Shown: piece by piece, positions 1 to 64,000 of the stretch
Position numbering within the stretch: the first letter of the stretch is position 1
Layout of the letters: each line of letters begins with the position of its first letter
Source of the DNA: Lentzea sp. NBRC 105346
GTDB taxonomy: Bacteria; Actinomycetota; Actinomycetes; Mycobacteriales; Pseudonocardiaceae
NCBI RefSeq assembly: GCF_030269605.1
Contig: NZ_BSTQ01000007.1
Span: forward strand, 1 to 64,000
Reading direction: 5' to 3'
DNA length: 64,000 nt
The notes under the pieces: model-generated
Told to the model about the DNA's origin: nothing
Database searches by the model: none
What the model saw: the letters and a program-made list of their open reading frames with translations, nothing else
Program-made: the position numbers and the translations under genes

Positions 1-18
1 CATCGCAGGCGAAGCCCT

Positions 19-79
19 GCCGCATCCGAGACCCCAGGTCAAGCACGCTTTTCGCTTGACCTGGGGTCTCGGATGCGGC
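19..79. terminator. Long perfect hairpin, probable terminator
   Basis: Arms 19-44 and 54-79 are 26-base perfect reverse complements around a 9-base loop. A shorter outer pair (CATCGCA at 1-7, TGCGATG at 89-95) extends the symmetry. No gene surrounds it, so it is best read as a terminator, possibly bidirectional, for a gene left of the window. There is no long T-run. Confidence 0.65.
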
Positions 80-204
80 TGCCTCAGGTGCGATGCGACG
101 GGAGGGGCCCACCACCCCAACGCAACCCACTACGAAACCGGACCCCAGGGAGGGCCCCTCTTTGAGCTGAGCCGGGGTCCGGGGCGGAGCCCCGAGCAGT
201 AAAA

Positions 205-264
205 GGCGACCACGCACGAAACCGGCAGCCAAGGCGCAACCACGCACCCAACCGGCAGCCAAGG
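205..264. repeat. 30-bp tandem repeat, two copies
   Basis: Units 205-234 and 235-264 share CCACGCAC at their start and AACCGGCAGCCAAGG at their end, with about five differences between them. The array lies in non-coding DNA. Confidence 0.7.
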
Positions 265-481
265 AAGTCAGCGCGTCACACGACGCAACCCACCACACAA
301 GCCGCCGCGTCAACACAAACGCAAGCCGACCGACAGCGCCACGGCCCCAACAATCCCGGCCCCCGCTCGGCGCCCCGCCTCCCGCTCCACGCGAGTCCTC
401 AGCTCAGCCCCGGCGAGTCCGCACCTCAGCCCCGCGCGAGCCCACCCAGCCCCGCGAGCCGTACCTTCCCGCCCCCGAGCC
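265..481. other. Non-coding stretch, no supported gene
   Basis: With the hairpin and tandem repeat before it, this completes about 480 bases left of the first gene. Open frames here have alanine/arginine-rich composition without domain character. The repeated CCCCG/CCGCG texture looks like unconstrained high-GC intergenic DNA. Confidence 0.5.
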
Positions 482-1681
482 TCAAGCCACGGCGGCAAGC
501 TCAGCCGCCAGGTCCCCCCGCCCATTCACCACAACCCCGGACAACTCCAACCAAGAGGCCATGAGCCGCAACTCCTCCCCCAACTCCACCGCAACCCGAG
601 CCCGATCAACCCCGTCCTCCGCGAACGCCCCCTGAACCCGCAGCACCCCAGCCGCCCGATCAGCCTTCAAATCCACCCGAGCAACCAGGTGACCGTCCAA
701 CAGGAACGGAAACACGTAGTACCCGTGAACCCGCCGAGCCTCAGGCACATAAATCTCGATGCGGTACCGGAACCCGAAGATCCGCTCAGTACGAGCCCGC
801 TCCCAGATCAACGGATCAAAGGGACACAACAGAGCCCGCCCACGAACCTGCCGAGGCGTCCGCGCAGAAACGTGCCGATAGGCGGGAGCCTTCCAGCCAT
901 CAACAGAAACGGGCTCCAACACCCCATCCGCCACCAACGAAGCCACCGCCGCCTGACTACGGCGTGGATCAAGCCGGTAGTAGTCCCGCAGATCAGGCTC
1001 AGTAGCCACCCCAAGCGCCACAGCAGCGCGGGTCACCAACGCCTGGGCACCCTCCTCAGCAGACACCTCACGGGACAAGACCGAGGGCGGCAGCACACGT
1101 TCGGACAGGTCGTAGAGGCGCTCGAACCCCTTACGAGTACCGGTGGTCAGAACGCCCAGCCCGAAGAAGTACTCGCAGAGCCGCTTAACCTCCGAACGAT
1201 CCCACCAAGGACCACGGGACCGCTGCGACTCCTGCAACAGAGCCCGCTCCAGCGGCCCAGCGCCGATCGGGCCGAGCTCCTTAACGGCGGCCAGCAGCTC
1301 GTCACCCAGCCCCGGTTCGTCCTCCAAAAGGTGGGCGTAATGCCGCCACCACCCAGGTTTCTTGGCGCCGGAACGCAACAGCGGCCAGTCCTCCACCGGA
1401 ATCAGGCTCGCCTCGTGCGCCCAAGACTCCACCAGCATGCGCGGTTTGCGGGCGGTGTGAGACCAGGCCGCGTCGTCGAGCAGCGACGGCGAGTAGGCGC
1501 CGAGCCTGCTGAACAACGGCATGTAGTGCGCGCGCACGGCGACGTTCACCGAGTCGAGCTGGATCAGCTGGACTCGGGACATGACTCGCTGCAGGTGACG
1601 CCGGCCCGGCGCCGAGACAGGTCGGGGGTCGGCGAAGCCCTGCGCCGCCAACGCGGTTCGGCGGGCAACATCCGCGCTCAT
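482..1681 (-). CDS. YcaQ/AlkX-like winged-helix DNA glycosylase (HTH_42)
   Basis: A 399-residue protein of the HTH_42/YcaQ family, whose studied members (E. coli YcaQ, Streptomyces AlkZ) excise bulky alkyl lesions and unhook interstrand crosslinks. The family's catalytic segment is visible as Q41-L42-D43 followed by SVNVAVRAHY. The Q-x-D form is that of YcaQ (AlkX) rather than the Q-x-Q of AlkZ. An N-terminal helical region is followed by winged-helix repeats and a C-terminal beta domain (FDPLIWERARTERIFGF). ATG at 1681 is preferred because it starts right before the conserved region; TTG at 1720 or GTG at 1690 are alternatives. It lies 41 bases after the Uma2-like gene on the same strand. 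Substrate is inferred from the family. Confidence 0.85.
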   Translation of the reverse strand: MSADVARRTALAAQGFADPRPVSAPGRRHLQRVMSRVQLIQLDSVNVAVRAHYMPLFSRLGAYSPSLLDDAAWSHTARKPRMLVESWAHEASLIPVEDWPLLRSGAKKPGWWRHYAHLLEDEPGLGDELLAAVKELGPIGAGPLERALLQESQRSRGPWWDRSEVKRLCEYFFGLGVLTTGTRKGFERLYDLSERVLPPSVLSREVSAEEGAQALVTRAAVALGVATEPDLRDYYRLDPRRSQAAVASLVADGVLEPVSVDGWKAPAYRHVSARTPRQVRGRALLCPFDPLIWERARTERIFGFRYRIEIYVPEARRVHGYYVFPFLLDGHLVARVDLKADRAAGVLRVQGAFAEDGVDRARVAVELGEELRLMASWLELSGVVVNGRGDLAAELAAVA

Positions 1682-1722
1682 CGTCTGCACGGGACGGATG
1701 TTGCCACGACTGTCCGACAATT

Positions 1723-2190
1723 TCAGGAAAAGCGCACGTCAGACAGGGCGCAGACGCCCGTCGGCACGTAGCGGCCGGTGTCCAGGACGTGGGTTTGCAC
1801 CGAGTTCTCCTCCACGCGCCAGTAGTGCGGGATGCGGGCGCGCGCGTAGGCGTTGGTGATCGACGGGTTGGTGCCGACGATCTCGACCACCAGGAGGACC
1901 GAGGCGCCTGACACGAACCGCTCCGTCAGCGGGACGTCCGCGCCGAAGACCACCAGGTCCGGGCACAGGTAGTCGAGCGGGTTGTCGGCCAGCAACAACG
2001 GGACACGCGTTTCCAGTTGCCACGCGTCGGGCAGTTGGGTCTCCAGTGCGGACGCCAGGCGACGGATGATCCTTTGGTGGACCGGCAACGGGTTCGCGCG
2101 CACCAGTGGAGCGCCGTCTAGCACCTCCACCGCACAGTCCTCGGGCAACGCCGAGAGGTCCGCGAGCGTCCATGCTGTCTGTTTGGACAT
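1723..2190 (-). CDS. Uma2/DUF820-family protein, probably catalytically altered
   Basis: A 155-residue member of the Uma2 family, which has a PD-(D/E)xK nuclease fold and is abundant in actinomycetes and cyanobacteria with unknown function. Visible elements are the CPDLVVF strand (the PD motif), the VVEIVG strand (the E of ExK) and the terminal IPHYWRVE. The usual segment between these, normally with a basic residue before ALYA, is shortened to SITNAYARARIP, and no lysine is present. Nuclease activity is therefore doubtful. ATG at 2190 is chosen; a TTG lies two codons upstream. It is divergent from the GNAT gene across 141 bases. Confidence 0.75.
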   Translation of the reverse strand: MSKQTAWTLADLSALPEDCAVEVLDGAPLVRANPLPVHQRIIRRLASALETQLPDAWQLETRVPLLLADNPLDYLCPDLVVFGADVPLTERFVSGASVLLVVEIVGTNPSITNAYARARIPHYWRVEENSVQTHVLDTGRYVPTGVCALSDVRFS

Positions 2191-2331
2191 GAACAAAAAC
2201 CCTAACCGACGAAGGTCGGCATGCGGAGATCACGATCGGGGGGTGTTGCGGATCGGTTGCGGCAAAAGGACTTCCCGGTATGAACGGGATCACTGCGACA
2301 AGCCCGCAGTGCCATCCACTAGGTTTCCGGC

Positions 2332-2871
2332 ATGGCCGACGCCGGCGTCCACGCCGCCACTCCCGACGACGTTCCCGAGATCACCCGCATCCACCGGGAC
2401 ACGTGGCGCGCGGTGTACGCGGATCTCCTTCCGGCCGAGGTCCTGGAGGGTCTCGACGCCGGACCGGCGTGGCAGGAGGCCGTGGACCACGGCGGGGTCT
2501 TCGTCGCGACCGAAGGCGAGTGGACCGTCGGCTTCATCGTCGCCGGGGCCGCTCCGGAGGAAGAAGTGGCGAAGGCGGACGGATCGCTGCCCGAGGACGC
2601 CGCCACCACCGCCCTCGTCAGCGTGCTCGTCGAACCACGGTGGAGCCGGCGCGGCCACGGCGCCCGCCTCGTCGCCACCGCGGCCGAAGCGCTCAAGAAA
2701 GAAGGGGCCACCCGCGGCATCGCGTGGATTCCGGAGGCGGACCGCGCGGCCAAGGCGTTCTATGAACGACTGGGCTGGATGCCGGACGGCACGGTACGCA
2801 CTTTGGACGCGGGCGGGCGACCGTTGCGTGAAGTGAGAGTGACCGGAGAGCTGTCGATAAGACTCGGCTGA
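2332..2871 (+). CDS. GNAT family N-acetyltransferase
   Basis: A 179-residue single-domain acetyl-CoA-dependent N-acetyltransferase. The conserved core is the stretch ALVSVLVEPRWSRRGHGARL, where the motif A loop R-R-G-H-G binds the CoA pyrophosphate. The C-terminal AAKAFYERLGWMPDG is the typical motif B end. The N-terminal DVPEITRIHRDTWRAVY matches the RimI-like subgroup. ATG follows directly after a non-coding spacer, and the gene is read away from the Uma2 gene. The acceptor substrate cannot be told from sequence. Confidence 0.85.
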   Translation: MADAGVHAATPDDVPEITRIHRDTWRAVYADLLPAEVLEGLDAGPAWQEAVDHGGVFVATEGEWTVGFIVAGAAPEEEVAKADGSLPEDAATTALVSVLVEPRWSRRGHGARLVATAAEALKKEGATRGIAWIPEADRAAKAFYERLGWMPDGTVRTLDAGGRPLREVRVTGELSIRLG

Positions 2872-2895
2872 TGTGAGGTTGGTAGCCTCGGCCGG

Positions 2896-3390
2896 GTGAT
2901 TGCCTGGGTGGCACTGACCTTCGGCATCGCCTTGGGCTCAGCGATCATTCCGCTCATCAGCATCGAGCTGTTCGTGCTGGGCCTGGCGACGCAACAGACG
3001 GGAATGACCTGCTGGCTCGTCGGCGCTGCCGTCGCGGCCGGGCAGGTCATCGGCAAGCTGCTCTACTTTTACGCCGCCCGTGGCGATCTGCACCTGCCGA
3101 AGTTCCTGCAGCGCAAGAAGAAGGAACGCGACCCGGACAAGCCGAAGTCACGCTGGCAGCGCTGGATGGAGTGGGTGCGCGACCGCTGCCACCGGCACCC
3201 GCACTGGATGTTCGGCACGCATGCGGTGAGTTCTGTGGTCGGCCTGCCGCCGTTCATGGCGACGAGCGTGCTCGCGGGGTTCTCGGGCATGTCGACCACA
3301 TTGTTCGTGACGACCAGCACGGTCGGCCGCTTCGCCCGGTTCAGCCTGCTGGCCGCCTCACCCGCGATGTTCGCGGGCTGGATCGCCTAA
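2896..3390 (+). CDS. Small VTT/YqaA-like inner-membrane protein
   Basis: A 164-residue integral membrane protein starting at GTG 2896, 24 bases after the GNAT gene. It has hydrophobic segments at about residues 3-32 and 37-60, a strongly basic cytoplasmic loop (KKKERDPDKPKSRWQRW), then two more hydrophobic segments. The GLPPFMATSVLAGFSGM stretch resembles the re-entrant region of VTT (SNARE-associated, DedA-like) proteins. Function is not established; half-size VTT proteins are usually annotated as putative transporters or scramblase relatives. Confidence 0.7.
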   Translation: MIAWVALTFGIALGSAIIPLISIELFVLGLATQQTGMTCWLVGAAVAAGQVIGKLLYFYAARGDLHLPKFLQRKKKERDPDKPKSRWQRWMEWVRDRCHRHPHWMFGTHAVSSVVGLPPFMATSVLAGFSGMSTTLFVTTSTVGRFARFSLLAASPAMFAGWIA

Positions 3391-3464
3391 CCGAGTACGA
3401 GCGACGCGGTCACGGCGGCGACGATGACGAGGCAGGCGACGGTGAGTTTGGCATTGTCCGGCAC
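3387..3464 (-). CDS. Possible very small single-span membrane protein
   Basis: A GTG at 3464 opens a 25-codon frame, PDNAKLTVACLVIVAAVTASLVLG after the start, which is almost entirely one transmembrane helix. AAGGG lies just upstream at short spacing. It converges on the VTT-like gene with a 4-base overlap. The frame remains open upstream to a distant ATG, but that part is basic and unconvincing. The hydrophobic composition is the only evidence, so this is a weak call. Confidence 0.3.
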   Translation of the reverse strand: MPDNAKLTVACLVIVAAVTASLVLG

Positions 3465-3558
3465 GACCCTTAACGTATCGAGCGCGCGCCGGACAATCCA
3501 AAGCGCAAACGGGTGAAAGCCGAATGATCTAGCTCTCACGGTTACGAAATACCCGCGA

Positions 3559-4410
3559 TTATTCAACACCCAGCGGAACTGTCACGAACAGCGACCGCCA
3601 GTCGGCGTACTCCAGGAACCGCCGCAGCTCGGCGAACCCGGCCAGCCATCCCAGCCACGACCCGAAGTGCGCCGGCCCGAACCCGTTCTGCACGAACGTC
3701 ACCCGCGTCCCGCCGCCGGAACCCGCGAGCTCCCACGAGGCCACCATGCCGCCCTCGTCCCACGAGGCGACCAGCGAGCGCCCCGGTGCGAACGAGACGA
3801 TCTTCGCCGGCGACGGGTCGTTCTCCAGGCCACCCATGGCGAACCGGCCGCCGACGAACGGCTCGATGCCGATCTCGGTACCGAACCACCGGCTGAACTT
3901 CTCCGGATCGGTCAACGCGTCGAAAACGTCCGCCGGCGCGGCACCGATGTCGACGACGGCACGCATCTCGGACGCGGTGAAGTCCGCCCGCGGCGTCAAC
4001 GGCCGGCCCTCGACGTGGTCGACCAGGTTCGCCAGCGACAACGCCCAGAACGTGTGCAGCACGCCGCGGATCGTGGTGGCGCGAGCGGCCTCGTGCCAGC
4101 CGGGAAAACCCGTCTGCGACAACGAAATGATCGTCTCGCCGTCCAACGAAGCCAACGAGAACTCGAGCACGGTCTCCACACCGTCGAGCAGCCACGCGAC
4201 CCGCACGGTGTGGTCGTCGACGTGTAACGGCCGCTGATGCGGCGCATCCCCCTCGGGTGTGTAGCGACCCCAGAACCCATACGTGCCAGGCAGTTCGACG
4301 GCAGCGTGCTCAGCGAGCCACGCGCGCAGTTCCCCCGCGTCGGTCAGCGCCCGGTGCACCCGCTCGAGCGGGGCCTGGGCGCGCGCCTTCAGCGTCAACG
4401 TCTCGCTCAT
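3559..4410 (-). CDS. Tandem SRPBCC (AHSA1-like) domain protein
   Basis: A 283-residue protein made of two START/SRPBCC domains of the AHSA1 type. The first covers about residues 1-140 (LKARAQAPLERVHRALTDA, FSLASLDGETIISLSQTGFP). The second covers about 150-283 (DIGAAPADVFDALTDPEKFS, FGTEIGIEPFVGGRFAMGG, VTFVQNGF). Such domains form a hydrophobic cavity for a lipid or aromatic ligand; the ligand here is unknown. Its ATG lies inside the 3' part of the upstream membrane-protein frame. It is part of the same minus-strand unit, near the TetR gene. Confidence 0.8.
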   Translation of the reverse strand: MSETLTLKARAQAPLERVHRALTDAGELRAWLAEHAAVELPGTYGFWGRYTPEGDAPHQRPLHVDDHTVRVAWLLDGVETVLEFSLASLDGETIISLSQTGFPGWHEAARATTIRGVLHTFWALSLANLVDHVEGRPLTPRADFTASEMRAVVDIGAAPADVFDALTDPEKFSRWFGTEIGIEPFVGGRFAMGGLENDPSPAKIVSFAPGRSLVASWDEGGMVASWELAGSGGGTRVTFVQNGFGPAHFGSWLGWLAGFAELRRFLEYADWRSLFVTVPLGVE

Positions 4411-5011
4411 GCGACGAGGTTCTCGAAGGTCGGTCGGAGATCGATCCGGAACCGCTCGACCGAAAAGCGAGCACCAGCAGCCAGACGCTCCACGCGAGGT
4501 AGCCGGCGAAGTTGACCAGCCCCAACGCCGGAACCACGCCGCTCGCGATCATCACCGCGGACACCACGCCCAGCCACTTGAGAAAACCCTTCAACCGCCA
4601 GGCGATCGCGGCCGTCCATGCCGCGGTGAACAGGTACCCGAGCGTCTCTCCCACGATCACGCCCAGCACGAGGTTGAGCGTGTGGAACGTCGACACGTCG
4701 GTCAGGTGCGGCACGACGAGCGGCCACCGGAGCAGCCCGACGACCTGCACCGCAGCGGCAAGAATGCCGAGCCAGGCGGTGCGCCGGTCCACCAGCCACG
4801 CGATCGGCGCCAGCAACGCAGCGCCCAACGCCAGCAGGGCGAACTCGGCCCCGATCACCCCGGCGTCGGCCTGGAACCGAGCCATTGCGTCTGGATACCG
4901 CAGCACGGCCGGATAGTCGAAAGAGGCGCCGAGCAGGACGAACGCCACGTTCGCCGCGACCACGGCCGCGACCATCAACCCACGAGCAGATCTCTGTACG
5001 GTGTACAACAT
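4310..5011 (-). CDS. DUF4386-like membrane protein, probably frameshifted near its 3' end
   Basis: A multi-span membrane protein with about six hydrophobic helices, for example MVAAVVAANVAFVLLGASF and LALGAALLAPIAWLVD, and a DUF4386-like layout. The intact frame runs 101 bases into the SRPBCC gene, where it turns into Ser/Arg/Gly-rich sequence (RSSGSGSISDRPSRTSSHER). A one-base shift near 4460 would instead give a tail ending VERFRIDLRPTFENLVA with its stop overlapping the SRPBCC ATG as ATGA. Starts at 5011 or 4975 are both possible; the second clears the dyad operator. The divergent TetR gene probably controls it. Confidence 0.6.
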   Translation of the reverse strand: MLYTVQRSARGLMVAAVVAANVAFVLLGASFDYPAVLRYPDAMARFQADAGVIGAEFALLALGAALLAPIAWLVDRRTAWLGILAAAVQVVGLLRWPLVVPHLTDVSTFHTLNLVLGVIVGETLGYLFTAAWTAAIAWRLKGFLKWLGVVSAVMIASGVVPALGLVNFAGYLAWSVWLLVLAFRSSGSGSISDRPSRTSSHERDVDAEGARPGPARAGAPGADRRGGTARVAR

Positions 5012-5040
5012 TCTTCGAGTCTGTACGCTGTACAGAGATC
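4989..5040. promoter_or_regulatory. Large dyad operator for the divergent TetR regulator
   Basis: GATCTCTGTAC (4989-4999) and GTACAGAGATC (5030-5040) are perfect inverted repeats. Within them are two TGTAC-3-TGTACA half-palindromes, TGTACGGTGTACA (4995-5007) and TGTACGCTGTACA (5022-5034). The block sits between the divergent membrane-protein gene and the TetR gene, 19 bases from the TetR GTG. TetR dimers commonly bind such GTAC-centred sites, so autoregulation plus control of the neighbour is inferred. Confidence 0.75.
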
Positions 5041-5058
5041 GAGTCAAGAGGGAGTGCC

Positions 5059-5708
5059 GTGAAACCTGGCCCGAAGCGCTCGCTGTCCGGCGACGTGATC
5101 GTCACCGCCGCGCTGAAGTTGCTCGACGAACGCGGTGGCGACGCCGTGTCGGTGCGCAGCATCGCGAGTGAGGTCGGCGTGGCGCCGAACGCGATCTACA
5201 CGTACTTCCCGGACAAGGTGGCCGTGCTGCGGGCCGTGGTCGACCGCCTGATCGGCGAGCAGAGCCTCGACGTGCTCGCGGATACCGGAATCCCTTGGCG
5301 GCAACGGATTCACGAGGTCGGGCTCGGGTTGCGCAAACGGCTGCTCGACCACCCCGGTGCCACCAAGCTGCTGCTGGGCGCACCCATGGACGGACCGAGG
5401 GCGCTGGAGTTCGGCGAACGGCTGCTCGATCTGCTGGCCGAGGTCGGACTGTCCCAAGAGGACGCGGCGCGCGCGTCCTACCTGTTGATCGTCTACATGC
5501 TGGGGTCGATCGCGTTGGAGGCCGCGGAACTCGACCCGAAGATGCCCGCGCCACCCGAGAAAGAGCGGATCAACACCCGCAGAAAAGCCTTCGAAGCCGT
5601 TCCACCGCAAGTGTTTCCGCGCACTGCGGCCAGCACGGAGGTGATGGCCGCCTACATCTCGACCGAGCAGTACGTCTGGGGCCTCGACCGAGTGCTCGAC
5701 GGCCTGAG

Positions 5709-5712
<4 letters not shown>
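5059..5712 (+). CDS. TetR family transcriptional regulator
   Basis: A 217-residue regulator. The N-terminal helix-turn-helix is clear (DVIVTAALKLLDERGGDAVS then VRSIASEVGVAPNAIYTYFP). The C-terminal ligand-binding domain is all-helical and resembles the TetR_C type used by drug-efflux regulators (DHPGATKLLLGAPM, ASYLLIVYMLGSIALEAAE). GTG at 5059 is preferred because an AAGAGGGAG ribosome-binding site ends five bases before it. It reads away from the DUF4386-like gene across the dyad at 4989-5040, the usual repressor/target arrangement. The ligand is unknown. Confidence 0.9.
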
Positions 5713-8282
<2,570 letters not shown>

Positions 8283-8286
<4 letters not shown>

Positions 8287-10523
8287 TGCGCGGGGGTCGC
8301 CTCGGGAGCCTCGGCAGCCTCAGCGGCAGGCGCCTCGGTCTTCTTCTCGGCGTCCTCTTCGTTGACCACGATGAGGCTGATCTTGCCGCGCTGGTCGATG
8401 TCGGCGATCTCGACGCGGAGCTTGTCGCCGACCTTGACGACGTCCTCCACCTTCGCGATGCGCTTGCCGTTCCCCAGCTTGGAGATGTGGACGAGACCGT
8501 CCTTGCCGGGCAGCAGCGAGACGAACGCGCCGAACGCCGCGGTCTTCACCACGGTGCCCAGGAAGCGCTCGCCGACCTTCGGCAGCTGCGGGTTCGCGAT
8601 CGCGTTGATCATGCCGATCGCGGCCTCGGCCGACGGGCCGTCCGCCGCGCCGACGTAGATCGTGCCGTCGTCCTCGATGGAGATGTCGGCACCGGTCTGC
8701 TCGGTGATCGAGTTGATCATCTTGCCCTTCGGGCCGATGACCTCGCCGATCTTGTCGGTCGGGATCTTGACCGACGTGACGCGCGGCGCGAAGGCGCTCA
8801 TCTCGTCCGGGCGGTCGATGGCCTCGGCCATGACCTCCAGGATCGTGTAACGGGCGTCGCGGGCCTGGCCGAGAGCCTGCGCGAGGACCTCGGACGGGAT
8901 GCCGTCGAGCTTCGTGTCGAGCTGCAGCGCGGTCACGAACTCCTTGGTGCCGGCGACCTTGAAGTCCATGTCGCCGAACGCGTCCTCGGCACCGAGGATG
9001 TCGGTCAGCGCCACGTACTCGGTCTTGCCGTCGACCTCGTCGGAGACGAGCCCCATGGCGATACCGGACACCGGCGCCTTCAGCGGCACACCGGCGTTGA
9101 GCAGCGACATGGTCGACGCGCAGACGGAGCCCATCGACGTCGAGCCGTTGGAGCCCAGCGCCTCGGAGACCTGGCGGATCGCGTACGGGAACTCGTCGCG
9201 CTTCGGCAGGACCGGCATGAGAGCGCGCTCGGCGAGCGCGCCGTGGCCGATCTCGCGGCGCTTCGGCGAACCGACGCGGCCCGTCTCACCGGTGGAGTAG
9301 GGCGGGAAGTTGTAGTGGTGCAGGTACCGCTTGTGCGTCTCCGGGGAGAGCGAGTCGATCTGCTGCTCCATGCGCAGCATGTTCAGCGTGGTGACACCCA
9401 GGATCTGGGTCTCGCCGCGCTCGAACAGCGCCGAGCCGTGCGTCCGCGGGATCACAGCGACCTCGGCGCCGAGGTCACGGATGTCCGTGACGCCACGGCC
9501 GTCGATGCGGACCTTGTCGCGCAGGATGCGCTGGCGGACCAGCTTCTTGGTCAGCGAGCGGAACGCGGCGCCGACCTCCTTCTCGCGACCCTCGAACTGC
9601 TCGGCGAGCTTCTCCAGCGTCGCCGCCTTGATCTCGTCGAGCTTCTCCTCGCGCTCCTGCTTGCCCGCGATGGTCAGCGCCTGAGCGAGCTCGCCGGACG
9701 CGGCCTGCTCGACGGCCTCGAAGGCGTCGGCCTGGTAGGCCGGGTACGTCGGGTACTCGCCGGTCTCCTTGGCGGCGACCTGCGCGAGCTGCGCCTGCGC
9801 CTCGCAGAGGACCTTGATGAACGGCTTGGCGGCCTCCAGACCCGAGGCGACGACCTCCTCGGTGGGGGCGGTGGCGCCCTCGCCGATCAGGTCGATCACG
9901 TTCTCGGTGGCCTCGGCCTCGACCATCATGATCGCGACGTCGTCACCGACGATGCGGCCCGCGACGACCATGTCGAACACGGCCTTCTCGAGCTGCTCGT
10001 GGGTCGGGAACGCCACCCACTGGCCCTCGATCAGCGCGACGCGGACGCCGCCGATCGGGCCGGAGAACGGCAGGCCCGCGAGCTGCGTGGACGCGGACGC
10101 GGCGTTGATCGCCACGACGTCGTACAGGTCGGCCGGGTTCAGGCTCATCACCGTGATGACGACCTGGATCTCGTTGCGCAGGCCGTCCACGAAGGACGGA
10201 CGCAGCGGCCGGTCGATCAGGCGGCAGGTGAGGATCGCGTCCGTGGACGGGCGGCCCTCCCGGCGGAAGAACGAGCCGGGGATGCGGCCCGCGGCGTACA
10301 TGCGCTCCTCGACATCAACCGTCAGCGGGAAGAAGTCGAACTGCTCCTTGGGGTGCTTCGACGCCGTCGTGGCGCTCAGGAGCATGGTGTCGTCGTCCAG
10401 GTAGGCGACGACGCTACCGGCGGCCTGCCTGGCCAGCCGGCCGGTCTCGAACCGGATCGTGCGAGAGCCGAACCGGCCGTTGTCGATAACGGCGGTCGCC
10501 TCGTGGACCTCGATGTCCGTCAT
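8283..10523 (-). CDS. pnp: Polyribonucleotide nucleotidyltransferase
   Basis: A 746-residue PNPase (also called guanosine pentaphosphate synthetase I in actinomycetes), a phosphorolytic 3'-5' exoribonuclease of the degradosome. It has two RNase PH domains joined by a helical linker. The first holds [20 protein letters not shown], and the second holds [20 protein letters not shown] and [12 protein letters not shown]. Then come a KH domain ([19 protein letters not shown]) and an S1 domain ([12 protein letters not shown]). A 30-residue Ala/Glu tail is normal for the group. ATG at 10523 lies about 220 bases after rpsO, a conserved arrangement that allows co-transcription. Confidence 0.97.
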
Positions 10524-10703
10524 TTACTTGTGACTCCTCGTCTTTTGGGCACACGCACACGCCTTGACGAGGCCGGTCTTCGATCGAAGTCCCCTGGACT
10601 CCTGCTGCCAGGGGGCCACTACCGAGGACCGGCGAACTGCTCGCGTGAGCGTGTTCCCTGTTTCCTCTTTTCAGCCAGGGCTCTGTATACACCTGGCTGT
10701 AAG

Positions 10704-10740
10704 CCGAGGGGGAGTGACCACTCCGGTCACTCCCCCTCGG
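10704..10740 (-). terminator. rpsO terminator hairpin (rpsO-pnp spacer)
   Basis: CCGAGGGGGAGTGACC (10704-10719) and its perfect reverse complement (10725-10740) flank a 5-base loop, giving a 16-bp stem that begins six bases after the rpsO stop. There is no T-run, so it may act as a partial terminator or an RNase-processing hairpin between rpsO and pnp. A weaker stem, CCCCTGG/CCAGGGG (10591-10614), lies in the same spacer. Confidence 0.8.
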
Positions 10741-10746
10741 CAAGTA

Positions 10747-11016
10747 TCACCTGCGCAGACCGAGGCGCTGGATCAGCGCGCGGTAGCGGTTGATGTCCAC
10801 CTTGGTCAGGTAGTTCAGCAGACGGCGGCGACGGCCGACCATCAGCAGAAGACCACGGCGGGAGTGGTGGTCGTGCTTGTGCTGCTTCAGGTGCTCCGTG
10901 AGGTCAGCGATGCGCTTGCTCAGCAGGGCGACCTGGGCCTCGGTGGAGCCGGTGTCGCTGTCGTGCAGCCCGTACTCGCCGAGAATGGACTTCTTCTGCT
11001 CAGTGGTCAGTGCCAC
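10747..11016 (-). CDS. rpsO: 30S ribosomal protein S15
   Basis: An 89-residue S15, a primary 16S rRNA-binding protein of the platform. The sequence is canonical throughout: [38 protein letters not shown], and [17 protein letters not shown]. The start is GTG with a GGAGAAA ribosome-binding site upstream. It sits between the thpR-like gene and pnp, and is followed closely by a strong hairpin. Length equals the family norm. Confidence 0.98.
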
Positions 11017-11151
11017 TTGGTGTTTCTCCTTGTATCGGTTCCGTGCGGCCCCGCGTCAGGTCTTCCGGACCGGGGTAGTCGGTACTGGCCGCCACGGAAC
11101 GCAGCCAGACCCAACTGGAAAGGTTATCAGGCGTCCTCGCGGACGGCCCCC

Positions 11152-11592
11152 TCACGTGCGCAAGCCCACCCGCGCGATGGGCACGTAGGCGCCTTCGTGG
11201 CTGCTCATGAGGACGGCTTCGGTCGCCGTCCAGGTGGCACTCGTGAAGTCCGGCATGGGCTGTTTCCGATAGCCCCGCGCGATCGTCAGGTGCGCCTGCC
11301 AATTCTCATCGGAGCCGGCGGCTTGGGCCAAGTCATTTAATCGACCTTCGACTCCGGCCCACAGGATGCCGCCTTTGAACGACCCGAAACCGTGCAGTTT
11401 GAGGGTCGGCGCGGGCTGCTCCTTGAGGGCGTGGAAGCGCCTCAGGTCGGCCCGCTCACCGTGGAAGCACAGCGTGACGTGCCACTTCTCGCGCTTCACC
11501 CAGCGAAGTCGCATGGAGCGGTCGAGCACCGCGTCCAGTTCACGGACCACCTCTTCGGGTGGAAAGAGCGCGGTGAAGAGCCGGGGCTTCAC
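11152..11592 (-). CDS. thpR: RNA 2',3'-cyclic phosphodiesterase (2H family, ThpR-like)
   Basis: A 146-residue 2H phosphoesterase of the LigT/ThpR family, which hydrolyses 2',3'-cyclic phosphate ends of RNA. Both catalytic HxTx motifs are present: H38-V-T-L and H101-L-T-I. It is shorter than the typical 175-190 residues because the region between the motifs and the C-terminal lobe are trimmed. The GTG start overlaps the stop of the HTH gene (GTGA), so the pair is coupled. Placement between ribF and rpsO is an insertion relative to the usual order. Confidence 0.85.
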   Translation of the reverse strand: MKPRLFTALFPPEEVVRELDAVLDRSMRLRWVKREKWHVTLCFHGERADLRRFHALKEQPAPTLKLHGFGSFKGGILWAGVEGRLNDLAQAAGSDENWQAHLTIARGYRKQPMPDFTSATWTATEAVLMSSHEGAYVPIARVGLRT

Positions 11593-12062
11593 CTAGAGCG
11601 GCCGGCCTTGCGGAGCAGGTCGGCGATGTGCGGGAAGTCCTCGCTGAGCATGTCGGCGGCCTGGACCAGCTCGGCGCGGTCCGCGACGCTGCGCAGCACG
11701 AGCAGGCCGGAGGCCTCGTCGCCGTTCACGGGCAGTGAGTCCCGCGACACGGTCGGCTTCGACTCGCGCACGTCGTCGAGCGCGCGCTGCAACGCCTCGG
11801 GCGCGCCGGTGGCGACGTCCGGCGTGAGCACCTTGCGCTCCAACATGATCATGCGCGCGAGCACGGCCGGGTTGCCGATCTTGGCCCGCCTGCCGCTCAT
11901 CACCTGGCTGAGCATCGGGGCGCTGATCCCCAGGACGTCGGCCAGCTGCGCCTGCGACACGTTGAAGGCCACGACCAGCCGGCGCACCCGGTCGCCGAGC
12001 GGTTCGCCGTACCACTCGCGCTGCAACGCAAGGTTGCGCTGAACGATCTTGTGGTCCTCCAC
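11589..12062 (-). CDS. Actinobacterial helix-turn-helix DNA-binding protein
   Basis: A 157-residue regulator with an XRE-like helix-turn-helix near the N terminus (FNVSQAQLADVLGISAPMLS then QVMSGRRAKIGNP). The C-terminal half is helical (SGLLVLRSVADRAELVQAAD) and of unknown role. GTG at 12062 is preferred because GGGAGAGGCGAAG precedes it; an ATG 39 bases upstream gives an unconvincing extension. It is translationally coupled to the 2H phosphoesterase. Relatives are widespread and uncharacterised in Pseudonocardiales. Confidence 0.85.
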   Translation of the reverse strand: MEDHKIVQRNLALQREWYGEPLGDRVRRLVVAFNVSQAQLADVLGISAPMLSQVMSGRRAKIGNPAVLARMIMLERKVLTPDVATGAPEALQRALDDVRESKPTVSRDSLPVNGDEASGLLVLRSVADRAELVQAADMLSEDFPHIADLLRKAGRSR

Positions 12063-12149
12063 CTTCGCCTCTCCCGTAGCCCGGTGTCGTCCGCCCAGCA
12101 TCCTGCCAGCCGCAGGCGTCCGGATGTGCGGTTTCGCCTGATATGACGG

Positions 12150-13082
12150 TCAGGACCGATCGAGCAGTTCCCTCGTTCGGTCTACATCCCGGTGCATTTC
12201 CGTCAGCAATGCCTCGATGGAGTCGAACCGTTCCATCTCGCGGAGCCGTTCGACGAAGTCGAGCGACACCCGCTGACCGTAGTAGTCCTCGTCCACGTCG
12301 AGCACGAACGCCTCGACCCGGCGTTCGCGCCCGGAGAAGGTCGGGTTCGTACCCACGCTGACGGCGGCCTTGAGCTGCTTGCCGCGCGAGTCGGTGAACC
12401 AGCACGCGTACACCCCGTCCGCGGGCACAGCGGCGAACTTGGGCGTGGACAGGTTCGCCGTCGGAAACCCGAGCTCCTTACCCCGCCCGTCCCCGCGCAC
12501 CACGATGCCCTCGAGCCGGTGCGGCCGGCCGAGCGCCTCCGCCGCCGCCGTGACGTCCCCGGCGTCGATGCACGCGCGGATGTAGGTCGACGAGTACGTC
12601 ACCTCGTCCGCGGTGACCAGGTCCGCCCCCTCGGTGACGAACCCGAACCGGTGCCCGAGCGTTTTCAGCAGCTCGACGTTGCCCGCGGCCTTGTGCCCGA
12701 AGGTGAAGTTCTCCCCCACCACGACCGCGGCCGCGTGCATCCGCTCGACCAGCACCTCGTGCACGAACTCGTCCGCGGGCATCCGCGACATCTCGACCGT
12801 GAACGGCAGCACGCAGAAGTGGTCGACGCCGAGCTGCTCGACCAGCTCGGCCCGCCGCCGCAACGTCGTGAGCTGCGCCGGGTGGCTGCCGGGCCGCACC
12901 ACCTCGCTCGGGTGCGGGTCGAACGTCATCAGCACGCACGGCACGTGCCGCTGGCGGGCCAGCTCGACGGCCCGGCTGATCAGGGCCTGATGGCCTTTGT
13001 GGACACCGTCGAAGACGCCGATGGTGACGACGCACCGGCCCCAGCCGCCTGGTAGATGATCGAGTCCGCGCCAGCGTTGCAC
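12150..13082 (-). CDS. ribF: Bifunctional riboflavin kinase/FAD synthetase
   Basis: A 310-residue RibF converting riboflavin to FMN and then FAD. The N-terminal nucleotidyltransferase domain shows GVFDGVHKGHQALI (the HxGH-like motif), CVLMTFDPHPSEV and AAVVVGENFTFGHKA. The C-terminal kinase domain shows GRGKELGFPTANL (PTAN motif) and AVSVGTNPTFSGRERRVEAF. Start GTG. It follows truB by about 50 bases on the same strand, the standard order. Confidence 0.96.
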   Translation of the reverse strand: MQRWRGLDHLPGGWGRCVVTIGVFDGVHKGHQALISRAVELARQRHVPCVLMTFDPHPSEVVRPGSHPAQLTTLRRRAELVEQLGVDHFCVLPFTVEMSRMPADEFVHEVLVERMHAAAVVVGENFTFGHKAAGNVELLKTLGHRFGFVTEGADLVTADEVTYSSTYIRACIDAGDVTAAAEALGRPHRLEGIVVRGDGRGKELGFPTANLSTPKFAAVPADGVYACWFTDSRGKQLKAAVSVGTNPTFSGRERRVEAFVLDVDEDYYGQRVSLDFVERLREMERFDSIEALLTEMHRDVDRTRELLDRS

Positions 13083-13133
13083 GGCGATCAGCCTACGTTG
13101 AAGGCGTCTCGTCTGGCGCGCTCCGGTCCGCTC

Positions 13134-14021
13134 TCAGCCAGCCGGGCTCAGCACGACGACCGGTTTCGCCACCTTGCCCTCGTCCTTCACCAGCGCGATC
13201 ACGTGCCCGTCCGGCCCAAAAACGCCGTAAGTCCCGTCGAACCCACCAGCAGGCAACCGCTGCCCGTGCGACAGAGCGGCCGCCTCCAGCGGGTCGATCT
13301 CCCGCCGCGGGAACGCCGTGGCCACGGCGGCGTCGAGGTCCAGCGACAGCTCCGGAGTGGCCTCCAGCTGCTCCAACGTCCGCGCGACCCGCAGGTCGAA
13401 CGGCCCGACCCTGGTGCGCCGCAAGGCCCCGAGGTGCCCGCCGACGCCCAGACCAGCGCCGAGGTCACGCGCGAGAGCGCGCACGTAAGTGCCGGAGGAG
13501 CACTCGACCATCACGTCGAGCTCGGTGGACTTGTCGAGCCGCCGCACCATCAGCACGTCGAACCGGTGCACGGTCACCGGACGAGGTGGAATCTCCACGG
13601 TCTCACCGGCCCGAACGCGCGCGTAGGCCCGCTTGCCGTCGATCTTCACCGCCGACACCGCGGACGGCACCTGCTGAATGGGACCGGTCAAAGCCCTGAC
13701 CCCAGCCATGATCGCGTCTTCGTCCACATCGGATGCGTCCACAGTGGACAGAATCTCGCCTTCGAGATCGTCCGTCGTGGTGGCCGCGCCGAGGCGGATC
13801 GTGGCGAGGTAGGCCTTGCTGTCCAGAGCCAGGTGGCCCAGCAGCTTCGTGGCGCGCTCGACACCGAGCACGAGCACGCCGGTGGCCATCGGGTCCAGCG
13901 TGCCCGCGTGGCCGACCTTGCGCGTGCCGAGGATGCGTCGCATCCGGGCGACGACGTCGTGCGAGGTCATGCCGTCCGGCTTGTCGACGACCACCAGACC
14001 AGGCGCAACAGGTTGCTTCAC
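13134..14021 (-). CDS. truB: tRNA pseudouridine(55) synthase
   Basis: A 295-residue TruB modifying U55 in the T loop of tRNAs. The catalytic aspartate lies in KVGHAGTLDPMATGVLVLG. GLVVVDKPDGMTSHDVV and SGTYVRALARDLG are also conserved. The C-terminal PUA-like part is present. GTG at 14021 is chosen because homology begins immediately; the frame stays open through the upstream MFS gene but that part is out of register. It ends about 50 bases before ribF. Confidence 0.96.
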   Translation of the reverse strand: MKQPVAPGLVVVDKPDGMTSHDVVARMRRILGTRKVGHAGTLDPMATGVLVLGVERATKLLGHLALDSKAYLATIRLGAATTTDDLEGEILSTVDASDVDEDAIMAGVRALTGPIQQVPSAVSAVKIDGKRAYARVRAGETVEIPPRPVTVHRFDVLMVRRLDKSTELDVMVECSSGTYVRALARDLGAGLGVGGHLGALRRTRVGPFDLRVARTLEQLEATPELSLDLDAAVATAFPRREIDPLEAAALSHGQRLPAGGFDGTYGVFGPDGHVIALVKDEGKVAKPVVVLSPAG

Positions 14022-14032
14022 GAGCGGAGATC

Positions 14033-15364
14033 CTAAGCGGCGGTCGGCTGGTTCGCGGAGGCGTCCCACCGCCTGCGCCGCAGCCGCACGGGTACGGTCT
14101 CGCCACGCGCCTCGGCCGCGAACACCTCGGCCCGCGCGCGACGCCACCACACCAGCATCCGCCAGGTGCCGAGCAGCAGGACGAACGCGCACGCCAGCAG
14201 GGCGATCCGGAACGCCACGGCGGGCGCCAGGCCGGAGCAGAGATCGAGCAGCACACCGACACCGAGGGCGCCGATCGTCACCGCCGTGAACCCGCCCACG
14301 TTCACCAGACCGCTGGCGGTGGAGACCCGCTGCATCGGGTTGTAGTCGCGTGCCAGGGCGAACGCGACACCCGAGATGGGACCGCCGACGGTCAACACAA
14401 GGAACGCGACCGCGAGTATCGGCACCGGCACGACCCCACCGGGCCACAGAAGCAGCACCGTCCAGACCAGAAGAGCAGCGGCCACGAACCACCCGGCGAT
14501 CGGCATCCGCAGCTCGGGCTTGCGGGAGAAGACGGCACCGATCACCGGCGACGACACGATCGCGCCGATCACCAGCAGACCGAGCATGGACGACGCCTGC
14601 TCCGGCGACATCCCCTGCGCCTGCACCAGGTACGGGAACCCCCACAGCAGGCCGAGGATCGCGGGCGTCGACATGGTCGCGAAGTGCGCCCAGAACCCGA
14701 GGCGTGTGCCGGGCACGGACCAGGCCTCGGCGACACGTCCCAGCACGCCGCGGAACGACACGGGCTCGGGAACCGGCGGTGTGACACCAACCGGCAGGTC
14801 GCGCAGCCGCCACAAAGTCACTGCCGAGTACAGCGCGGTGAAGCCGCCGGCGATCACGAACGCCCAGGTCCAGCCCCAGTGCGACAGCATGAACGTCAAC
14901 GGCACGGTCGCGACCAGGTTGCCCGCGCCACCGAGCGCGGCGGTCAGCGACACGATCAGCGAGAACCGGCGGGCCGAGAAGTGCGCCGCGGCCAGACGCA
15001 GCACGCTGACGAACGTCATGGCGTCGCCGACACCGAGCACGGCACGAGCGACCAAACCGAGCGGGTACGACTCGGCGACCGCGAACAGCAGCTGCCCGGT
15101 ACCCATCAGGAGCGCCGCGAGCGTGAGCACGCGGCGCGGGCCGAACCGGTCGACCAGCAACCCGGTCGGGATCTGCATGAACGCGTAGACACCGACCTGC
15201 AGGACGGTGAAGACGCCGAGCGCTGCGGGTCCTACCCCGAAACGCTCGCTGGCAGCCAGGCCGGCCACGCCGAGCGTGGAACGGTGGAAGACGGCTGCGA
15301 TGTAGACGACGACGGCGGTGGTCCAGATCAGCCACGCTTGGCGGGTGGCGGAATCGGACGGCAA
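14033..15364 (-). CDS. MFS transporter
   Basis: A 443-residue major facilitator protein with 12 predicted helices. Motif A is visible in the loop after helix 2 as GLLVDRFGPRRVL, and LGVGDAMTFVSVLRLAAAHF follows in helix 4-5. The central cytoplasmic loop is EPVSFRGVLGRVAEAWSVP. No in-frame ATG or GTG fits the start. A TTG at 15364, nine bases after GGGGAG, is the best choice; an ATG at 15490 would add a non-homologous cysteine-rich leader. It ends 11 bases before the truB start. Substrate is unknown. Confidence 0.8.
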   Translation of the reverse strand: MPSDSATRQAWLIWTTAVVVYIAAVFHRSTLGVAGLAASERFGVGPAALGVFTVLQVGVYAFMQIPTGLLVDRFGPRRVLTLAALLMGTGQLLFAVAESYPLGLVARAVLGVGDAMTFVSVLRLAAAHFSARRFSLIVSLTAALGGAGNLVATVPLTFMLSHWGWTWAFVIAGGFTALYSAVTLWRLRDLPVGVTPPVPEPVSFRGVLGRVAEAWSVPGTRLGFWAHFATMSTPAILGLLWGFPYLVQAQGMSPEQASSMLGLLVIGAIVSSPVIGAVFSRKPELRMPIAGWFVAAALLVWTVLLLWPGGVVPVPILAVAFLVLTVGGPISGVAFALARDYNPMQRVSTASGLVNVGGFTAVTIGALGVGVLLDLCSGLAPAVAFRIALLACAFVLLLGTWRMLVWWRRARAEVFAAEARGETVPVRLRRRRWDASANQPTAA

Positions 15365-15438
15365 GGCGACACTCTCCCCAGGTCGGAGTGGTCTGACATT
15401 AGTTACATCGCCTAAACAACAACTTTGGTAACGATTGC

Positions 15439-15684
15439 ATGCCGTGGGCTTCGACACAGCAGCCGTTCGGCGGACATCACAGCGCGCCACGTCGTGTCAC
15501 CCTGTTGCGCATGGGGTCACTCGTTCGCTCGCAAACAAGACCACGCTTCGCGATCATCAAGGCCTTCGCGGCCCTGGTCGCCGTCGGATTGGCCTACCTG
15601 ATCAGTCCGGTCGCCGCGATCGTCGTTGCGGTGCCGATCGTCGTCTTCCTCCTGCGCCGGGCAGTGCTGTCGATCAGGCCCTGA
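15439..15684 (+). CDS. Small hydrophobic membrane protein
   Basis: A frame of up to 81 codons whose second half is hydrophobic: AFAALVAVGLAYLISPVAAI then VVAVPIVVFLLRR, one long or two short spans. ATG at 15511 would give a 57-residue protein and may be the real start. It overlaps the end of the MATE gene convergently by 11 bases. No family is recognised. Confidence 0.5.
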   Translation: MPWASTQQPFGGHHSAPRRVTLLRMGSLVRSQTRPRFAIIKAFAALVAVGLAYLISPVAAIVVAVPIVVFLLRRAVLSIRP

Positions 15685-16993
15685 CCGCGCCGACCACGGC
15701 CCAGTGACCGGACCGCGCACGCCACACCACGGCGGCCAGGCGCAGCACCATGAACGCCGACAGCCCGGTCCAGATCCCGGCCAGTCCCCACCCGAACGCC
15801 AGCGACGCCCACACCAGCGGCAGGAAGCCGGCGATGGCGGAGATCAGCGTCGCGTTGCGCATGAACGCCGCGTCCCCGGCGCCGAGCAGCACGCCGTCCA
15901 GCGCGAACACCACACCGGCGACCGGTTGCAGCGCGACGAAGAACCACCACGCGTGCGGGATCTCGGCGAGCACCGCGGCGTCCGTCGTGAACGCCTTCGG
16001 CAGCACTCCGGCTAGCGCCGCGAACAGCACTCCGAACGCGATCCCGGACACCAGTCCGTAGCCGGTGACCTGTCGAGCGAGTCGCTTCGCCTGGTTCTGT
16101 CGCGATGCTCCGAGCGCCGCGCCCACGAGCGACTGCGCCGCGATCGCGAGCGAGTCGAGCAGCAACGCGAGGAACGTCCACAGCTGCAGCACCACCTGGT
16201 GCGCGCCGACCGCCGCGATCGACGTCCGCGCCGCCACCGACGCGGCCGAGACGAAGCACGCCTGGAACGCCAGGCTGCGCAGCACGAGGTCACGGCCCAT
16301 GCCGAGCTGCGCGCGCATCAACGACGGCACCGGCTTCAACGGCACCTTCTCGACCGCCAGCGCCTTGAGGAACAACGCGGCCGAGACGACCTGCGCCACG
16401 ACGTTCGCGGCCGCCGACCCGACGAGCCCCCACCCGGCCAGGTACACCAGCGCGGGACACAGCAACGCCGACAGGCCGTTGCCGATCAGCACGTACCGCA
16501 GCGGGCGCTTCGTGTCCTGGACCCCGCGCATCCAGCCGTTGCCCGCCATCGTCACGAGGATGAACGGCGCGCCGAACAACGCGATCCGCAGCCACTGCAC
16601 AGCCGCGTCCGCCACATCCCCGCTGCCCGCCAGCAACCGCGTCAGGGGACCCGCGAACAGCTGCCCGAGCAGCAACACGACCACGCCGGCGGCCAGCGCC
16701 AGCCAGGTCGCCTGCACCCCCTCCTCGACCGCGTCCCGCCGCCGACCGGCCCCGTGCAACCGGGCCGTCCGCGACGTCGTGCCGTACGACAGGAACGTCA
16801 GCTGCGTCGAGACCTGCGTCAGCACCACCCCGCCGAGCGCGAGCCCGGCGAGCGGCAACGCCCCCAGGTGCCCGACGACAGCCGTGTCGACGAGCACGTA
16901 CAGCGGTTCGGCCGCGAGCACCCCCAGCGCGGGTAACGCCAGCCCCGCGATCCGGCGGGCGGGCACACCGTCGTGAGGATCAAGACTGGACAA
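15674..16993 (-). CDS. MATE family efflux transporter (DinF-like)
   Basis: A 439-residue multidrug and toxic compound extrusion protein with 12 helices. Characteristic segments are EPLYVLVDTAVVGHLGALPL in the first helices and QSLVGAALGASRQNQAKRLA in the seventh. TTG at 16993 has GGAG six bases upstream and overlaps the ROK gene stop; GTG at 16966 is the alternative. A dinF gene after nrnA is the usual actinobacterial order, here interrupted by the ROK gene. Substrate is unknown. Confidence 0.87.
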   Translation of the reverse strand: MSSLDPHDGVPARRIAGLALPALGVLAAEPLYVLVDTAVVGHLGALPLAGLALGGVVLTQVSTQLTFLSYGTTSRTARLHGAGRRRDAVEEGVQATWLALAAGVVVLLLGQLFAGPLTRLLAGSGDVADAAVQWLRIALFGAPFILVTMAGNGWMRGVQDTKRPLRYVLIGNGLSALLCPALVYLAGWGLVGSAAANVVAQVVSAALFLKALAVEKVPLKPVPSLMRAQLGMGRDLVLRSLAFQACFVSAASVAARTSIAAVGAHQVVLQLWTFLALLLDSLAIAAQSLVGAALGASRQNQAKRLARQVTGYGLVSGIAFGVLFAALAGVLPKAFTTDAAVLAEIPHAWWFFVALQPVAGVVFALDGVLLGAGDAAFMRNATLISAIAGFLPLVWASLAFGWGLAGIWTGLSAFMVLRLAAVVWRARSGHWAVVGAVRA

Positions 16994-18143
16994 TGTGGCT
17001 CCGGAACGGCGCGGCCGTGGCCGGCATCCCGAACACCTGCTCCCGCGCCACCGCGAGCGCCGAGTGCAACGCACCCGACTTCACCGGGTGCGCGGTCACC
17101 TGCGCGAGCTGCACGGGCGTCCGCGGCACGACGAGCTCACGCAGCTCGGCCGACACCAGCTCGCACAACGCCTCACCGCCGGCCTGCGCCAGCGCGCCGG
17201 ACAGCAGCACCAGTTCGGGGTCCAGCACACACACGACGTTCGCCAGCCCGATCGCGATCCGGTGCGCGAGGCTCTTGAGGAACTCCCGCCCCTCGGTGCC
17301 CGCCTCCAACGCGTGCCGCACGGCCTCCAGCCCGGTCGGAGCGGAGATCCCGTGGTCGGCGGCGAGCGCGACGATCGCGTCCGAGTCCACCTGGTCGCCG
17401 TACCGCCCGCCGGGCACCTGCATCGAGTCGACCTCACCGGCACCGCCCGTGACGCCGCGCAGCAGCACACCGTTGACGACGACCGCGGACCCGATCTCGT
17501 CCGCGGGCCAGAACAGCACGAAGTTCCGCACGTCCTTGGCACGCCCGGTGCTCATCTCCTCGAGCGCGGCGAGGTTGATGTCGTTCTCGACGCTCACCGA
17601 CGTCCCGAAGAGCTCGCGCAGCCGGCCGGGCAGGTCGACCCCGTCGAGACCCGGCAGGTGTGGCGCGAACCCGAGGTGCCCGGTGGCCGGGTCGACGGCG
17701 CCGGGCGTGCCGATCACGACGTGGCTGAGCGCGTCCAGCTCCAGCCCGGCGAGTCCGGCGGCCTTGGCGAGCACGTCGCGCAACGCGGTGAGCGTGTCCT
17801 TCTTCGGCATCGGCGCGCTGTGCTCGGCGAGCAGGGCACCGGTGATGTCCGCGATGGCCACGTCGATCAGGTCGGGCGTGAGCTCCACGGCGGCGACGTG
17901 CCCCACTCCCCCGTTGACCGCCCACATCTGCGCCCGCGGACCGCGCCCGCCGCCGCGCAACCCGGTGCGCACGACCCAGCCGTCCTCTTCGAGCCGCGCC
18001 AGCAACTGCGCCGTCGCGGGCTTGGACAGCCCGATGACCTCTTCCAGCTCCGACCGCGTCATCGGCCCGGTCCGCAACAACGTCTCGATCGCGGCCCGGT
18101 CGTTGATCTCCCGCAGCAGCCGCGGGCTCCCTGTGCGTGTCAT
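16980..18143 (-). CDS. ROK family transcriptional regulator
   Basis: A 387-residue ROK protein. The N-terminal winged helix (GPMTRSELEEVIGLSKPATA) precedes a sugar-kinase-like domain with VVIGTPGAVDPATG and the ENDINLAALEE segment that carries the ROK catalytic aspartate. After GVTGGAGEVDSM the usual cysteine-rich zinc motif is absent, so the protein is more likely a pure regulator than a kinase. Its ATG overlaps the nrnA stop (ATGA) and its end overlaps the MATE start, so it is fully embedded in the RNA operon. Ligand unknown. Confidence 0.88.
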   Translation of the reverse strand: MTRTGSPRLLREINDRAAIETLLRTGPMTRSELEEVIGLSKPATAQLLARLEEDGWVVRTGLRGGGRGPRAQMWAVNGGVGHVAAVELTPDLIDVAIADITGALLAEHSAPMPKKDTLTALRDVLAKAAGLAGLELDALSHVVIGTPGAVDPATGHLGFAPHLPGLDGVDLPGRLRELFGTSVSVENDINLAALEEMSTGRAKDVRNFVLFWPADEIGSAVVVNGVLLRGVTGGAGEVDSMQVPGGRYGDQVDSDAIVALAADHGISAPTGLEAVRHALEAGTEGREFLKSLAHRIAIGLANVVCVLDPELVLLSGALAQAGGEALCELVSAELRELVVPRTPVQLAQVTAHPVKSGALHSALAVAREQVFGMPATAAPFRSHIVQS

Positions 18144-19117
18144 GACTCCAGCGCTTCTTTCAGCTCGGCCAGCAGCCGCTCGGCAGTCCCTTCGAAGGTG
18201 AACCCGGCCGCCAGCCGGTGCCCGCCACCTCCGAGGCGCTGCGCCACCCGCCGCACGTCCACTTCGGACACCGCGCGCAGTGACACCGACCAGTACTGCG
18301 GCCGCAGTTCCTTGAACACCGCGGCCACCTCGGCTTCTTCCGCGGACCGCACGATGTCGACGACGCTCTCGACCTCTTCGCTGCGCAGCCCCTGGGCATC
18401 GTCCACAGTGACCGTCGCGTGCACGAGCCCCAGCCCCTTGGCCGCGTTCCGGTCGAGCTCCGCGCGCCCGAGGACGTGCGACAGCATCTTGAGGTAGCCG
18501 AACGGATGCTCGTCCATCAACGGCCTGGTGACGCCCTCGGCGTCCACCCCGGCCTCCAGCAAGCGCGCGGCGATGCGGTGCACCTCGGGCCCCGCGTTCC
18601 GGAATCCCCGCGTGTCCGTGACGATCCCGGCGTACAGGCACCGGGCCACCGGCTCGTCGATCTCGGCCTTCATCTCGTCCAGCACGCGCAGCGCGACGAG
18701 CGCGGTAGCTTCCGCCCGGTCGTCGATCACGTGCACCGTGCCGTACCTCGTGTTCGACACGTGGTGGTCGATGACGACGGCGCCCTTCTTGGCCTTCGGC
18801 ACGCGATCCGCGAGCTTCCCGAGCCGCTGCAGACTTCCGGTGTCCATCACGACGACGAGTTCCGCCTCGTCGGGCACCTCGTCCGGCCGCACCAGCAGGC
18901 CGGCCACGTCCAGCGACAACAACGACTCGGGCACCACGTCCGGCTCCGCGAACGACACCCGCACGCGCGCGCCGCGGCGGTGCAGCACGAGGCCGACCGC
19001 CAGCGCACTGCCGAGCGTGTCCGCGTCGGGGTTGATATGCGAAAGCAGCGTCACATCGCGGGCCTCGGCCAGCAGGCGCGCCGCCTCCACCAGGGCAGTA
19101 CTCAGGTCGTCAGCCAC
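18140..19117 (-). CDS. nrnA: Bifunctional oligoribonuclease/PAP phosphatase (DHH family)
   Basis: A 325-residue DHH/DHHA1 phosphoesterase degrading short RNA oligonucleotides and 3'-phosphoadenosine 5'-phosphate. Visible are the metal motifs SHINPDADTLGSALA, VVVMDTG and the DHH motif in VVIDHHVSNTRYG, then the DHHA1 motif RLGGGGHRLAAG near the C terminus. Start GTG. It follows rbfA and is coupled to the ROK gene. Confidence 0.93.
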   Translation of the reverse strand: MADDLSTALVEAARLLAEARDVTLLSHINPDADTLGSALAVGLVLHRRGARVRVSFAEPDVVPESLLSLDVAGLLVRPDEVPDEAELVVVMDTGSLQRLGKLADRVPKAKKGAVVIDHHVSNTRYGTVHVIDDRAEATALVALRVLDEMKAEIDEPVARCLYAGIVTDTRGFRNAGPEVHRIAARLLEAGVDAEGVTRPLMDEHPFGYLKMLSHVLGRAELDRNAAKGLGLVHATVTVDDAQGLRSEEVESVVDIVRSAEEAEVAAVFKELRPQYWSVSLRAVSEVDVRRVAQRLGGGGHRLAAGFTFEGTAERLLAELKEALES

Positions 19118-19174
19118 ACGGGAGACGTTAACCGTTCAACGAGTCGCCGTGCCGCAGGCCACCCGCAAAGTGTG

Positions 19175-19627
19175 TCAGTCCTCGTCGTCCGAGTCCTCGC
19201 GCGGCGCCTTGTACGGGTCGGACTCCCCCGCGTGCCGGGCACCCGAAGCCAGCCGCGCCACCTCGGCATCCGCGGCCTGAGCCCGAGCCAGCAGCTCGTC
19301 CATCTTGCGCGCCACATCGGGCACGGTGTCCGTCACGAACGTCAGCGTCGGCGTGAACCGGACCCCGGTTTGCGCACCGACCATCGACCGCAGCACACCC
19401 TTGGCGGACTCGAGAGCCGCGGCGGCACCGGCGAAGTCGGGCTCGGTGTCGAGCTTCTCGCCGAGCACGGTGTAGTAGACGGTCGCGTCGTGCAGATCCC
19501 CGGTCACCTTGGTGTCGGTGATCGTCACCCGAGCCAGCCTCGGGTCCTTGACCTCATGTTCCAGCGCGGAAGCGACGATCTGCGAGATGCGCTTCGCGAG
19601 CTTGCGGGCGCGTGCCGTGTCGGCCAC
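19175..19627 (-). CDS. rbfA: 30S ribosome-binding factor A
   Basis: A 150-residue RbfA, a KH-fold protein needed for late 16S rRNA 5'-end maturation. The core is recognisable: [40 protein letters not shown] and [16 protein letters not shown] at 19627 follows a GGGGAGG ribosome-binding site. The C-terminal 30 residues are an acidic tail (REDSDDED). It lies 13 bases after the DUF503 gene. Confidence 0.95.
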
Positions 19628-19640
19628 GAGCCTCCCCTTC

Positions 19641-19937
19641 CTAGTCGTCCTCCGGTCCCACCAGACGGTGACGAGCGGAGAGCAGTTCCAGTTCGGGCCT
19701 GCCTGCCACGAGTCGTTCACACGCGACAAGCAGTTCCCTGACATGCTCGGCGTCGGCGGCGACGGCCGCCACCCCGATCAACGCCCGGCGGTGCAGGTCG
19801 AGGTGACCCGCCTCCGAGACGGCGACCTCGAACCGCCGCCGCAGTTCGGCGACGATCGGGCGCACGACCGAGCGTTTCTCCTTCAACGAGTGGACATCGC
19901 CGAGCAGCAAGTCCAGCTCAAGAGCCCCCACGTACAC
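19641..19937 (-). CDS. DUF503 (YlxP-like) protein
   Basis: A 98-residue protein of the DUF503/YlxP family, found between infB and rbfA in many Gram-positive bacteria. The signature is the N-terminal [20 protein letters not shown] followed by [19 protein letters not shown]. The fold is ferredoxin-like; a role in ribosome biogenesis is inferred from context only. GTG at 19937 sits five bases after GGAGG. Confidence 0.92.
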
Positions 19938-19955
19938 GAGTTCCTCCAACGCAGG

Positions 19956-19985
19956 TGCGGGGCCGCCCGAGTGGGCAGCCCCGCA
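19956..19985 (-). terminator. Hairpin after infB
   Basis: TGCGGGGC (19956-19963) and GCCCCGCA (19978-19985) pair, with an inner CCC/GGG, to form a stem-loop 15 bases after the infB stop and before the DUF503 gene. There is no T-run. It may be a partial terminator or a processing site within the operon. Confidence 0.5.
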
Positions 19986-20000
19986 TCAGCGAACAGACGA

Positions 20001-23000
20001 TCAGCTACGCGGCTTCTCGCGCATCTCGTACGTCTCGATGACGTCCTCGAGCTTGAGGTCGCTGTAGTTGCCGAGCGTCAGACCACATTCGAAGCCCTCG
20101 CGGACCTCGGTGGCGTCGTCCTTGAACCGCTTGAGCGAGCTGACCGGGAGGTTCTCCGCGATCACCTTGCCGTCCCGGATCAGGCGGGCCTTCGCGTTGC
20201 GGCGAATCTCGCCCGACAGGACCATGCAACCCGCGATCGTGCCGACCTTGGAGGACTTGAAGACGTCCCGGATCTCGGCGCGGCCGAGCTGGACCTCCTC
20301 GTACTCCGGCTTGAGGAGACCCTTGAGGGCCGCCTCGATCTCGTCGATCGCCTGGTAGATGACCGTGTAGTACCGGACGTCCACGCCTTCGCGGTTCGCG
20401 AGCTCGGTCGCCTTGCCCTCGGCCCGGACGTTGAAGCCCAGGACGATGGCGGAACCGGCCACGGCGAGGTTGATGTCGCCTTCGGTGATGCCACCGACAC
20501 CGCGGTGGATCACGCGCAGCTCGACGTCGTCGCCGACCTCGATCTTCATGAGCGCGTCCTCGAGGGCCTCGACGGTACCCGAGTTGTCACCCTTGATGAT
20601 CAAGGTGAGCTGGCTGGTTTCCTTGAGCGCGGCGTCCAGGTCCTCGAGGCTGACGCGCTTGCGCTTCGCGGCGTTCTGCGCGTTGCGAGTGCGAGCCTGA
20701 CGACGCTCGGCGATCTGCCGGGCGACCCGGTCCTCCTCGACGACGAGGAACGTGTCACCCGCCCGCGGCACCGAGGTCAGACCGATGACCTGCACCGGAC
20801 GCGACGGGGTCGCGACGGTGACGTCGTCGCCGTGCTCGTCGACCATGCGGCGGACGCGACCGTACGCGTCACCCGCGACGATCGAGTCACCGACGCGCAG
20901 CGAACCGCGCTGGACGAGGACCGTGGCGACCGGACCGCGACCGCGGTCGAGGTGCGCCTCGATCGCGACACCCTGGGCCTCCATGTCCGGGTTGGCCCGG
21001 AGGTCCAGCGAGGCGTCGGCCGTCAACAGGATGGCCTCGAGCAGGCCGTCGATGTTGATGCCCTGCTTCGCCGAGATGTCGACGAACATCGTGTCGCCGC
21101 CGTACTCCTCGGCGACCAGGCCGTACTCCGTCAGCTGCTGACGGATCTTGGCCGGGTTGGCGCCTTCCTTGTCGATCTTGTTGACCGCGACCACGATCGG
21201 GGCCTCGGCGGCCTGGGCGTGGTTGATCGCCTCGACCGTCTGCGGCATCACGCCGTCGTCAGCGGCGACGACGATGACCGCGATGTCGGTCGAGTTCGCA
21301 CCACGGGCACGCATGGCGGTGAACGCCTCGTGACCCGGGGTGTCGATGAAGGTGATCAGACGCGGGTTGCCTTCCAGCTCGGTCGGCACCTGGTAGGCAC
21401 CGATGTGCTGGGTGATGCCACCCGCCTCGCCCTCGGCCACCTTCGCCTTGCGGATGGTGTCGAGGAGTCGCGTCTTACCGTGGTCGACGTGACCCATGAC
21501 GGTCACGACCGGCGGACGGATCTGCAGGTCGTCCTCGTCACCGGCGTCCTCGCCGTAGGTGATGTCGAACGTCTCCAGCAGCTCGCGGTCCTCCTCCTCG
21601 GGGGACACGACCTGCACGACGTAGTTCATCTCCGAGCCGAGCAGCTCGAGGATCTCGTCCGACACGGACTGCGTCGCGGTGACCATCTCACCGAGGTGGA
21701 ACAACACCTGCACCAGCGAGGCCGGGTTGGCGTTGATCTTGTCGGCGAAGTCGGTCAGCGAGGCGCCACGCGGCAGGCGGATCGTCTCGCCGCTGCCCTT
21801 GGGCAGGCGAACGCCACCGACCGACGGCGCCTGCATGTTGTCCATGTACTCCTGGCGCTTCTGCCGCTTGGACTTGCGTCCGCGACGCGCCGGACCACCC
21901 GGACGGCCGAAGGCACCAGCGGTACCGCCGCGACCGGCGCCACCACCGCCACCGGGACGACCGCGGAAGCCGCCGCCACCGCCACCGCCGGCAGGGGCGC
22001 CACCGCCACCGCCACCGGGACGGAAGCCACCGCCACCGCCGCCACCACCGCCGCCACCGCGGAAGCCGCCACCGCCGCCTCCGCCACCGGGACCGCCGGA
22101 ACGGAAGCCGCCGCCGCCACCGCCGCCACCGGGACGACCGCCGCCACCGCCACCGGGACGGCCACCGCCGCCACCGGGGCCACGACCGCCACCGCCGCCG
22201 CCACCAGGGCCGGGACGGGGACCGGCCGGACGGCCGGGCATCATGCCGGGGTTCGGCCGAGGCGGCATGTTGCCGGGGTTCGGCCGCGGGCCGCCGGAAC
22301 CGGCGGGACCCGGACGCGGGCCACGGGAGTCGCGGTCACCACCGGGACGCGGGCCCGACGGACGGGCGTCGCCGGGCTTGCCGGACGGACGGTCGTCACG
22401 CTCGGGACGCGGGCCCGGACGGGGGCCGGGACGCGGCGCGGGAGCGTTGCCGCCACCCACGCCGAAGGGGTTGTTGCCGGGCCGCGGCGGGCGCGGAGCA
22501 GCGGGCTTCGGGCCCTGCGGCTTCGGCGGCACCACGGAGGAGCCACCCGCCGACGCGGCCGGAGCCTGCGGCTGCTGGACCGGACGCGGACCGGGGCGCG
22601 GGCCACCGGGCTTCGGCGCGGACGCCGGAGCCTTGGCCGCCGGAGCGGCCGGTGCCTGCGCGGCGGGCGCGACCTCGGCCGGAGCCGGGGTAGCCGGCTT
22701 CGGCTCGGCCGGCTGCGCGACCGGTGCCGGAGCGGGCTTCGGAGCCGGTGCCGGCTTGGGCGCCGGCGGCTTCGGGCCCGGAACGGCCTTCGGGGCCGCC
22801 TTCGGCTCGGACTTGGTCTCGGTCTTCGGCTCCGCCTGAGGCTTGCTCTGGGGCGCGGCCGGAGCGGGAGCCGGGGCCTTCGCGGCGGGTGCCGCGGGCT
22901 TCGGCGCGGACGGCTTGGGAGCCGCCGGCTTCGGCTTGCCCTCGGTCTTGATGTAGGCGTCACGAAGCCGCCGGGCCACGGGGGCCTCGACGGTGGAGGA

Positions 23001-23105
23001 CGCGGACTTCACGTATTCGCCTTGTTCGGCGAGCTTGTTGAGAACTTCCTTGCTCGTGACTCCGAGCTCTTTCGCGAGCTCGTGCACGCGGGCCTTGCCT
23101 GCCAC
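20001..23105 (-). CDS. infB: Translation initiation factor IF-2
   Basis: A 1034-residue IF-2, the GTPase that delivers initiator tRNA to the ribosome. The N-terminal IF2_N motif is [20 protein letters not shown]. About residues 50-400 are low-complexity Pro/Ala- then Gly/Arg-rich sequence. The G domain has GHVDHGKT (about residue 535), DTPGHEAF (about 590) and NKID (about 640), followed by domains II-IV with a normal C terminus ([16 protein letters not shown]). Start GTG. The long glycine-rich linker is typical of actinomycetes. Confidence 0.97.
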
Positions 23106-23192
23106 TGCTCTCCTCGGTCGTGAGGCCGGCGGGCAAGTCCCGACGACCTCGTCCTAACGTCGCGCGTTCATGGCTTCAGCTTCACGGCTGAC

Positions 23193-23537
23193 TCATGACG
23201 GGTCGACCTGCTTCCTTGGTTCGTGCTGGCCGCGGGGCTGTCCCGCGACCGTTTTCTCGTTCTGCTCCACGTGCTCGCGCAAAGAGGCGACGTCGAGCGT
23301 TTCCTGGACTCGCAAAGCCCTGGTGAACGCCCTCCGCCGCTCGGCGTTGCGCAGACATTCGAGATCAAAATGCAACCAAGCACCCCGACCAGGAAGCCGC
23401 TTGCGGACGTCCGGGACGACCATCCCGTCCACCGCGACCACGCGCAGCAGCTCAGAGTGCAACGCCCGAGCGCGGCATCCAATGCACGTGCGAACTGGGC
23501 CGATGTGCTGGGAGACCGATCCCCGACGTTGAACCAC
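23193..23537 (-). CDS. YlxR family RNA-binding protein (DUF448)
   Basis: A 114-residue YlxR homologue located between nusA and infB, as in most bacteria. The family motif is HIGPVRTCIGCRARALHSEL, followed by RLPGRGAWLHFDLECLRNAE. YlxR binds RNA and has been linked to RNase P and transcription control in some Gram-positives. GTG at 23537 starts just before the homology. The C-terminal 20 residues are basic and Gln/Pro-rich. Confidence 0.92.
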   Translation of the reverse strand: MVQRRGSVSQHIGPVRTCIGCRARALHSELLRVVAVDGMVVPDVRKRLPGRGAWLHFDLECLRNAERRRAFTRALRVQETLDVASLREHVEQNEKTVAGQPRGQHEPRKQVDPS

Positions 23538-23559
23538 TGAGAATTCTATCCCCTGAAGC

Positions 23560-24561
23560 TCACTCAGCCGAACCGGATGTAACCGGCGACTCGGCATCAC
23601 TGCGGATATCGATCCGCCAGCCCGTCAGACGGGCCGCGAGCCGGGCGTTCTGACCTTCCTTGCCGATCGCGAGCGACAGCTGGAAGTCGGGCACGATGAC
23701 GCGGGCCGTCTTGGCCCGCTCGTCGAGCACCCGTACCGACACAACCTTCGCCGGCGACAGGGCATTCCCGACGAACGTCGCCGGGTCGTCGGAGAAGTCG
23801 ATGATGTCGATCTTCTCGCCGGCGAGCTCGCTCATCACGTTCCGCACGCGCGCGCCCATCGGGCCGATGCACGCGCCCTTGGCGTTGACGCCCTGCACGG
23901 TCGACCGGACCGCGATCTTGGACCGGTGCCCGGCCTCACGCGCCACCGCGGGGATCTCGACGGTGCCGTCGGCGATCTCCGGGACCTCCAGCGCGAACAG
24001 CTTGCGCACGAGGTTCGGGTGCGTGCGGGACAGCGTGATCTGCGGTCCGCGCGCACCGCGTGACACGCCGACGACGTAGCACTTGATCCGCTCGCCGTGG
24101 TTGTAGGTCTCGCCGGGCACCTGCTCGGCGGGCGGCAGCACGCCTTCGGTGTCGCCGACCTGCACGACGACCATGCCGCGGGCGTTGGCACGCGCGTCGC
24201 GCTGCACGACACCGGCGATGATCTCGCCCTCCTTGGCGGAGAACTCACCGAAGGTGCGCTCGTGCTCGGCGTCGCGCAGCCGCTGCAGGATGACCTGACG
24301 CGCGGTGGTGGCGGCGATGCGGCCGAAGCCCTCGGGGGTGTCGTCCCACTCCTCGGCGACGACGCCGTCCGGGCCGATGTTCTGCGCGAGCACGCGCACC
24401 ACACCGGTCTTCTTGTCGATCTCCACTCGCGAGTGCGCGTGGTGGCCTTCGGTGTGCTTGTAGGCGGTCAGCAGTGCTGACTCGATCGCTTCCAGCACGG
24501 TGTCGAAGGGGATGTCCTTGTCCCGCTCGATCGCCCTGAGCGCGGCGATGTCGACGTTCAC
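23560..24561 (-). CDS. nusA: Transcription termination/antitermination factor NusA
   Basis: A 333-residue NusA. The N-terminal RNAP-binding domain ([20 protein letters not shown]) precedes an S1 domain and two KH domains ([20 protein letters not shown] and [20 protein letters not shown]). It lacks the C-terminal AR2 repeats found in E. coli, as is normal for Actinobacteria. Its GTG overlaps the rimP stop (GTGA). Confidence 0.97.
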
Positions 24562-25073
24562 CTCGGCCCCTCCTTCTTGGTGAGCCGAGCCAGTTCATCG
24601 ACCGGCGGCTGCTTGAACTCGATCTCCATGACGGCGCGTTCGATGTGGCGGTACTCCACGCGCTTGATCTCACCCTGGTGGAGCAGTTCGACTCCCGTGT
24701 CGTCGCAGTCGCCGACGCGGCCGAACCACTCGACCTGCTCGGGCTGCTTGACCTTCACCAACCGCAGGTGCGCGCGCTTCCAGTGGCGCGGCTTGGTCAG
24801 CGGCCGGTCGACGCCGGGTGAGGTCACCTCGAGCGTGTAGGGGCCGTTGATCAGGTGGTCGTGCGCGTCGAGCGCGGCGGACACGACCCGGCTGGCCTCG
24901 GCCACCTCGTCCAGCCCGATCCCGTCCTCGCCGTCGACGACGACCTTCACCAGCCGGCGACGCCCAGCCTGGTTCACGTCGAGCGCGTCGAGGTCGAAGC
25001 CGACGGCCTCGAGCGCTTCGCGCACAACGGGTGCTAGCTGCGCGGCAAGCTCTCCGCGCGGCGGGCTGGACAC
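24558..25073 (-). CDS. rimP: Ribosome maturation factor RimP
   Basis: A 171-residue RimP, a 30S assembly factor. The core is visible as [40 protein letters not shown] and the C-terminal SH3-like domain ([15 protein letters not shown]). Start GTG at 25073. It is the first gene of the nusA-infB operon, with the promoter in the 128-base divergent spacer to its right. Confidence 0.95.
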
Positions 25074-25201
25074 GTGGTGACTCCCTACTGTTCGAACGCA
25101 CGAAAATCCCGGCCGACGGTGTTTCGGCGGCCGTGGTCGCCCAGACTATCTCTTTTACCGTGCGTCCACTCGCCCGCAGGCGCCTGGCAAGATGGATCCA
25201 C

Positions 25202-25648
25202 GTGATCTCCGATTCGGTCAGCAGACGGCGAGTGCTGCTCGCGGTGGCGGTGTCGCCACTCGCCGTTGCGTGCACCACACCGCCGCCCCCGCCCCCACCG
25301 GACCCGCTGGTGGAACTCGCGGCCGCGGCGCGCAACGACGCGGCGCTCGCATCGCTGGCCACCGGGATTCCCGCCGCCGCCGAGGTGGCGAAGAACCGCA
25401 CCGAGCACGCCGAGCGCCTGCAGGCCGAGATCGACCGCGAACGCCCGCCGTCGACCGTGTCGTCGACGCCCACGCCCGCCCCGACCACCCCGCCGACGCC
25501 ACCGGACCCGGTCGCCGCGCTGCGGGCCGCGCTGGACGACTCTCAGCGCAAGGCGGCGGCCCTGGTGCCCACGCTGCCCACGCACCGCGCCGGACTGGTC
25601 GGCTCGATCTCCGCGGGCTGTGCCTCGTTGCTGGAGGTTCTCGCGTGA
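25202..25648 (+). CDS. Putative Tat-exported lipoprotein, Pro-rich
   Basis: A 148-residue protein starting at GTG 25202. The N terminus VISDSVSRRRVLLAVAVSPL carries an RR signal and is followed by a lipobox ending at the cysteine of AVACTTPPP, so it is probably a Tat-exported lipoprotein. After that come proline-rich and helical segments (AAEVAKNRTEHAERLQAEID). It is coupled to the following ferritin-like gene by GTGA. Its own function is unknown; the pair is common in Pseudonocardiales upstream of rimP. Confidence 0.8.
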   Translation: MISDSVSRRRVLLAVAVSPLAVACTTPPPPPPPDPLVELAAAARNDAALASLATGIPAAAEVAKNRTEHAERLQAEIDRERPPSTVSSTPTPAPTTPPTPPDPVAALRAALDDSQRKAAALVPTLPTHRAGLVGSISAGCASLLEVLA

Positions 25649-26085
25649 GCCCCGAATCCGTCGCCGCCGTCCAGACCGCGCTGGGCACCGAGCACGCCGC
25701 GTTGTGGACGTACGGCCTGGTGAGCGCCTTCCTGGGGGCGCAGCAAGCCAACGCCGTCGCCGAGGGCTCCAACGCCCACCGCGCCCGGCGGGACACGACC
25801 GAGCGCTGGCTGCGGGACAACGGCGCCACGCCGCAGCCGCCCGCCCCCGCCTACCTGCCGCCGCAGCCGGTGTCGGACGGGCCGTCGTCGCTGGCCGCGC
25901 TGGTGGCCGTCGAGAACGACACGTGCGCCGCGTGGCGGGGCGTGCTGGAGCGTTCCGACGACCAGAACCTGCGCAAGGCGGCGTTGGACGCGCTCACCGC
26001 GGCAGCCGTCCGCGCAACCCGCTGGCGCAAGGCCGCCGGTACGACGCCCGCCTCGATCACGTTCCCCGGAGTGGCGTCAGGTTAG
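25645..26085 (+). CDS. Ferritin-like domain protein (DUF4439)
   Basis: A 146-residue all-helical protein of the DUF4439 ferritin-like family. The start of the fold is AVQTALGTEHAALWTYGLVS, and a second helix pair is SLAALVAVENDTCAAWRGVL. Candidate carboxylates for a di-iron site are the Glu in GTEHA and the Glu in AVENDT. GTG at 25645 overlaps the lipoprotein stop. Function is unknown; no partner enzyme is adjacent other than the lipoprotein. Confidence 0.82.
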   Translation: MSPESVAAVQTALGTEHAALWTYGLVSAFLGAQQANAVAEGSNAHRARRDTTERWLRDNGATPQPPAPAYLPPQPVSDGPSSLAALVAVENDTCAAWRGVLERSDDQNLRKAALDALTAAAVRATRWRKAAGTTPASITFPGVASG

Positions 26086-26820
26086 GTCGGCGGCCAGGCG
26101 GAGGGCGTCGAGGCTGACGCGCTTCATCTCGGCGTGGTGCGACGCCTTGTCGGATCCCTTGTTCGGACTGTCCGACTCGACGATCACGACCGTGCGCTCG
26201 CGCTGCTCGTTGGCGAACCCGCCGTTGTTCAGCCGGTCCAGTCCGGGGATCGAGACGGCCTTGTCCAGCAACAGGTCCGAGACGCTGCCGGTGCCGTCCT
26301 GCGACGTGATGTCCTTGAGCTTCGCGGCGTCCTCGGCCGACTTCATCCGCACGACGGACACCGACGAGTACACCGTCCGCCCGTCGGACAGCTTCGTCGT
26401 GTAGAGCGCCCGTGTCAGCTGCTGGCACGGCGTCTGGCCGAGGAACTCCTTGGTCTTGCCGTAGGAGTGCGCGGCGCAGTTGGTGTCGTGCAACGGTTGT
26501 GGGATTTCGGCGGCCTTGACGAAGGCGAACTTCCCCGCCGGCGCCGAGGATGTGGTCGGCGCGCCCGACGTGCCGCCACCGCCGGAGTTGACCAGCCACC
26601 ACACGAGCCCGGACACGACCGCGACGGCCACCAGCACGAGCCCGCGCAACAACCACGGGTTGCGGCCGCGGGGCGGTGGCGGGGCGCTGCGCCGATCCAT
26701 GATCGTCTGCAGCTTCTGCAGCTCGTCGGCCGGGTAGAGCGGGGCGGTGCCGTATGGCCGCGGCGGGAACATAGGGAGCTGCTGTGTCACCTCTTCAGGC
26801 GACTCACTGGGCTGCTGCAC
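26077..26820 (-). CDS. Hypothetical membrane-anchored secreted-domain protein
   Basis: A 247-residue protein with a proline-rich cytoplasmic N terminus (FPPRPYGTAPLYPADELQKL), one transmembrane helix (LLRGLVLVAVAVVSGLVWWL) and an extracytoplasmic domain with two cysteines (HDTNCAAHSYGK and GQTPCQQLTRALY). This architecture is frequent in actinomycetes and has no assigned role. It converges on the DUF4439 gene with a 9-base overlap. Confidence 0.75.
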   Translation of the reverse strand: MQQPSESPEEVTQQLPMFPPRPYGTAPLYPADELQKLQTIMDRRSAPPPPRGRNPWLLRGLVLVAVAVVSGLVWWLVNSGGGGTSGAPTTSSAPAGKFAFVKAAEIPQPLHDTNCAAHSYGKTKEFLGQTPCQQLTRALYTTKLSDGRTVYSSVSVVRMKSAEDAAKLKDITSQDGTGSVSDLLLDKAVSIPGLDRLNNGGFANEQRERTVVIVESDSPNKGSDKASHHAEMKRVSLDALRLAADLT

Positions 26821-26845
26821 AAGTACCCACGGTAACGGACTCGGT

Positions 26846-27880
26846 TCAGGCCAGCGCTTCGAGCACTAGATCGACGTCTTCTGCCGTGTTGAACAGGTGA
26901 AACGCGAGCCGCAGCCGCCCCGCGCGCAAACTCGCCCTGGGCACCTCCCGCTTCGTTTCGAGCGACACGATCGCGGAGCCCTTTGGCGGCAAACCCAGTC
27001 CGGCCAACAGGGAATCGGCGAGCCCGACGCAGTGATCGCGAACTTCCTTCATGTCCAACGAGGCCAGCCACGGCAGCGTCACGGCCGCACCGGTGTGCGC
27101 GAACCACGTGGGTGAGAGGTCGAGCCGCCGGGCGTCCGGTGCCATCGGCAGCACCACGCCGTAGTTCTCGTTGGTGCTGAACCAGTTCGCGGCGACGGGC
27201 ACGATGTCGTCCAGCCGGTCCGGGCGCACGGCGAGCCACGCGACACCGCGCGGTGCCATCAGCCACTTGTAGGCCACGCCGACGACGAAATCGGCCCACC
27301 CCAAGGACAACGGGTACCAGCCGAGCGCCTGCGAGACGTCCAGCAGCACCGGCACGCCGCACGCGCGCAGCCCGTCCAGGTCCGCGATGCGGCCGTCCGC
27401 GGACTGCACGACGCTCACCGCCACGAGGTCGTGACCATCCACAGCGGACACGAGTTCGGTGAGCGGCACCGCCGTGACATCGAAGCCCTGTGCCACAAAG
27501 GGAAGCGTCACGCTGGTGAAGTCCTCGGCCGCCACCAGCACCCGTGCGCCGGGACGCAACGTCGCGGCGATCGAGCCGATCAGCTGCGAGACCGTCGTTC
27601 CACATGCGACGGACTCGACCGGAACGCCGGCCAGAGCGGCGAAGCCCGCACGTGCCGTCGCGATGGCGGGTTCGAACGAGGACGGCCGGTCCTCGCCGCG
27701 CTGCCACCGCTCCAGCGCGTCGCGCACCGCGCTCACGGCGTCGACCGGCGGCACGCCGATCGACGCCGTGTTCAGGTAGCCGGGCGCGACGTCGAACCAC
27801 TTGCCGAACGCCTCACGCGACGAGGGCGAGCGCCCGCTTCCGTCGTGCGTAGACCTGCTTGCGAACCCTGGCAACGACAT
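26846..27880 (-). CDS. PLP-dependent aminotransferase class V family enzyme
   Basis: A 344-residue enzyme of fold-type I class V. The Schiff-base lysine lies in VGVAYKWLMAPRGVAWLAV, with the cofactor aspartate in VPVLLDVSQALGWYPL. The small size and SxxSxR region resemble EgtE-like or cysteine-desulfurase-like proteins without a clear match. The only plausible starts are ATG 27880 or TTG 27874, so the 5' end overlaps the hotdog thioesterase gene by 68 bases. Reaction is not determinable from sequence. Confidence 0.82.
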   Translation of the reverse strand: MSLPGFASRSTHDGSGRSPSSREAFGKWFDVAPGYLNTASIGVPPVDAVSAVRDALERWQRGEDRPSSFEPAIATARAGFAALAGVPVESVACGTTVSQLIGSIAATLRPGARVLVAAEDFTSVTLPFVAQGFDVTAVPLTELVSAVDGHDLVAVSVVQSADGRIADLDGLRACGVPVLLDVSQALGWYPLSLGWADFVVGVAYKWLMAPRGVAWLAVRPDRLDDIVPVAANWFSTNENYGVVLPMAPDARRLDLSPTWFAHTGAAVTLPWLASLDMKEVRDHCVGLADSLLAGLGLPPKGSAIVSLETKREVPRASLRAGRLRLAFHLFNTAEDVDLVLEALA

Positions 27881-28274
27881 CCCCCTCCAGCGACTTCACG
27901 TCCGTGTCGAACCAGACGAGCGCCTTCTCCCCGGACGCGGTCCGGTCGAGGACGTCCGCGATCACCTCATCGGTGAGCCGGAACTCCGCCTCCACGGTCC
28001 CCCGCCCCGGACTGACGAACTCGATCTCCCCCGCCTGGTCCCACACCATGTGTTCACGCCCGACGTTGCGCAACAACAGGATCGCCCAGAACGGATCGGT
28101 CATCGAGAACAGCGAGCCCCCGAAGTGCGTGCCGAAGGCGTTGCGGTTCCACGGCCGCAGCCGCATCCGCACCCGCGCGTACCGGTAGTCGGAAGAGATC
28201 TCCAGCACCCGGATCCCGGCGAACAGGAACGGCGGCCACAGGTTCATCCCGAAGCGCAGCATTCTGGCGTTCAT
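27813..28274 (-). CDS. DUF4442/hotdog thioesterase-like protein
   Basis: A 153-residue hotdog-fold protein of the DUF4442 group. The N terminus MNARMLRFGMNLWPPFLFAG and the helix region NAFGTHFGGSLFSMTDPFWA are characteristic; the latter is where the acyl-CoA thioesterase active-site residues sit. EIEFVSPGRGTVEAEFRL follows. Substrate unknown. It is the first gene of a two-gene unit with the class V PLP enzyme, with a 68-base overlap. Confidence 0.82.
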   Translation of the reverse strand: MNARMLRFGMNLWPPFLFAGIRVLEISSDYRYARVRMRLRPWNRNAFGTHFGGSLFSMTDPFWAILLLRNVGREHMVWDQAGEIEFVSPGRGTVEAEFRLTDEVIADVLDRTASGEKALVWFDTDVKSLEGDVVARVRKQVYARRKRALALVA

Positions 28275-28299
28275 AAATCAACAGTGTTACATAACACTG

Positions 28300-29052
28300 T
28301 TATCGCATGTGCACCAAGTTTCGTGAGATGCGTCGCGCCGCATCGGAACACAGGTAGGCGATGACCTCACCGACCTCGTCCGCCGAAGCCACGTCGAACT
28401 TGGCCCGCACCTCGTCGTTCACCCAGCCGGTGTCGGTGACCGGCGGATACAGCACGTTCGCGGTCACGCCGTAGGGCGCCAGCTCGTGCCCGGCGGCGAA
28501 CGTGTACGACTGCAGCGCCGACTTGGCCGCACCGTAGGACACCTCGGACGGGAAGCCCTCGGGCCCGCCGGAGGTCAGCGACACGATCCGGCCCCACGTG
28601 CCGCCGCGCTCGATGTGCCGCCGGGCGAACTCGCCGATCAGCAACGCGGTCGCGCGCGCGTCGACGCCGAACTGTTTCTCGAAGGTCTCCGGCGAGATCT
28701 GCGCCATCGACCGGCCGAACTTGTCCGGCTGCGCGGGCAGGAACGTGTCCTGCACCCAGCTCGACGCGTTGTTGACCAGGATGTCGACCGCGCCGAACGC
28801 CTCCTCGGCGGAATCGAACACGATCTTCGGCGCATCGACGAGAGACAGGTCGATCTCGAACCAGTGCACGCCGTCGAGCGGTGGCGGCGCGGAAGCGCGG
28901 TCCGTGAAGTAGGCGTCGGGCAGGCTCGGGTCCGGCGGCGGCTGGTAGCGCAGGTAGGTGCCGAACACCTGGACGCCCTGCGCCGACAACGCCTTCGCGA
29001 CCGCCAAACCAATCCCTTGGTTCGCCCCAGTGACTATCGCGGTATGGATCAT
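28300..29052 (-). CDS. Short-chain dehydrogenase/reductase
   Basis: A 250-residue SDR with a classical Rossmann motif, IVTGANQGIGLAVAKAL (TGxxxGIG), NNASS for the NNAG motif, and catalytic Ser in VSLTSGGPEG with YGAAK for YxxxK. The insert PPPDPSLPDAYFTDRASAPP between strands is unusual. ATG 29052 starts immediately before the fold. It is divergent from the acetyltransferase gene with only 19 bases between starts. Substrate unknown. Confidence 0.88.
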   Translation of the reverse strand: MIHTAIVTGANQGIGLAVAKALSAQGVQVFGTYLRYQPPPDPSLPDAYFTDRASAPPPLDGVHWFEIDLSLVDAPKIVFDSAEEAFGAVDILVNNASSWVQDTFLPAQPDKFGRSMAQISPETFEKQFGVDARATALLIGEFARRHIERGGTWGRIVSLTSGGPEGFPSEVSYGAAKSALQSYTFAAGHELAPYGVTANVLYPPVTDTGWVNDEVRAKFDVASADEVGEVIAYLCSDAARRISRNLVHMR

Positions 29053-29071
29053 GCGCCGATACTTGCACGTC

Positions 29072-29629
29072 ATGGGCATCGAGCGCGATCGAATGATCTC
29101 CGGGGAGCCATACCTGGCGCTGTGCGACGAACTCGACCAGGACCGCCACCACGCGTGGCGAGCAATGGTCCGCTACAACGCGACGGGACCGGACGACGAC
29201 GCCGAGCGGTTCGAGATCTTGAAAGGACTGTGCGCGTCGATCGGCGAAGGCACGGTTCTGTTGCCACGCCTGCAGATCGAGTACGGCTACAACACGCGCA
29301 TCGGCGAGAACAGCTTCATGAACTACGACGGGATCATCCTCGACTGCGGCCCGGTGACGATCGGGAACCGCGTCCAGATGGGACCGCGGGTGCAGCTGCT
29401 GACCGCGTTGCACCCCGTCGAGGACCACGAGGCGCGGCACGCGGGCTGGGAGACGACGGCGCCGATCGTGATCGAGGACGGCGTGTGGTTCGGCGGTGGA
29501 GTGATCGTCTGTCCGGGCGTGACGATCGGGCGCAACAGCGTGGTCGGCGCGGGCAGCGTCGTCGTCCGCGACATTCCGGACCATGTCCTTGCGGTCGGCA
29601 ATCCGGCCCGTATCGTGCGTGAACTGTGA
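29072..29629 (+). CDS. Sugar O-acetyltransferase, maltose acetyltransferase type
   Basis: A 185-residue left-handed beta-helix acetyltransferase of the Maa/NodL/LacA family. The N-terminal Mac domain is ERDRMISGEPYLALCDEL. Hexapeptide repeats follow (PVTIGNRVQMGPRVQLLTAL) with the catalytic His in LHPVEDHEARHAG and the C-terminal GVTIGRNSVVGAGSVV. ATG 29072 is chosen; ATG 29051 is possible. It is coupled to yjbQ by GTGA. The natural acceptor is unknown. Confidence 0.88.
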   Translation: MGIERDRMISGEPYLALCDELDQDRHHAWRAMVRYNATGPDDDAERFEILKGLCASIGEGTVLLPRLQIEYGYNTRIGENSFMNYDGIILDCGPVTIGNRVQMGPRVQLLTALHPVEDHEARHAGWETTAPIVIEDGVWFGGGVIVCPGVTIGRNSVVGAGSVVVRDIPDHVLAVGNPARIVREL

Positions 29630-30033
29630 TCAGCGAGGAGATCGAGATCCGGACCGGGTCCGAGCAGACGGTGCACGACCTGACCGGCGAGTGCGAGCGG
29701 TTCCTGTCCCAGGTCGACGGCGACGGCCTGCTGCACGTGTGGGTTCCGCACGCGACGGCGGGCGTCGCGATCATCGAGACCGGCGCGGGCAGCGACCACG
29801 ACCTGCTGAAGGCGTTGGAACACGTGCTGCCGCGCGACACGAACTGGCGGCACCGGCACGGGTCGCCCGGTCACGGCCGTGACCACGTGCTTCCCGCGCT
29901 GGTGCCGCCGTACGCGACGATCCCGGTGCTAGGCGGTGTGCTGGCGCTGGGGACGTGGCAGTCCGTGTGCCTGGTCGACACCAACGTCGACAACCCCGTC
30001 CGCAAGGTCCGGCTGAGCTTTCTTGCCGGGTAG
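29626..30033 (+). CDS. YjbQ family protein (UPF0047)
   Basis: A 135-residue UPF0047/YjbQ protein. The family has weak thiamine-phosphate-synthase activity in E. coli, with its true role unknown. The conserved histidines and loop are visible: LHVWVPHATAGVAIIETG, DTNWRHRHGSPGHGRDHVLP and LGTWQSVCLVDTN. GTG 29626 overlaps the previous stop. Its 3' 105 bases are overlapped convergently by the membrane protein on the other strand. Confidence 0.9.
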   Translation: MISEEIEIRTGSEQTVHDLTGECERFLSQVDGDGLLHVWVPHATAGVAIIETGAGSDHDLLKALEHVLPRDTNWRHRHGSPGHGRDHVLPALVPPYATIPVLGGVLALGTWQSVCLVDTNVDNPVRKVRLSFLAG

Positions 30034-30909
30034 CGCCAGCAGGATCACACCCGCGAGCGCGATGCCGCCGAACACCCACAGCTCGGTGCTGGTCACCGAG
30101 CCACCGAACAGCAGGCTGCGCAGCCCCTCGGTGGAGAAGCGGAACGGCGTCCACGACCACAGCGCCGCGCGGTAGGCCGGGTTGAGCAGCTCCGGCACCT
30201 GGCCGGCGACCGCGGGCGCCATCAGGTAGAGCGGCGCCAGCAGTGCCATCGCACGGATGCCCAGGAGCTTGAACAACCCTGCCTGCACCAGCGCGAACGC
30301 CGTGGCGACCAGCAGCAGGAAGCCGATGACGCCCGCGTCGAGCGTCAGACCGCTGTCCCACCACGTGATCAGGCCGGCCACCGAGCCGACACTCAGGATC
30401 GCCGCCGTGACCGCGGAGATCGAGCGGTACCTGCGCTTGTCGAACACGGTGAACAGCACGCCCGCGACGAGCCCGCCGATCCACAGCAGGGCGCTCGCGG
30501 CGAGCGGCACCGTGCGTGCGGCGGCCGACACCGCCGGTGCCTCCACCTTCACCGGTACGCCCGCACCCTGGGCGACTCCGGTCAGAACCTGTTGCGCGAA
30601 CTGGGTTCCGGACGGGTTGACCTCAGCGGACAGCTTCACGGTGGCTCCGGCCGACGCGATCTCCAGGACGCCGTAGACCTCCTTGTCGTCCAGCAACCGC
30701 CGGGCGTCGTCGGAGCTCACGATCTTCCAGTCGATCTCACCGGTTGATGCGGCCTGGACTCTCTGGGCCACCTGCGGCGGTCCTACCAGAGCGAGCGGCA
30801 CATGGTCGGGATGCACGGTGGCCTGGACGCCGAACGTCAGCACGCCGAGCACGAACGCCACCACCGCGCCGACGACGGCGGTGATCAGCGCGGCACGTGG
30901 TGCGGTCAT
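29929..30909 (-). CDS. YhgE/ABC-2 permease-like membrane protein
   Basis: A 326-residue protein with an N-terminal transmembrane helix (LITAVVGAVVAFVLGVL), a large extracytoplasmic domain of about 120 residues, and five or six C-terminal helices. The layout matches YhgE/Pip-type ABC-2 permeases. The last 35 residues (GKKAQPDLADGVVDVG onwards) run antisense over yjbQ and look less constrained. No ATPase partner is adjacent, so the role is unclear. Confidence 0.78.
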   Translation of the reverse strand: MTAPRAALITAVVGAVVAFVLGVLTFGVQATVHPDHVPLALVGPPQVAQRVQAASTGEIDWKIVSSDDARRLLDDKEVYGVLEIASAGATVKLSAEVNPSGTQFAQQVLTGVAQGAGVPVKVEAPAVSAAARTVPLAASALLWIGGLVAGVLFTVFDKRRYRSISAVTAAILSVGSVAGLITWWDSGLTLDAGVIGFLLLVATAFALVQAGLFKLLGIRAMALLAPLYLMAPAVAGQVPELLNPAYRAALWSWTPFRFSTEGLRSLLFGGSVTSTELWVFGGIALAGVILLALPGKKAQPDLADGVVDVGVDQAHGLPRPQRQHTA

Positions 30910-31022
30910 GGCTTGTCTCCTCTACTTGTTCATCAGGTGTTGAAAAAGCTACGCCCGACACGCCGCTGAAGTCAACGCTGGATGAATTAAGACCTGTTAC
31001 ATCGAGCAGGTACGGTTTGCGC

Positions 31023-31976
31023 GTGACTTACCCAGGTGGCGGACAAGGCGGTTGGGGAGACCAGTCCGGCCAGTCCGGGTGGGGGCAGGGTGAATACGGT
31101 GACTACACCGACCGCTATCCCACGACCGGCGGCTTCCCCCAGCAGGGCTTCGGCGGCTCGTACGGCGGGCTCGGTGTGTTCTCGGGCGGCGACGAGCCCC
31201 CGAAGAAGGACAAGAAGAAGCTCTGGCTCGTGATCGGCGCCGTCGTTCTCGTGCTGCTCGTCGGTGGCGGCATCACGACGTTCCTGCTGCTCAACAACAA
31301 GTCCGAGGAACCACCGGTCGCACAGTCCACTTCGGAGACTCCGACGCCGACCTCCGCCACGCCGGAGGAGACCGAGACGTCCACCCCGCCGCCGAACGGC
31401 GACTGCAAGCCGCGCAAGGAAGGCATGACCTGCGTGGCCACGGCGCTGGGCTACAACTACGACGTCCCAAAGGGGTGGCAGGCGTCCGACGTGCGCTACC
31501 CGATCCCGAGCATGCCCGGCGCGACGATCACCGGTGTCGCCGAGTACGGCGCGTACAAGTGCGAAGGCAAGGAGTTCCACAAGGGCACCGACGGCGGTGT
31601 GCTGGTGGACAAGGGTGACATCAACAAGGTCGCGGCCGACCTGGCGAAGGCCGTCGCCACCGACTTCTACACGGGAGCCGCGAAACCCACCGTGACGGTC
31701 GGGGCGCCGAAGCCGGTGAAGTTCCCGCACAAGACCAAGGAAGGCAAGGACATCACGGTCGAGGGCGTCCAGGTCGACGCGACCGTGACCACGTCCGGCG
31801 ACAAGTGCCTGGCCTCCAAGGGAATCGTGAAGGTCCTGCTGCTGGTCGGCACGACCAAGTTCCACGCGTTCATCGTGAACGGTGACCTCGAGGGTGGCGG
31901 TGGCGGCAGCAACCCGCCGCTGCCCAAGGAGCCGGAGCTGCAGGAAATGATCAACTCGCTCACGCCGACGTCATGA
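31023..31976 (+). CDS. Hypothetical membrane protein with Gly/Tyr-rich N terminus
   Basis: A 317-residue protein starting at GTG 31023. The first 65 residues are Gly/Gln/Tyr-rich (TYPGGGQGGWGDQSGQSGWG), then PPKKDKKK, one transmembrane helix (LWLVIGAVVLVLLVGGGITT), a Thr/Pro/Glu-rich linker, and an extracytoplasmic domain with cysteines at GDCKPRKEGMTC and YKCEGK. The layout is common for actinobacterial envelope proteins of unknown role. It is coupled to the HAD gene (ATGA). Confidence 0.8.
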   Translation: MTYPGGGQGGWGDQSGQSGWGQGEYGDYTDRYPTTGGFPQQGFGGSYGGLGVFSGGDEPPKKDKKKLWLVIGAVVLVLLVGGGITTFLLLNNKSEEPPVAQSTSETPTPTSATPEETETSTPPPNGDCKPRKEGMTCVATALGYNYDVPKGWQASDVRYPIPSMPGATITGVAEYGAYKCEGKEFHKGTDGGVLVDKGDINKVAADLAKAVATDFYTGAAKPTVTVGAPKPVKFPHKTKEGKDITVEGVQVDATVTTSGDKCLASKGIVKVLLLVGTTKFHAFIVNGDLEGGGGGSNPPLPKEPELQEMINSLTPTS

Positions 31977-32656
31977 GAACCCTGGTCCTGTGGGACATCG
32001 ACCGCACGCTGGTCGATCTGTCCCGCATGGGCGGTGACTGGTACCGCGAGGCGTTGCGTGCGGTGACGGGCCTCGACCTGGTCCGGTTACCCGCGTTCGG
32101 CGGTCGCACCGAACGCGCCATCACGATGGAGATCCTGACGTCCCATGGCATCGAGCCCACCGAGGAAGTCGTGGGCTCGCTGCACAAGTCGCTGATCGAG
32201 ATCGCCACCCGTGAGTATCCCCAGGTGGCCGTGCACGGCCGGGCGTTGAGCGGTTCCGCGGAGGCGTTGTCCGCGCTGGCCTCGGTGTCCGGTGTGGTGC
32301 AGAGCGTCGTGACCGGCAACCTGGCGGAGATCGCCCGGCAGAAGCTGACGGCGTTCGACCTGCACACGTTCGTGGACTTCGAGATCGGCGGGTACGGCTC
32401 GCTCTCCGCGTTCCGGCCCGATCTCGTGACCGAGGCGCTGCGCCTCGCCACGGTGAAGCACGGCCGTGGCGCCGATTCCGTCGTCGTCATCGGCGACACC
32501 GAGCACGACGTGGAAGCCGCGCTGCACCACGGTTTCACCGCCGTCGCCGTCGCCACCGGCGGGTGCACGGCCGACCAGTTGCGGTCGGCCGGCGCCCACG
32601 TGGTCCTGGACGACCTCAGCGACACCGGCGCCGTGGTGCGCGCGGTGCTCCAGTGA
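31973..32656 (+). CDS. HAD superfamily hydrolase (phosphatase)
   Basis: A 227-residue HAD phosphatase. Motif I is LVLWDIDRTLVDLS (nucleophile Asp and acid/base Asp), motif II SVVTGN, and motif IV VVIGDTEHDVEAALHHG. The cap insertion follows motif I and is all-helical, as in the phosphoglycolate phosphatase group. ATG overlaps the previous stop as ATGA. The substrate is not evident. Confidence 0.9.
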   Translation: MRTLVLWDIDRTLVDLSRMGGDWYREALRAVTGLDLVRLPAFGGRTERAITMEILTSHGIEPTEEVVGSLHKSLIEIATREYPQVAVHGRALSGSAEALSALASVSGVVQSVVTGNLAEIARQKLTAFDLHTFVDFEIGGYGSLSAFRPDLVTEALRLATVKHGRGADSVVVIGDTEHDVEAALHHGFTAVAVATGGCTADQLRSAGAHVVLDDLSDTGAVVRAVLQ

Positions 32657-32738
32657 TCGCCTAGGCGGCCGGTCACTCGGTCGCCGGATGGATGCGAGCG
32701 CCGCACCGAGCCCATACTTCGGCCGGGGAGGTGGACTC

Positions 32739-33260
32739 GTGGCGAACATCCCGATGCGGCACCGAGCCAACCCGTTGTTCATCCTGGTCGGCCTGGTGCT
32801 GATCCTGGGCGGCATCGCGCTGACGGTCTACGGCGTCGCGTACATCTTCCGGATCATGAGCGGGTTCGACCCGTTCCGCGGAGACGGTCCGCCAGACCGG
32901 ACCGCCGACGGCGCGACCATGGCGTTCTGGGGGATCATCGTCTTAACCATCGGCCGCTACTTCTGGCGTGGTGCCCGCAGGCGCGGCGCGCGCGACCGGT
33001 TCGGCCGCCTGCTGATCATCAGCGGTTACGCGGTGCTCGGCGTCGCGCTCGACCGTGGTGTGCACGCCGCGGTCGGCCTGTGGCACACCAGCTCCGCACA
33101 GTCCGCGCAGTCGGCCGCACTGAACGCCGTGATCACGTTCGCGATCTGGGCCGTCCCCGCGGCGATACTCGCGGGGATCGGCCTCAGACTCGCCAAGGAG
33201 GAAGCGCTCGCCCAGGCCGGCGTGACCGCCCGCACCTGGGAGAAACGGGTCGAGGGCTGA
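32739..33260 (+). CDS. Hypothetical membrane protein, four spans
   Basis: A 173-residue protein starting at GTG 32739, seven bases after GGGGAGG. Hydrophobic segments are NPLFILVGLVLILGGIALTV, MAFWGIIVLTIGRYF, LLIISGYAVLGVALDRGV and ALNAVITFAIWAVPAAILAG. Basic loops RGARRRGARDR lie between. No family is recognised. It converges on proS with the two stop codons two bases apart. Confidence 0.75.
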   Translation: MANIPMRHRANPLFILVGLVLILGGIALTVYGVAYIFRIMSGFDPFRGDGPPDRTADGATMAFWGIIVLTIGRYFWRGARRRGARDRFGRLLIISGYAVLGVALDRGVHAAVGLWHTSSAQSAQSAALNAVITFAIWAVPAAILAGIGLRLAKEEALAQAGVTARTWEKRVEG

Positions 33261-33269
33261 TTCAGCCCT
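33253..33269. terminator. Palindrome spanning two convergent stop codons
   Basis: AGGGCTGA and TCAGCCCT form an 8-bp perfect inverted repeat (33253-33260, 33262-33269) that contains the stop codons of both the plus-strand membrane gene and the minus-strand proS. It could serve as a very compact hairpin terminator, though it leaves no loop. Confidence 0.35.
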
Positions 33270-35007
33270 TGACCAGCTCCACGAGGTGCTGCACGACGGA
33301 CTCGACGGCCACCTCGACCCGTTCGCCGGACTTGCGGTCCTTGACCTCGACCACGCCGTTCGCCAGCCCGCGGCCCACGACGACGATCGTGGGCACACCG
33401 ATCAGCTCGGCGTCCGCGAACTTCACGCCGGGGCTGGCCTTGCGGTCGTCCAGCAGCACCCGCACGCCGGCCGCGTCGAGCTCGGCCGCGAGCTTCTCGC
33501 CGCCCGCAGTCAGCGTCTCGTCCTTGCCGGCGATGACGACATGCACGTCCGCGGGCGCCACGGCACGGGGCCAGATGAGGCCGCGGTCGTCGTGCGACTG
33601 CTCGGCGATCGCGGCCACCAGCCGGGACACGCCGATGCCGTAGGAACCCATGGTGATGCGGACCGGCTTCGAGTCCGGGCCGAGCGCGTCGAGCGCGAAC
33701 GCGTCGGCGTACTTGCGGCCCAGCTGGAAGATGTGGCCGATCTCGATGCCGCGCGCGGCCTTCAGGACACCCTTGCCGTCCGGCGACGGGTCGCCCTCGC
33801 GCACGTCGGCGACGTCGATGACGCCGTCGGGCGTGAAGTCGCGGCCGGCGACGAGGTCGACGACGTGGTGGTCGGCCTTGTCCGCGCCGGTGACCCACGC
33901 GGTGCCGGTCACGATGCGCGGGTCGGCGAGGTAGGTGACGCCGTTCGCCTGCAGCGAAGCCGGGCCGATGTAGCCCTTGACCAGGAACGAGTTGCGGGCG
34001 AAGTCGACGTCCTCGAGCATCGCGACCTCAGCCGGTTCGAGCGCGGCCTCCAGGCGCTTGAAGTCGACCTCGCGGTCGCCGGGCAGCGCGATGGCCAGCA
34101 GCTGCCAGTCCTTCTCGCCGGGCTTGCGGGTCTTGACGAGGACGTTCTTCAACGTGTCGGCCGCGGTGAAGGTGCGGTCGGTGTTGGCGTTGAGGAAGTC
34201 GACCAGGGTTTCGATGGTGGGCGTGTTCGGCGTGTGGTGGACCTGCGCCTCGGGCTTGCCCTCGATGTCCTGGGCTTCCGGCACGGGCGTGCGCACGGCC
34301 TCGACGTTCGCCGCGTACCCGGACTCGGTGCTGCGGACGAACGTGTCCTCACCGGTCTCGGCGACGGCGAGGAACTCCTCCGATGCCGACCCGCCCATCG
34401 CTCCGGACGTGGCGGAGACGATCACGTACTCCATGCCGAGCCGGTCGAAGATCCGGATGTAGGCGTCGCGGTGATCCTGGTAGGACTTGCTGAGCCCCTC
34501 GTCGGTGAGGTCGAACGAGTACGAGTCCTTCATCAGGAACTCGCGCCCGCGCAGAATGCCCGCGCGGGGCCGCGCCTCATCGCGGTACTTGGTCTGGATC
34601 TGGTACAGCGTGACCGGGTAGTCCTTGTACGAGCTGTACTCGCCCTTCACGACGAGCGTGAACAGCTCCTCGTGCGTCGGGCCCAGCAGGTAGTCGGCGC
34701 CCTTGCGGTCCTTGAGGCGGAAGATGTTGGGGCCGTACTCCTCCCACCGGTTCGTCGCCTCGTAGGGCTCCTTCGGCAGCAGCGCGGGGAACTGGATCTC
34801 CTGCGCGCCGAAGGCGTCCATCTCCTCGCGGACGACGGTCTCGATGTTGCGCAGGACCTTGAGCCCCAACGGCAGCCAGGAGTAACCGCCCGGTGCGACG
34901 CGTCGGACGTAGCCGGCGCGGACCAGCAGCTTGTGGCTGGGTACCTCGGCGTCGGCCGGGTCCTCACGCAGGGTTCGCAGGAACAGCGACGACATCCTGG
35001 TGATCAC
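33262..35007 (-). CDS. proS: Prolyl-tRNA synthetase
   Basis: A 581-residue bacterial-type class II ProRS. The N-terminal aminoacylation core has [27 protein letters not shown] and [17 protein letters not shown] (motifs 1-2). The INS editing domain spans about residues 220-400. Motif 3 is [17 protein letters not shown], followed by the anticodon-binding domain [13 protein letters not shown]. Length and domain order are normal. Start ATG at 35007; an internal ATG at 34995 ([11 protein letters not shown]) is possible. Confidence 0.97.
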
Positions 35008-35131
35008 GGTGAGTGCTCCTCGTTCACGGGCTGTTGGAGCAGCCTACTGGTTCCGCTCGGGGCGAACGTCCGGGCGTGCTCCGCTGTGCTCTCGTCAGAA
35101 ATTGTCAGACCCCCTGAGTAGCGTCCCGACC

Positions 35132-35488
35132 ATGCCTCTCACCATCGGAATGATCACGATCGACACGACCGACACCCGCAAGCTCGCCGACTTCTGGACG
35201 GCCGCGCTGCGCACGTCGGTGGCCCGGGATTACGAGGGGGAGTACCTCATCCTCGAGCCCACGGCGAAGGGCGCGGTGCAGGTCGCCATCCAGCGCGTGC
35301 CGGACCCGGTGCCCGGCAAGAACCGGCTGCACCTCGACCTGCTCGCGGAGGACCGCGAGGCCGAGGTCGCGCGGCTGCTCGAGTTAGGCGCGACCGAGGT
35401 CGCCACCCACACCATGGGCGACTTCACCTGGAACGTGCTCGCCGACCCGGACGGCAACCAGTTCTGCATCGCGGCGGCGGAGTCGTAG
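35132..35488 (+). CDS. VOC (glyoxalase/bleomycin resistance) family protein
   Basis: A 118-residue single VOC module. The fold begins with IGMITIDTTDTRKLADFWTA and has the metal-site strand NRLHLDLLAEDREAEVARLL and the final DPDGNQFCIA. In enzymes of this fold two such modules form a metal-binding cup; here a homodimer is expected. Reaction unknown. ATG 35132 is the only start near the homology. Confidence 0.88.
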   Translation: MPLTIGMITIDTTDTRKLADFWTAALRTSVARDYEGEYLILEPTAKGAVQVAIQRVPDPVPGKNRLHLDLLAEDREAEVARLLELGATEVATHTMGDFTWNVLADPDGNQFCIAAAES

Positions 35489-35977
35489 ACCGCGGCTCTT
35501 CACCGACACCGCGCCCGGCGCCCACGCGCGCCGGGCACTCCCAAAGCCGGCCTCGCCAACCCACCGCCGAACCCGACCCAGCTCGCCCCAAGGCCGGCAT
35601 GACGTCCCCGGACTCAACCCTGCGCGACCGCAGCCCGCCATCGATTCCCACAACCCACCGCCCCGACCAACCCCCTACTACCCGACACCCGCCCACATTC
35701 CAGACCGGCATCAAGCCCCCAGAGGCCTACCGGCGCACCTGTAGCCCACCGGCAACTCGCCCACTGTCACCGCCAACCCCGTCAACTCCCCCACCGCCGA
35801 CTCCCCACCGCCGACTCCCCATCGTCACCGCCAACCCGTCAACTCCCCCACCGTCACCGCCAACCCCGCCATCCGACCAACACCCGACGCGCGGCCCGGG
35901 AAGCGGCATCAAGGCCCAGAAGCAACCCTCCCAGCCGCCGTCCGCGATCAGCCCCCGAACACCGACCCCACCCGCCA
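35489..35977. repeat. Non-coding, C-rich degenerate repeat region
   Basis: This 489-base stretch is nearly devoid of G-rich coding signal on the plus strand. It contains a 30-31 base unit, GTCACCGCCAACCC then (C)GTCAACTCCCCCACCG, at 35766-35796 and 35824-35853, a third partial copy, and CCGACTCCCCA twice in between. Open frames across it are Pro/Thr-rich shadows with no domain. Confidence 0.55.
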
Positions 35978-36949
35978 TCAACCCGAAGACACCGGCAACC
36001 CGTAGTCCGACCAGTACCCGACCACGCGGTACCCGGCCCGCTCGTAAACCCCAAGCGCCGGCGTCGAGTTGGCGGAGTCGACCGACAACGCGGCCCGCTC
36101 GAACCCCGCATCCCTGCCCGCGGCCAGCGCACAGCTCAGGAGTGCCCCTGCCACTCCCCGACCGCGGTACGGGCGCAGCGTGCCCACGTCGGCGACCCAC
36201 AACTCACGCACGCCGGAGGCGGCGTACTCGGCCTCGCTGTGCTGGCACAGCACGAAGCCGACGACGGCGCCACTGTCCTTGTCGACCATCAGGAAGGAGG
36301 TGCCCGCCACGAACGATTTCATGCCCGTGTAACGCTCCGCCCAGACCTCCGGGCTCGCGGCGGTGGTACCCCAGTGATCGGCGAAGGCGTCGTTGCGCGC
36401 GAGGCGAACCTCTTCGTCGCGGTCACGGGTGTACGGCACGATCGCGAGCCCCGCGTCGACCGGCTGCACAGGCACCGGCGCGTCGAGCGACACCTGCATG
36501 TCGTAGAACCGTCGGTCGTCGGTGAAGCCGAGTGCGGTCGCCAGTGCGCGGTGCCCCTCGTTCTTCTCCCTGACCAGCATCTGCACGACCAGCGGCAGAT
36601 CTGCGTAGAACGAACGGTGCACGACGCGTGCGCAGGCGATGAGGCGCTGGACGAGTTCACCGCCGATACCGGTGCGGCGGTGACTCGGCCGGACGGCGCC
36701 TTCGAGGTGGCAGCGGTGCACATCCACGGCGTTGCCCCGGACGCGAACCAGGCCGTACCCGACGAGTTCGTCACCGTCGAGTACTCCGAGTGAGCCCTCG
36801 GGAAAGTCGAGGTCGGAGTCGGCGAACTCGAAGGCGACGTCGTCCTCGGACACGATGTGGCCGGTGCGGTCCACAGCCTCGACGGCTGCGCGCAACGCGG
36901 TGACTGCCGGGATGTCCGCCTTCGAGAGCGGGCGCCAGGTGAGTTCCAC
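35978..36949 (-). CDS. Tandem GNAT acetyltransferase
   Basis: A 323-residue protein with two GNAT folds. The C-terminal one is intact (LWVADVGTLRPYRGRGVAGA for motif A, STPALGVYERAGYRVVGY for motif B). The N-terminal one has VRPSHRRTGIGGELVQRLI. The arrangement resembles MshD-like enzymes, but it is not close enough to call mycothiol synthase. GTG 36949 is chosen since upstream codons are non-homologous. Divergent from the methyltransferase gene by 53 bases. Confidence 0.85.
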   Translation of the reverse strand: MELTWRPLSKADIPAVTALRAAVEAVDRTGHIVSEDDVAFEFADSDLDFPEGSLGVLDGDELVGYGLVRVRGNAVDVHRCHLEGAVRPSHRRTGIGGELVQRLIACARVVHRSFYADLPLVVQMLVREKNEGHRALATALGFTDDRRFYDMQVSLDAPVPVQPVDAGLAIVPYTRDRDEEVRLARNDAFADHWGTTAASPEVWAERYTGMKSFVAGTSFLMVDKDSGAVVGFVLCQHSEAEYAASGVRELWVADVGTLRPYRGRGVAGALLSCALAAGRDAGFERAALSVDSANSTPALGVYERAGYRVVGYWSDYGLPVSSG

Positions 36950-37002
36950 GCTCGTCGAAGCTACGCGCCGTAATTGCGTGGCTCGACCGAATAAGCACGG
37001 GC

Positions 37003-37767
37003 ATGATCCACGCGATGACAAAACTGACGCCCTTGCACGAGGACCTGACGTTCCACGGACCGCTGTCCGAGGAACGGGCCGCCCGGCTCATCCGGTCACT
37101 CGGCTCGTTGAAGGACGCCCACGTCGTCGATGTCGGCTGCGGGTGGGCGGAACTGCTGCTGCGCATCCTCGAGGCCGATCCGTCGGCGACGGGTCACGGC
37201 GTCGACCGGGATGCGGAGGCGATCGCGCACGGCCGCGAGAACGCACGCGCTCGTGGGCTGGCGGACCGCGTCGAGCTCGAGGTCGCGGACGTGGCGGCGT
37301 GGTCGGGCGGGCCGGCGGATGTGCTGATCGTCAACGGCGCTTCGCAGGTCTGGGGCGGTGCGGAGACCGAGCACACGGCGAACGCCCTGCGCGCGGGGCG
37401 CGCGCTGTTGCGGCCCGGTGGCCGGTTGCTGCTCGGCGAGGGGTTCTGGGAGCGCGAGCCGACGGACGAGCAGCTCGCCGCCATGCCCATTCCCAGGGAC
37501 CAGTACCGGGACCTGCCCGGCCTGGTCGACCTGGCGATGGCGCACGGGTACCGGCTGCTGTCCCTGTCGCAGGCGAGCCTGGACGAGTGGGACGAGTTCG
37601 AGTCCCAGCACTCGCTGGCTTGGGAGCACTGGCTGCTCGCCAACCCGGACTCGCCGGAGGCGGACAAGATCCGCGCGAAGGCCGACACGTTCCGCGGTTA
37701 CCGGCTGCGTGGGTGGCGCGGCACGCTCGGTATGGCGTACCTGACGCTGGTGGTGAGTCACACCTGA
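37003..37767 (+). CDS. Class I SAM-dependent methyltransferase
   Basis: A 254-residue protein with the SAM-binding motif HVVDVGCGWAELLLRIL, acidic HGVDRDAEAI and VLIVNGASQVWGG for motif post I. The C-terminal region (QYRDLPGLVDLAMAHGYRLL) is typical of the Methyltransf_25-like group. ATG 37003 is taken; ATG 37015 is equally possible. Substrate unknown. Confidence 0.87.
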   Translation: MIHAMTKLTPLHEDLTFHGPLSEERAARLIRSLGSLKDAHVVDVGCGWAELLLRILEADPSATGHGVDRDAEAIAHGRENARARGLADRVELEVADVAAWSGGPADVLIVNGASQVWGGAETEHTANALRAGRALLRPGGRLLLGEGFWEREPTDEQLAAMPIPRDQYRDLPGLVDLAMAHGYRLLSLSQASLDEWDEFESQHSLAWEHWLLANPDSPEADKIRAKADTFRGYRLRGWRGTLGMAYLTLVVSHT

Positions 37768-37813
37768 CGCCGCCATCTCGTCACCACTGCGGAGAGCAGA
37801 GAGGTGAACCGAG

Positions 37814-38176
37814 ATGAATGTGGCGTTGTGGATCTGCCAGGGCGTGCTGGCGGCGGTCTTCCTGCTGTCCGGCACGCTGAAGTCCACCCAGTCGAAGGAA
37901 CGGATGATCGCGACCGGCCAGACCGGCGTGGTGTTCTTCCCGCTCGGGGTGATCCGGGTGGTCGCCGCGCTGGAGCTCGCGGGTGCGCTGGGCCTGGTCC
38001 TGCCCGTGCTCACCGACACCGCCCCGGTGCTCACACCCGCGGCGGCGATGGGGCTTGCCATCGTGATGGTGGGTGCCGCGATCAGCCACAGCCGGTTGAA
38101 GGAGCCGAAGGCGGTGGCGGCGAACGTCGTGCTGTTCGCGCTGTGCGTTTTCGTGGTGGTCGGCCGACTGGCCTAA
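37814..38176 (+). CDS. DoxX family membrane protein
   Basis: A 120-residue DoxX-like protein with four helices: WICQGVLAAVFLLSGTLK, LGVIRVVAALELAGALGLVL, AAAMGLAIVMVGAAISHSR and VLFALCVFVVVGRLA. The motif SGTLKSTQSKERM is the usual start of the second segment. A GAGAGGTGAACCGAG precedes the ATG, giving a clear ribosome-binding site. Function in redox or quinone-related chemistry is speculative. Confidence 0.88.
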   Translation: MNVALWICQGVLAAVFLLSGTLKSTQSKERMIATGQTGVVFFPLGVIRVVAALELAGALGLVLPVLTDTAPVLTPAAAMGLAIVMVGAAISHSRLKEPKAVAANVVLFALCVFVVVGRLA

Positions 38177-38187
38177 ACTCCCGCTCC

Positions 38188-38916
38188 GTGCTGGTGCTGC
38201 TTCCCCCGTCGGAGACCAAGGCGATCGGCGGCGACCAGTCGCCGCTGGACCTGGACCGGCTGTCGTTCCCCGAGCTGAACCCGACGCGGGACAAGCTGGT
38301 GACCGCGCTCGTCGAGCTCGCGCGCGACGAGGCCGCCAGCATCAAGGCGCTGGAGATCTCCGCGAAGCAGACCGACGAGGTCCGGCGCAACGCCGAGCTG
38401 CGCACGTCGCCGGCGCTGCCCGCGCTCGCCCGCTACACCGGCGTGCTGTACGACGCGCTGGGCTTCGCCACCCTCACCGCGGCGGAACGTGCTCGCGCAC
38501 AACAGAAACTCGCGGTGGCGTCGGCGTTGTTCGGCGTCGTGCGCGGCGCCGACCCGATCCCGGCCTACCGGCTGTCGGGCGGGAACACGTTGCCCGCCTT
38601 GGGATCGCTGCGCACGCTGTGGAAGCCCGTGCTGGAACCTGTTCTGGCGCAACGGGAGGACTTCGTCGTCGACCTGCGGTCCGGCGCGTACGCGAACCTC
38701 GCGAAGGTGCCGGGCGCGGCGCAGGTCCGCGTGCTCACCGAGGACGGCAAGGTCATCAGCCACTTCAACAAGGCGCACAAGGGCCTGCTCGCCAGGGCGA
38801 TCGCGACCTCGCGCGCCGAGCCGGGCGACCTGAAGGGCCTGGTCAAGCTCGCGCAGAAGGCGGGCATCGACCTGCGGGCGACCGGGCCGCACGCGGCGGA
38901 TCTGATCGTCCATTAA
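38188..38916 (+). CDS. yaaA: Peroxide stress protein YaaA (UPF0246)
   Basis: A 242-residue YaaA-like protein; the E. coli member limits intracellular iron and DNA damage under peroxide. The family start LVLLPPSETKAIGGD and the core ARYTGVLYDALGFATL, LFGVVRGADPIPAYRLSGG and NKAHKGLLAR are visible. GTG 38188 follows the DoxX stop by 11 bases, so the two are probably co-transcribed. Confidence 0.9.
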   Translation: MLVLLPPSETKAIGGDQSPLDLDRLSFPELNPTRDKLVTALVELARDEAASIKALEISAKQTDEVRRNAELRTSPALPALARYTGVLYDALGFATLTAAERARAQQKLAVASALFGVVRGADPIPAYRLSGGNTLPALGSLRTLWKPVLEPVLAQREDFVVDLRSGAYANLAKVPGAAQVRVLTEDGKVISHFNKAHKGLLARAIATSRAEPGDLKGLVKLAQKAGIDLRATGPHAADLIVH

Positions 38917-38988
38917 TTCGGTTGCGGCCTGGAGATCACGACCGGCAAGCTGTGCGCAGAAGCGTGATGGGAACTGAGGAGGTGCGAC

Positions 38989-39045
38989 ATGTCTACGCCT
39001 GTCATGGACGTGGCACCGACCCGTCCACACGCCCCTGGCGCGTAG
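38989..39045 (+). CDS. 18-codon leader peptide ORF upstream of the RIO kinase
   Basis: ATG 38989 opens an 18-codon frame, MSTPVMDVAPTRPHAPGA, ending in TAG at 39043-39045. The ribosome-binding site GAGGAGGTGCGAC is near ideal, which is unusual for a chance frame. It ends 11 bases before the first arm of a hairpin (39056-39062 with 39088-39094) that brackets the RIO-kinase ribosome-binding site. A regulatory leader is inferred; no biochemical evidence is implied. Confidence 0.5.
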   Translation: MSTPVMDVAPTRPHAPGA

Positions 39046-39055
39046 CAACGCAGCA

Positions 39056-39094
39056 GGTGGGGCGTTCACTCTTCAGCTCTTAGGAGACCCCACC
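39056..39094 (+). promoter_or_regulatory. Hairpin bracketing the RIO kinase ribosome-binding site
   Basis: GGTGGGG (39056-39062) pairs with CCCCACC (39088-39094). The second arm abuts the GTG start at 39095, and the loop holds the SD sequence TAGGAG. Translation of the 18-codon ORF just upstream would place a ribosome over the first arm. Translational control is inferred. Confidence 0.5.
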
Positions 39095-40045
39095 GTGCGC
39101 GAGCACGATCTTTACCTCGACTACGAGGCTGCTTTCGACGACACCGACACCAAGCAGCGCAAGTCCAGGCGCAGCCGCAACGAAGAGACCGAGCCGACCC
39201 GGCGCGGCCGCATGACCGAACAGGAGAAGGCCAGGGTCGCCCGCGCCCGCGAGGACGCCGACGACGTGGAGCCGGACGGCGACCGCTGGTCCACCTGGGG
39301 CGATTCCGAGCACGGTCCGAAGCCGTACCCGAACTGGCTCGTCACCGAGCTGGCCGCGACGGACCGTGAGCTCGGCATCGTCAAGACCGGCAAGGAGGCG
39401 GACGTCTTCCTGCTGGAACGGGGCACGCCGGACCGGTCGTGCCTGCTGGCCGCCAAGCGGTACCGCAGCAACGACCATCGCATGTTCCACCGCGACGCCG
39501 GCTATCTCGAGGGACGACGCATGAAGGAGTCCCGCATGACCAGGGCGATCGCCAACCGCACCGCGTTCGGGCGCAACCTGATCGCGGAACAGTGGGCGGT
39601 CGCAGAGTTCGCCGCGCTCGGCCGGCTCTGGCAGCTCGGCGCCCCGGTGCCGTACCCGGTGCAGCGCAGCGGCACCGAGTTGCTGCTGGAGTTCATCGGC
39701 GACAACGAGGGCACCGCGGCACCGCGGCTGGCACAGACGCGACCGGACGAGGACGAGCTCCTCGACCTGTGGCGGCAGCTGGTGGCGGCGCTGATGATGC
39801 TCGCCGAGGCCGGGCTCACTCACGGCGACCTCTCGGCGTACAACCTGATGGTCCACGATGGCAGGCTGATCCTGATCGACCTGCCGCAGATCGTCGACAT
39901 CGTCGCCAATCCGCGCGGCGTCGAGTTCCTGCACCGCGACGTCCAGAACGTCGCGGGCTGGTTCGCCGCGCGCGGGCTGCCACCCGAGATCGGCGACCCG
40001 GCGGCGCTCACCGAGACGCTGCTGGAGGTGGCCGGTCTGAACTGA
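39095..40045 (+). CDS. RIO family serine kinase
   Basis: A 316-residue RIO1-like kinase, a family known from archaea and eukaryotes for ribosome maturation and found sporadically in Actinobacteria. The glycine-poor P-loop VKTGKEADVFLL (97-108), invariant K121 in LAAKRYR, catalytic loop H243-G-D245-L-S-A-Y-N250 and metal D262 in LILIDLPQIVDIV are all intact. The first 80 residues are charged and disordered. GTG 39095 is set by TAGGAGACCCCACC. Its substrate in bacteria is unknown. Confidence 0.9.
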   Translation: MREHDLYLDYEAAFDDTDTKQRKSRRSRNEETEPTRRGRMTEQEKARVARAREDADDVEPDGDRWSTWGDSEHGPKPYPNWLVTELAATDRELGIVKTGKEADVFLLERGTPDRSCLLAAKRYRSNDHRMFHRDAGYLEGRRMKESRMTRAIANRTAFGRNLIAEQWAVAEFAALGRLWQLGAPVPYPVQRSGTELLLEFIGDNEGTAAPRLAQTRPDEDELLDLWRQLVAALMMLAEAGLTHGDLSAYNLMVHDGRLILIDLPQIVDIVANPRGVEFLHRDVQNVAGWFAARGLPPEIGDPAALTETLLEVAGLN

Positions 40046-40051
40046 ACCGGA

Positions 40052-40083
40052 GTGGCCTTGCGCACAGCTGTGCGCAAGGCCAC
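40052..40083 (+). terminator. 32-bp perfect palindrome, RIO kinase terminator
   Basis: GTGGCCTTGCGCACAG and its exact reverse complement meet with no spacer (40052-40083), six bases after the RIO kinase stop. It can form a 14-bp stem with a 4-base loop. There is no T-run afterwards. Confidence 0.7.
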
Positions 40084-40275
40084 GTCCGGCAGCGGCATCG
40101 CCGCGAAAGGCCTATGCGTTGATCAGCTAGACTGTCCAGTGCACCGATGACGGATGAATCGCCGGTGCGTCACACCCACTCAACGGCGCGAGATTCGCGT
40201 CGGGCCCGTCCTTGCGATCGGCACCGCGATCACCGCGGGGCATCCCCGAGACGTGCCATGTCCCGGAGGTTTGCT
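40084..40275 (+). promoter_or_regulatory. Promoter and 5' leader of the DEAD-box helicase
   Basis: A 192-base leader with no gene. TTGATCAGCTAGACTGTCC at 40119-40137 contains a TAGACT that could be a -10 box. Downstream, CACCGATGACGGATG and CGCCGGTG, and several GC-rich short stems, suggest a structured leader of the kind cold-responsive helicase mRNAs have. Promoter assignment is inference. Confidence 0.35.
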
Positions 40276-41814
40276 TTGCCATCCATGTCCGAAGGCCGTT
40301 CCGAGCGCTCGCGCAGCCGCAAGCCGCGCCGCCGTACCGGCCAGGGCACCCGTCCGCAGCGCGTCGCAGAGGCGCCGATCGTGCCGGAGCACTTCGAGAG
40401 CACGCTCCCGGAGGGCCCCCTGCCGTCGTTCGCCGAGCTGGGTCTGTCCGACCAGCTGGTGCGCGCGCTGATCGAGGCGGGCATCACGGAGCCGTTCCCG
40501 ATCCAGGCCGCCACGCTCCCCGACGTTCTCGCCGGCCGTGACGTCCTCGGCCGCGGCCAGACCGGCTCCGGCAAGACGCTGGCGTTCGGCCTCGGCCTGC
40601 TGTCCCGCCTCGCGGGCGGCAAGGCGCGCCCGATGCAGCCGCGTGCCCTGATCCTGGTCCCGACCCGCGAGCTCGCGATGCAGGTCGAGACCGCCCTGAT
40701 GCCGTTCGCGAAGGCGATCGGCCTGTGGTGCCGCACGGTCGTCGGCGGCACGTCGTTCCCGCGTCAGATCGAGCACCTGCGCCGCGGCGTGGACCTGCTG
40801 ATCGCGACGCCGGGCCGCCTGTCCGACCACGTCCGCCAGGGCACCTGCGACCTGTCGCAGGTCATGTTCACGGCGCTCGACGAGGCCGACCAGATGGCGG
40901 ACATGGGCTTCATGCCGCAGGTCCGCGCGATCCTCGACCTGACGCCGCAGGACGGCCAGCGCCTGCTGTTCTCGGCGACGCTCGACGGCGACGTCGACAA
41001 GCTGGTGCGCCAGTACCTGACCGCCCCGGTGACCCACTCGGTAGCGCCGCCCACCGCGAGCGTGTCCACGATGGAGCACCACCTGCTCTTCGTGTCCGCC
41101 GAGGACAAGCAGAACGTCGTCACCGAGGTCGCCGCCCGCGAGGGCCGCACGATCATGTTCGTGCGCACCAAGCACCACGTCGACCGCCTGGCGAAGAAGC
41201 TCCGCTCGGTCGGCGTCCACGCAGGCGCCCTGCACGGCGGCAAGGCGCAGAGCGCCCGCACCAGGGTCTTGGGCGAGTTCCGCGAGGGCACGACGCCGGT
41301 CCTGATCGCAACGGACGTGGCCGCCCGCGGCATCCACGTCGACGACGTGTCCCTGGTCGTCCACGTGGACCCGCCGGCCGACCCGAAGGACTACCTGCAC
41401 CGCGCGGGCCGCACGGCGCGAGCCGGCCAGTCCGGCACCGTCGTCACCCTGGTGACGCACGACCAGCGCCGCGCGGTCCAGGGCATGGCGGCCCGAGCGG
41501 GCATCCGCCCGGAAACCGCCAAGGTCCGCCCCGGCGACGAGGAACTGATCCGCATCACCGGCGCCCGCCTCCCGAGCGGCGAGCCGGTGGTCGAGCGCGA
41601 GAAGCCCGCCAACGCCCGCCGCGGCGGCCCCCGCCGTTTCGGCAACAACGGCTCCGGCGGCGGCCGTCCGGAGTTCCGCGGCGGCCCGCGCCGCTCGGAC
41701 CGCGGCACGGACGGCGGCGGTCGCGGCTTCGGCCGCAGCGAGCGCTCCGAGGGTGGCCGCGGCTTCGGCCGTGGCGACCGCCCGAGCCGCCCGCGCCACG
41801 CGACGCAGCACTGA
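40276..41814 (+). CDS. DEAD-box RNA helicase with RGG-like tail
   Basis: A 512-residue DEAD-box helicase. The Q motif (ITEPFPIQAATLP), motif I GQTGSGKT, Ia PTREL, Ib TPGR, II LDEAD, III SAT, IV-V TDVAARGIHV and VI HRAGRTARAG are all present. The last 70 residues are Gly/Arg/Phe-rich (FGNNGSGGGRPEFRGG), an RGG-like RNA-binding tail. GGAGG at 40265 is six bases from a TTG at 40276, preferred over the ATG at 40285. Likely role is RNA remodelling, perhaps in the cold. Confidence 0.93.
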   Translation: MPSMSEGRSERSRSRKPRRRTGQGTRPQRVAEAPIVPEHFESTLPEGPLPSFAELGLSDQLVRALIEAGITEPFPIQAATLPDVLAGRDVLGRGQTGSGKTLAFGLGLLSRLAGGKARPMQPRALILVPTRELAMQVETALMPFAKAIGLWCRTVVGGTSFPRQIEHLRRGVDLLIATPGRLSDHVRQGTCDLSQVMFTALDEADQMADMGFMPQVRAILDLTPQDGQRLLFSATLDGDVDKLVRQYLTAPVTHSVAPPTASVSTMEHHLLFVSAEDKQNVVTEVAAREGRTIMFVRTKHHVDRLAKKLRSVGVHAGALHGGKAQSARTRVLGEFREGTTPVLIATDVAARGIHVDDVSLVVHVDPPADPKDYLHRAGRTARAGQSGTVVTLVTHDQRRAVQGMAARAGIRPETAKVRPGDEELIRITGARLPSGEPVVEREKPANARRGGPRRFGNNGSGGGRPEFRGGPRRSDRGTDGGGRGFGRSERSEGGRGFGRGDRPSRPRHATQH

Positions 41815-41842
41815 CGCGAGATCGCACCGGCTGATCAGTACG

Positions 41843-41876
41843 GAACGCCCCGATGGCCTTCGCCATCGGGGCGTTC
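41843..41876 (+). terminator. DEAD-box helicase terminator
   Basis: GAACGCCCCGATGGC (41843-41857) and GCCATCGGGGCGTTC (41862-41876) form a 15-bp perfect stem with a CTTC tetraloop, 28 bases after the helicase stop. The next bases are TGCTGC without a T-run. Confidence 0.85.
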
Positions 41877-42199
41877 TGCTGCACGGACGAGTCGCGGAGC
41901 GTGCAGGGATGAGGTCGCAGCGGCTTGACGGATACGACGTACGCCCCAGGCGGCGTTCGCCAGCGGCATGTTCCGCTGCGCGGGGCGCGAACGGAGAACT
42001 CGCCGGGCCTGACAGGGCAACACGCGGGGCGTGCAGGGGCGGGGGGCAGCAGAGCTACTCGGCACGAGGGGCCGCCGCGATCGCCTTCGCCACTGCCGTG
42101 TCCGGCTACGGCGGGATCCGAAGGGACGACTCGGGGGGATGAGTGGGGAGCACGCGGCGCCAAGCACGGATACGCGGACGCCGACTGGACAGCTCGCCA

Positions 42200-42425
42200 G
42201 ACGGACCCGACAACCTGCGAGGGGTGAGCGGAATTTCCGCATGCCCTCCCCGACAACCCGCTAGTCCCCACCCGACAATCCCGCAGGCCGACTGGACAAC
42301 CCCCAAGGCTGAGCGGGCAACGTGGACCCACCCGACGATCCGCGAGGCTGAGCGGACAACCCGCAGGCCCTCCCCGACAACCCGCGGGACTGAGCGGGCA
42401 ACACGCGGACCCGACCCGACAACCC
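42200..42425. repeat. 21-bp degenerate minisatellite, about ten units
   Basis: Cores of GACAAC or GGGCAAC recur about every 19-22 bases (near 42208, 42252, 42274, 42294, 42315, 42334, 42355, 42375, 42397 and 42418). Intervening text is of the form CCCGCAGGCCCTCCCC or CACGCGGACC. Because 21 is a multiple of three, all frames remain open and encode 7-residue repeats such as RVVGEGL-RVVRSAS; I do not regard them as genes. The rest of 41877-42531 holds no supported gene. Confidence 0.7.
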
Positions 42426-42531
42426 CGCCAGACCCAACTCCGCAACTCGGGCGGCTGAACAGGCAACACGCCGGGCTGAAGAGCCCACACAGTGCGGCTC
42501 CACCGCCACGAACCCGTTGCACCGCAACGCA

Positions 42532-42567
42532 AAGCGGGAGTCCCCCCGCCCAGGGGGACCCCCGCTT
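42532..42567 (-). terminator. Terminator of the DPBB-ricin gene
   Basis: AAGCGGGAGTCCCCC (42532-42546) pairs with GGGGGACCCCCGCTT (42553-42567) with one mismatch. It lies 41 bases after the minus-strand stop, and on that strand is followed by TGCG. It reads as an intrinsic-like terminator, shared in space with the minisatellite edge. Confidence 0.75.
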
Positions 42568-42608
42568 CTAATTCTCCCAGAAGGGTCTGACAGTTCCGGA
42601 ACGTCAGA

Positions 42609-43526
42609 TCAGGGGCCGGAAGACTTGAACACCCATTTCGCCTCGTTCCCCGAACACTTCCCGGCCACCACGGAAGTCCCGGACACGCGGTAGCACTTGG
42701 TATTCGTCTGCATGTCGGAGATCGTCTGGTTGGGGTTGATGGACCACTGCTGCGAAGGCCCACCGTTGCACTTGTTCAGCACGACCTTGCCGGAAGACTG
42801 AGCGGTGCACAGGTTCGTCCCCTGCTCCATGAAGGCACCGTGGAACTTGTACTGCTGCGCCGCCGACCCGTCACAAGCCGCGGTCTTCAGCTGCGTACCA
42901 GCGGAAGACGCAGGCGTGTACAAGCACTGTCCGGAAGCAACGTTCTTGTACTCACCAATGGTCGTCTTCGGCTTGGCACCGCCGTAGCACTCACCGGTGG
43001 ACGTGTTGAAGATCGGCGTCGGGTCCACGGTCAGGTTGGACGGCGGGTTGATGATGGTCTCCTCCATCACCGGCTTGCCGTCGTCGTGGTAGTTGGTGAG
43101 CGCGTCTTCGCAGTCGATGGCGTTCATGGCGTTGCCGCCCTTGCCGCCGATCCACAGGTCGAAGTGCCACAGCTTCGGGCCGCCGTTGGGGCCGTGGCCG
43201 TCCCAGTCCTGCTCACAGGCTGAGCAGCCGTCCTCCATGATGAAGTACTTCTTCACCCTGGGAACCCAGATCCGGGTGCCCGGCTTCGCCTCTTTCCTCG
43301 ACGTCGCGAACGTGATCGGGTCGGCCCACGTGCCCTTGCCGCCCGCCGACTTGTGGATCTGGGGATACGCGATGTCACCACCCGGCGGCGTGTTGTCGTA
43401 CCAGCCGTAGAAGGTGAAGAACACCTGCTGCGACGCACGCGCGGGCGCCGCCTGCGCCACTCCGGCGGTCAACAGGCCCATGAGCACTAGACAGACAGTC
43501 GACACGGATAGGACGCGACTGCGCAT
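42609..43526 (-). CDS. Secreted double-psi beta-barrel protein with ricin B lectin domain
   Basis: A 305-residue secreted protein. The signal peptide is MRSRVLSVSTVCLVLMGLL through AQA. Residues about 30-160 look like an RlpA/expansin-like double-psi beta-barrel (GTRIWVPRVKKYFIMEDGCS, LWHFDLWIGG). The C-terminal 130 residues are a ricin-type lectin repeat (NVASGQCLYTPASSAGTQLK, PSQQWSINPNQ). ATG 43526 follows GGGAGG at five bases. Likely binds polysaccharide; catalytic activity is uncertain. Confidence 0.8.
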   Translation of the reverse strand: MRSRVLSVSTVCLVLMGLLTAGVAQAAPARASQQVFFTFYGWYDNTPPGGDIAYPQIHKSAGGKGTWADPITFATSRKEAKPGTRIWVPRVKKYFIMEDGCSACEQDWDGHGPNGGPKLWHFDLWIGGKGGNAMNAIDCEDALTNYHDDGKPVMEETIINPPSNLTVDPTPIFNTSTGECYGGAKPKTTIGEYKNVASGQCLYTPASSAGTQLKTAACDGSAAQQYKFHGAFMEQGTNLCTAQSSGKVVLNKCNGGPSQQWSINPNQTISDMQTNTKCYRVSGTSVVAGKCSGNEAKWVFKSSGP

Positions 43527-43620
43527 GTTGCCTCCCGCAAACGCAAAAGCGTGACACGGCGGCGTGAGGGCAGAGTCCCGCCGAAAGATGCGGACGGTCA
43601 ATATTTGTTAGGAAAGTTCT

Positions 43621-44832
43621 CTAACTATTTGCGTCTGCAAGTGCCGCCACCGGGCCGACCACGATGATCGCGGGCGGCTTGATGCCCTGGGTCTTCACGA
43701 CAACACCCAGATTGTCCAAAGTGGACCGAACTACGCGTTGCCCCGGCGTGCTGCCCTCCTGGATCACCGCAACGGGCGTGTCCGAAGGTCGACCGCCGGA
43801 CACAAGAGCCGTAGCGAAAGATTCGGCCCGCTCCACCGCCATCATCAACACGATGGTTCCGCGCAAACGCGCCAAAGCGGGCCAATCGACCAGCGAACGC
43901 GGGTCGTCCGGGGCGACATGGCCCGACACGACGACGACCTCGTGCGCCACACCGCGGTGTGTCACCGGCACGTCGGCCAGCGCCGGCACGCCGAACGCCG
44001 ACGTCACGCCCGGTACGACCGTCACGGGGATGCCGTTCTCGGCGCACGCCAGCAGCTCCTCGAAGCCGCGGCCGAACACGTACGGGTCGCCGCCCTTGAG
44101 GCGCACCACGAACTTCCCCGCCTTGGCGGCCTCGATCAGCGCGTTGTTGATGAACTCCTGCGATGCCGCACGCCCGTACGGGATCTTCGCCGCGTCGATC
44201 ACCTCGACGTGCGGCGCGAGCTCCTCCAGCAGTTCGCGCGGCGCCAGGCGGTCTGCGACGACGACATCCGCCAGGCCGAGCAGGCGACGGCCGCGCACGG
44301 TGATCAGGTCCGGGTCGCCCGGTCCGCCGCCGACGAGGGCGACGCCGACCGGCGCCTTGTGCTGGTCCGCGATCGAGCCGTCGCGCAACGCCGAGACGAT
44401 GCCGTCGCGCACCGCGGCCGAACGCCGGTGGTCGCCGCCGGCCAGCACGCCCAGGGTCAGTCCGTCGTGCCTGCCGACAGCTGGGGTGACCGCGGTGCCC
44501 TCGACCGCCACATCCGCGCGCACGCAGAAGATCTGCCGCGCCGAGGCGTCGGCGCCGACAGCGGCGTTGGTCTCGGCCGAAGAAGTGCACGCCAGCACGT
44601 ACCACGCGCCGTCGAGGTCACCGGGCTCGTAACGCCTCTGATGCCACGTCAGCTCCCCCGCGTCGACCATGCCCTGCACGGCGGGCGTGACGGACGGGGA
44701 CACCAGTTCGACGGCGGCGCCGCACGCGACCAGGCGCGGCAGGCGGCGCTGTGCGACCGTGCCACCACCCACCACGACGACACGCCGGCCCCGCAGATCG
44801 AGACCGGCCAGGTAGTGCTGTTCAGCGGACAT
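43621..44832 (-). CDS. cysG: Siroheme/precorrin-2 synthase: dehydrogenase-SUMT fusion
   Basis: A 403-residue fusion. The N-terminal 150 residues are precorrin-2 dehydrogenase-like with NAD-binding VVVVGGGTVAQRRLPRLV. The C-terminal 250 residues are uroporphyrinogen-III C-methyltransferase: GVALVGGGPGDPDLITVRG, VRLKGGDPYVFGRG, VVVVSGHVAPDDP and GTIVLMMAVE. It supplies precorrin-2 for siroheme and for the cobalamin genes to the right. ATG 44832 is preferred over ATG 44844. Confidence 0.9.
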   Translation of the reverse strand: MSAEQHYLAGLDLRGRRVVVVGGGTVAQRRLPRLVACGAAVELVSPSVTPAVQGMVDAGELTWHQRRYEPGDLDGAWYVLACTSSAETNAAVGADASARQIFCVRADVAVEGTAVTPAVGRHDGLTLGVLAGGDHRRSAAVRDGIVSALRDGSIADQHKAPVGVALVGGGPGDPDLITVRGRRLLGLADVVVADRLAPRELLEELAPHVEVIDAAKIPYGRAASQEFINNALIEAAKAGKFVVRLKGGDPYVFGRGFEELLACAENGIPVTVVPGVTSAFGVPALADVPVTHRGVAHEVVVVSGHVAPDDPRSLVDWPALARLRGTIVLMMAVERAESFATALVSGGRPSDTPVAVIQEGSTPGQRVVRSTLDNLGVVVKTQGIKPPAIIVVGPVAALADANS

Positions 44833-44883
44833 GGGTAGAAGCATCCACACGGGATCGCCGCTGTCCACCCGAAGGGTTGTTCC

Positions 44884-45600
44884 TCACATGGTCAACAACT
44901 CGAACGTGGTCGCGAGGCCCACCCCGAACCGCTGACCAGCCGTCTCCGCGAACGGACGCAGGAAGGCGTCCGGATCCGCCATGCCGTTGTCACCCAGCCC
45001 GGCCAGGTACTGCTCGTGTGCCCGCAACGACGCCACGGCCTGGTCGAACGTGTCGGTGATGTCCACGCCGTGCGCGGCGTCCGGGGAGCCCGAGATCGCC
45101 ACGTACTTCACGCCGGTCCACGGCTCCAACTCCAGGTCACGGAACACCCAGCGATTGCCCGCGTCGCGCACGGCGTCGACCGTCGCACGGCCAACGGCGA
45201 TGTGGTCCGCCTGGTTGAGAAAGCCACCCGCGAACTTCTCCTGATAGTTGCCGGTGATGACGAGCTGCGGCCGATGCCTGCGGATCGCGGCGGCGATGTC
45301 GCGGCGCAGCGGCAGGCCGTACTCCATCATCCCGTCCGGGTGGTCGAGGAACTCGAGCTCGCTGACGCCGACCGCCGTGCAGGCGGCCCACTGCTCACGT
45401 TCGCGCAACGGCCCGGCCTCCTCCGGCGGCATGCCGTCGATTCCGGCCTCACCGCGGCATGCGAGCAGATAGGCGACCTTCTTGCCCTGCGCGGTCCACC
45501 GCGCGACGGCGCCGGACGCGCCGTACTCCATGTCGTCCGGATGCGCCACCACGCACAGCGCGGTGTCCCAGTCCTCGGGGAATGCTTCCAAGTCGGCCAT
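44884..45600 (-). CDS. PIG-L family zinc deacetylase
   Basis: A 238-residue LmbE/PIG-L protein. The zinc motif CVVAHPDDMEYGASGAV (AHPDDxE) and the distal histidine in GGFLNQADHIAVG are present. EAGIDGMPPEEAGPLREREQ matches the mycothiol-related MshB/Mca layout only loosely, so the substrate is open. ATG 45600. It is 51 bases upstream of the cysG start. Confidence 0.85.
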   Translation of the reverse strand: MADLEAFPEDWDTALCVVAHPDDMEYGASGAVARWTAQGKKVAYLLACRGEAGIDGMPPEEAGPLREREQWAACTAVGVSELEFLDHPDGMMEYGLPLRRDIAAAIRRHRPQLVITGNYQEKFAGGFLNQADHIAVGRATVDAVRDAGNRWVFRDLELEPWTGVKYVAISGSPDAAHGVDITDTFDQAVASLRAHEQYLAGLGDNGMADPDAFLRPFAETAGQRFGVGLATTFELLTM

Positions 45601-45614
45601 ACCGGGCAGAATAA

Positions 45615-45649
45615 ACGAGCGGACGACCCGAAGCAGGCCGTCCGCTCGT
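45615..45649 (-). terminator. Intrinsic terminator after the trypsin-like gene
   Basis: ACGAGCGGACG (45615-45625) and CGTCCGCTCGT (45639-45649) form an 11-bp perfect stem. On the minus strand the stem is followed by TTATTC, a modest T-rich tail. It lies 16 bases after the protease stop. Confidence 0.8.
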
Positions 45650-45664
45650 CCACTGTGGACTGAT

Positions 45665-46435
45665 TCAGAGCTGGGCGTTGATCGCCGCGTAGTAAGGAGC
45701 GATGCGCCCGTAGACGCCGGGGTAGCCGGCCGCCGCGCAGCCCTGGCCCCACGACGTGTCACCGATCAGCTTGCCGCCGAACACGAGCGGGCCGCCCGAG
45801 TCGCCCTGACAGGTGTCGACGCCGCCCTGCGGGAAGCCCGCGCACACCATCGACTGGTTGCTGTACTGCGGGTAGGCCTTCTTGCAGGTCGCGTCGGACG
45901 TCAGCGGCACGTTCGCCTTGAGCAGGTAACGCGAAGCCGAGCCACCGGACGAGGTGGTGCCCCAGCCGAGGATCAACGCGCTGTTGCCCTCCTTGTAAAG
46001 CGAGGCGTCGGCCGGCGTCGCCAGCGGCAGGGTGGCCGAGGTGATCGCACGGTCGAGCGTCAGCACGGCGACGTCGAAGCCCTTCGTCGCCGTCGTGTAC
46101 GACGGGTGCACCCAGATTTTCGTTACGGCGGCGTTCGTTCCGACGTTGCTCTGCTTGTCGTCACGGCCGTGCACGACGCGCGTGCTGGCGGGCGAGCGGC
46201 CCTTCACGCAGTGCGCCGCGGTGACAACCTTGTTGGCCTTCACCAACGTGCCGCCACAGAACTGGAAGTTCGAGGTCGAGGCCAGGAACACGACCCAGGG
46301 ATAGTCCTTTGTGCTGGCACGGGTGCCGCCCACGATGTTGGGCTGGACGTCCGCGCTCGCGGGGAGCGAGACCACGGTGCTCGCGAGTGCGGCCAGCACG
46401 ACTGACATGAACAGGCGACGCAGGGTTTTCGCCAT
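45665..46435 (-). CDS. Secreted trypsin-like serine protease (S1)
   Basis: A 256-residue S1 protease. A signal peptide (RRLFMSVVLAALASTVVSLP to ASA) is followed by the activation site IVGGTRASTKDYPWVVFLAS. The catalytic triad is the His in VTAAHCVKG, Asp in FDVAVLTL and Ser in CQGDSGGPLVFGG. The primary specificity Asp lies just before it in GGVDTCQGDSGGP, predicting trypsin-like Lys/Arg cleavage. ATG 46435 with GGAAGGA six bases upstream. Confidence 0.95.
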   Translation of the reverse strand: MAKTLRRLFMSVVLAALASTVVSLPASADVQPNIVGGTRASTKDYPWVVFLASTSNFQFCGGTLVKANKVVTAAHCVKGRSPASTRVVHGRDDKQSNVGTNAAVTKIWVHPSYTTATKGFDVAVLTLDRAITSATLPLATPADASLYKEGNSALILGWGTTSSGGSASRYLLKANVPLTSDATCKKAYPQYSNQSMVCAGFPQGGVDTCQGDSGGPLVFGGKLIGDTSWGQGCAAAGYPGVYGRIAPYYAAINAQL

Positions 46436-46446
46436 AGCCGTCCTTC

Positions 46447-46495
46447 CGATGACGCTGTGTGTAACCGGTTAGCGGCGGTACACACAGCGTCATCG
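46447..46495. promoter_or_regulatory. 17-bp perfect inverted repeat between two protease genes
   Basis: CGATGACGCTGTGTGTA (46447-46463) and its perfect complement (46479-46495) flank a 15-base spacer. It lies 12 bases upstream of the trypsin start codon and 57 bases after the metalloprotease stop. It could be a terminator for the metalloprotease, a 5' hairpin of the trypsin mRNA, or an operator. Confidence 0.65.
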
Positions 46496-46552
46496 CAGAA
46501 CGATCAGTGCCACAAGGGCCACTCGTCTGACTTGCCCGGTTTCACAGTTGAC

Positions 46553-47932
46553 TCACTGAATGCCGCGAGCACTGAACGCGGCCTGCACCACGGCGGCGTC
46601 CGCGTCGCCGTAGAGCGTGCGCGCGGCCGCGACGGTTGCCTGTGCGGCCGCGGCGAACGACGTGTCCGGGGCGTAGGAGAACTGGGCCTCCAGCACGATC
46701 TTCGCCGACTTGTCCCGGCCGAACTGCTTGAAGATGTCGAACAGCGCGCGCGACCAGATCTGGCCGTCGTGGTGCACCTCGCCGGTCTTGTCGGCGACCT
46801 TCGTGTCGGTGTCCGTGCGGCGCAAGCACTTCGGGGTGCCGCTGGCGTACGAGATCGCGTCCCAGTCTGCGATGCAGGCCAGCGGAGTCGTCGCGGTGTC
46901 CTGCTGCACGGCGGCGGACATGATCAGCGCCCACCAGTCGCCGAAGCCCTCACCGATCGCGCCGCCCTCGTCGGACGAGCCGAAGCCCGGCACCTGCGCG
47001 TCCTGGATCGCGTGGCCCAGTTCGTGCCACACGACCTCGGCGTCCTCGGCGTCGTCCACACCGCCCGTGCCGAACGTGATCTTGTCCTTGTTCGGCTCGT
47101 AGTACGAGTTGTCGGCGTTGTAACCGATCGTGGTGATGTCCTGGGCCTCGTTGTTGATGTCCGTGAAGCCGAGGCCCTGGATGTACTTCTGCGCCTCGGT
47201 CACCGCGTGGTACGCCATGACCTGCTCGAAGAAGTCGCTGTTGCGCGTGTAGTTGAACGTGTTGGTCGCCGAGTAGGCGAGCTTGTTCTTGGTGCCGAGC
47301 AGCTGCGCGTACTTGCCCACGAGGCGGCCCGAACCGTTCAGATCGGACAGTGTGACGGATTTGTACGCCTCGGCAGGCACAGCCGAGTCGGCGTCGTTGG
47401 AGTCGACGAGCTTGTCGTTCTGGAGCGACGCGACGGGGTTCGGCGAGAACACCTTGCCGGTGCCGTCGATGCGCTTGATCAGGCTCTCCGTCTTGACCAC
47501 TTCACCGGTGACCGCGTCGACCAGTGTGCGCACGGATCCCTGGCCCTCGTCGGAGATGACCTCGTAGACCAGCTTCGCGGAGTCACCCGGCAGCACGGCC
47601 AGCTTGGTGCCCGACCGCTCGCCCTTCGTCCGCTGCTCGGCGCTTTCGACGCTGACCGACGGCGTCACGTCGGTCAGGCCGGCGACGGAACGACGGCCGT
47701 CGTCGACGGTGACGTGCCCGGTCTTCCGGTCGACGTGGCGCGCGAAGTAGCTGCCCAGTACAGGCTTGCCACCGACGGTCTGCACGAACCAGGTGTGCGT
47801 CGCGAGTGCCGACTCGCGGATCACGACGAGCTGCAGGCCTTCCTTCAACGGTGCCGCTTGCGCGGTGATCGGGATGAGGGACAACGCGACGCCGGCGGTG
47901 CAGGCCGCCGCGACGAAACGACGCGGTCGCAT
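46553..47932 (-). CDS. Secreted M4/M36-like zinc metalloprotease
   Basis: A 459-residue secreted gluzincin. The signal peptide is MRPRRFVAAACTAGVALSLI to AQA. A prodomain of about 130 residues with FTP/PepSY character is followed by the catalytic domain with HELGH in AEVVWHELGHAIQDAQVPGF and the third zinc ligand in GGAIGEGFGDWWAL. HELGH plus EGFxDW is closer to the fungalysin (M36) than the thermolysin (M4) form. Likely nutritional or developmental. Confidence 0.85.
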   Translation of the reverse strand: MRPRRFVAAACTAGVALSLIPITAQAAPLKEGLQLVVIRESALATHTWFVQTVGGKPVLGSYFARHVDRKTGHVTVDDGRRSVAGLTDVTPSVSVESAEQRTKGERSGTKLAVLPGDSAKLVYEVISDEGQGSVRTLVDAVTGEVVKTESLIKRIDGTGKVFSPNPVASLQNDKLVDSNDADSAVPAEAYKSVTLSDLNGSGRLVGKYAQLLGTKNKLAYSATNTFNYTRNSDFFEQVMAYHAVTEAQKYIQGLGFTDINNEAQDITTIGYNADNSYYEPNKDKITFGTGGVDDAEDAEVVWHELGHAIQDAQVPGFGSSDEGGAIGEGFGDWWALIMSAAVQQDTATTPLACIADWDAISYASGTPKCLRRTDTDTKVADKTGEVHHDGQIWSRALFDIFKQFGRDKSAKIVLEAQFSYAPDTSFAAAAQATVAAARTLYGDADAAVVQAAFSARGIQ

Positions 47933-48030
47933 GTGTGCTCCAGGCTTTCGGGCCCTGCAGGGTGGGCCGTGTGCCTGGCGACGCTAATCAGGAAGTTTCG
48001 TTTTAATACCCGACGAAAGGAGGATTTTCG

Positions 48031-49284
48031 TCAACGCTCCCAGACTCCGGGAACAACAACGACGTCGGCTTCGACCGGATTGTCCACAGTGGGACCGGTT
48101 CCAAGCGTTACGAAAGCCACCGCGGCGCCCGCTTCGGCAAGCTCGACGGCACCCGTTTCGCGAATCTCCGTGCCGGGGCGCAACAGGTGCCGAATGCCGT
48201 CGACCGCCGCCGCGGTTCCGACGACGAACGCCGCGCGCCGCAGCTCCGCCTCCGCCCGCGGCGTGCGCTGGTCCGCGGTGCCCGGCCCGAGCCCTACCAA
48301 CGCGAGCCGGCCGCGCGGCAACACCCGAGCCGCGGCCACGGTCACGTTGTCCCGCTTGAACTTCTGGGCCGCAAGCTCCACCTTCGTGCCGAGCGTGCCC
48401 GCGCCGTGCAACGCGGCCGCCTCCGCGACGCTTGCGGTGCCCATCGAGTTGCGCACCACCGAGCTCGGGTTGGGCACGCCGATCTCGTTGAGGATCTCCG
48501 TGCTGAACGTCAGCAGCTCGGCGGTGTCGCCGTGCCAGAAACCCCACTCCTCCACGGCGTTGACGATGCCCGGTTCGTCCGCCTTGGCGTCGACCGTCGC
48601 GAACGCCTTGATCGCCCGCAGGTCGAGCCCACCGTCGAGGTCGAGCCCCTCCAACGCGGCACCGACCGACTGCGCCGTGACACCGCGCGTGGACCCGACG
48701 CCGACGACCAGGGTGCGCGGCACGATCCGGAGCGTGTGCTCCTTCGGCGGCGCCGACCGGTCGTCGATGACGATCACCCACGCCGCGCCCTCGCCGGCGC
48801 CGACGACGTTGTCCGGCAACGCGGGCAACGGGAAGCCGAGCGGGTTGCGCAGCACCACGACCTCACCCGCCTCGACCGCCGCCGCGCACGCGACGAGGTC
48901 GCCGTCGACCGTGGCGTCGAGCTGTTCGACGAGCTCGTCGAGCACGCTCTCGTTCGTCTCGCCGGTGGTCACCACCGGCGTGCGGTTCAGCACGTCCGCC
49001 ACGTGCCGCGCGAACGCCCCCGCGTCGCCGGCGAGCGCCACGACGAACTCGTCGTCCACGCACACCACGGCCGGGTCGGATCGCTTGTCCCGCAACAGGG
49101 GCGCGATGAGCCGGACCGCCGAACCCGCGTCGGTGAAGAGCACGACCGCGCCGAGACGCGGCCACAGGCTGTGCAGCGCGGGGCGGGGCGCCCCGTCCGG
49201 GACGACGGCGTCCGCGCCGAGGAGGCCGGCGAGGTCGGCCGCGTCCCTGCGACCGCGCTCGGTCGCCGCGAAGACTCCGATCAC
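48031..49284 (-). CDS. CbiG-like cobalt-precorrin-5A hydrolase with truncated CobJ tail
   Basis: A 417-residue protein. CbiG N-domain (VIGVFAATERGRRDAADLAG), middle domain, and the CbiG C-terminal domain (VVGVGSTRGVTAQSVGAALE and AIKAFATVDAKADEPGI) are present. CobJ-like sequence begins at RLALVGLGPGTADQRTPRAE but runs only about 95 residues, against about 230 for a complete TP-methylase, so C-17 methylation is doubtful. The start GTG 49284 is a duplicate of the original 5' end at 49499 (see separate entry). It is the last gene of the cobalamin operon. Confidence 0.78.
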   Translation of the reverse strand: MIGVFAATERGRRDAADLAGLLGADAVVPDGAPRPALHSLWPRLGAVVLFTDAGSAVRLIAPLLRDKRSDPAVVCVDDEFVVALAGDAGAFARHVADVLNRTPVVTTGETNESVLDELVEQLDATVDGDLVACAAAVEAGEVVVLRNPLGFPLPALPDNVVGAGEGAAWVIVIDDRSAPPKEHTLRIVPRTLVVGVGSTRGVTAQSVGAALEGLDLDGGLDLRAIKAFATVDAKADEPGIVNAVEEWGFWHGDTAELLTFSTEILNEIGVPNPSSVVRNSMGTASVAEAAALHGAGTLGTKVELAAQKFKRDNVTVAAARVLPRGRLALVGLGPGTADQRTPRAEAELRRAAFVVGTAAAVDGIRHLLRPGTEIRETGAVELAEAGAAVAFVTLGTGPTVDNPVEADVVVVPGVWER

Positions 49285-49499
49285 TTGCGCCCCCACAAGC
49301 CGGTCGCCGGTGCGGCTGATCTGCCCAAAGACACCGAGTTGCCCACAGCCGCCGAGTTGTCCACAGGCGCCGCCGCAGCACCCCGAACTGTCGGTGCCGC
49401 ATGGGAAAATGAAATCAGGGATTCCCCCGGCGGGGACGCCTGCGCAAGCACGGCCGCGTCCCGGCGACCGCGCTCGGTCGCCGCGAAGACTCCGATCAC
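49237..49499 (-). repeat. 48-bp direct repeat pair at the cbiG 5' end
   Basis: 48-base copies at 49237-49284 and 49452-49499 differ at about one position and both encode VIGVFAATERGRRDAA from a GTG that overlaps the preceding stop. The 167 bases between them contain 18-bp units of GTGGACAACTCGGCGGCT type. Confidence 0.85.
49281..49499 (-). CDS. Chimeric small ORF between cobL and cbiG
   Basis: GTG 49499 overlaps the cobL stop (GTGA). The first 17 codons match the cbiG start; the rest has unrelated sequence with 6-residue repeats (VDNSAA, VGNSVS, LGRSAA). It ends TGA at 49281-49283, overlapping the next GTG at 49284, so it is coupled at both ends. It is probably a by-product of the duplication and may serve only as a coupling relay. 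Confidence 0.45.
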   Translation of the reverse strand: MIGVFAATERGRRDAAVLAQASPPGESLISFSHAAPTVRGAAAAPVDNSAAVGNSVSLGRSAAPATGLWGRK

Positions 49500-50323
49500 C
49501 GCTTGGTCCCCCACACCACCGCAACGGGAGCGGCGGCCGCGAAACCGTCGTCCACCAGCCGGGCGGCCGTCAGCTGGCAGCCGTCGACCTCGTACCCCGC
49601 GGCCCGCAACGCATCCCGAGCCGGCACGATCCGATCCACGTGCGTGGTCGTCACGACGACCCGCGAGGCACCAACGGCCACGGACGTCCGGACGTCACCC
49701 GGAGCCCCACCACCGACGAACACGGCGTCGGGCTTGGGCAGCTCCGCCGACTGCAGCTCGGACTCCACCACGCGCACATCAACCTGGTGCGCCGAGGCGT
49801 TCGCGATGATCCGCACGCACTGCACGGGATCGGGCTCTACCGCGACCACCGCGGCACCGAGCCGCGCGCATTCGATCGCGACCGCGCCCGAGCCCGCGTT
49901 GACGTCCCACACGAGGGTGCCCGGTCGCGGCGCCAGCCGCGCCAGCACCAGGGAACGCACCTCGGAGCCGATGACCTCACGGTGTGCGAAGGCGTCGTCG
50001 GGCAACGCCCAGCCGACGTGACCGTCCGCGATCTCCGTGTCCGCCAGGCACAGCACGGCGGTCGGCTCGACCCAGCGGCGCGTCACGGCGTCCGCAGGGT
50101 CCACAGTGGACAGCTCATCCGAGTCGGAGCCGGCGACGGTCAGCGTGCGGCGCCAGCCGGCCAGGCCCTGGCCGAGCTCGGCGGGACCGGCACCGGGCGC
50201 CACGCGGACGACCACGGCGGGCCGGGCGCGGCACAGGTTCAGCGCGGGGCGCAGACCGTCCGCCGCGTCGACCACGGGGACGTCGGAACGGCCGGAGGCG
50301 TCTAGCAGACGCTGGACTGTCAT
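49496..50323 (-). CDS. cobL: Precorrin-6Y methyltransferase, CbiT domain with vestigial CbiE
   Basis: A 275-residue protein. The C-terminal CbiT SAM domain is complete: TLVWDVNAGSGAVAIECARL and DAVFVGGGAPGDV. The N-terminal part, about 100 residues with AVTRRWVEPTAVLCLADTEI and GWALPDDAFAHREVIGSEVR, looks like a shortened CbiE domain that lacks most of its TP-methylase core. Full-length CobL is about 400 residues. C-5 methylation is therefore doubtful. ATG overlaps the cobM stop. Confidence 0.82.
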   Translation of the reverse strand: MTVQRLLDASGRSDVPVVDAADGLRPALNLCRARPAVVVRVAPGAGPAELGQGLAGWRRTLTVAGSDSDELSTVDPADAVTRRWVEPTAVLCLADTEIADGHVGWALPDDAFAHREVIGSEVRSLVLARLAPRPGTLVWDVNAGSGAVAIECARLGAAVVAVEPDPVQCVRIIANASAHQVDVRVVESELQSAELPKPDAVFVGGGAPGDVRTSVAVGASRVVVTTTHVDRIVPARDALRAAGYEVDGCQLTAARLVDDGFAAAAPVAVVWGTKR

Positions 50324-51351
50324 CAGTTCGGGTTGGCCCGCTTGGGCTTACGCTGCGGCGGCTTCTTCTTCGGCGGCGTCGTACTCGCCCGCACGCCGGT
50401 GGTCTTCTTCGTCGCCGCGACCACCGTCAGCTTCGGCTTCGGCTGCGGCTCAACGGGCTTCTCTTCCTCAACCGGAGCGGGAGCAGGAGCCGCGACAGGC
50501 TCCGGGGCGGTCTTACGCGCCGCCTGCTGTATTTCCTCGACCGCCGTCCACGCCGGGTTCGGTTCCTCGACACGCGAGGCGATCCGGGTCGCGGCCCGGC
50601 GCGACCAGCGCGTCGGACGCGCCGAGCGGATCGGCTCGTCGAGCGGCTCGCGGCGCGACCTGCCCTTGGCGACCGTGCGGCCGACGAGGAACAGCGCGGC
50701 GCGGTAGAGCTTGTGCTTCTTGACCGTCTGCTCCAGCTGGCCGACGGTCGTGTGCACGATCAGCTCGTCGGACTGGGAAACCTTGTACGCCACCACGACC
50801 GGCGTCTCGTCGGCGTAACCGCCGGCGCGCAGCTTCTCCACGAAGTGCCCGGCGCGCGCACCCGGCAGCGACACCGCCATGGTGGTGCCGTGCGCGGCGA
50901 ACTCGCTGACGCCCTCGACCCGGTCGGGCGCGGCGAGGATGATCGACTGCGCGAGCTCGGAACCGGTCAGCTCGCGGCCGATCGACGCGGCCGCCGCCGA
51001 GAGGGGCGACACACCGGGAACGATCTCGACCTCGAGGCCGAGCCGCTGGCAGCTGTCGAACTGCTCCTGCACCCCGGCCCACGTCGCCGCGTCACCGGCG
51101 TGCATCCGCACGACCTTCAGGCGGCTGGCCGCGGCCTTGCGGTACAGCTCGATGATCTCCTCGTGCGGGACGCGCGAGAAGTCGACCAGGTCGGCCTCGG
51201 GTTTCGCGTGCTCGCGAACGCATTCGGCGTCCACGACGCTCGGCGCCCAGACCACGACATCGGCCTCGGCGATGCGACGCGCACCCCGCAGGGTGATGAG
51301 ATCGGCGGCACCGGGACCGGCACCGACGAAGGAGACCCGACCGGTCGTCAC
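50323..51351 (-). CDS. cobM: Precorrin-4 C(11)-methyltransferase
   Basis: A 342-residue TP-methylase. Residues 1-250 are canonical: GRVSFVGAGPGAADLITLRG, RMHAGDAATWAGVQEQFDSC and VEIVPGVSPLSAAAASIGREL. The last 75 residues are an unusual Pro/Lys-rich tail (PQPKPKLTVVAATKKTTGVR) with no homology. GTG 51351 is chosen. It is 33 bases after cobB and is coupled to cobL. Confidence 0.93.
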   Translation of the reverse strand: MTTGRVSFVGAGPGAADLITLRGARRIAEADVVVWAPSVVDAECVREHAKPEADLVDFSRVPHEEIIELYRKAAASRLKVVRMHAGDAATWAGVQEQFDSCQRLGLEVEIVPGVSPLSAAAASIGRELTGSELAQSIILAAPDRVEGVSEFAAHGTTMAVSLPGARAGHFVEKLRAGGYADETPVVVAYKVSQSDELIVHTTVGQLEQTVKKHKLYRAALFLVGRTVAKGRSRREPLDEPIRSARPTRWSRRAATRIASRVEEPNPAWTAVEEIQQAARKTAPEPVAAPAPAPVEEEKPVEPQPKPKLTVVAATKKTTGVRASTTPPKKKPPQRKPKRANPN

Positions 51352-51384
51352 GACTGCTCCCCACGACGGTTGCTTGGGATTGGG

Positions 51385-52761
51385 CTAGGCGAAGACCGTA
51401 CCGCCTGCCGTCGGCTCCACGAACGGGTGGCAGGCGTGGACGAACCTTTCCACCGCGAGTGGGTCACCCGCGGGATGCGTGTGCAGGTATGACGCGTGAA
51501 CTCCACCAACCACAAACCCTTCCGCGACCGGTTTGTGATCTGTGCCGCGCCAGCGCCACGCGGGGCGCTCACCGTGCGGAGTGGACAGGGCGGTGCGGTG
51601 GAACTCGTGTCCGGTGACGCGGCTGCCCGCCGGATAGAGCGCCGAATCCTCCGAAGCGACAGCATCTCGATAACCGAGGGTCAGTCGTGGGGTCATCGAC
51701 CCGTCGGCGTCGAGCACCCCGCACATCGGCCGGCCGTCCAGCGACCGCGCGAGGTACAGCAACCCGCCACATTCGGCGTGCACCGGTCCGCCTGACCGGG
51801 CGAACTCGGCGACGGCCGTCCGGAGCGCGGAGTTGGCCGACAGCTCTTCCGCGTGCTGCTCGGGAAATCCGCCCGGCAGCACCAGTCCCGCGGTTCCCGC
51901 GGGCAGAGCCGAGTCGCGCAGCGGATCGACGGTGACCACCGAAGCACCCGCCGCACGGAGGATCTCGACGTGCTCCGCGTAGCCGAACGTGAAGGCCGCC
52001 CCGCCGGCCACGGCGATCAGCGGACCGTTCGCAACAGACGAGACACCGGGATCCCAGGCGGGCACGGCCATCGCGGGCACAGAGGCCGCCAAAGCGCGCA
52101 CGGCGTCGAGATCCACGTGCTTGGCGACGGCGGCGGCGATGGCGTCCACCGCGGCGACGGCCTCGGGCCCGTGCTCCGCCGCGGTGACCAGGCCGAGGTG
52201 CCGCGACGGCAGCACGAACTCCGGATCACGAGGCAGCACACCGAGAACGTCCAGCCCCACCTCCAGGCACGCGTCGCGCAGCACCTGCTCGTGCCGCTCG
52301 GAGCCGACCTGGTTGAGGATCACGCCGCCGAGCCGCACGGTCGGGTCGTAGCCGCGGAACCCGTGCAGCAGCGCGGCGAGCGAGCGGCTCTGCCCGCGTG
52401 CGTCGACCACGAACAGCACGGGCGCGTTGATCAGCTTCGCTACGTGCGCGGTGGAGCCGATGCCCATCGTGTCCACCCGGCCGTCGAACAGGCCCATCAC
52501 GCCCTCGACGACCGCGATGTCGCAGCCGCGTGAGCCGTGGACGAACAACGGCGCGATGGTGGACTCACCGACGAGCACCGGGTCGAGGTTGCGGCCGGGC
52601 CGGCCGGTGGCGAGCGAGTGGTAGCCGGGGTCGATGTAGTCCGGGCCGACCTTGAACGGCGCGACCCGGTTGCCGCTGCGGCGCAACGCGGCCATCAACC
52701 CGGTGGCCACGGTGGTCTTGCCGCTGCCCGACGCGGGCGCGGCGATGACCAGCCGGTTCAC
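51385..52761 (-). CDS. cobB: Cobyrinic acid a,c-diamide synthase
   Basis: A 458-residue glutamine-dependent amidotransferase. The N-terminal P-loop APASGSGKTTVATGL binds ATP, and KVGPDYIDPGYHSLATGRPG follows. The C-terminal class I GATase-like domain has GLVLPGGFPEQHAEEL and nucleophile Cys in GPVHAECGGLLYLA. GTG 52761 overlaps the cobO stop (GTGA). Confidence 0.95.
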   Translation of the reverse strand: MNRLVIAAPASGSGKTTVATGLMAALRRSGNRVAPFKVGPDYIDPGYHSLATGRPGRNLDPVLVGESTIAPLFVHGSRGCDIAVVEGVMGLFDGRVDTMGIGSTAHVAKLINAPVLFVVDARGQSRSLAALLHGFRGYDPTVRLGGVILNQVGSERHEQVLRDACLEVGLDVLGVLPRDPEFVLPSRHLGLVTAAEHGPEAVAAVDAIAAAVAKHVDLDAVRALAASVPAMAVPAWDPGVSSVANGPLIAVAGGAAFTFGYAEHVEILRAAGASVVTVDPLRDSALPAGTAGLVLPGGFPEQHAEELSANSALRTAVAEFARSGGPVHAECGGLLYLARSLDGRPMCGVLDADGSMTPRLTLGYRDAVASEDSALYPAGSRVTGHEFHRTALSTPHGERPAWRWRGTDHKPVAEGFVVGGVHASYLHTHPAGDPLAVERFVHACHPFVEPTAGGTVFA

Positions 52762-53372
52762 CACTCGATCCCCCGCTGGCCCTTCTGGCCCGCGTCCATC
52801 GGGTGCTTGACCTTGGTCATCTCGACCACGAGGTCCGCGGCCTCGACGAGCTTCTCCGGCGCGTACCGCCCGGTGATCACCACGTGCTGGTGGCCGGGCC
52901 GGTTCGCCAGCGTGTCGACGACCTCGTCGACGTCGATCCAGCCCCAGTGCATCGGGTAGGTGAACTCGTCGAGCACGTAGAGGCCGTGGCGTTCGGCGGC
53001 GATGCGGCGCTGGATCTCGTGCCAGCCCTCGAGCGCGGCGGCGGCGTGATCTTCCTCGGACCCCTGCTTGCGGGACCACGACCAGCCCTCGCCCATCTTG
53101 TGCCACTCGACGGCGCCGCCCTGGCCGGTCTCGTCGTGCAGCCGCCCGAGCGCCTTGAACGCCGACTCCTCGCCGACCTTCCACTTGGCGGACTTCACGA
53201 ACTGGAAGACGCCGATGTCCCAGCCCTGGTTCCACCCGCGCAACGCGAGCCCGAAGGCGGAGGTCGACTTCCCCTTCATCTCGCCGGTGTGCAACATCAG
53301 CAACGGCCGGTTGCGGCGCTGCCGCGTGGTGAGGCCGTCCTGCGGCACGACGTTCGGTTGTCCTTGCGGCAC
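52758..53372 (-). CDS. cobO: Cob(I)yrinic acid a,c-diamide adenosyltransferase
   Basis: A 204-residue CobO/CobA-type ATP:corrinoid adenosyltransferase. The P-loop is LMLHTGEMKGKSTSAFGLAL, slightly different from the usual GDGKGKST. VLDEFTYPMHWGWIDVDEVV and GHQHVVITGRYAPEKLVEAA also match. GTG start after GGAGATCGTT. It lies nine bases after the chelatase and is coupled to cobB. Confidence 0.94.
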   Translation of the reverse strand: MPQGQPNVVPQDGLTTRQRRNRPLLMLHTGEMKGKSTSAFGLALRGWNQGWDIGVFQFVKSAKWKVGEESAFKALGRLHDETGQGGAVEWHKMGEGWSWSRKQGSEEDHAAAALEGWHEIQRRIAAERHGLYVLDEFTYPMHWGWIDVDEVVDTLANRPGHQHVVITGRYAPEKLVEAADLVVEMTKVKHPMDAGQKGQRGIEW

Positions 53373-53381
53373 AACGATCTC

Positions 53382-55283
53382 CTAAGCAGCGCGCACGACG
53401 CCGGCGAGCCGGTCGGCGTTGAGTTCTTCGAGCGTGACGCACGCGGCGTCGAGCGCCTCGGCGATCTTGGCGGCGAGGCCGAGCCGGACGTGCCCGCTCT
53501 CGCAGTCGACCACCACGACGGCCTGCGGGGCAAGGAGCCCGGCTGCCTTCAGCGCGTCCTTGGTCGGGTCGCCGCCGAGCCCGGACGCCGTGGCCCGCCC
53601 GTCGGTCAGCAGCACCACCAGGGGCCGCTTCAACGGGTCGCGCAGCCGTTCGATCTCCAGCACGTGGTGCGCCTTCAGCAGTCCGTCGGCCAACGGGGTG
53701 CGGCCGCCCGTACGCATCTTCTTCAGCCGGGTGGCCGCCGCGTCGACGCTCGTGGTCGGCGGCAGGGCCAGCTCGGCGGCGCCACCGCGGAACGTGATCA
53801 CGCCGACCTTGTCCCGGCGCTGGTAGGCGTCGCGCAGCAACGAGATCACCGCGCCGCTCACCGCCGACATCCGCTGCCGCGCGGCCATCGAGCCGGACGC
53901 GTCGACCACGAAGAGCACGAGGTTGCTCTCCTTGCCCTCCTTGACCGCCTTGCGCACGTCGGTCCGCGCGAGCACGAGCCCCGGCCCGCTGCGGCCGCGG
54001 CCGAGCTGGTGCGGCGCCGCGGCGGCGAGCGTGTCCATCAGATGCAGACCACTACCATCCACAGTGGACGAACGTACGACGCGTCCGGTCCGCGCACGGG
54101 CGCGGGAACGCTTGCCCGGCGCTCCTTCACCGACGCCGGGCACCTGGAGCAGGCGGGCCTTGAACGCCGGATCCGGTGCGGGCGCGGGCTTGTCCGGCGC
54201 TTTCCCGTTGCCTTGCGGGGCCTCATTCGGCGCGGGAAGTTCGCCACCACCGGGACCGTCGTCATCGGGTCCGGGGTCGTCGTCGGCGTGTTCCCGTGCC
54301 TGGTCCATGGCGTCCTGGAGCTGCTGCTCCTCGATGCCGGGCTCGTCGAACGGGTCGCGCCGGCGCCGGTGCGGCAACGCCAGCCGCACCGCGATCTCGA
54401 CGTCGGCCTCCTCGACCCGCTCCGATCCGCGCCAGGCGGCGTGCGCCGTGGCGGTGCGGGCGACGACGAGGTCGGCGCGCATGCCGTCCACCTCGAACGC
54501 CGCGCACACGGCGGCGATGCGGCGCAACTCACTGTCCGGAAGGGACACTCGCGGGAGGATGGCGCGCGCCTGGGCGATCTGATCCTTGAGCTCGATGTCG
54601 TGGACCGCCCACTGCTGGGCGAACGTGTGCGGGTCGGCCTCGTACCGGAGCCGGCGCCGGATGACCTCGGTGCGCACCTCGACGTCCCGAGCGGCTTTGA
54701 CCGCGACGGTCAGCCCGAACCGGTCGAGCAGCTGCGGCCGCAGCTCGCCCTCCTCGGGGTTCATCGTGCCGACGAGCAGGAACTGCGCCGCGTGCGACAC
54801 GGACACGCCCTCGCGTTCGACGTGCGCCCGGCCCATCGCGGCGGCGTCGAGCAGCAGGTCGACGAGGTGGTCGTGCAGCAGGTTGACCTCGTCGACGTAG
54901 AGCACGCCCCGATGCGCGGCGGCGAGCAGTCCGGGCTGGTAGGCGCGCACGCCCTCGGTGAGCGCCCGCTCCAGGTCGAGGCTGCCGACGAGCCGGTCCT
55001 CGGTGGCGCCGACGGGCAGTTCGACGAGCTTGGCCGGCCGGGTCTCGACGTCACCGTTGTGCGGCGCGTCGGGGCAGTCCGTCGTGCCGGGCGTACACCC
55101 GAACCGACAGCCCTTGGTGACTTCGAGCTCGGGCAGCAGCGCGGCCAGGGCACGCACGATGGTCGACTTCGCGGTCCCCTTCTCGCCGCGGACGAGCACG
55201 CCGCCGATGCCGGGGTGCACCGCGTTCAGCAGCAGGGCCAGCCGGAGGTCGTCGTGTCCGACGACAGCCGAAAAGGGGAACAT
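53382..55283 (-). CDS. Mg/Co-chelatase subunit, ChlI-ChlD fusion
   Basis: A 633-residue fused AAA+ and VWA protein. The AAA module has [35 protein letters not shown] and [20 protein letters not shown]. An acidic Pro-rich linker follows at about 330-400. The VWA MIDAS is [20 protein letters not shown]. Located at the head of a cobalamin operon, it likely serves as a cobaltochelatase component; the large CobN-type subunit is not in the window. ATG 55283 is the first codon after the riboswitch. Confidence 0.9.
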
Positions 55284-55309
55284 GCTCCAGGGAGTCCTTC
55301 CTCGGGTGT

Positions 55310-55465
55310 CCACGCCCGTGTCCGGTGATCAAGGGGGACGAGTTCCTGACTCCCGGATCTTTCGCACCGGTCACAGTCGCGGGACGGCGCCGGATTCCCA
55401 CCGGCTTCCTCGCACTCCCCTACAGCCTGGGCATCGTCGCATCCCGTGGGTTCGCCGACCAACCC
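55310..55465 (-). promoter_or_regulatory. Cobalamin riboswitch
   Basis: On the minus strand the core GGAAGCCGGTGGGAATCCGG, followed by CGCCGTCCCGCGACTGTGACC (55368-55408), matches the cobalamin riboswitch, including a B12 box GCGACTGT (consensus GCCACTGT). Downstream GGGAGTC (55348-55354) can pair with GACTCCC (55290-55296), which lies just before the chelatase ATG, giving a plausible translation-blocking stem. It should repress the chelatase-cobO-cobB-cobM-cobL-cbiG operon when B12 is plentiful. Confidence 0.9.
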
Positions 55466-55473
55466 CGCGTGCC

Positions 55474-56463
55474 TCACACCTTCGCGCGGAACTCCCGGAA
55501 CGCCTCGGCGACCTCGTCGTGCGTCCACTCCAGCGCGGGCTCGGCGACCGTGACCTCGGTGACCGCCACACCCGGCACCTGACTCGGGAAGAACTTGCCG
55601 AGAAAGTCGCCCTTGACCTCGTTGATGTGCTCCGGATCGCCCGGAATGTGGAGCCGGAACTGGTGCGTGTGCGGCTCCGCCACGCCCATCGCCTTCGCGA
55701 CCACCTTGGCGTGCTCGACGTACGTCTTCAGCCGGGGCAGGACCGTGTCGATCCCGTGCAGGGCGCTGAGCGCGGCCGGCCACTGCCCCCACAGCTGCCC
55801 GCCGTACCGGTGCCGCCAGACGCGCGCCTGGTCGACGAAGTCCCGCGGGCCCGCCAGCGCCGCGCCCGAGATGCCCTGCAGCGACTTGTAGAAGCTCACG
55901 TACACCGAGTCGAACAGCCCGGCGACCTCGCGCAGGTCGTGCCCCAGGCCGTGCGTGCTCTCCCACAGCCGGGCCCCGTCGAGGTGCACGACGGCATCGC
56001 GTTCGCGGGCACTTTCCACGGTTTCGCGGAGCTGGTCCCACGTCGGCAGGACGAACCCGATCTCCCGCTGCGGCACCTCCAGCAACAGCGTGCCGAACGG
56101 CTCGGGGCAGTCGTGCACGTCCTCGGGCGTGATCAATCTCGTGTCCGTCGCGAGCCGGATCGGCCGCAGTCCCGCCAGGACCGTCAGCGCCTCGTCCTCG
56201 TGCAGCAGCGGGTGCGCGGTCGGGTGCATCGCCACGATGTCGTTGTGGGTCCGGTCGGCCCAGCAGCGCAGCGCGATCTGCTGCGCCATCGTGCCCGTCG
56301 GGACGAACAGCGCCGCCTCGGTGCCCAGCAGTTCGGCGACCCGTTTCTCCAGCTCCTCGACGGGGCCGCCCTCGCCGTAGCGGTCGGGTTTGTCGTCGGT
56401 GAGGAGGTCGGCGAGCTGCTCACGCATCGTGGTGGGACGGACACCGGACAGCTGACGGTTCAT
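55474..56463 (-). CDS. Threonine aldolase/beta-eliminating lyase family enzyme
   Basis: A 329-residue PLP fold-type I enzyme of the threonine aldolase family. YGEGGPVEELEKRVAELLGT begins the fold. The PLP lysine lies in SVYVSFYKSLQGISGAALAG and the cofactor aspartate in AVVHLDGARLWESTHGLG. Full-length threonine aldolases are about 340-350 residues, so size is normal. ATG 56463. It is 13 bases before the riboswitch region. Reaction is inferred. Confidence 0.85.
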   Translation of the reverse strand: MNRQLSGVRPTTMREQLADLLTDDKPDRYGEGGPVEELEKRVAELLGTEAALFVPTGTMAQQIALRCWADRTHNDIVAMHPTAHPLLHEDEALTVLAGLRPIRLATDTRLITPEDVHDCPEPFGTLLLEVPQREIGFVLPTWDQLRETVESARERDAVVHLDGARLWESTHGLGHDLREVAGLFDSVYVSFYKSLQGISGAALAGPRDFVDQARVWRHRYGGQLWGQWPAALSALHGIDTVLPRLKTYVEHAKVVAKAMGVAEPHTHQFRLHIPGDPEHINEVKGDFLGKFFPSQVPGVAVTEVTVAEPALEWTHDEVAEAFREFRAKV

Positions 56464-56473
56464 CGGTCCAGCA

Positions 56474-57616
56474 TCAACCGACCCGCGGACGCTCGCCATC
56501 GAATTGACTCATCGGGCAGCGCACCGGCACCGACAGCGGCGCCCGGAACGACAGCAGCTGAAGCATCGGCGGCGGCTCCAACGAAGCCAGCTCCAGGTCA
56601 GGCAGCTTCGACGCGACCGTCCGCAGCACGACGGCCGCCTCCAGCCGCGCCAGCCCGGCCCCGAGGCAGTAGTGCCGCCCATACCCGAACGCCATGTGCC
56701 GCCCGTTCGAATCGAACGCCCCGGCCAGCAACAACACCAGCTCAGCCCCGGCGGGCAGGGACACCCCGTCCAGCACGACGGGCCGCGAGGTCACCCGCCG
56801 CCACGTCACGACCGGCGGTGCGGTCCGCAGCACGTCCTCGACGAACTCCTCGGCCACGCCAGGCGACCCCAGACGAGCCCACAAGGAACGATCACGCAGA
56901 GCCCGGTCGAAAGCCACCGACAACAGCTGCGTGGTCGTCTCCTGACCGGCGATCAGCAGGAAGTAGCAAAGCCCGGCGGCATCCTCAGCGGAGACGCCGA
57001 AATCAGCGAGCGCTTCGAACAGCGCGCCGTCGCGCGCGTGGTAGCGAGAAACCAGCCACTGGTGGAACTCCCCCACCGGCCCGGCCAGCTCAAGCTGTCG
57101 CGAAGGAGAAACATCACCCCAGAAGAACTCCAAAGACGCAGCACTCCACGCCTTCAGAGCAGGAACGTCCACAGAGGACAACCCGAGCAATTCCAGCAGC
57201 ACGATGCACGGCAGATCCCAGGCCAGATCGGAAACCAGATCCACCCCGTCCAACCGTTCGAGAGCCAGCGAAACGATCCGCGGCTCCATCGCAGCCACCC
57301 GAGCGGGCGTCAGGAAGGACGCGACCAGCCGCCGCAACCCGGTGTGCGAAGACGAGGAGTTGTTGGCCAAGGTCGGCGGCAAGGAAAACCGAGCCCGCAC
57401 CAGCGATCGCAGAGCGGCGGGCCGCACGGGCGTCACGGCGGTCAGGGCGTTGTCGGGCAGGTAGGTGACGGGATCGGCCAGCACCGACCGCACCGCCGAG
57501 TACCCCGAGACCACCCAACGCCCGGAGACAGGACACACCGCCGACGGCAGCTCGTCCCGAGTGAGCGTGAAGAGGTCCACGCCGTCGAACGGTAATGGGC
57601 GGATGCGAAACTGCAT
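56474..57616 (-). CDS. Cytochrome P450, atypical
   Basis: A 380-residue P450. The I helix is LIAGQETTTQLLS (normal), and the heme loop AFGYGRHYCLGAGLARLE is intact with the Cys ligand. The K-helix motif reads D-V-L-R in FVEDVLRTAP instead of E-x-x-R. Between LVLLLAGAFDSN and GRHMAFGYG about a dozen residues of the usual meander (N-R-D-P..F) are missing, explaining the short length. ATG 57616 is two bases from the divergent bioF-like start. Substrate unknown. Confidence 0.85.
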   Translation of the reverse strand: MQFRIRPLPFDGVDLFTLTRDELPSAVCPVSGRWVVSGYSAVRSVLADPVTYLPDNALTAVTPVRPAALRSLVRARFSLPPTLANNSSSSHTGLRRLVASFLTPARVAAMEPRIVSLALERLDGVDLVSDLAWDLPCIVLLELLGLSSVDVPALKAWSAASLEFFWGDVSPSRQLELAGPVGEFHQWLVSRYHARDGALFEALADFGVSAEDAAGLCYFLLIAGQETTTQLLSVAFDRALRDRSLWARLGSPGVAEEFVEDVLRTAPPVVTWRRVTSRPVVLDGVSLPAGAELVLLLAGAFDSNGRHMAFGYGRHYCLGAGLARLEAAVVLRTVASKLPDLELASLEPPPMLQLLSFRAPLSVPVRCPMSQFDGERPRVG

Positions 57617-57618
57617 CG

Positions 57619-58797
57619 GTGACCGTCAGCACAGGAGAGTCGACGTTCGACTGGATCGACGTCCGCGCCGAGGCGCGCGCCAAGGCCGGCCTCGCCCGTC
57701 GCCTCAGGCCCAGGCACGCCGACTCGACGGACCTCGACCTCGCGAGCAACGACTACCTGGGCCTCGCCCGTGACAAGCGCGTCACCGGGGCCGCCGCGGC
57801 CGCGACGCTGCGGTGGGGTGCGGGCTCGACCGGATCACGCCTGGTCACGGGGAGCACGGAACTGCACGCCGAGTTGGAGTACGAGCTGGCGAACTTCTGC
57901 GGCTCGCAGAGCGCGCTGGTCTTCAGCAGCGGTTACCAAGCGAACCTCGGCGTTCTCACCGCATTGAGTGGTCCCGGCACGGCGATCGTCGCGGACCAGC
58001 ACATCCACGCGAGCCTCATCGACGGCACGCGACTGTCCAAGGCGGACGTCGTGGTCGCCGGGCACTGCGATGTCGCCCAGGTCACACACGCGCTCAAGAC
58101 GCGCGGCAAGCGGCGCGCACTCGTCGTGACGGACTCGGTCTTCTCCGTGGACGGCGACCTGGCGCCACTCAACGAGCTCCACCAGACGTGCCGCGAAAAC
58201 GACGCCGCGTTGATCGTCGACGACGCACACGGGCTGGGTGTCGTCGGGCCGGGCGGCCGGGGCGCGGTGAACGAAGCGGGTCTGGCCAAGGCGCCGGACG
58301 TCGTCACCACCCTCACGCTGTCCAAGTCCCTGGGGTCGCAGGGTGGTGCGGTCCTGGGCCCGAGCCGCGTGATCCGGCACCTGGTCGACACGGCGCGCAC
58401 GTTCATCTTCGACACGGGCCTGGCGCCGAGCAGCGCCGCGGCGGCACTCACCGCGATCAAGATCCTGCGCGAGGAGCCGGACCGTCCCGCTCAGGCGTTG
58501 AACGTCGCGCACGAGCTGAGCAACCGCTTGCGCGAAGGGGGTTTCCACACCAGCACGCCCACCGCGGCCGTCGTCAGCGTCCGGGCGCCGGGACCCGAGC
58601 AGGCGTTCGCTTGGGCCGAGGCGTGCCGCGCGAACGGGGTGGTGGTCGGCTGCTTCCGGCCGCCGTCGGTGCCGGACCAGATCTCCCGCCTGCGCCTGAC
58701 CGCGCGCGCCGACCTCACCGAGGCCGACATCGAACGCGCGGTGCGCGTGATCAGTGAGTGCGCCGCATCCGCAGGTGTGGAATCCCGTCCTCGATGA
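57619..58797 (+). CDS. bioF: 8-amino-7-oxononanoate synthase-like alpha-oxoamine synthase
   Basis: A 392-residue PLP enzyme. Visible are DLASNDYLGLARDKRVTGAA, GAGSTGSRLVTGSTELHAEL, VFSSGYQANLGVLTALSGPG and the PLP lysine in LTLSKSLGSQGGAVLG; DSVFSVDGDLAPL and VDDAHGLGVVG are also typical of BioF. No other biotin gene is visible. GTG 57619 has only two bases between it and the P450 ATG. Biotin role is inferred; other acyl-CoA/amino acid substrates are possible. Confidence 0.85.
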   Translation: MTVSTGESTFDWIDVRAEARAKAGLARRLRPRHADSTDLDLASNDYLGLARDKRVTGAAAAATLRWGAGSTGSRLVTGSTELHAELEYELANFCGSQSALVFSSGYQANLGVLTALSGPGTAIVADQHIHASLIDGTRLSKADVVVAGHCDVAQVTHALKTRGKRRALVVTDSVFSVDGDLAPLNELHQTCRENDAALIVDDAHGLGVVGPGGRGAVNEAGLAKAPDVVTTLTLSKSLGSQGGAVLGPSRVIRHLVDTARTFIFDTGLAPSSAAAALTAIKILREEPDRPAQALNVAHELSNRLREGGFHTSTPTAAVVSVRAPGPEQAFAWAEACRANGVVVGCFRPPSVPDQISRLRLTARADLTEADIERAVRVISECAASAGVESRPR

Positions 58798-59206
58798 ACT
58801 CGTTGCCCTCGGGCTCGAACCCGAACGACGCGTAGAAGTCCGCCACGTACACCTGCGCGTCGAGCACGCACGGCGCGTGCCCCACGTCGGCCAGCGCCGC
58901 CTCCACAAGGCGGCGGCTGAACCCGCAGCCGCGGGCCGCGCGCGCCGTCACGACGCGGCCGATGCGGAACGACCCGTCGGGCTCCTCCAGCAGCCGCAGG
59001 TACGCCACCGGCTTCGGCGAGTCCGTCTCCAGCCAGAAGTGCCGGGTGGTGGGCTCGAGGTCCCGGCCGTCCAGGTCGAGGTACAGGGAGTTCTGCTCCA
59101 CGACGAACACCTCGGCGCGCAGCCTGAGGAAGCCGTAGAGCTGGGCCGGGGTCAGGTCGGCCGCCCACAGCCTGCGCAGGGTGGCGGGAAACTGTGATGT
59201 TCGCAT
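58751..59206 (-). CDS. GNAT acetyltransferase, ElaA-like
   Basis: A 151-residue GNAT of the ElaA group. The signature FLRLRAEVFVVEQNSLYLDL (ElaA has RxxVFVVEQxCxYxExDxxD) is clear, followed by VAYLRLLEEPDGSFRIGRV and the CoA-binding ARAARGCGFSRRLVEAAL. ATG 59206. It converges on the BioF-like gene with a 47-base overlap at the 3' ends. Acceptor unknown. Confidence 0.85.
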   Translation of the reverse strand: MRTSQFPATLRRLWAADLTPAQLYGFLRLRAEVFVVEQNSLYLDLDGRDLEPTTRHFWLETDSPKPVAYLRLLEEPDGSFRIGRVVTARAARGCGFSRRLVEAALADVGHAPCVLDAQVYVADFYASFGFEPEGNEFIEDGIPHLRMRRTH

Positions 59207-59268
59207 CGGACAACGCATATCAGATGGCATGCGTCGATCGGTAGTTGAGAAAGTCTCGCGTGCGGCGG

Positions 59269-60000
59269 CTACAGCGGCAGCACTGATCGGTAGTACGAGA
59301 GCCGCGTGTACACGCCCGGCTCCCCAGCGCGAGCACATCCGCGGCCGTAGGACACGACACCGGCGAGCCGGCCGCGCACGACCATGGGCCCGCCCGAGTC
59401 GCCGGTGCACGCGTCCCGCCCGCCGCGACCGGCGCACAGCATGGCGCCGGGCCGGTAGTCGGGATCACGCCGGCACTCGTCGTCGCTGAGGATCGGCAGC
59501 TCTACCTGACGCAACACCGGCGACGGGGCCTCCAGCTCGCCGGTCCGCCCCCAGCCCAGCACGGTGCCCACGGAACCCGTGTCCCCCAACGAGATCGTGC
59601 GATAGGGCAACGAGCGCTCGAGCGTCAGCACGGCGACGTCGTCGCCGGTCGCGACCGAGCGGTACGCAGGGTGCCGCCACACCGACCGCACCGGCACCGC
59701 GACGCCGTCCGACGTGGAGGTCAGGGCCGTCCGGCCCGCCACGACCTGCAACGCCGACGCCGAACGCTGGCTCGAGCCGAGCACGCCCCGGTCCGTGGCG
59801 CAGTGCGCGGCGGTCAGGACCTTGTCCGGCGCGACCAGCGAACCGCCACAGATCAACTGGCCGTCCGGGGTGGTGATGGCCACAACCCACGGTGTGTCCG
59901 AGATCCGCGAAGGCGAGCCCCCGACGATCGCTTCGGCGTTCTGCGCGCCGCTGACCAGGGCGATCACCGCTGCGACCACGGCATACCGCTTGACCCTCAC
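59269..60000 (-). CDS. Secreted trypsin-like serine protease (S1), second copy
   Basis: A 243-residue S1 protease. The signal peptide is [20 protein letters not shown] to AEA. Mature start [19 protein letters not shown], His in [11 protein letters not shown], Asp in [12 protein letters not shown] and Ser in [22 protein letters not shown] retains the specificity Asp. It is only moderately similar to the first trypsin. GTG 60000 has a GAGGAG ribosome-binding site. Confidence 0.94.
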
Positions 60001-60149
60001 GGACCACTCCTCGTTGCGCCAGGTGGACGAACGGTCACGAACCGTAGCGAACGCGCTAGAGCCGCGTCAAAACCGCAAATCGTCCTGTTAGAGTCGCATC
60101 AAGCCGAAAGATTCACGGCAAGTGGCACAGATCACGGGGGTAATGTCCG

Positions 60150-60755
60150 GTGTACTTCGACTTCGGCCAGGTTCCGGCCTTCCTCATCGCATGCGCGGTC
60201 GTCGTCGTGACGCCCGGTGTGGACGCCTTCCTGTTGCTCCGGACGTCACTCAAACAGGGCACCAAGGCCGGCCTCCTCGCTCTCGCCGGAATCCACTCGG
60301 CCGCGGCCATCCAGACCGGTGCCGTGATCGCCGGCCTCGGGGTGGTGCTGCAGCGGTACCCGATGGCGTTGACCGCGCTGCGCTGGATCGGCGCCGCCTA
60401 CCTGCTCTACCTGGCCGTCACGATCGCCCGCGGCCTCCTCAGCGGCGCACAGGCCGCGGAGGAACAGGCGACGAGCCACCCGTTCCGCCAGGGTTTCCTG
60501 ACCAACATCACGAACCCGAAGATGCTGCTGTTCTCGCTGGCGTTCCTGCCGCAGTTCATCGGCACGGGCCAGCCCGCCGCGCAGCTGACCATGCTCGCGG
60601 CGATCTTCCTCGGCCTGGCCGCGATCTGGGAGCTGCTGATCGTGCTGGCCGCGAGCCGCGTCGCGGGCCGGTTGGGCAAGCCGGGCGTGACGACCGCGCT
60701 CGACGCCGTGTGCGCGGCCGTCTTCCTGACGATGTCAGTCGGGCTAGTCGTCTAG
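60150..60755 (+). CDS. LysE family amino-acid exporter
   Basis: A 201-residue LysE/RhtB-type exporter with six helices. The N-terminal motif VVVVTPGVDAFLLLRTSLKQ and the mid-protein NITNPKMLLFSLAFLPQFI are diagnostic. GTG 60150. It converges on the trans-sulfuration enzyme with a 12-base overlap, an arrangement that would suit export of a product of that operon, though this is inference. Confidence 0.9.
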   Translation: MYFDFGQVPAFLIACAVVVVTPGVDAFLLLRTSLKQGTKAGLLALAGIHSAAAIQTGAVIAGLGVVLQRYPMALTALRWIGAAYLLYLAVTIARGLLSGAQAAEEQATSHPFRQGFLTNITNPKMLLFSLAFLPQFIGTGQPAAQLTMLAAIFLGLAAIWELLIVLAASRVAGRLGKPGVTTALDAVCAAVFLTMSVGLVV

Positions 60756-61889
60756 CGCCTGCTCGACGTCGGCCCAGATGTCCTCCGGGTGCTCCAGCCC
60801 GACGGCCATCCGCACGGTCCCCTCGCCGATTCCCGCCGCACGCAACGCCGCGGCGTCCAGGGCTTGGTGCGACGTCGAAGCCGGATGCAGCACGAGCGTC
60901 TCCACCCCGCCGAGCGACGCGGCGAGGGCGGCCAGCCGAACCTTGCTGGTGAACGCACGACCGGCCGCTCGTGAGGCGAGGTCGAACGCGAGCACACCGC
61001 CGTAGCCGGACAGCAAGCGCTTGGCGATCGCGTGGTCGGGATGGCCCGCCAGGCCCGGCCAGTGCACCGCCGACACGGCGGGATGGGTCAGCAGCCGGGT
61101 CGCGACGTACTCGGCGTTCGAGCAATGGCGTTCCATCCGCAACGCCAGCGTCTGCATGCCGCGCAACGTCAGCCACGACCCGAACGGATCCGCCGCCGCG
61201 CCGAGCTCGCCCGCGTACGTCCACGTCGAGCGGAAGAGATCGGCCGAGGCGAACACCGCGGCACCGCCGATCACGTCGGAGTGCCCGGCGAGGTACTTCG
61301 TCGTCGAGTGGATCACGATGTCCGCGCCGTGCCGCAAAGGCTGACACAGCAACGGAGACGCGAACGAGTTGTCCACGACAACGGTCACCCCGGCGCACTT
61401 GGCCGCGGCGGCCAGCGCGGGCAGGTCGCTCACGCCGGTCATCGGGTTCGCGATCGTCTCCACGTACAGCACCTTGGTGTTGTCCTGAAAGACCGGCGTG
61501 TCCGAGAAGTAGGTCACCTCGATGCCGAACCGCGCCGCCAGGTCCGTGAACACCGCGAACGTGCCGCCGTACAGACATCGTTGCGCCACAACGTGATCAC
61601 CGGGCCGCAGCAACGACAGCAGCACGGCGTTGATCGCACCCATCCCGGACGCGGTGGCGAAGGCGGCGACGCCACCCTCCAGCGCGGCGAGCGTGTCCTC
61701 CAACGCGCGGGTGGTCGGATTCGCCCGCCTGCTGTACGCGAAACCTTCCGGGCTGCCCAACGAAAACGCGAACGCCTCCGGGTCGTCGAACGCGAACGCC
61801 GACGTCTGGTAGATCGGCGGCGACAGCGGCCGGCAGTCCGGCAGCGAGGGCACGACCGAGTGGATCACGCGGGTCTCGGGATGCGTCAT
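60744..61889 (-). CDS. Trans-sulfuration PLP enzyme (cystathionine gamma-synthase/lyase family)
   Basis: A 381-residue Cys/Met-metabolism PLP enzyme. PPIYQTSAFAFDDPEAFAFS at the start, NPTTRALEDTLAALEGG, VDNSFASPLLCQPLRHGADI and the PLP lysine in IHSTTKYLAGHSDVIGG are present. It could be a cystathionine gamma-synthase, gamma-lyase or O-acylhomoserine sulfhydrylase. ATG 61889 overlaps the PIG-L stop (ATGA). Last gene of the four-gene operon. Confidence 0.9.
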   Translation of the reverse strand: MTHPETRVIHSVVPSLPDCRPLSPPIYQTSAFAFDDPEAFAFSLGSPEGFAYSRRANPTTRALEDTLAALEGGVAAFATASGMGAINAVLLSLLRPGDHVVAQRCLYGGTFAVFTDLAARFGIEVTYFSDTPVFQDNTKVLYVETIANPMTGVSDLPALAAAAKCAGVTVVVDNSFASPLLCQPLRHGADIVIHSTTKYLAGHSDVIGGAAVFASADLFRSTWTYAGELGAAADPFGSWLTLRGMQTLALRMERHCSNAEYVATRLLTHPAVSAVHWPGLAGHPDHAIAKRLLSGYGGVLAFDLASRAAGRAFTSKVRLAALAASLGGVETLVLHPASTSHQALDAAALRAAGIGEGTVRMAVGLEHPEDIWADVEQALDD

Positions 61890-62527
61890 GCCGTCCGCAC
61901 CACCTGGAACGCCTCGGCCAGCCGCCCGTCCGGGAGGCCCGCCTGCCGGGCGTGCTCCGCCATCCAGCCGCGCACCAGCTCGCGCACGCCGGGCCCGACC
62001 TGGGAGCGATGCTCCTCCAGCGCGAGGATCTTGCGGTCGAACACGTCGGTGATGTCGACGAAGTGGTCCGGACGCGGGCTCATGATCAGCCACGTCTCGG
62101 GCACCGTCCACGGGTCGTTGTGCAGCAGCGGGTTGCGCGCGTCCGGGTAGATCGCCCGCAACGTCGTCTCGCCCGCGGACCGGTGGTCCGGATGCGCGTC
62201 CGGCAGCCGGGACCAGTTGATCTCCGGGCTGTGCATGACCACGCGGTCCGGTCGCAACTCCCGGATCACCCGGCTCAGGTCCTGACGCAGCGCGCCCGAC
62301 ACCTCGAGCTCGCCGTCGGGATAGCCGAGGAACCGGACGTCACCGACCCCGGTGACCTTCGCAGCAGCCCGCTGCTCCGCCCGGCGCACCGACGCCGCGC
62401 CACCCGCGGCCCCGTCGGTGATCACGCAGTAGACGACCTCGGCTCCCCCGTCGGTCCAGCGGCCGATGGTGCCCGCCGCGCAGAACTCCGCGTCGTCGGG
62501 ATGAGCGACGACAACCAGTGCGCGCAT
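61886..62527 (-). CDS. PIG-L family zinc deacetylase, second copy
   Basis: A 213-residue LmbE/PIG-L enzyme. VVVAHPDDAEFCAAGTIGRW holds the AHPDDxE motif, and DAHPDHRSAGETTLRAIYPD the distal His. This family includes mycothiol pathway enzymes MshB and Mca. It is distinct from the copy at 44884. It overlaps the trans-sulfuration gene (ATGA) and lies one base after the methyltransferase stop, so all three are tightly coupled. Confidence 0.9.
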   Translation of the reverse strand: MRALVVVAHPDDAEFCAAGTIGRWTDGGAEVVYCVITDGAAGGAASVRRAEQRAAAKVTGVGDVRFLGYPDGELEVSGALRQDLSRVIRELRPDRVVMHSPEINWSRLPDAHPDHRSAGETTLRAIYPDARNPLLHNDPWTVPETWLIMSPRPDHFVDITDVFDRKILALEEHRSQVGPGVRELVRGWMAEHARQAGLPDGRLAEAFQVVRTA

Positions 62528-62528
62528 G

Positions 62529-63320
62529 TCACACCCTCGCGGTGAACAGGAACGACCGCGGCACGTCCGGCACCTCGCGAGGTACGACGGGATAGTCCCA
62601 GCGCCCGAAGTTCGCGCCCTCCTGCCCCGGCTCGCGCAGGTCCTCGACCTGCCAGCCACAGGACAGCAGCAGTCCCTCCGGGTCGTCGGTGCCGAACCGC
62701 CACGGCGCGCCGTCCTCCGACAGCGCCCGGAGAAACGACCGCGCGAACGGGTTCTTCAGCGACGCCGCGCTCGTCATGTCGCTGACCAGCACACTGCCCG
62801 GTGCGGACAGCGCGGCGAGATCGCGCAGCAACGCGCGCACGCACTCCTCGGTCAGGAAGAACAACAGTCCCTCGGCGACCCACAGCGTCGGCAGATCCTT
62901 GCGGAATCCCGCGTCGCACAACGCGCCGGTCCACTCTTCCGCGAGGTCGACCGGAACCGGCTTGCTGCGTGCGCCCCGCAGCAACTCCGCCTTGGCGTCG
63001 AGCAACGCGGGCCGGTCGAGCTCGTAGATCACGAGGTCGTCCGGCCACGGCAAGCGCAGCACGCGGGTGTCCATCCCGGCGGCGACGAACACGACCTGCC
63101 GCACGGTCGACGCCGCGCGCATGATCGCATCGTCCATGTACCGCGTGCGGATCGCGATGAACGGCGCGGTGCCAGCGCCCGCGTACCTCTTCAGCAGCTC
63201 GAACCCCGTGTCACCGGCCAACTTGCGCGCATGCTCGTCGGTGAACAGCGCGTCTTCCCTTTCCGACTCCAGCGCGCGGGCGGCAGCGGTCCACCGGGCG
63301 GTCTGCGAAACGGCTTCCAT
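62529..63320 (-). CDS. LCMT/PPM-type SAM-dependent methyltransferase
   Basis: A 263-residue methyltransferase of the leucine carboxyl methyltransferase-like (TIGR00027) family, expanded in actinomycetes. RQVVFVAAGMDTRVLRLPWP is the SAM-binding loop; LPTLWVAEGLLFFLTEECVR and SVLVSDMTSAASL follow. The family commonly methylates carboxyl or hydroxyl groups of small metabolites, but substrates are mostly unknown. Seven bases separate it from the MaoC gene. Confidence 0.88.
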   Translation of the reverse strand: MEAVSQTARWTAAARALESEREDALFTDEHARKLAGDTGFELLKRYAGAGTAPFIAIRTRYMDDAIMRAASTVRQVVFVAAGMDTRVLRLPWPDDLVIYELDRPALLDAKAELLRGARSKPVPVDLAEEWTGALCDAGFRKDLPTLWVAEGLLFFLTEECVRALLRDLAALSAPGSVLVSDMTSAASLKNPFARSFLRALSEDGAPWRFGTDDPEGLLLSCGWQVEDLREPGQEGANFGRWDYPVVPREVPDVPRSFLFTARV

Positions 63321-63327
63321 CGTCGGT

Positions 63328-63786
63328 CTACTCCTCGGTGGCCGGCCTGCGCCGGAAGATGCTGTGCAGGATCATGCTGAACACGACCTCGCCGTCGGCG
63401 TCGACGAACTCGCACTTCGGTTTGACGACACCGGTGTCCGGCCGCCGCAACGACGGAGACGTGCCGAGCACCGTGAGCCGCGCGGTGAGCTGGTCGCCCG
63501 GCCGGACCGGGCGGTGGTACCGGATCTCGTCGACGCCGGGCGATCCCTCGCAGGCGCTGTCCGCGAGCAACCCGTCGACGTAGCAGCGCATGAACATCGA
63601 CGCCGTGTGCCAGCCGCTCGCGATCAGGCCGCCGAACGACGACTCCGCGGCCTGGTCGTGATCGACGTGGAATGGCTGGGGATCGTACTGGCGTGCGAAT
63701 TCGATAATTTCCGCCTCAATCACCTCCACTTTTCCCAGATCGTGGACGTCTCCGGAGACGTAGTCTTCAAAGTAACGCAATTGCAC
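63328..63786 (-). CDS. MaoC-like hotdog dehydratase
   Basis: A 152-residue MaoC/hotdog protein. The hydratase 2 motif is visible as YDPQPFHVDHDQAAESSFGG (Asp and His of the catalytic dyad) followed by LIASGWHTASMFMR. It likely hydrates or dehydrates an enoyl thioester. ATG 63786 is the first gene of the operon, 15 bases from the divergent maleylpyruvate-isomerase-like gene. Confidence 0.9.
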   Translation of the reverse strand: MQLRYFEDYVSGDVHDLGKVEVIEAEIIEFARQYDPQPFHVDHDQAAESSFGGLIASGWHTASMFMRCYVDGLLADSACEGSPGVDEIRYHRPVRPGDQLTARLTVLGTSPSLRRPDTGVVKPKCEFVDADGEVVFSMILHSIFRRRPATEE

Positions 63787-63801
63787 CCCTATGCTTCAAG
63801 C

Positions 63802-64000
63802 ATGACCCGTGACCCGAAGTTGGCGGCACGACTGCTGCTGGCGGAGCGTGACGAACTCGTCCCGATATTGCGCCGAATGCCAATCGAGAAATTCGACCTG
63901 CCGACGGCATGCACCGGCTGGTCGGTTCGCGATGTGCTGGCGCACTGTGCCGCGGCCCTCACCCGGTTGACCGAGGACCGCGTGCACGATTTCTGCCCGA
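63802..64000 (+). CDS. Mycothiol-dependent maleylpyruvate isomerase-like DinB protein (partial)
   Basis: The first 66 codons of a gene that runs off the window. The translation begins MTRDPKLAARLLLAERDELV and contains the DinB-like PTACTGWSVRDVLAHCAAAL with the first metal-binding histidine. The family includes mycothiol-dependent isomerases and detoxification enzymes. It is divergent from the MaoC operon with 15 bases between starts. Confidence 0.82.
   Translation, partial: MTRDPKLAARLLLAERDELVPILRRMPIEKFDLPTACTGWSVRDVLAHCAAALTRLTEDRVHDFCP

Follow-up and report, generated by a model that had tools for sequence, protein, structure and literature searches.

The DNA analyzed here is a stretch of 64,000 nt (hereafter the window; positions 1–64,000 of contig NZ_BSTQ01000007.1, assembly GCF_030269605.1) from Lentzea sp. 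NBRC 105346, whose draft genome comprises 9.39 Mb in 67 contigs. The minus strand carries a cobalamin-type operon that includes a cob(I)yrinate adenosyltransferase gene, cobM, cobL, and cbiG, and our subject is the junction at which cobL gives way to cbiG (Table 1). A cobalamin riboswitch and an Actino-pnp RNA are also found on this strand.

Table 1. Features of the window around the cobL–cbiG junction, and spacers at this junction in Lentzea
Feature	Position	Strand	Remarks
cobM	50323–51351	−	meets cobL in TGATG
cobL	49496–50323	−	upstream gene, 275 aa, CbiT part; from the ORF list
cobL stop TGA	49498–49496	−	
GTGA	49496–49499	−	cobL stop overlapping the first GTG
First GTG (old cbiG start)	49499–49497	−	
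Relay ORF	49281–49499	−	72 codons plus TGA
Relay TGA	49283–49281	−	overlaps the present cbiG GTG
Present cbiG GTG	49284–49282	−	
cbiG	48031–49284	−	downstream gene, 417 aa; CbiG_N, CbiG_C, and a partial C-terminal match to tetrapyrrole methylase
Duplicate copy 1 of the cbiG 5′ end	49444–49499	−	
Duplicate copy 2	49229–49284	−	present cbiG 5′ end
Module A	49377–49445	−	copy of the 72-bp dispersed repeat; profile matches
Three 18-bp units	49313–49366	−	CTGTGGACAACTCGGCGG type
Probable degenerate copy of the cobL 3′ end	49285–49316	−	relay tail AAPATGLWGRK vs. CobL AAPVAVVWGTKR
Second copy of the 72-bp repeat	42532–42604	+	beside a 21/42-bp tandem array (42204–42425)
Cobalamin riboswitch	55320–55453	−	
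Actino-pnp RNA	10572–10633	−	
Spacer, 215 nt			Lentzea sp. NBRC 105346
Spacer, 182 nt	L042:2319–2500		Lentzea sp. NBRC 102530
Spacer, 68 nt			L. aerocolonigenes NRRL B-16140
Spacer, 53 nt			L. jiangxiensis
Spacer, 47 nt			L. albida
Spacer, 47 nt			genome G002

The 5′ end of cbiG is present twice, as copies of 56 nt with 93% identity that lie 215 nt apart and differ at one base over the first 48 nt from the GTG. The first GTG, at which cbiG begins in 17 of the 23 Lentzea genomes with cobL, opens a short relay ORF that shares 4 nt with cobL and 4 nt with cbiG and whose translation is VIGVFAATERGRRDAAVLAQASPPGESLISFSHAAPTVRGAAAAPVDNSAAVGNSVSLGRSAAPATGLWGRK followed by the stop. Between the duplicates lie module A and an array of 18-bp units, which TRF delimits at 49322–49372 (2.8 copies, 84% matches). 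A reading of this DNA from its letters alone (the sequence-only reading) had described a cbiG start duplicated 215 bases downstream, 18-bp repeats in the intervening sequence, and an in-frame ORF ending in a TGA over the new GTG, and each of these features is present. That module A makes up part of the insert as a separate element, and that the cbiG frame is open there as well, come in addition to that reading. The first 18-bp unit includes TGTGGACAA, the complement of TTGTCCACA, which we take to be DnaA-box-like. A scan of the window for the 18-bp core gave six matches versus 3.6 expected, and one for the TGATTTCATTTTCCC core returned the known site as its single match. In contig C1, TGTGGACAA occurs 19 times versus 3.4 expected, including three pairs at 18-bp spacing.

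The insert ends in what is probably a degenerate copy of the cobL 3′ end: in a gapped comparison, 49 of 1000 shuffles were equally good, and an ungapped test of the last 20 nt against the cobL end was not significant (P = 0.70). A GGGGG Shine–Dalgarno-like run (49290–49294) lies 5 nt upstream of the present cbiG GTG. Folding of the junction RNA is ordinary (z = −0.10), the sole Rfam match up to E = 1 within 49200–49600 is isrG at 11.4 bits versus a threshold of 100, and a Pfam search with 71 residues of the relay peptide gave no match. Because the cbiG frame is likewise open through the insert and the relay frame stays open in 57% of dinucleotide shuffles, the open frame in this one genome is by itself unremarkable, not significant, and weak evidence.

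The operon had also been called essential, a claim that we reject. Near 80–86 kb of contig C14 lies a fuller set consisting of CobL with both CbiE and CbiT, CobM, CobIJ, and CobK, all exceeding the curated NCBIfam cut-offs, and the operon in the window is thus not the sole B12 set of this strain. Compared to four other family members, the CobL of the window lacks some 100 or more N-terminal residues; its CbiT match falls under the NCBIfam cut-off, and it has no CbiE match. CobM and CbiG of the window also fall under the NCBIfam cut-offs, and CbiG_N, CbiG_C, and the CobM methylase domain pass those of Pfam. The idea that the C-terminus of CbiG supplies the missing part of CobL was discarded, as BLASTP gave nothing below E = 0.36. 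Both cobL and cbiG show dN/dS of about 0.25–0.41 (four of 22 relatives compared), a sign of purifying selection and hence of genes in use.

Spacers at the cobL–cbiG junction within and beyond Lentzea

We compared 24 genomes of the genus, 23 of which contain cobL (genome G013 gave no cobL match). The junction is a plain GTGA overlap in 17 of the 23 and contains a spacer in the remaining six. The insert of NBRC 105346 was found in none of the 22 other cobL-bearing genomes, and the spacer sequences differ among the six strains. All six are nonetheless alike in form: the length is 2 mod 3, the frame is open from the first GTG, a TGA ends on the cbiG GTG, and GTGA is present at both ends, giving a short ORF with a 4-nt overlap with each neighbor. 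The sequence-only reading had proposed comparing this junction among related species, and the comparison yielded five other Lentzea spacers, all following the same frame rule. The counterexample that it had named, a relative with this insert in frameshifted form, was not encountered, none of the 22 other genomes having the insert at all.

The idea of a conserved phase arose from NBRC 105346, and this strain was therefore left out of the phase test, which comprises five cases. None of these five spacers is out of phase, corresponding to a probability of (1/3)^5 = 0.0041, or 0.0024 when openness is included; if phase 0 is harmless and only phase 1 harmful, the five-case value becomes (1/2)^5, about 0.03. 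Openness itself adds little (P = 0.34 over six spacers), because a pure duplication of 2 mod 3 length fuses the start of CbiG to the end of CobL in frame and is open by construction. The earlier suggestion that the frame is kept open as if a relay were selected is supported in that the phase is kept; openness is not evidence by itself.

In a tree of CobL and CbiG, the six spacer strains are scattered among spacerless lineages. Support in the crown is low, with several nodes at 28–66, and six fully independent gains are for this reason not proven. Outside the genus, where 18 loci passed our filter (the upstream gene being taken as found by the filter alone), a direct overlap occurs at 12, including that of the outgroup Umezawaea. 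At one locus (L101), a non-relay spacer comes after a GTGA stop; at another (L112), the gap of 8 nt conforms to the frame rule trivially; and four loci have other arrangements.

As controls, we examined the pnp–M16, M16–dapB, and cydD–cydC overlaps, none of which contains an inserted spacer in any of the 24 genomes. The contrast between 6/23 at cobL–cbiG and 0/72 at the controls (Fisher, 1.2e-4) is an imperfect comparison, conservation being higher in the control genes than in cobL and cbiG. A clean in-frame overlap is found at 70 of the 72 control junctions. In one exception, cydD of G002 stops 32 nt early at a TAG with the length of the stretch unchanged; in the other (G013, L239), the pnp–M16 GTGA is intact, and downstream of it the loss of a single base disrupts the 5′ reading frame of the M16 peptidase gene. 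This deletion may be a sequencing error or real, the assembly consisting of 630 contigs. Within the B12 operon itself, cobM–cobL and cobB–cobM have no long spacers. Three reservations apply to cobM–cobL: the two genes are about 11 nt apart in L. jiangxiensis, TGATG is missing in G018, and in G002 the match begins too far in for this site to be seen.

Within NBRC 105346, a scan for junction duplications at 2,200 gene-like stops, covering the window and contig C1 (1.2 Mb of 9.4 Mb) with gene calls from a rough GC3 filter, gave 13 direct repeats, among which cobL–cbiG alone combines an NTGA overlap with 2 mod 3 spacing. A rough scan for short ORFs bridging a stop and a start gave 13 rows in C1 and three in the window, including the cobL–cbiG relay, although the same place is sometimes listed in two rows and several rows resemble real small genes.

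Origin of the spacers and the 72-bp dispersed repeat

In the five spacers other than that of NBRC 105346, the 5′ end is similar to the cbiG start of the respective strain (Fisher, 2e-5 versus shuffles) and the 3′ end to its cobL end (Fisher, 4e-7). Such similarities would be expected if the junction had been duplicated in tandem, and they may be partly due to start-site constraints. Single cases are weak, as seen for the 5′ end in L. jiangxiensis (P = 0.30) and L. aerocolonigenes (P = 0.07) and for G002 (P = 0.07 and 0.08). In NBRC 105346, the origin of the 5′ end is certain. The spacer of NBRC 102530 consists of units of 60 + 60 + 62 nt, implying that the later duplications there were multiples of three, and neighboring units have 57/60 and 43/60 bases in common. 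This 182-nt relay amounts to a small coding minisatellite within a coupling spacer.

A search for dispersed copies covered two of the five other spacers, the 47-, 47-, and 53-nt ones being too short. No strong second copy of the NBRC 102530 or L. aerocolonigenes spacer was found in the 24 genomes (34–38 candidates scored per genome), the next-best matches having E = 3.7e-5 over 40 nt and E = 2.5e-5 over 47 nt, respectively, and these two are therefore unlike dispersed repeats. With two of the five others searched, a dispersed repeat inside the spacer is known solely in NBRC 105346.

The repeat in question was modeled over 72 positions. In the NBRC 105346 genome, the model gives at least 64 matches at E < 1e-5 and at least 79 at 0.01 (150 of 4,162 candidates scored). 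There are at least 3 to 13 matches in each of the 23 other Lentzea genomes, at least 11 in one genome from a different family, and none in the remaining 35 of 60 (83 candidates scored in each), a contrast that may be overstated, as the model was built from NBRC 105346 copies and stricter filters applied in the other genomes. Copies are depleted from genes: seven of 64 lie inside ORFs versus 386 of 600 random places, and 57 of the 64 fail the in-gene test. The seven fall in six ORFs, namely those of two ABC transporters, a LuxR-type regulator (two copies), an HrpB-type helicase, an S13 peptidase, and a FabA-domain protein, and the four sense copies are all in one frame (..SILP.DTDNSG). In the two ABC transporter genes (L275:995–2548 and L313:1243–3252, both minus strand), the repeat is in frame just ahead of the nucleotide-binding domain. 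The first of these, which we label CydC-like, contains the insertion in one of 24 genomes and lacks it in 23, and for this reason the family has probably moved in the NBRC 105346 lineage (one of the six ORFs compared).

The claim that a dispersed repeat was inserted into the operon stands insofar as module A is such a copy; the start and stop of the relay ORF come from the local duplication, the repeat being part of the insert only.

The LuxR-type ORF (L201:9208–12357, plus strand) has 1050 aa in an open frame, about 200 of them contributed by two copies of the repeat together with a minisatellite whose units measure ~21 aa. On the reverse strand of the 64 copies, the most conserved positions are TGTCRG (64/64). 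The longer pattern TGTCRGTG-N8-NAnnnT, found in 36 of 64, resembles the RecA-NDp/PafBC promoter motif, and the first base of its −10 part is T in none of the 64.

Proposed ribosome hand-over across the spacers

The overlapping stop and start that mark termination–reinitiation are present at cobL–cbiG, and ribosomes finishing cobL probably re-initiate on cbiG at the ancestral 4-nt overlap. In NBRC 105346, the junction would have been duplicated, with the mobile 72-bp repeat and the 18-bp repeats ending up between the copies, and the insert would have survived by virtue of a stop-free length of 2 mod 3. A ribosome would end CobL, restart on the old GTG, read 72 codons, end on the TGA that overlaps the new GTG, and restart on cbiG beside the Shine–Dalgarno-like run. 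The relay peptide itself is probably irrelevant, and equivalent relays appear to have arisen in five other Lentzea from other sequences, probably separately. The anatomy, the scattered distribution, the phase rule, and the lack of inserted spacers at the controls are direct observations, for which serial termination–reinitiation would be the simplest reading, and we infer that the phase is maintained by selection and not by chance. On balance, we favor coupling preserved via the relay ORF as the best reading and consider it moderately probable.

Features of the start sites bear on this reading and on its main competitor. In the 17 spacerless genomes, the cbiG GTG sits behind a GGGGA or GGGGT run, and the predicted anti-Shine–Dalgarno pairing is −5.5 in 16 and −6.1 in one. 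In the six spacer strains, the second start has a run too, and the pairing predicted for the cbiG start ranges from −7.0 to −9.5 in five. The exception is L. jiangxiensis, with a weaker predicted value for the new start than for the old one (−5.5 vs. −8.4). A predicted pairing as good as or better than that of the old start in five of six would suit a neutral spacer, in which cbiG acquired a ribosome-binding site of its own by the duplication, the first GTG is unused, and the phase is due to chance; the apparent partial redundancy of the operon and the openness expected in GC-rich DNA point the same way. We nevertheless judge a neutral spacer rather unlikely, given that the phase is 2 in all six (five of five without NBRC 105346) and that a GGGGA or GGGGG run is retained at the first GTG in every one.

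A second alternative is transposition of the type known from mycobacterial interspersed repetitive units (MIRUs), in which stop/start overlaps are the target of a mobile repeat that brings a short ORF with it. The −4 overlaps and the internal dispersed repeat match the MIRUs as described in a recent review (PMC12548453), whereas the start of the relay lies in the duplicated cobL/cbiG junction and its stop in the second copy of that junction, neither being in the repeat. Together with the failure of most repeat copies in the in-gene test and the lack of strong second copies of the NBRC 102530 and L. aerocolonigenes spacers, this makes such a transposition improbable. Still less credible is a functional relay product, either a small protein, against which stand the lack of a Pfam match and the six relay peptides that by eye have little in common past the start, or a CbiG lengthened at its N-terminus by way of the cbiG frame, which is open throughout the NBRC 105346 insert and closed in L. 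albida. An assembly or sequencing artefact, conceivable in a draft of 67 contigs, can practically be dismissed, as the duplicate copies differ, the insert is internal to a 361-kb contig, and comparable spacers occur in five other genomes, four of the five being identical in a second collection.

If preserved coupling through the relay is correct, the six strains provide natural alleles at one junction that probe how important ribosome hand-over is to bacteria, the spacers varying in sequence and length and keeping only their phase. It would also mean that bridging short ORFs can arise without a useful peptide and would illustrate how a dispersed repeat enters an operon harmlessly. More tentatively, with slightly less than even confidence, we propose a hotspot at the cobL–cbiG overlap of Lentzea, where local duplications or captured repeats give rise to relay ORFs time and again, which are kept solely in the phase that hands the ribosome on, the peptide being free to drift. 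Such a hotspot would offer naturally replicated examples of selection that acts on nothing but the reading phase.

Comparison with known systems

The in-frame copies of the 72-bp repeat resemble the Rickettsia palindromic elements. Elements of this kind have in-frame copies within ORFs that are absent from the same gene of relatives, and they contain a long palindrome. The 72-bp repeat is similarly in frame within ORFs (seven of 64 copies in six ORFs, with the four sense copies in one frame), and in the CydC-like gene, for which relatives were compared, it is absent from them. Unlike those elements, it is depleted from genes, and in place of a long palindrome it has a consensus structure of only 3 base pairs and no more than a GGGGGTCCCCC core; the likeness is one of arrangement. 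We found no paper on an interspersed repeat in Lentzea in the open-access literature.

For coupling, a 2025 review states that termination–reinitiation occurs at −4 (NTGA) overlaps (PMC12548453), the arrangement of the ancestral cobL–cbiG junction and of each end of the relay. Unlike ordinary coupling, which involves one overlap, the Lentzea relay would place two overlaps in series that span the insert.

The closest comparison is with the MIRUs, whose original description the same review credits to Supply et al. (1997). It presents them as apparently mobile repeats that insert at start codons, with an ORF coupled at −4 nt spacing, and regards the insert as likely to have little effect on expression (PMC12548453). 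As in the MIRUs of that account, a short ORF stands at the start of a gene and is coupled at −4 nt. In contrast to a dispersed family of units with their own start and stop, the start and stop of the relay derive from the junction through a 56-bp duplication and are not carried by the repeat, and the six Lentzea spacers differ from one another. The proposed function is thus the same as that of the MIRUs, and the make-up is different.
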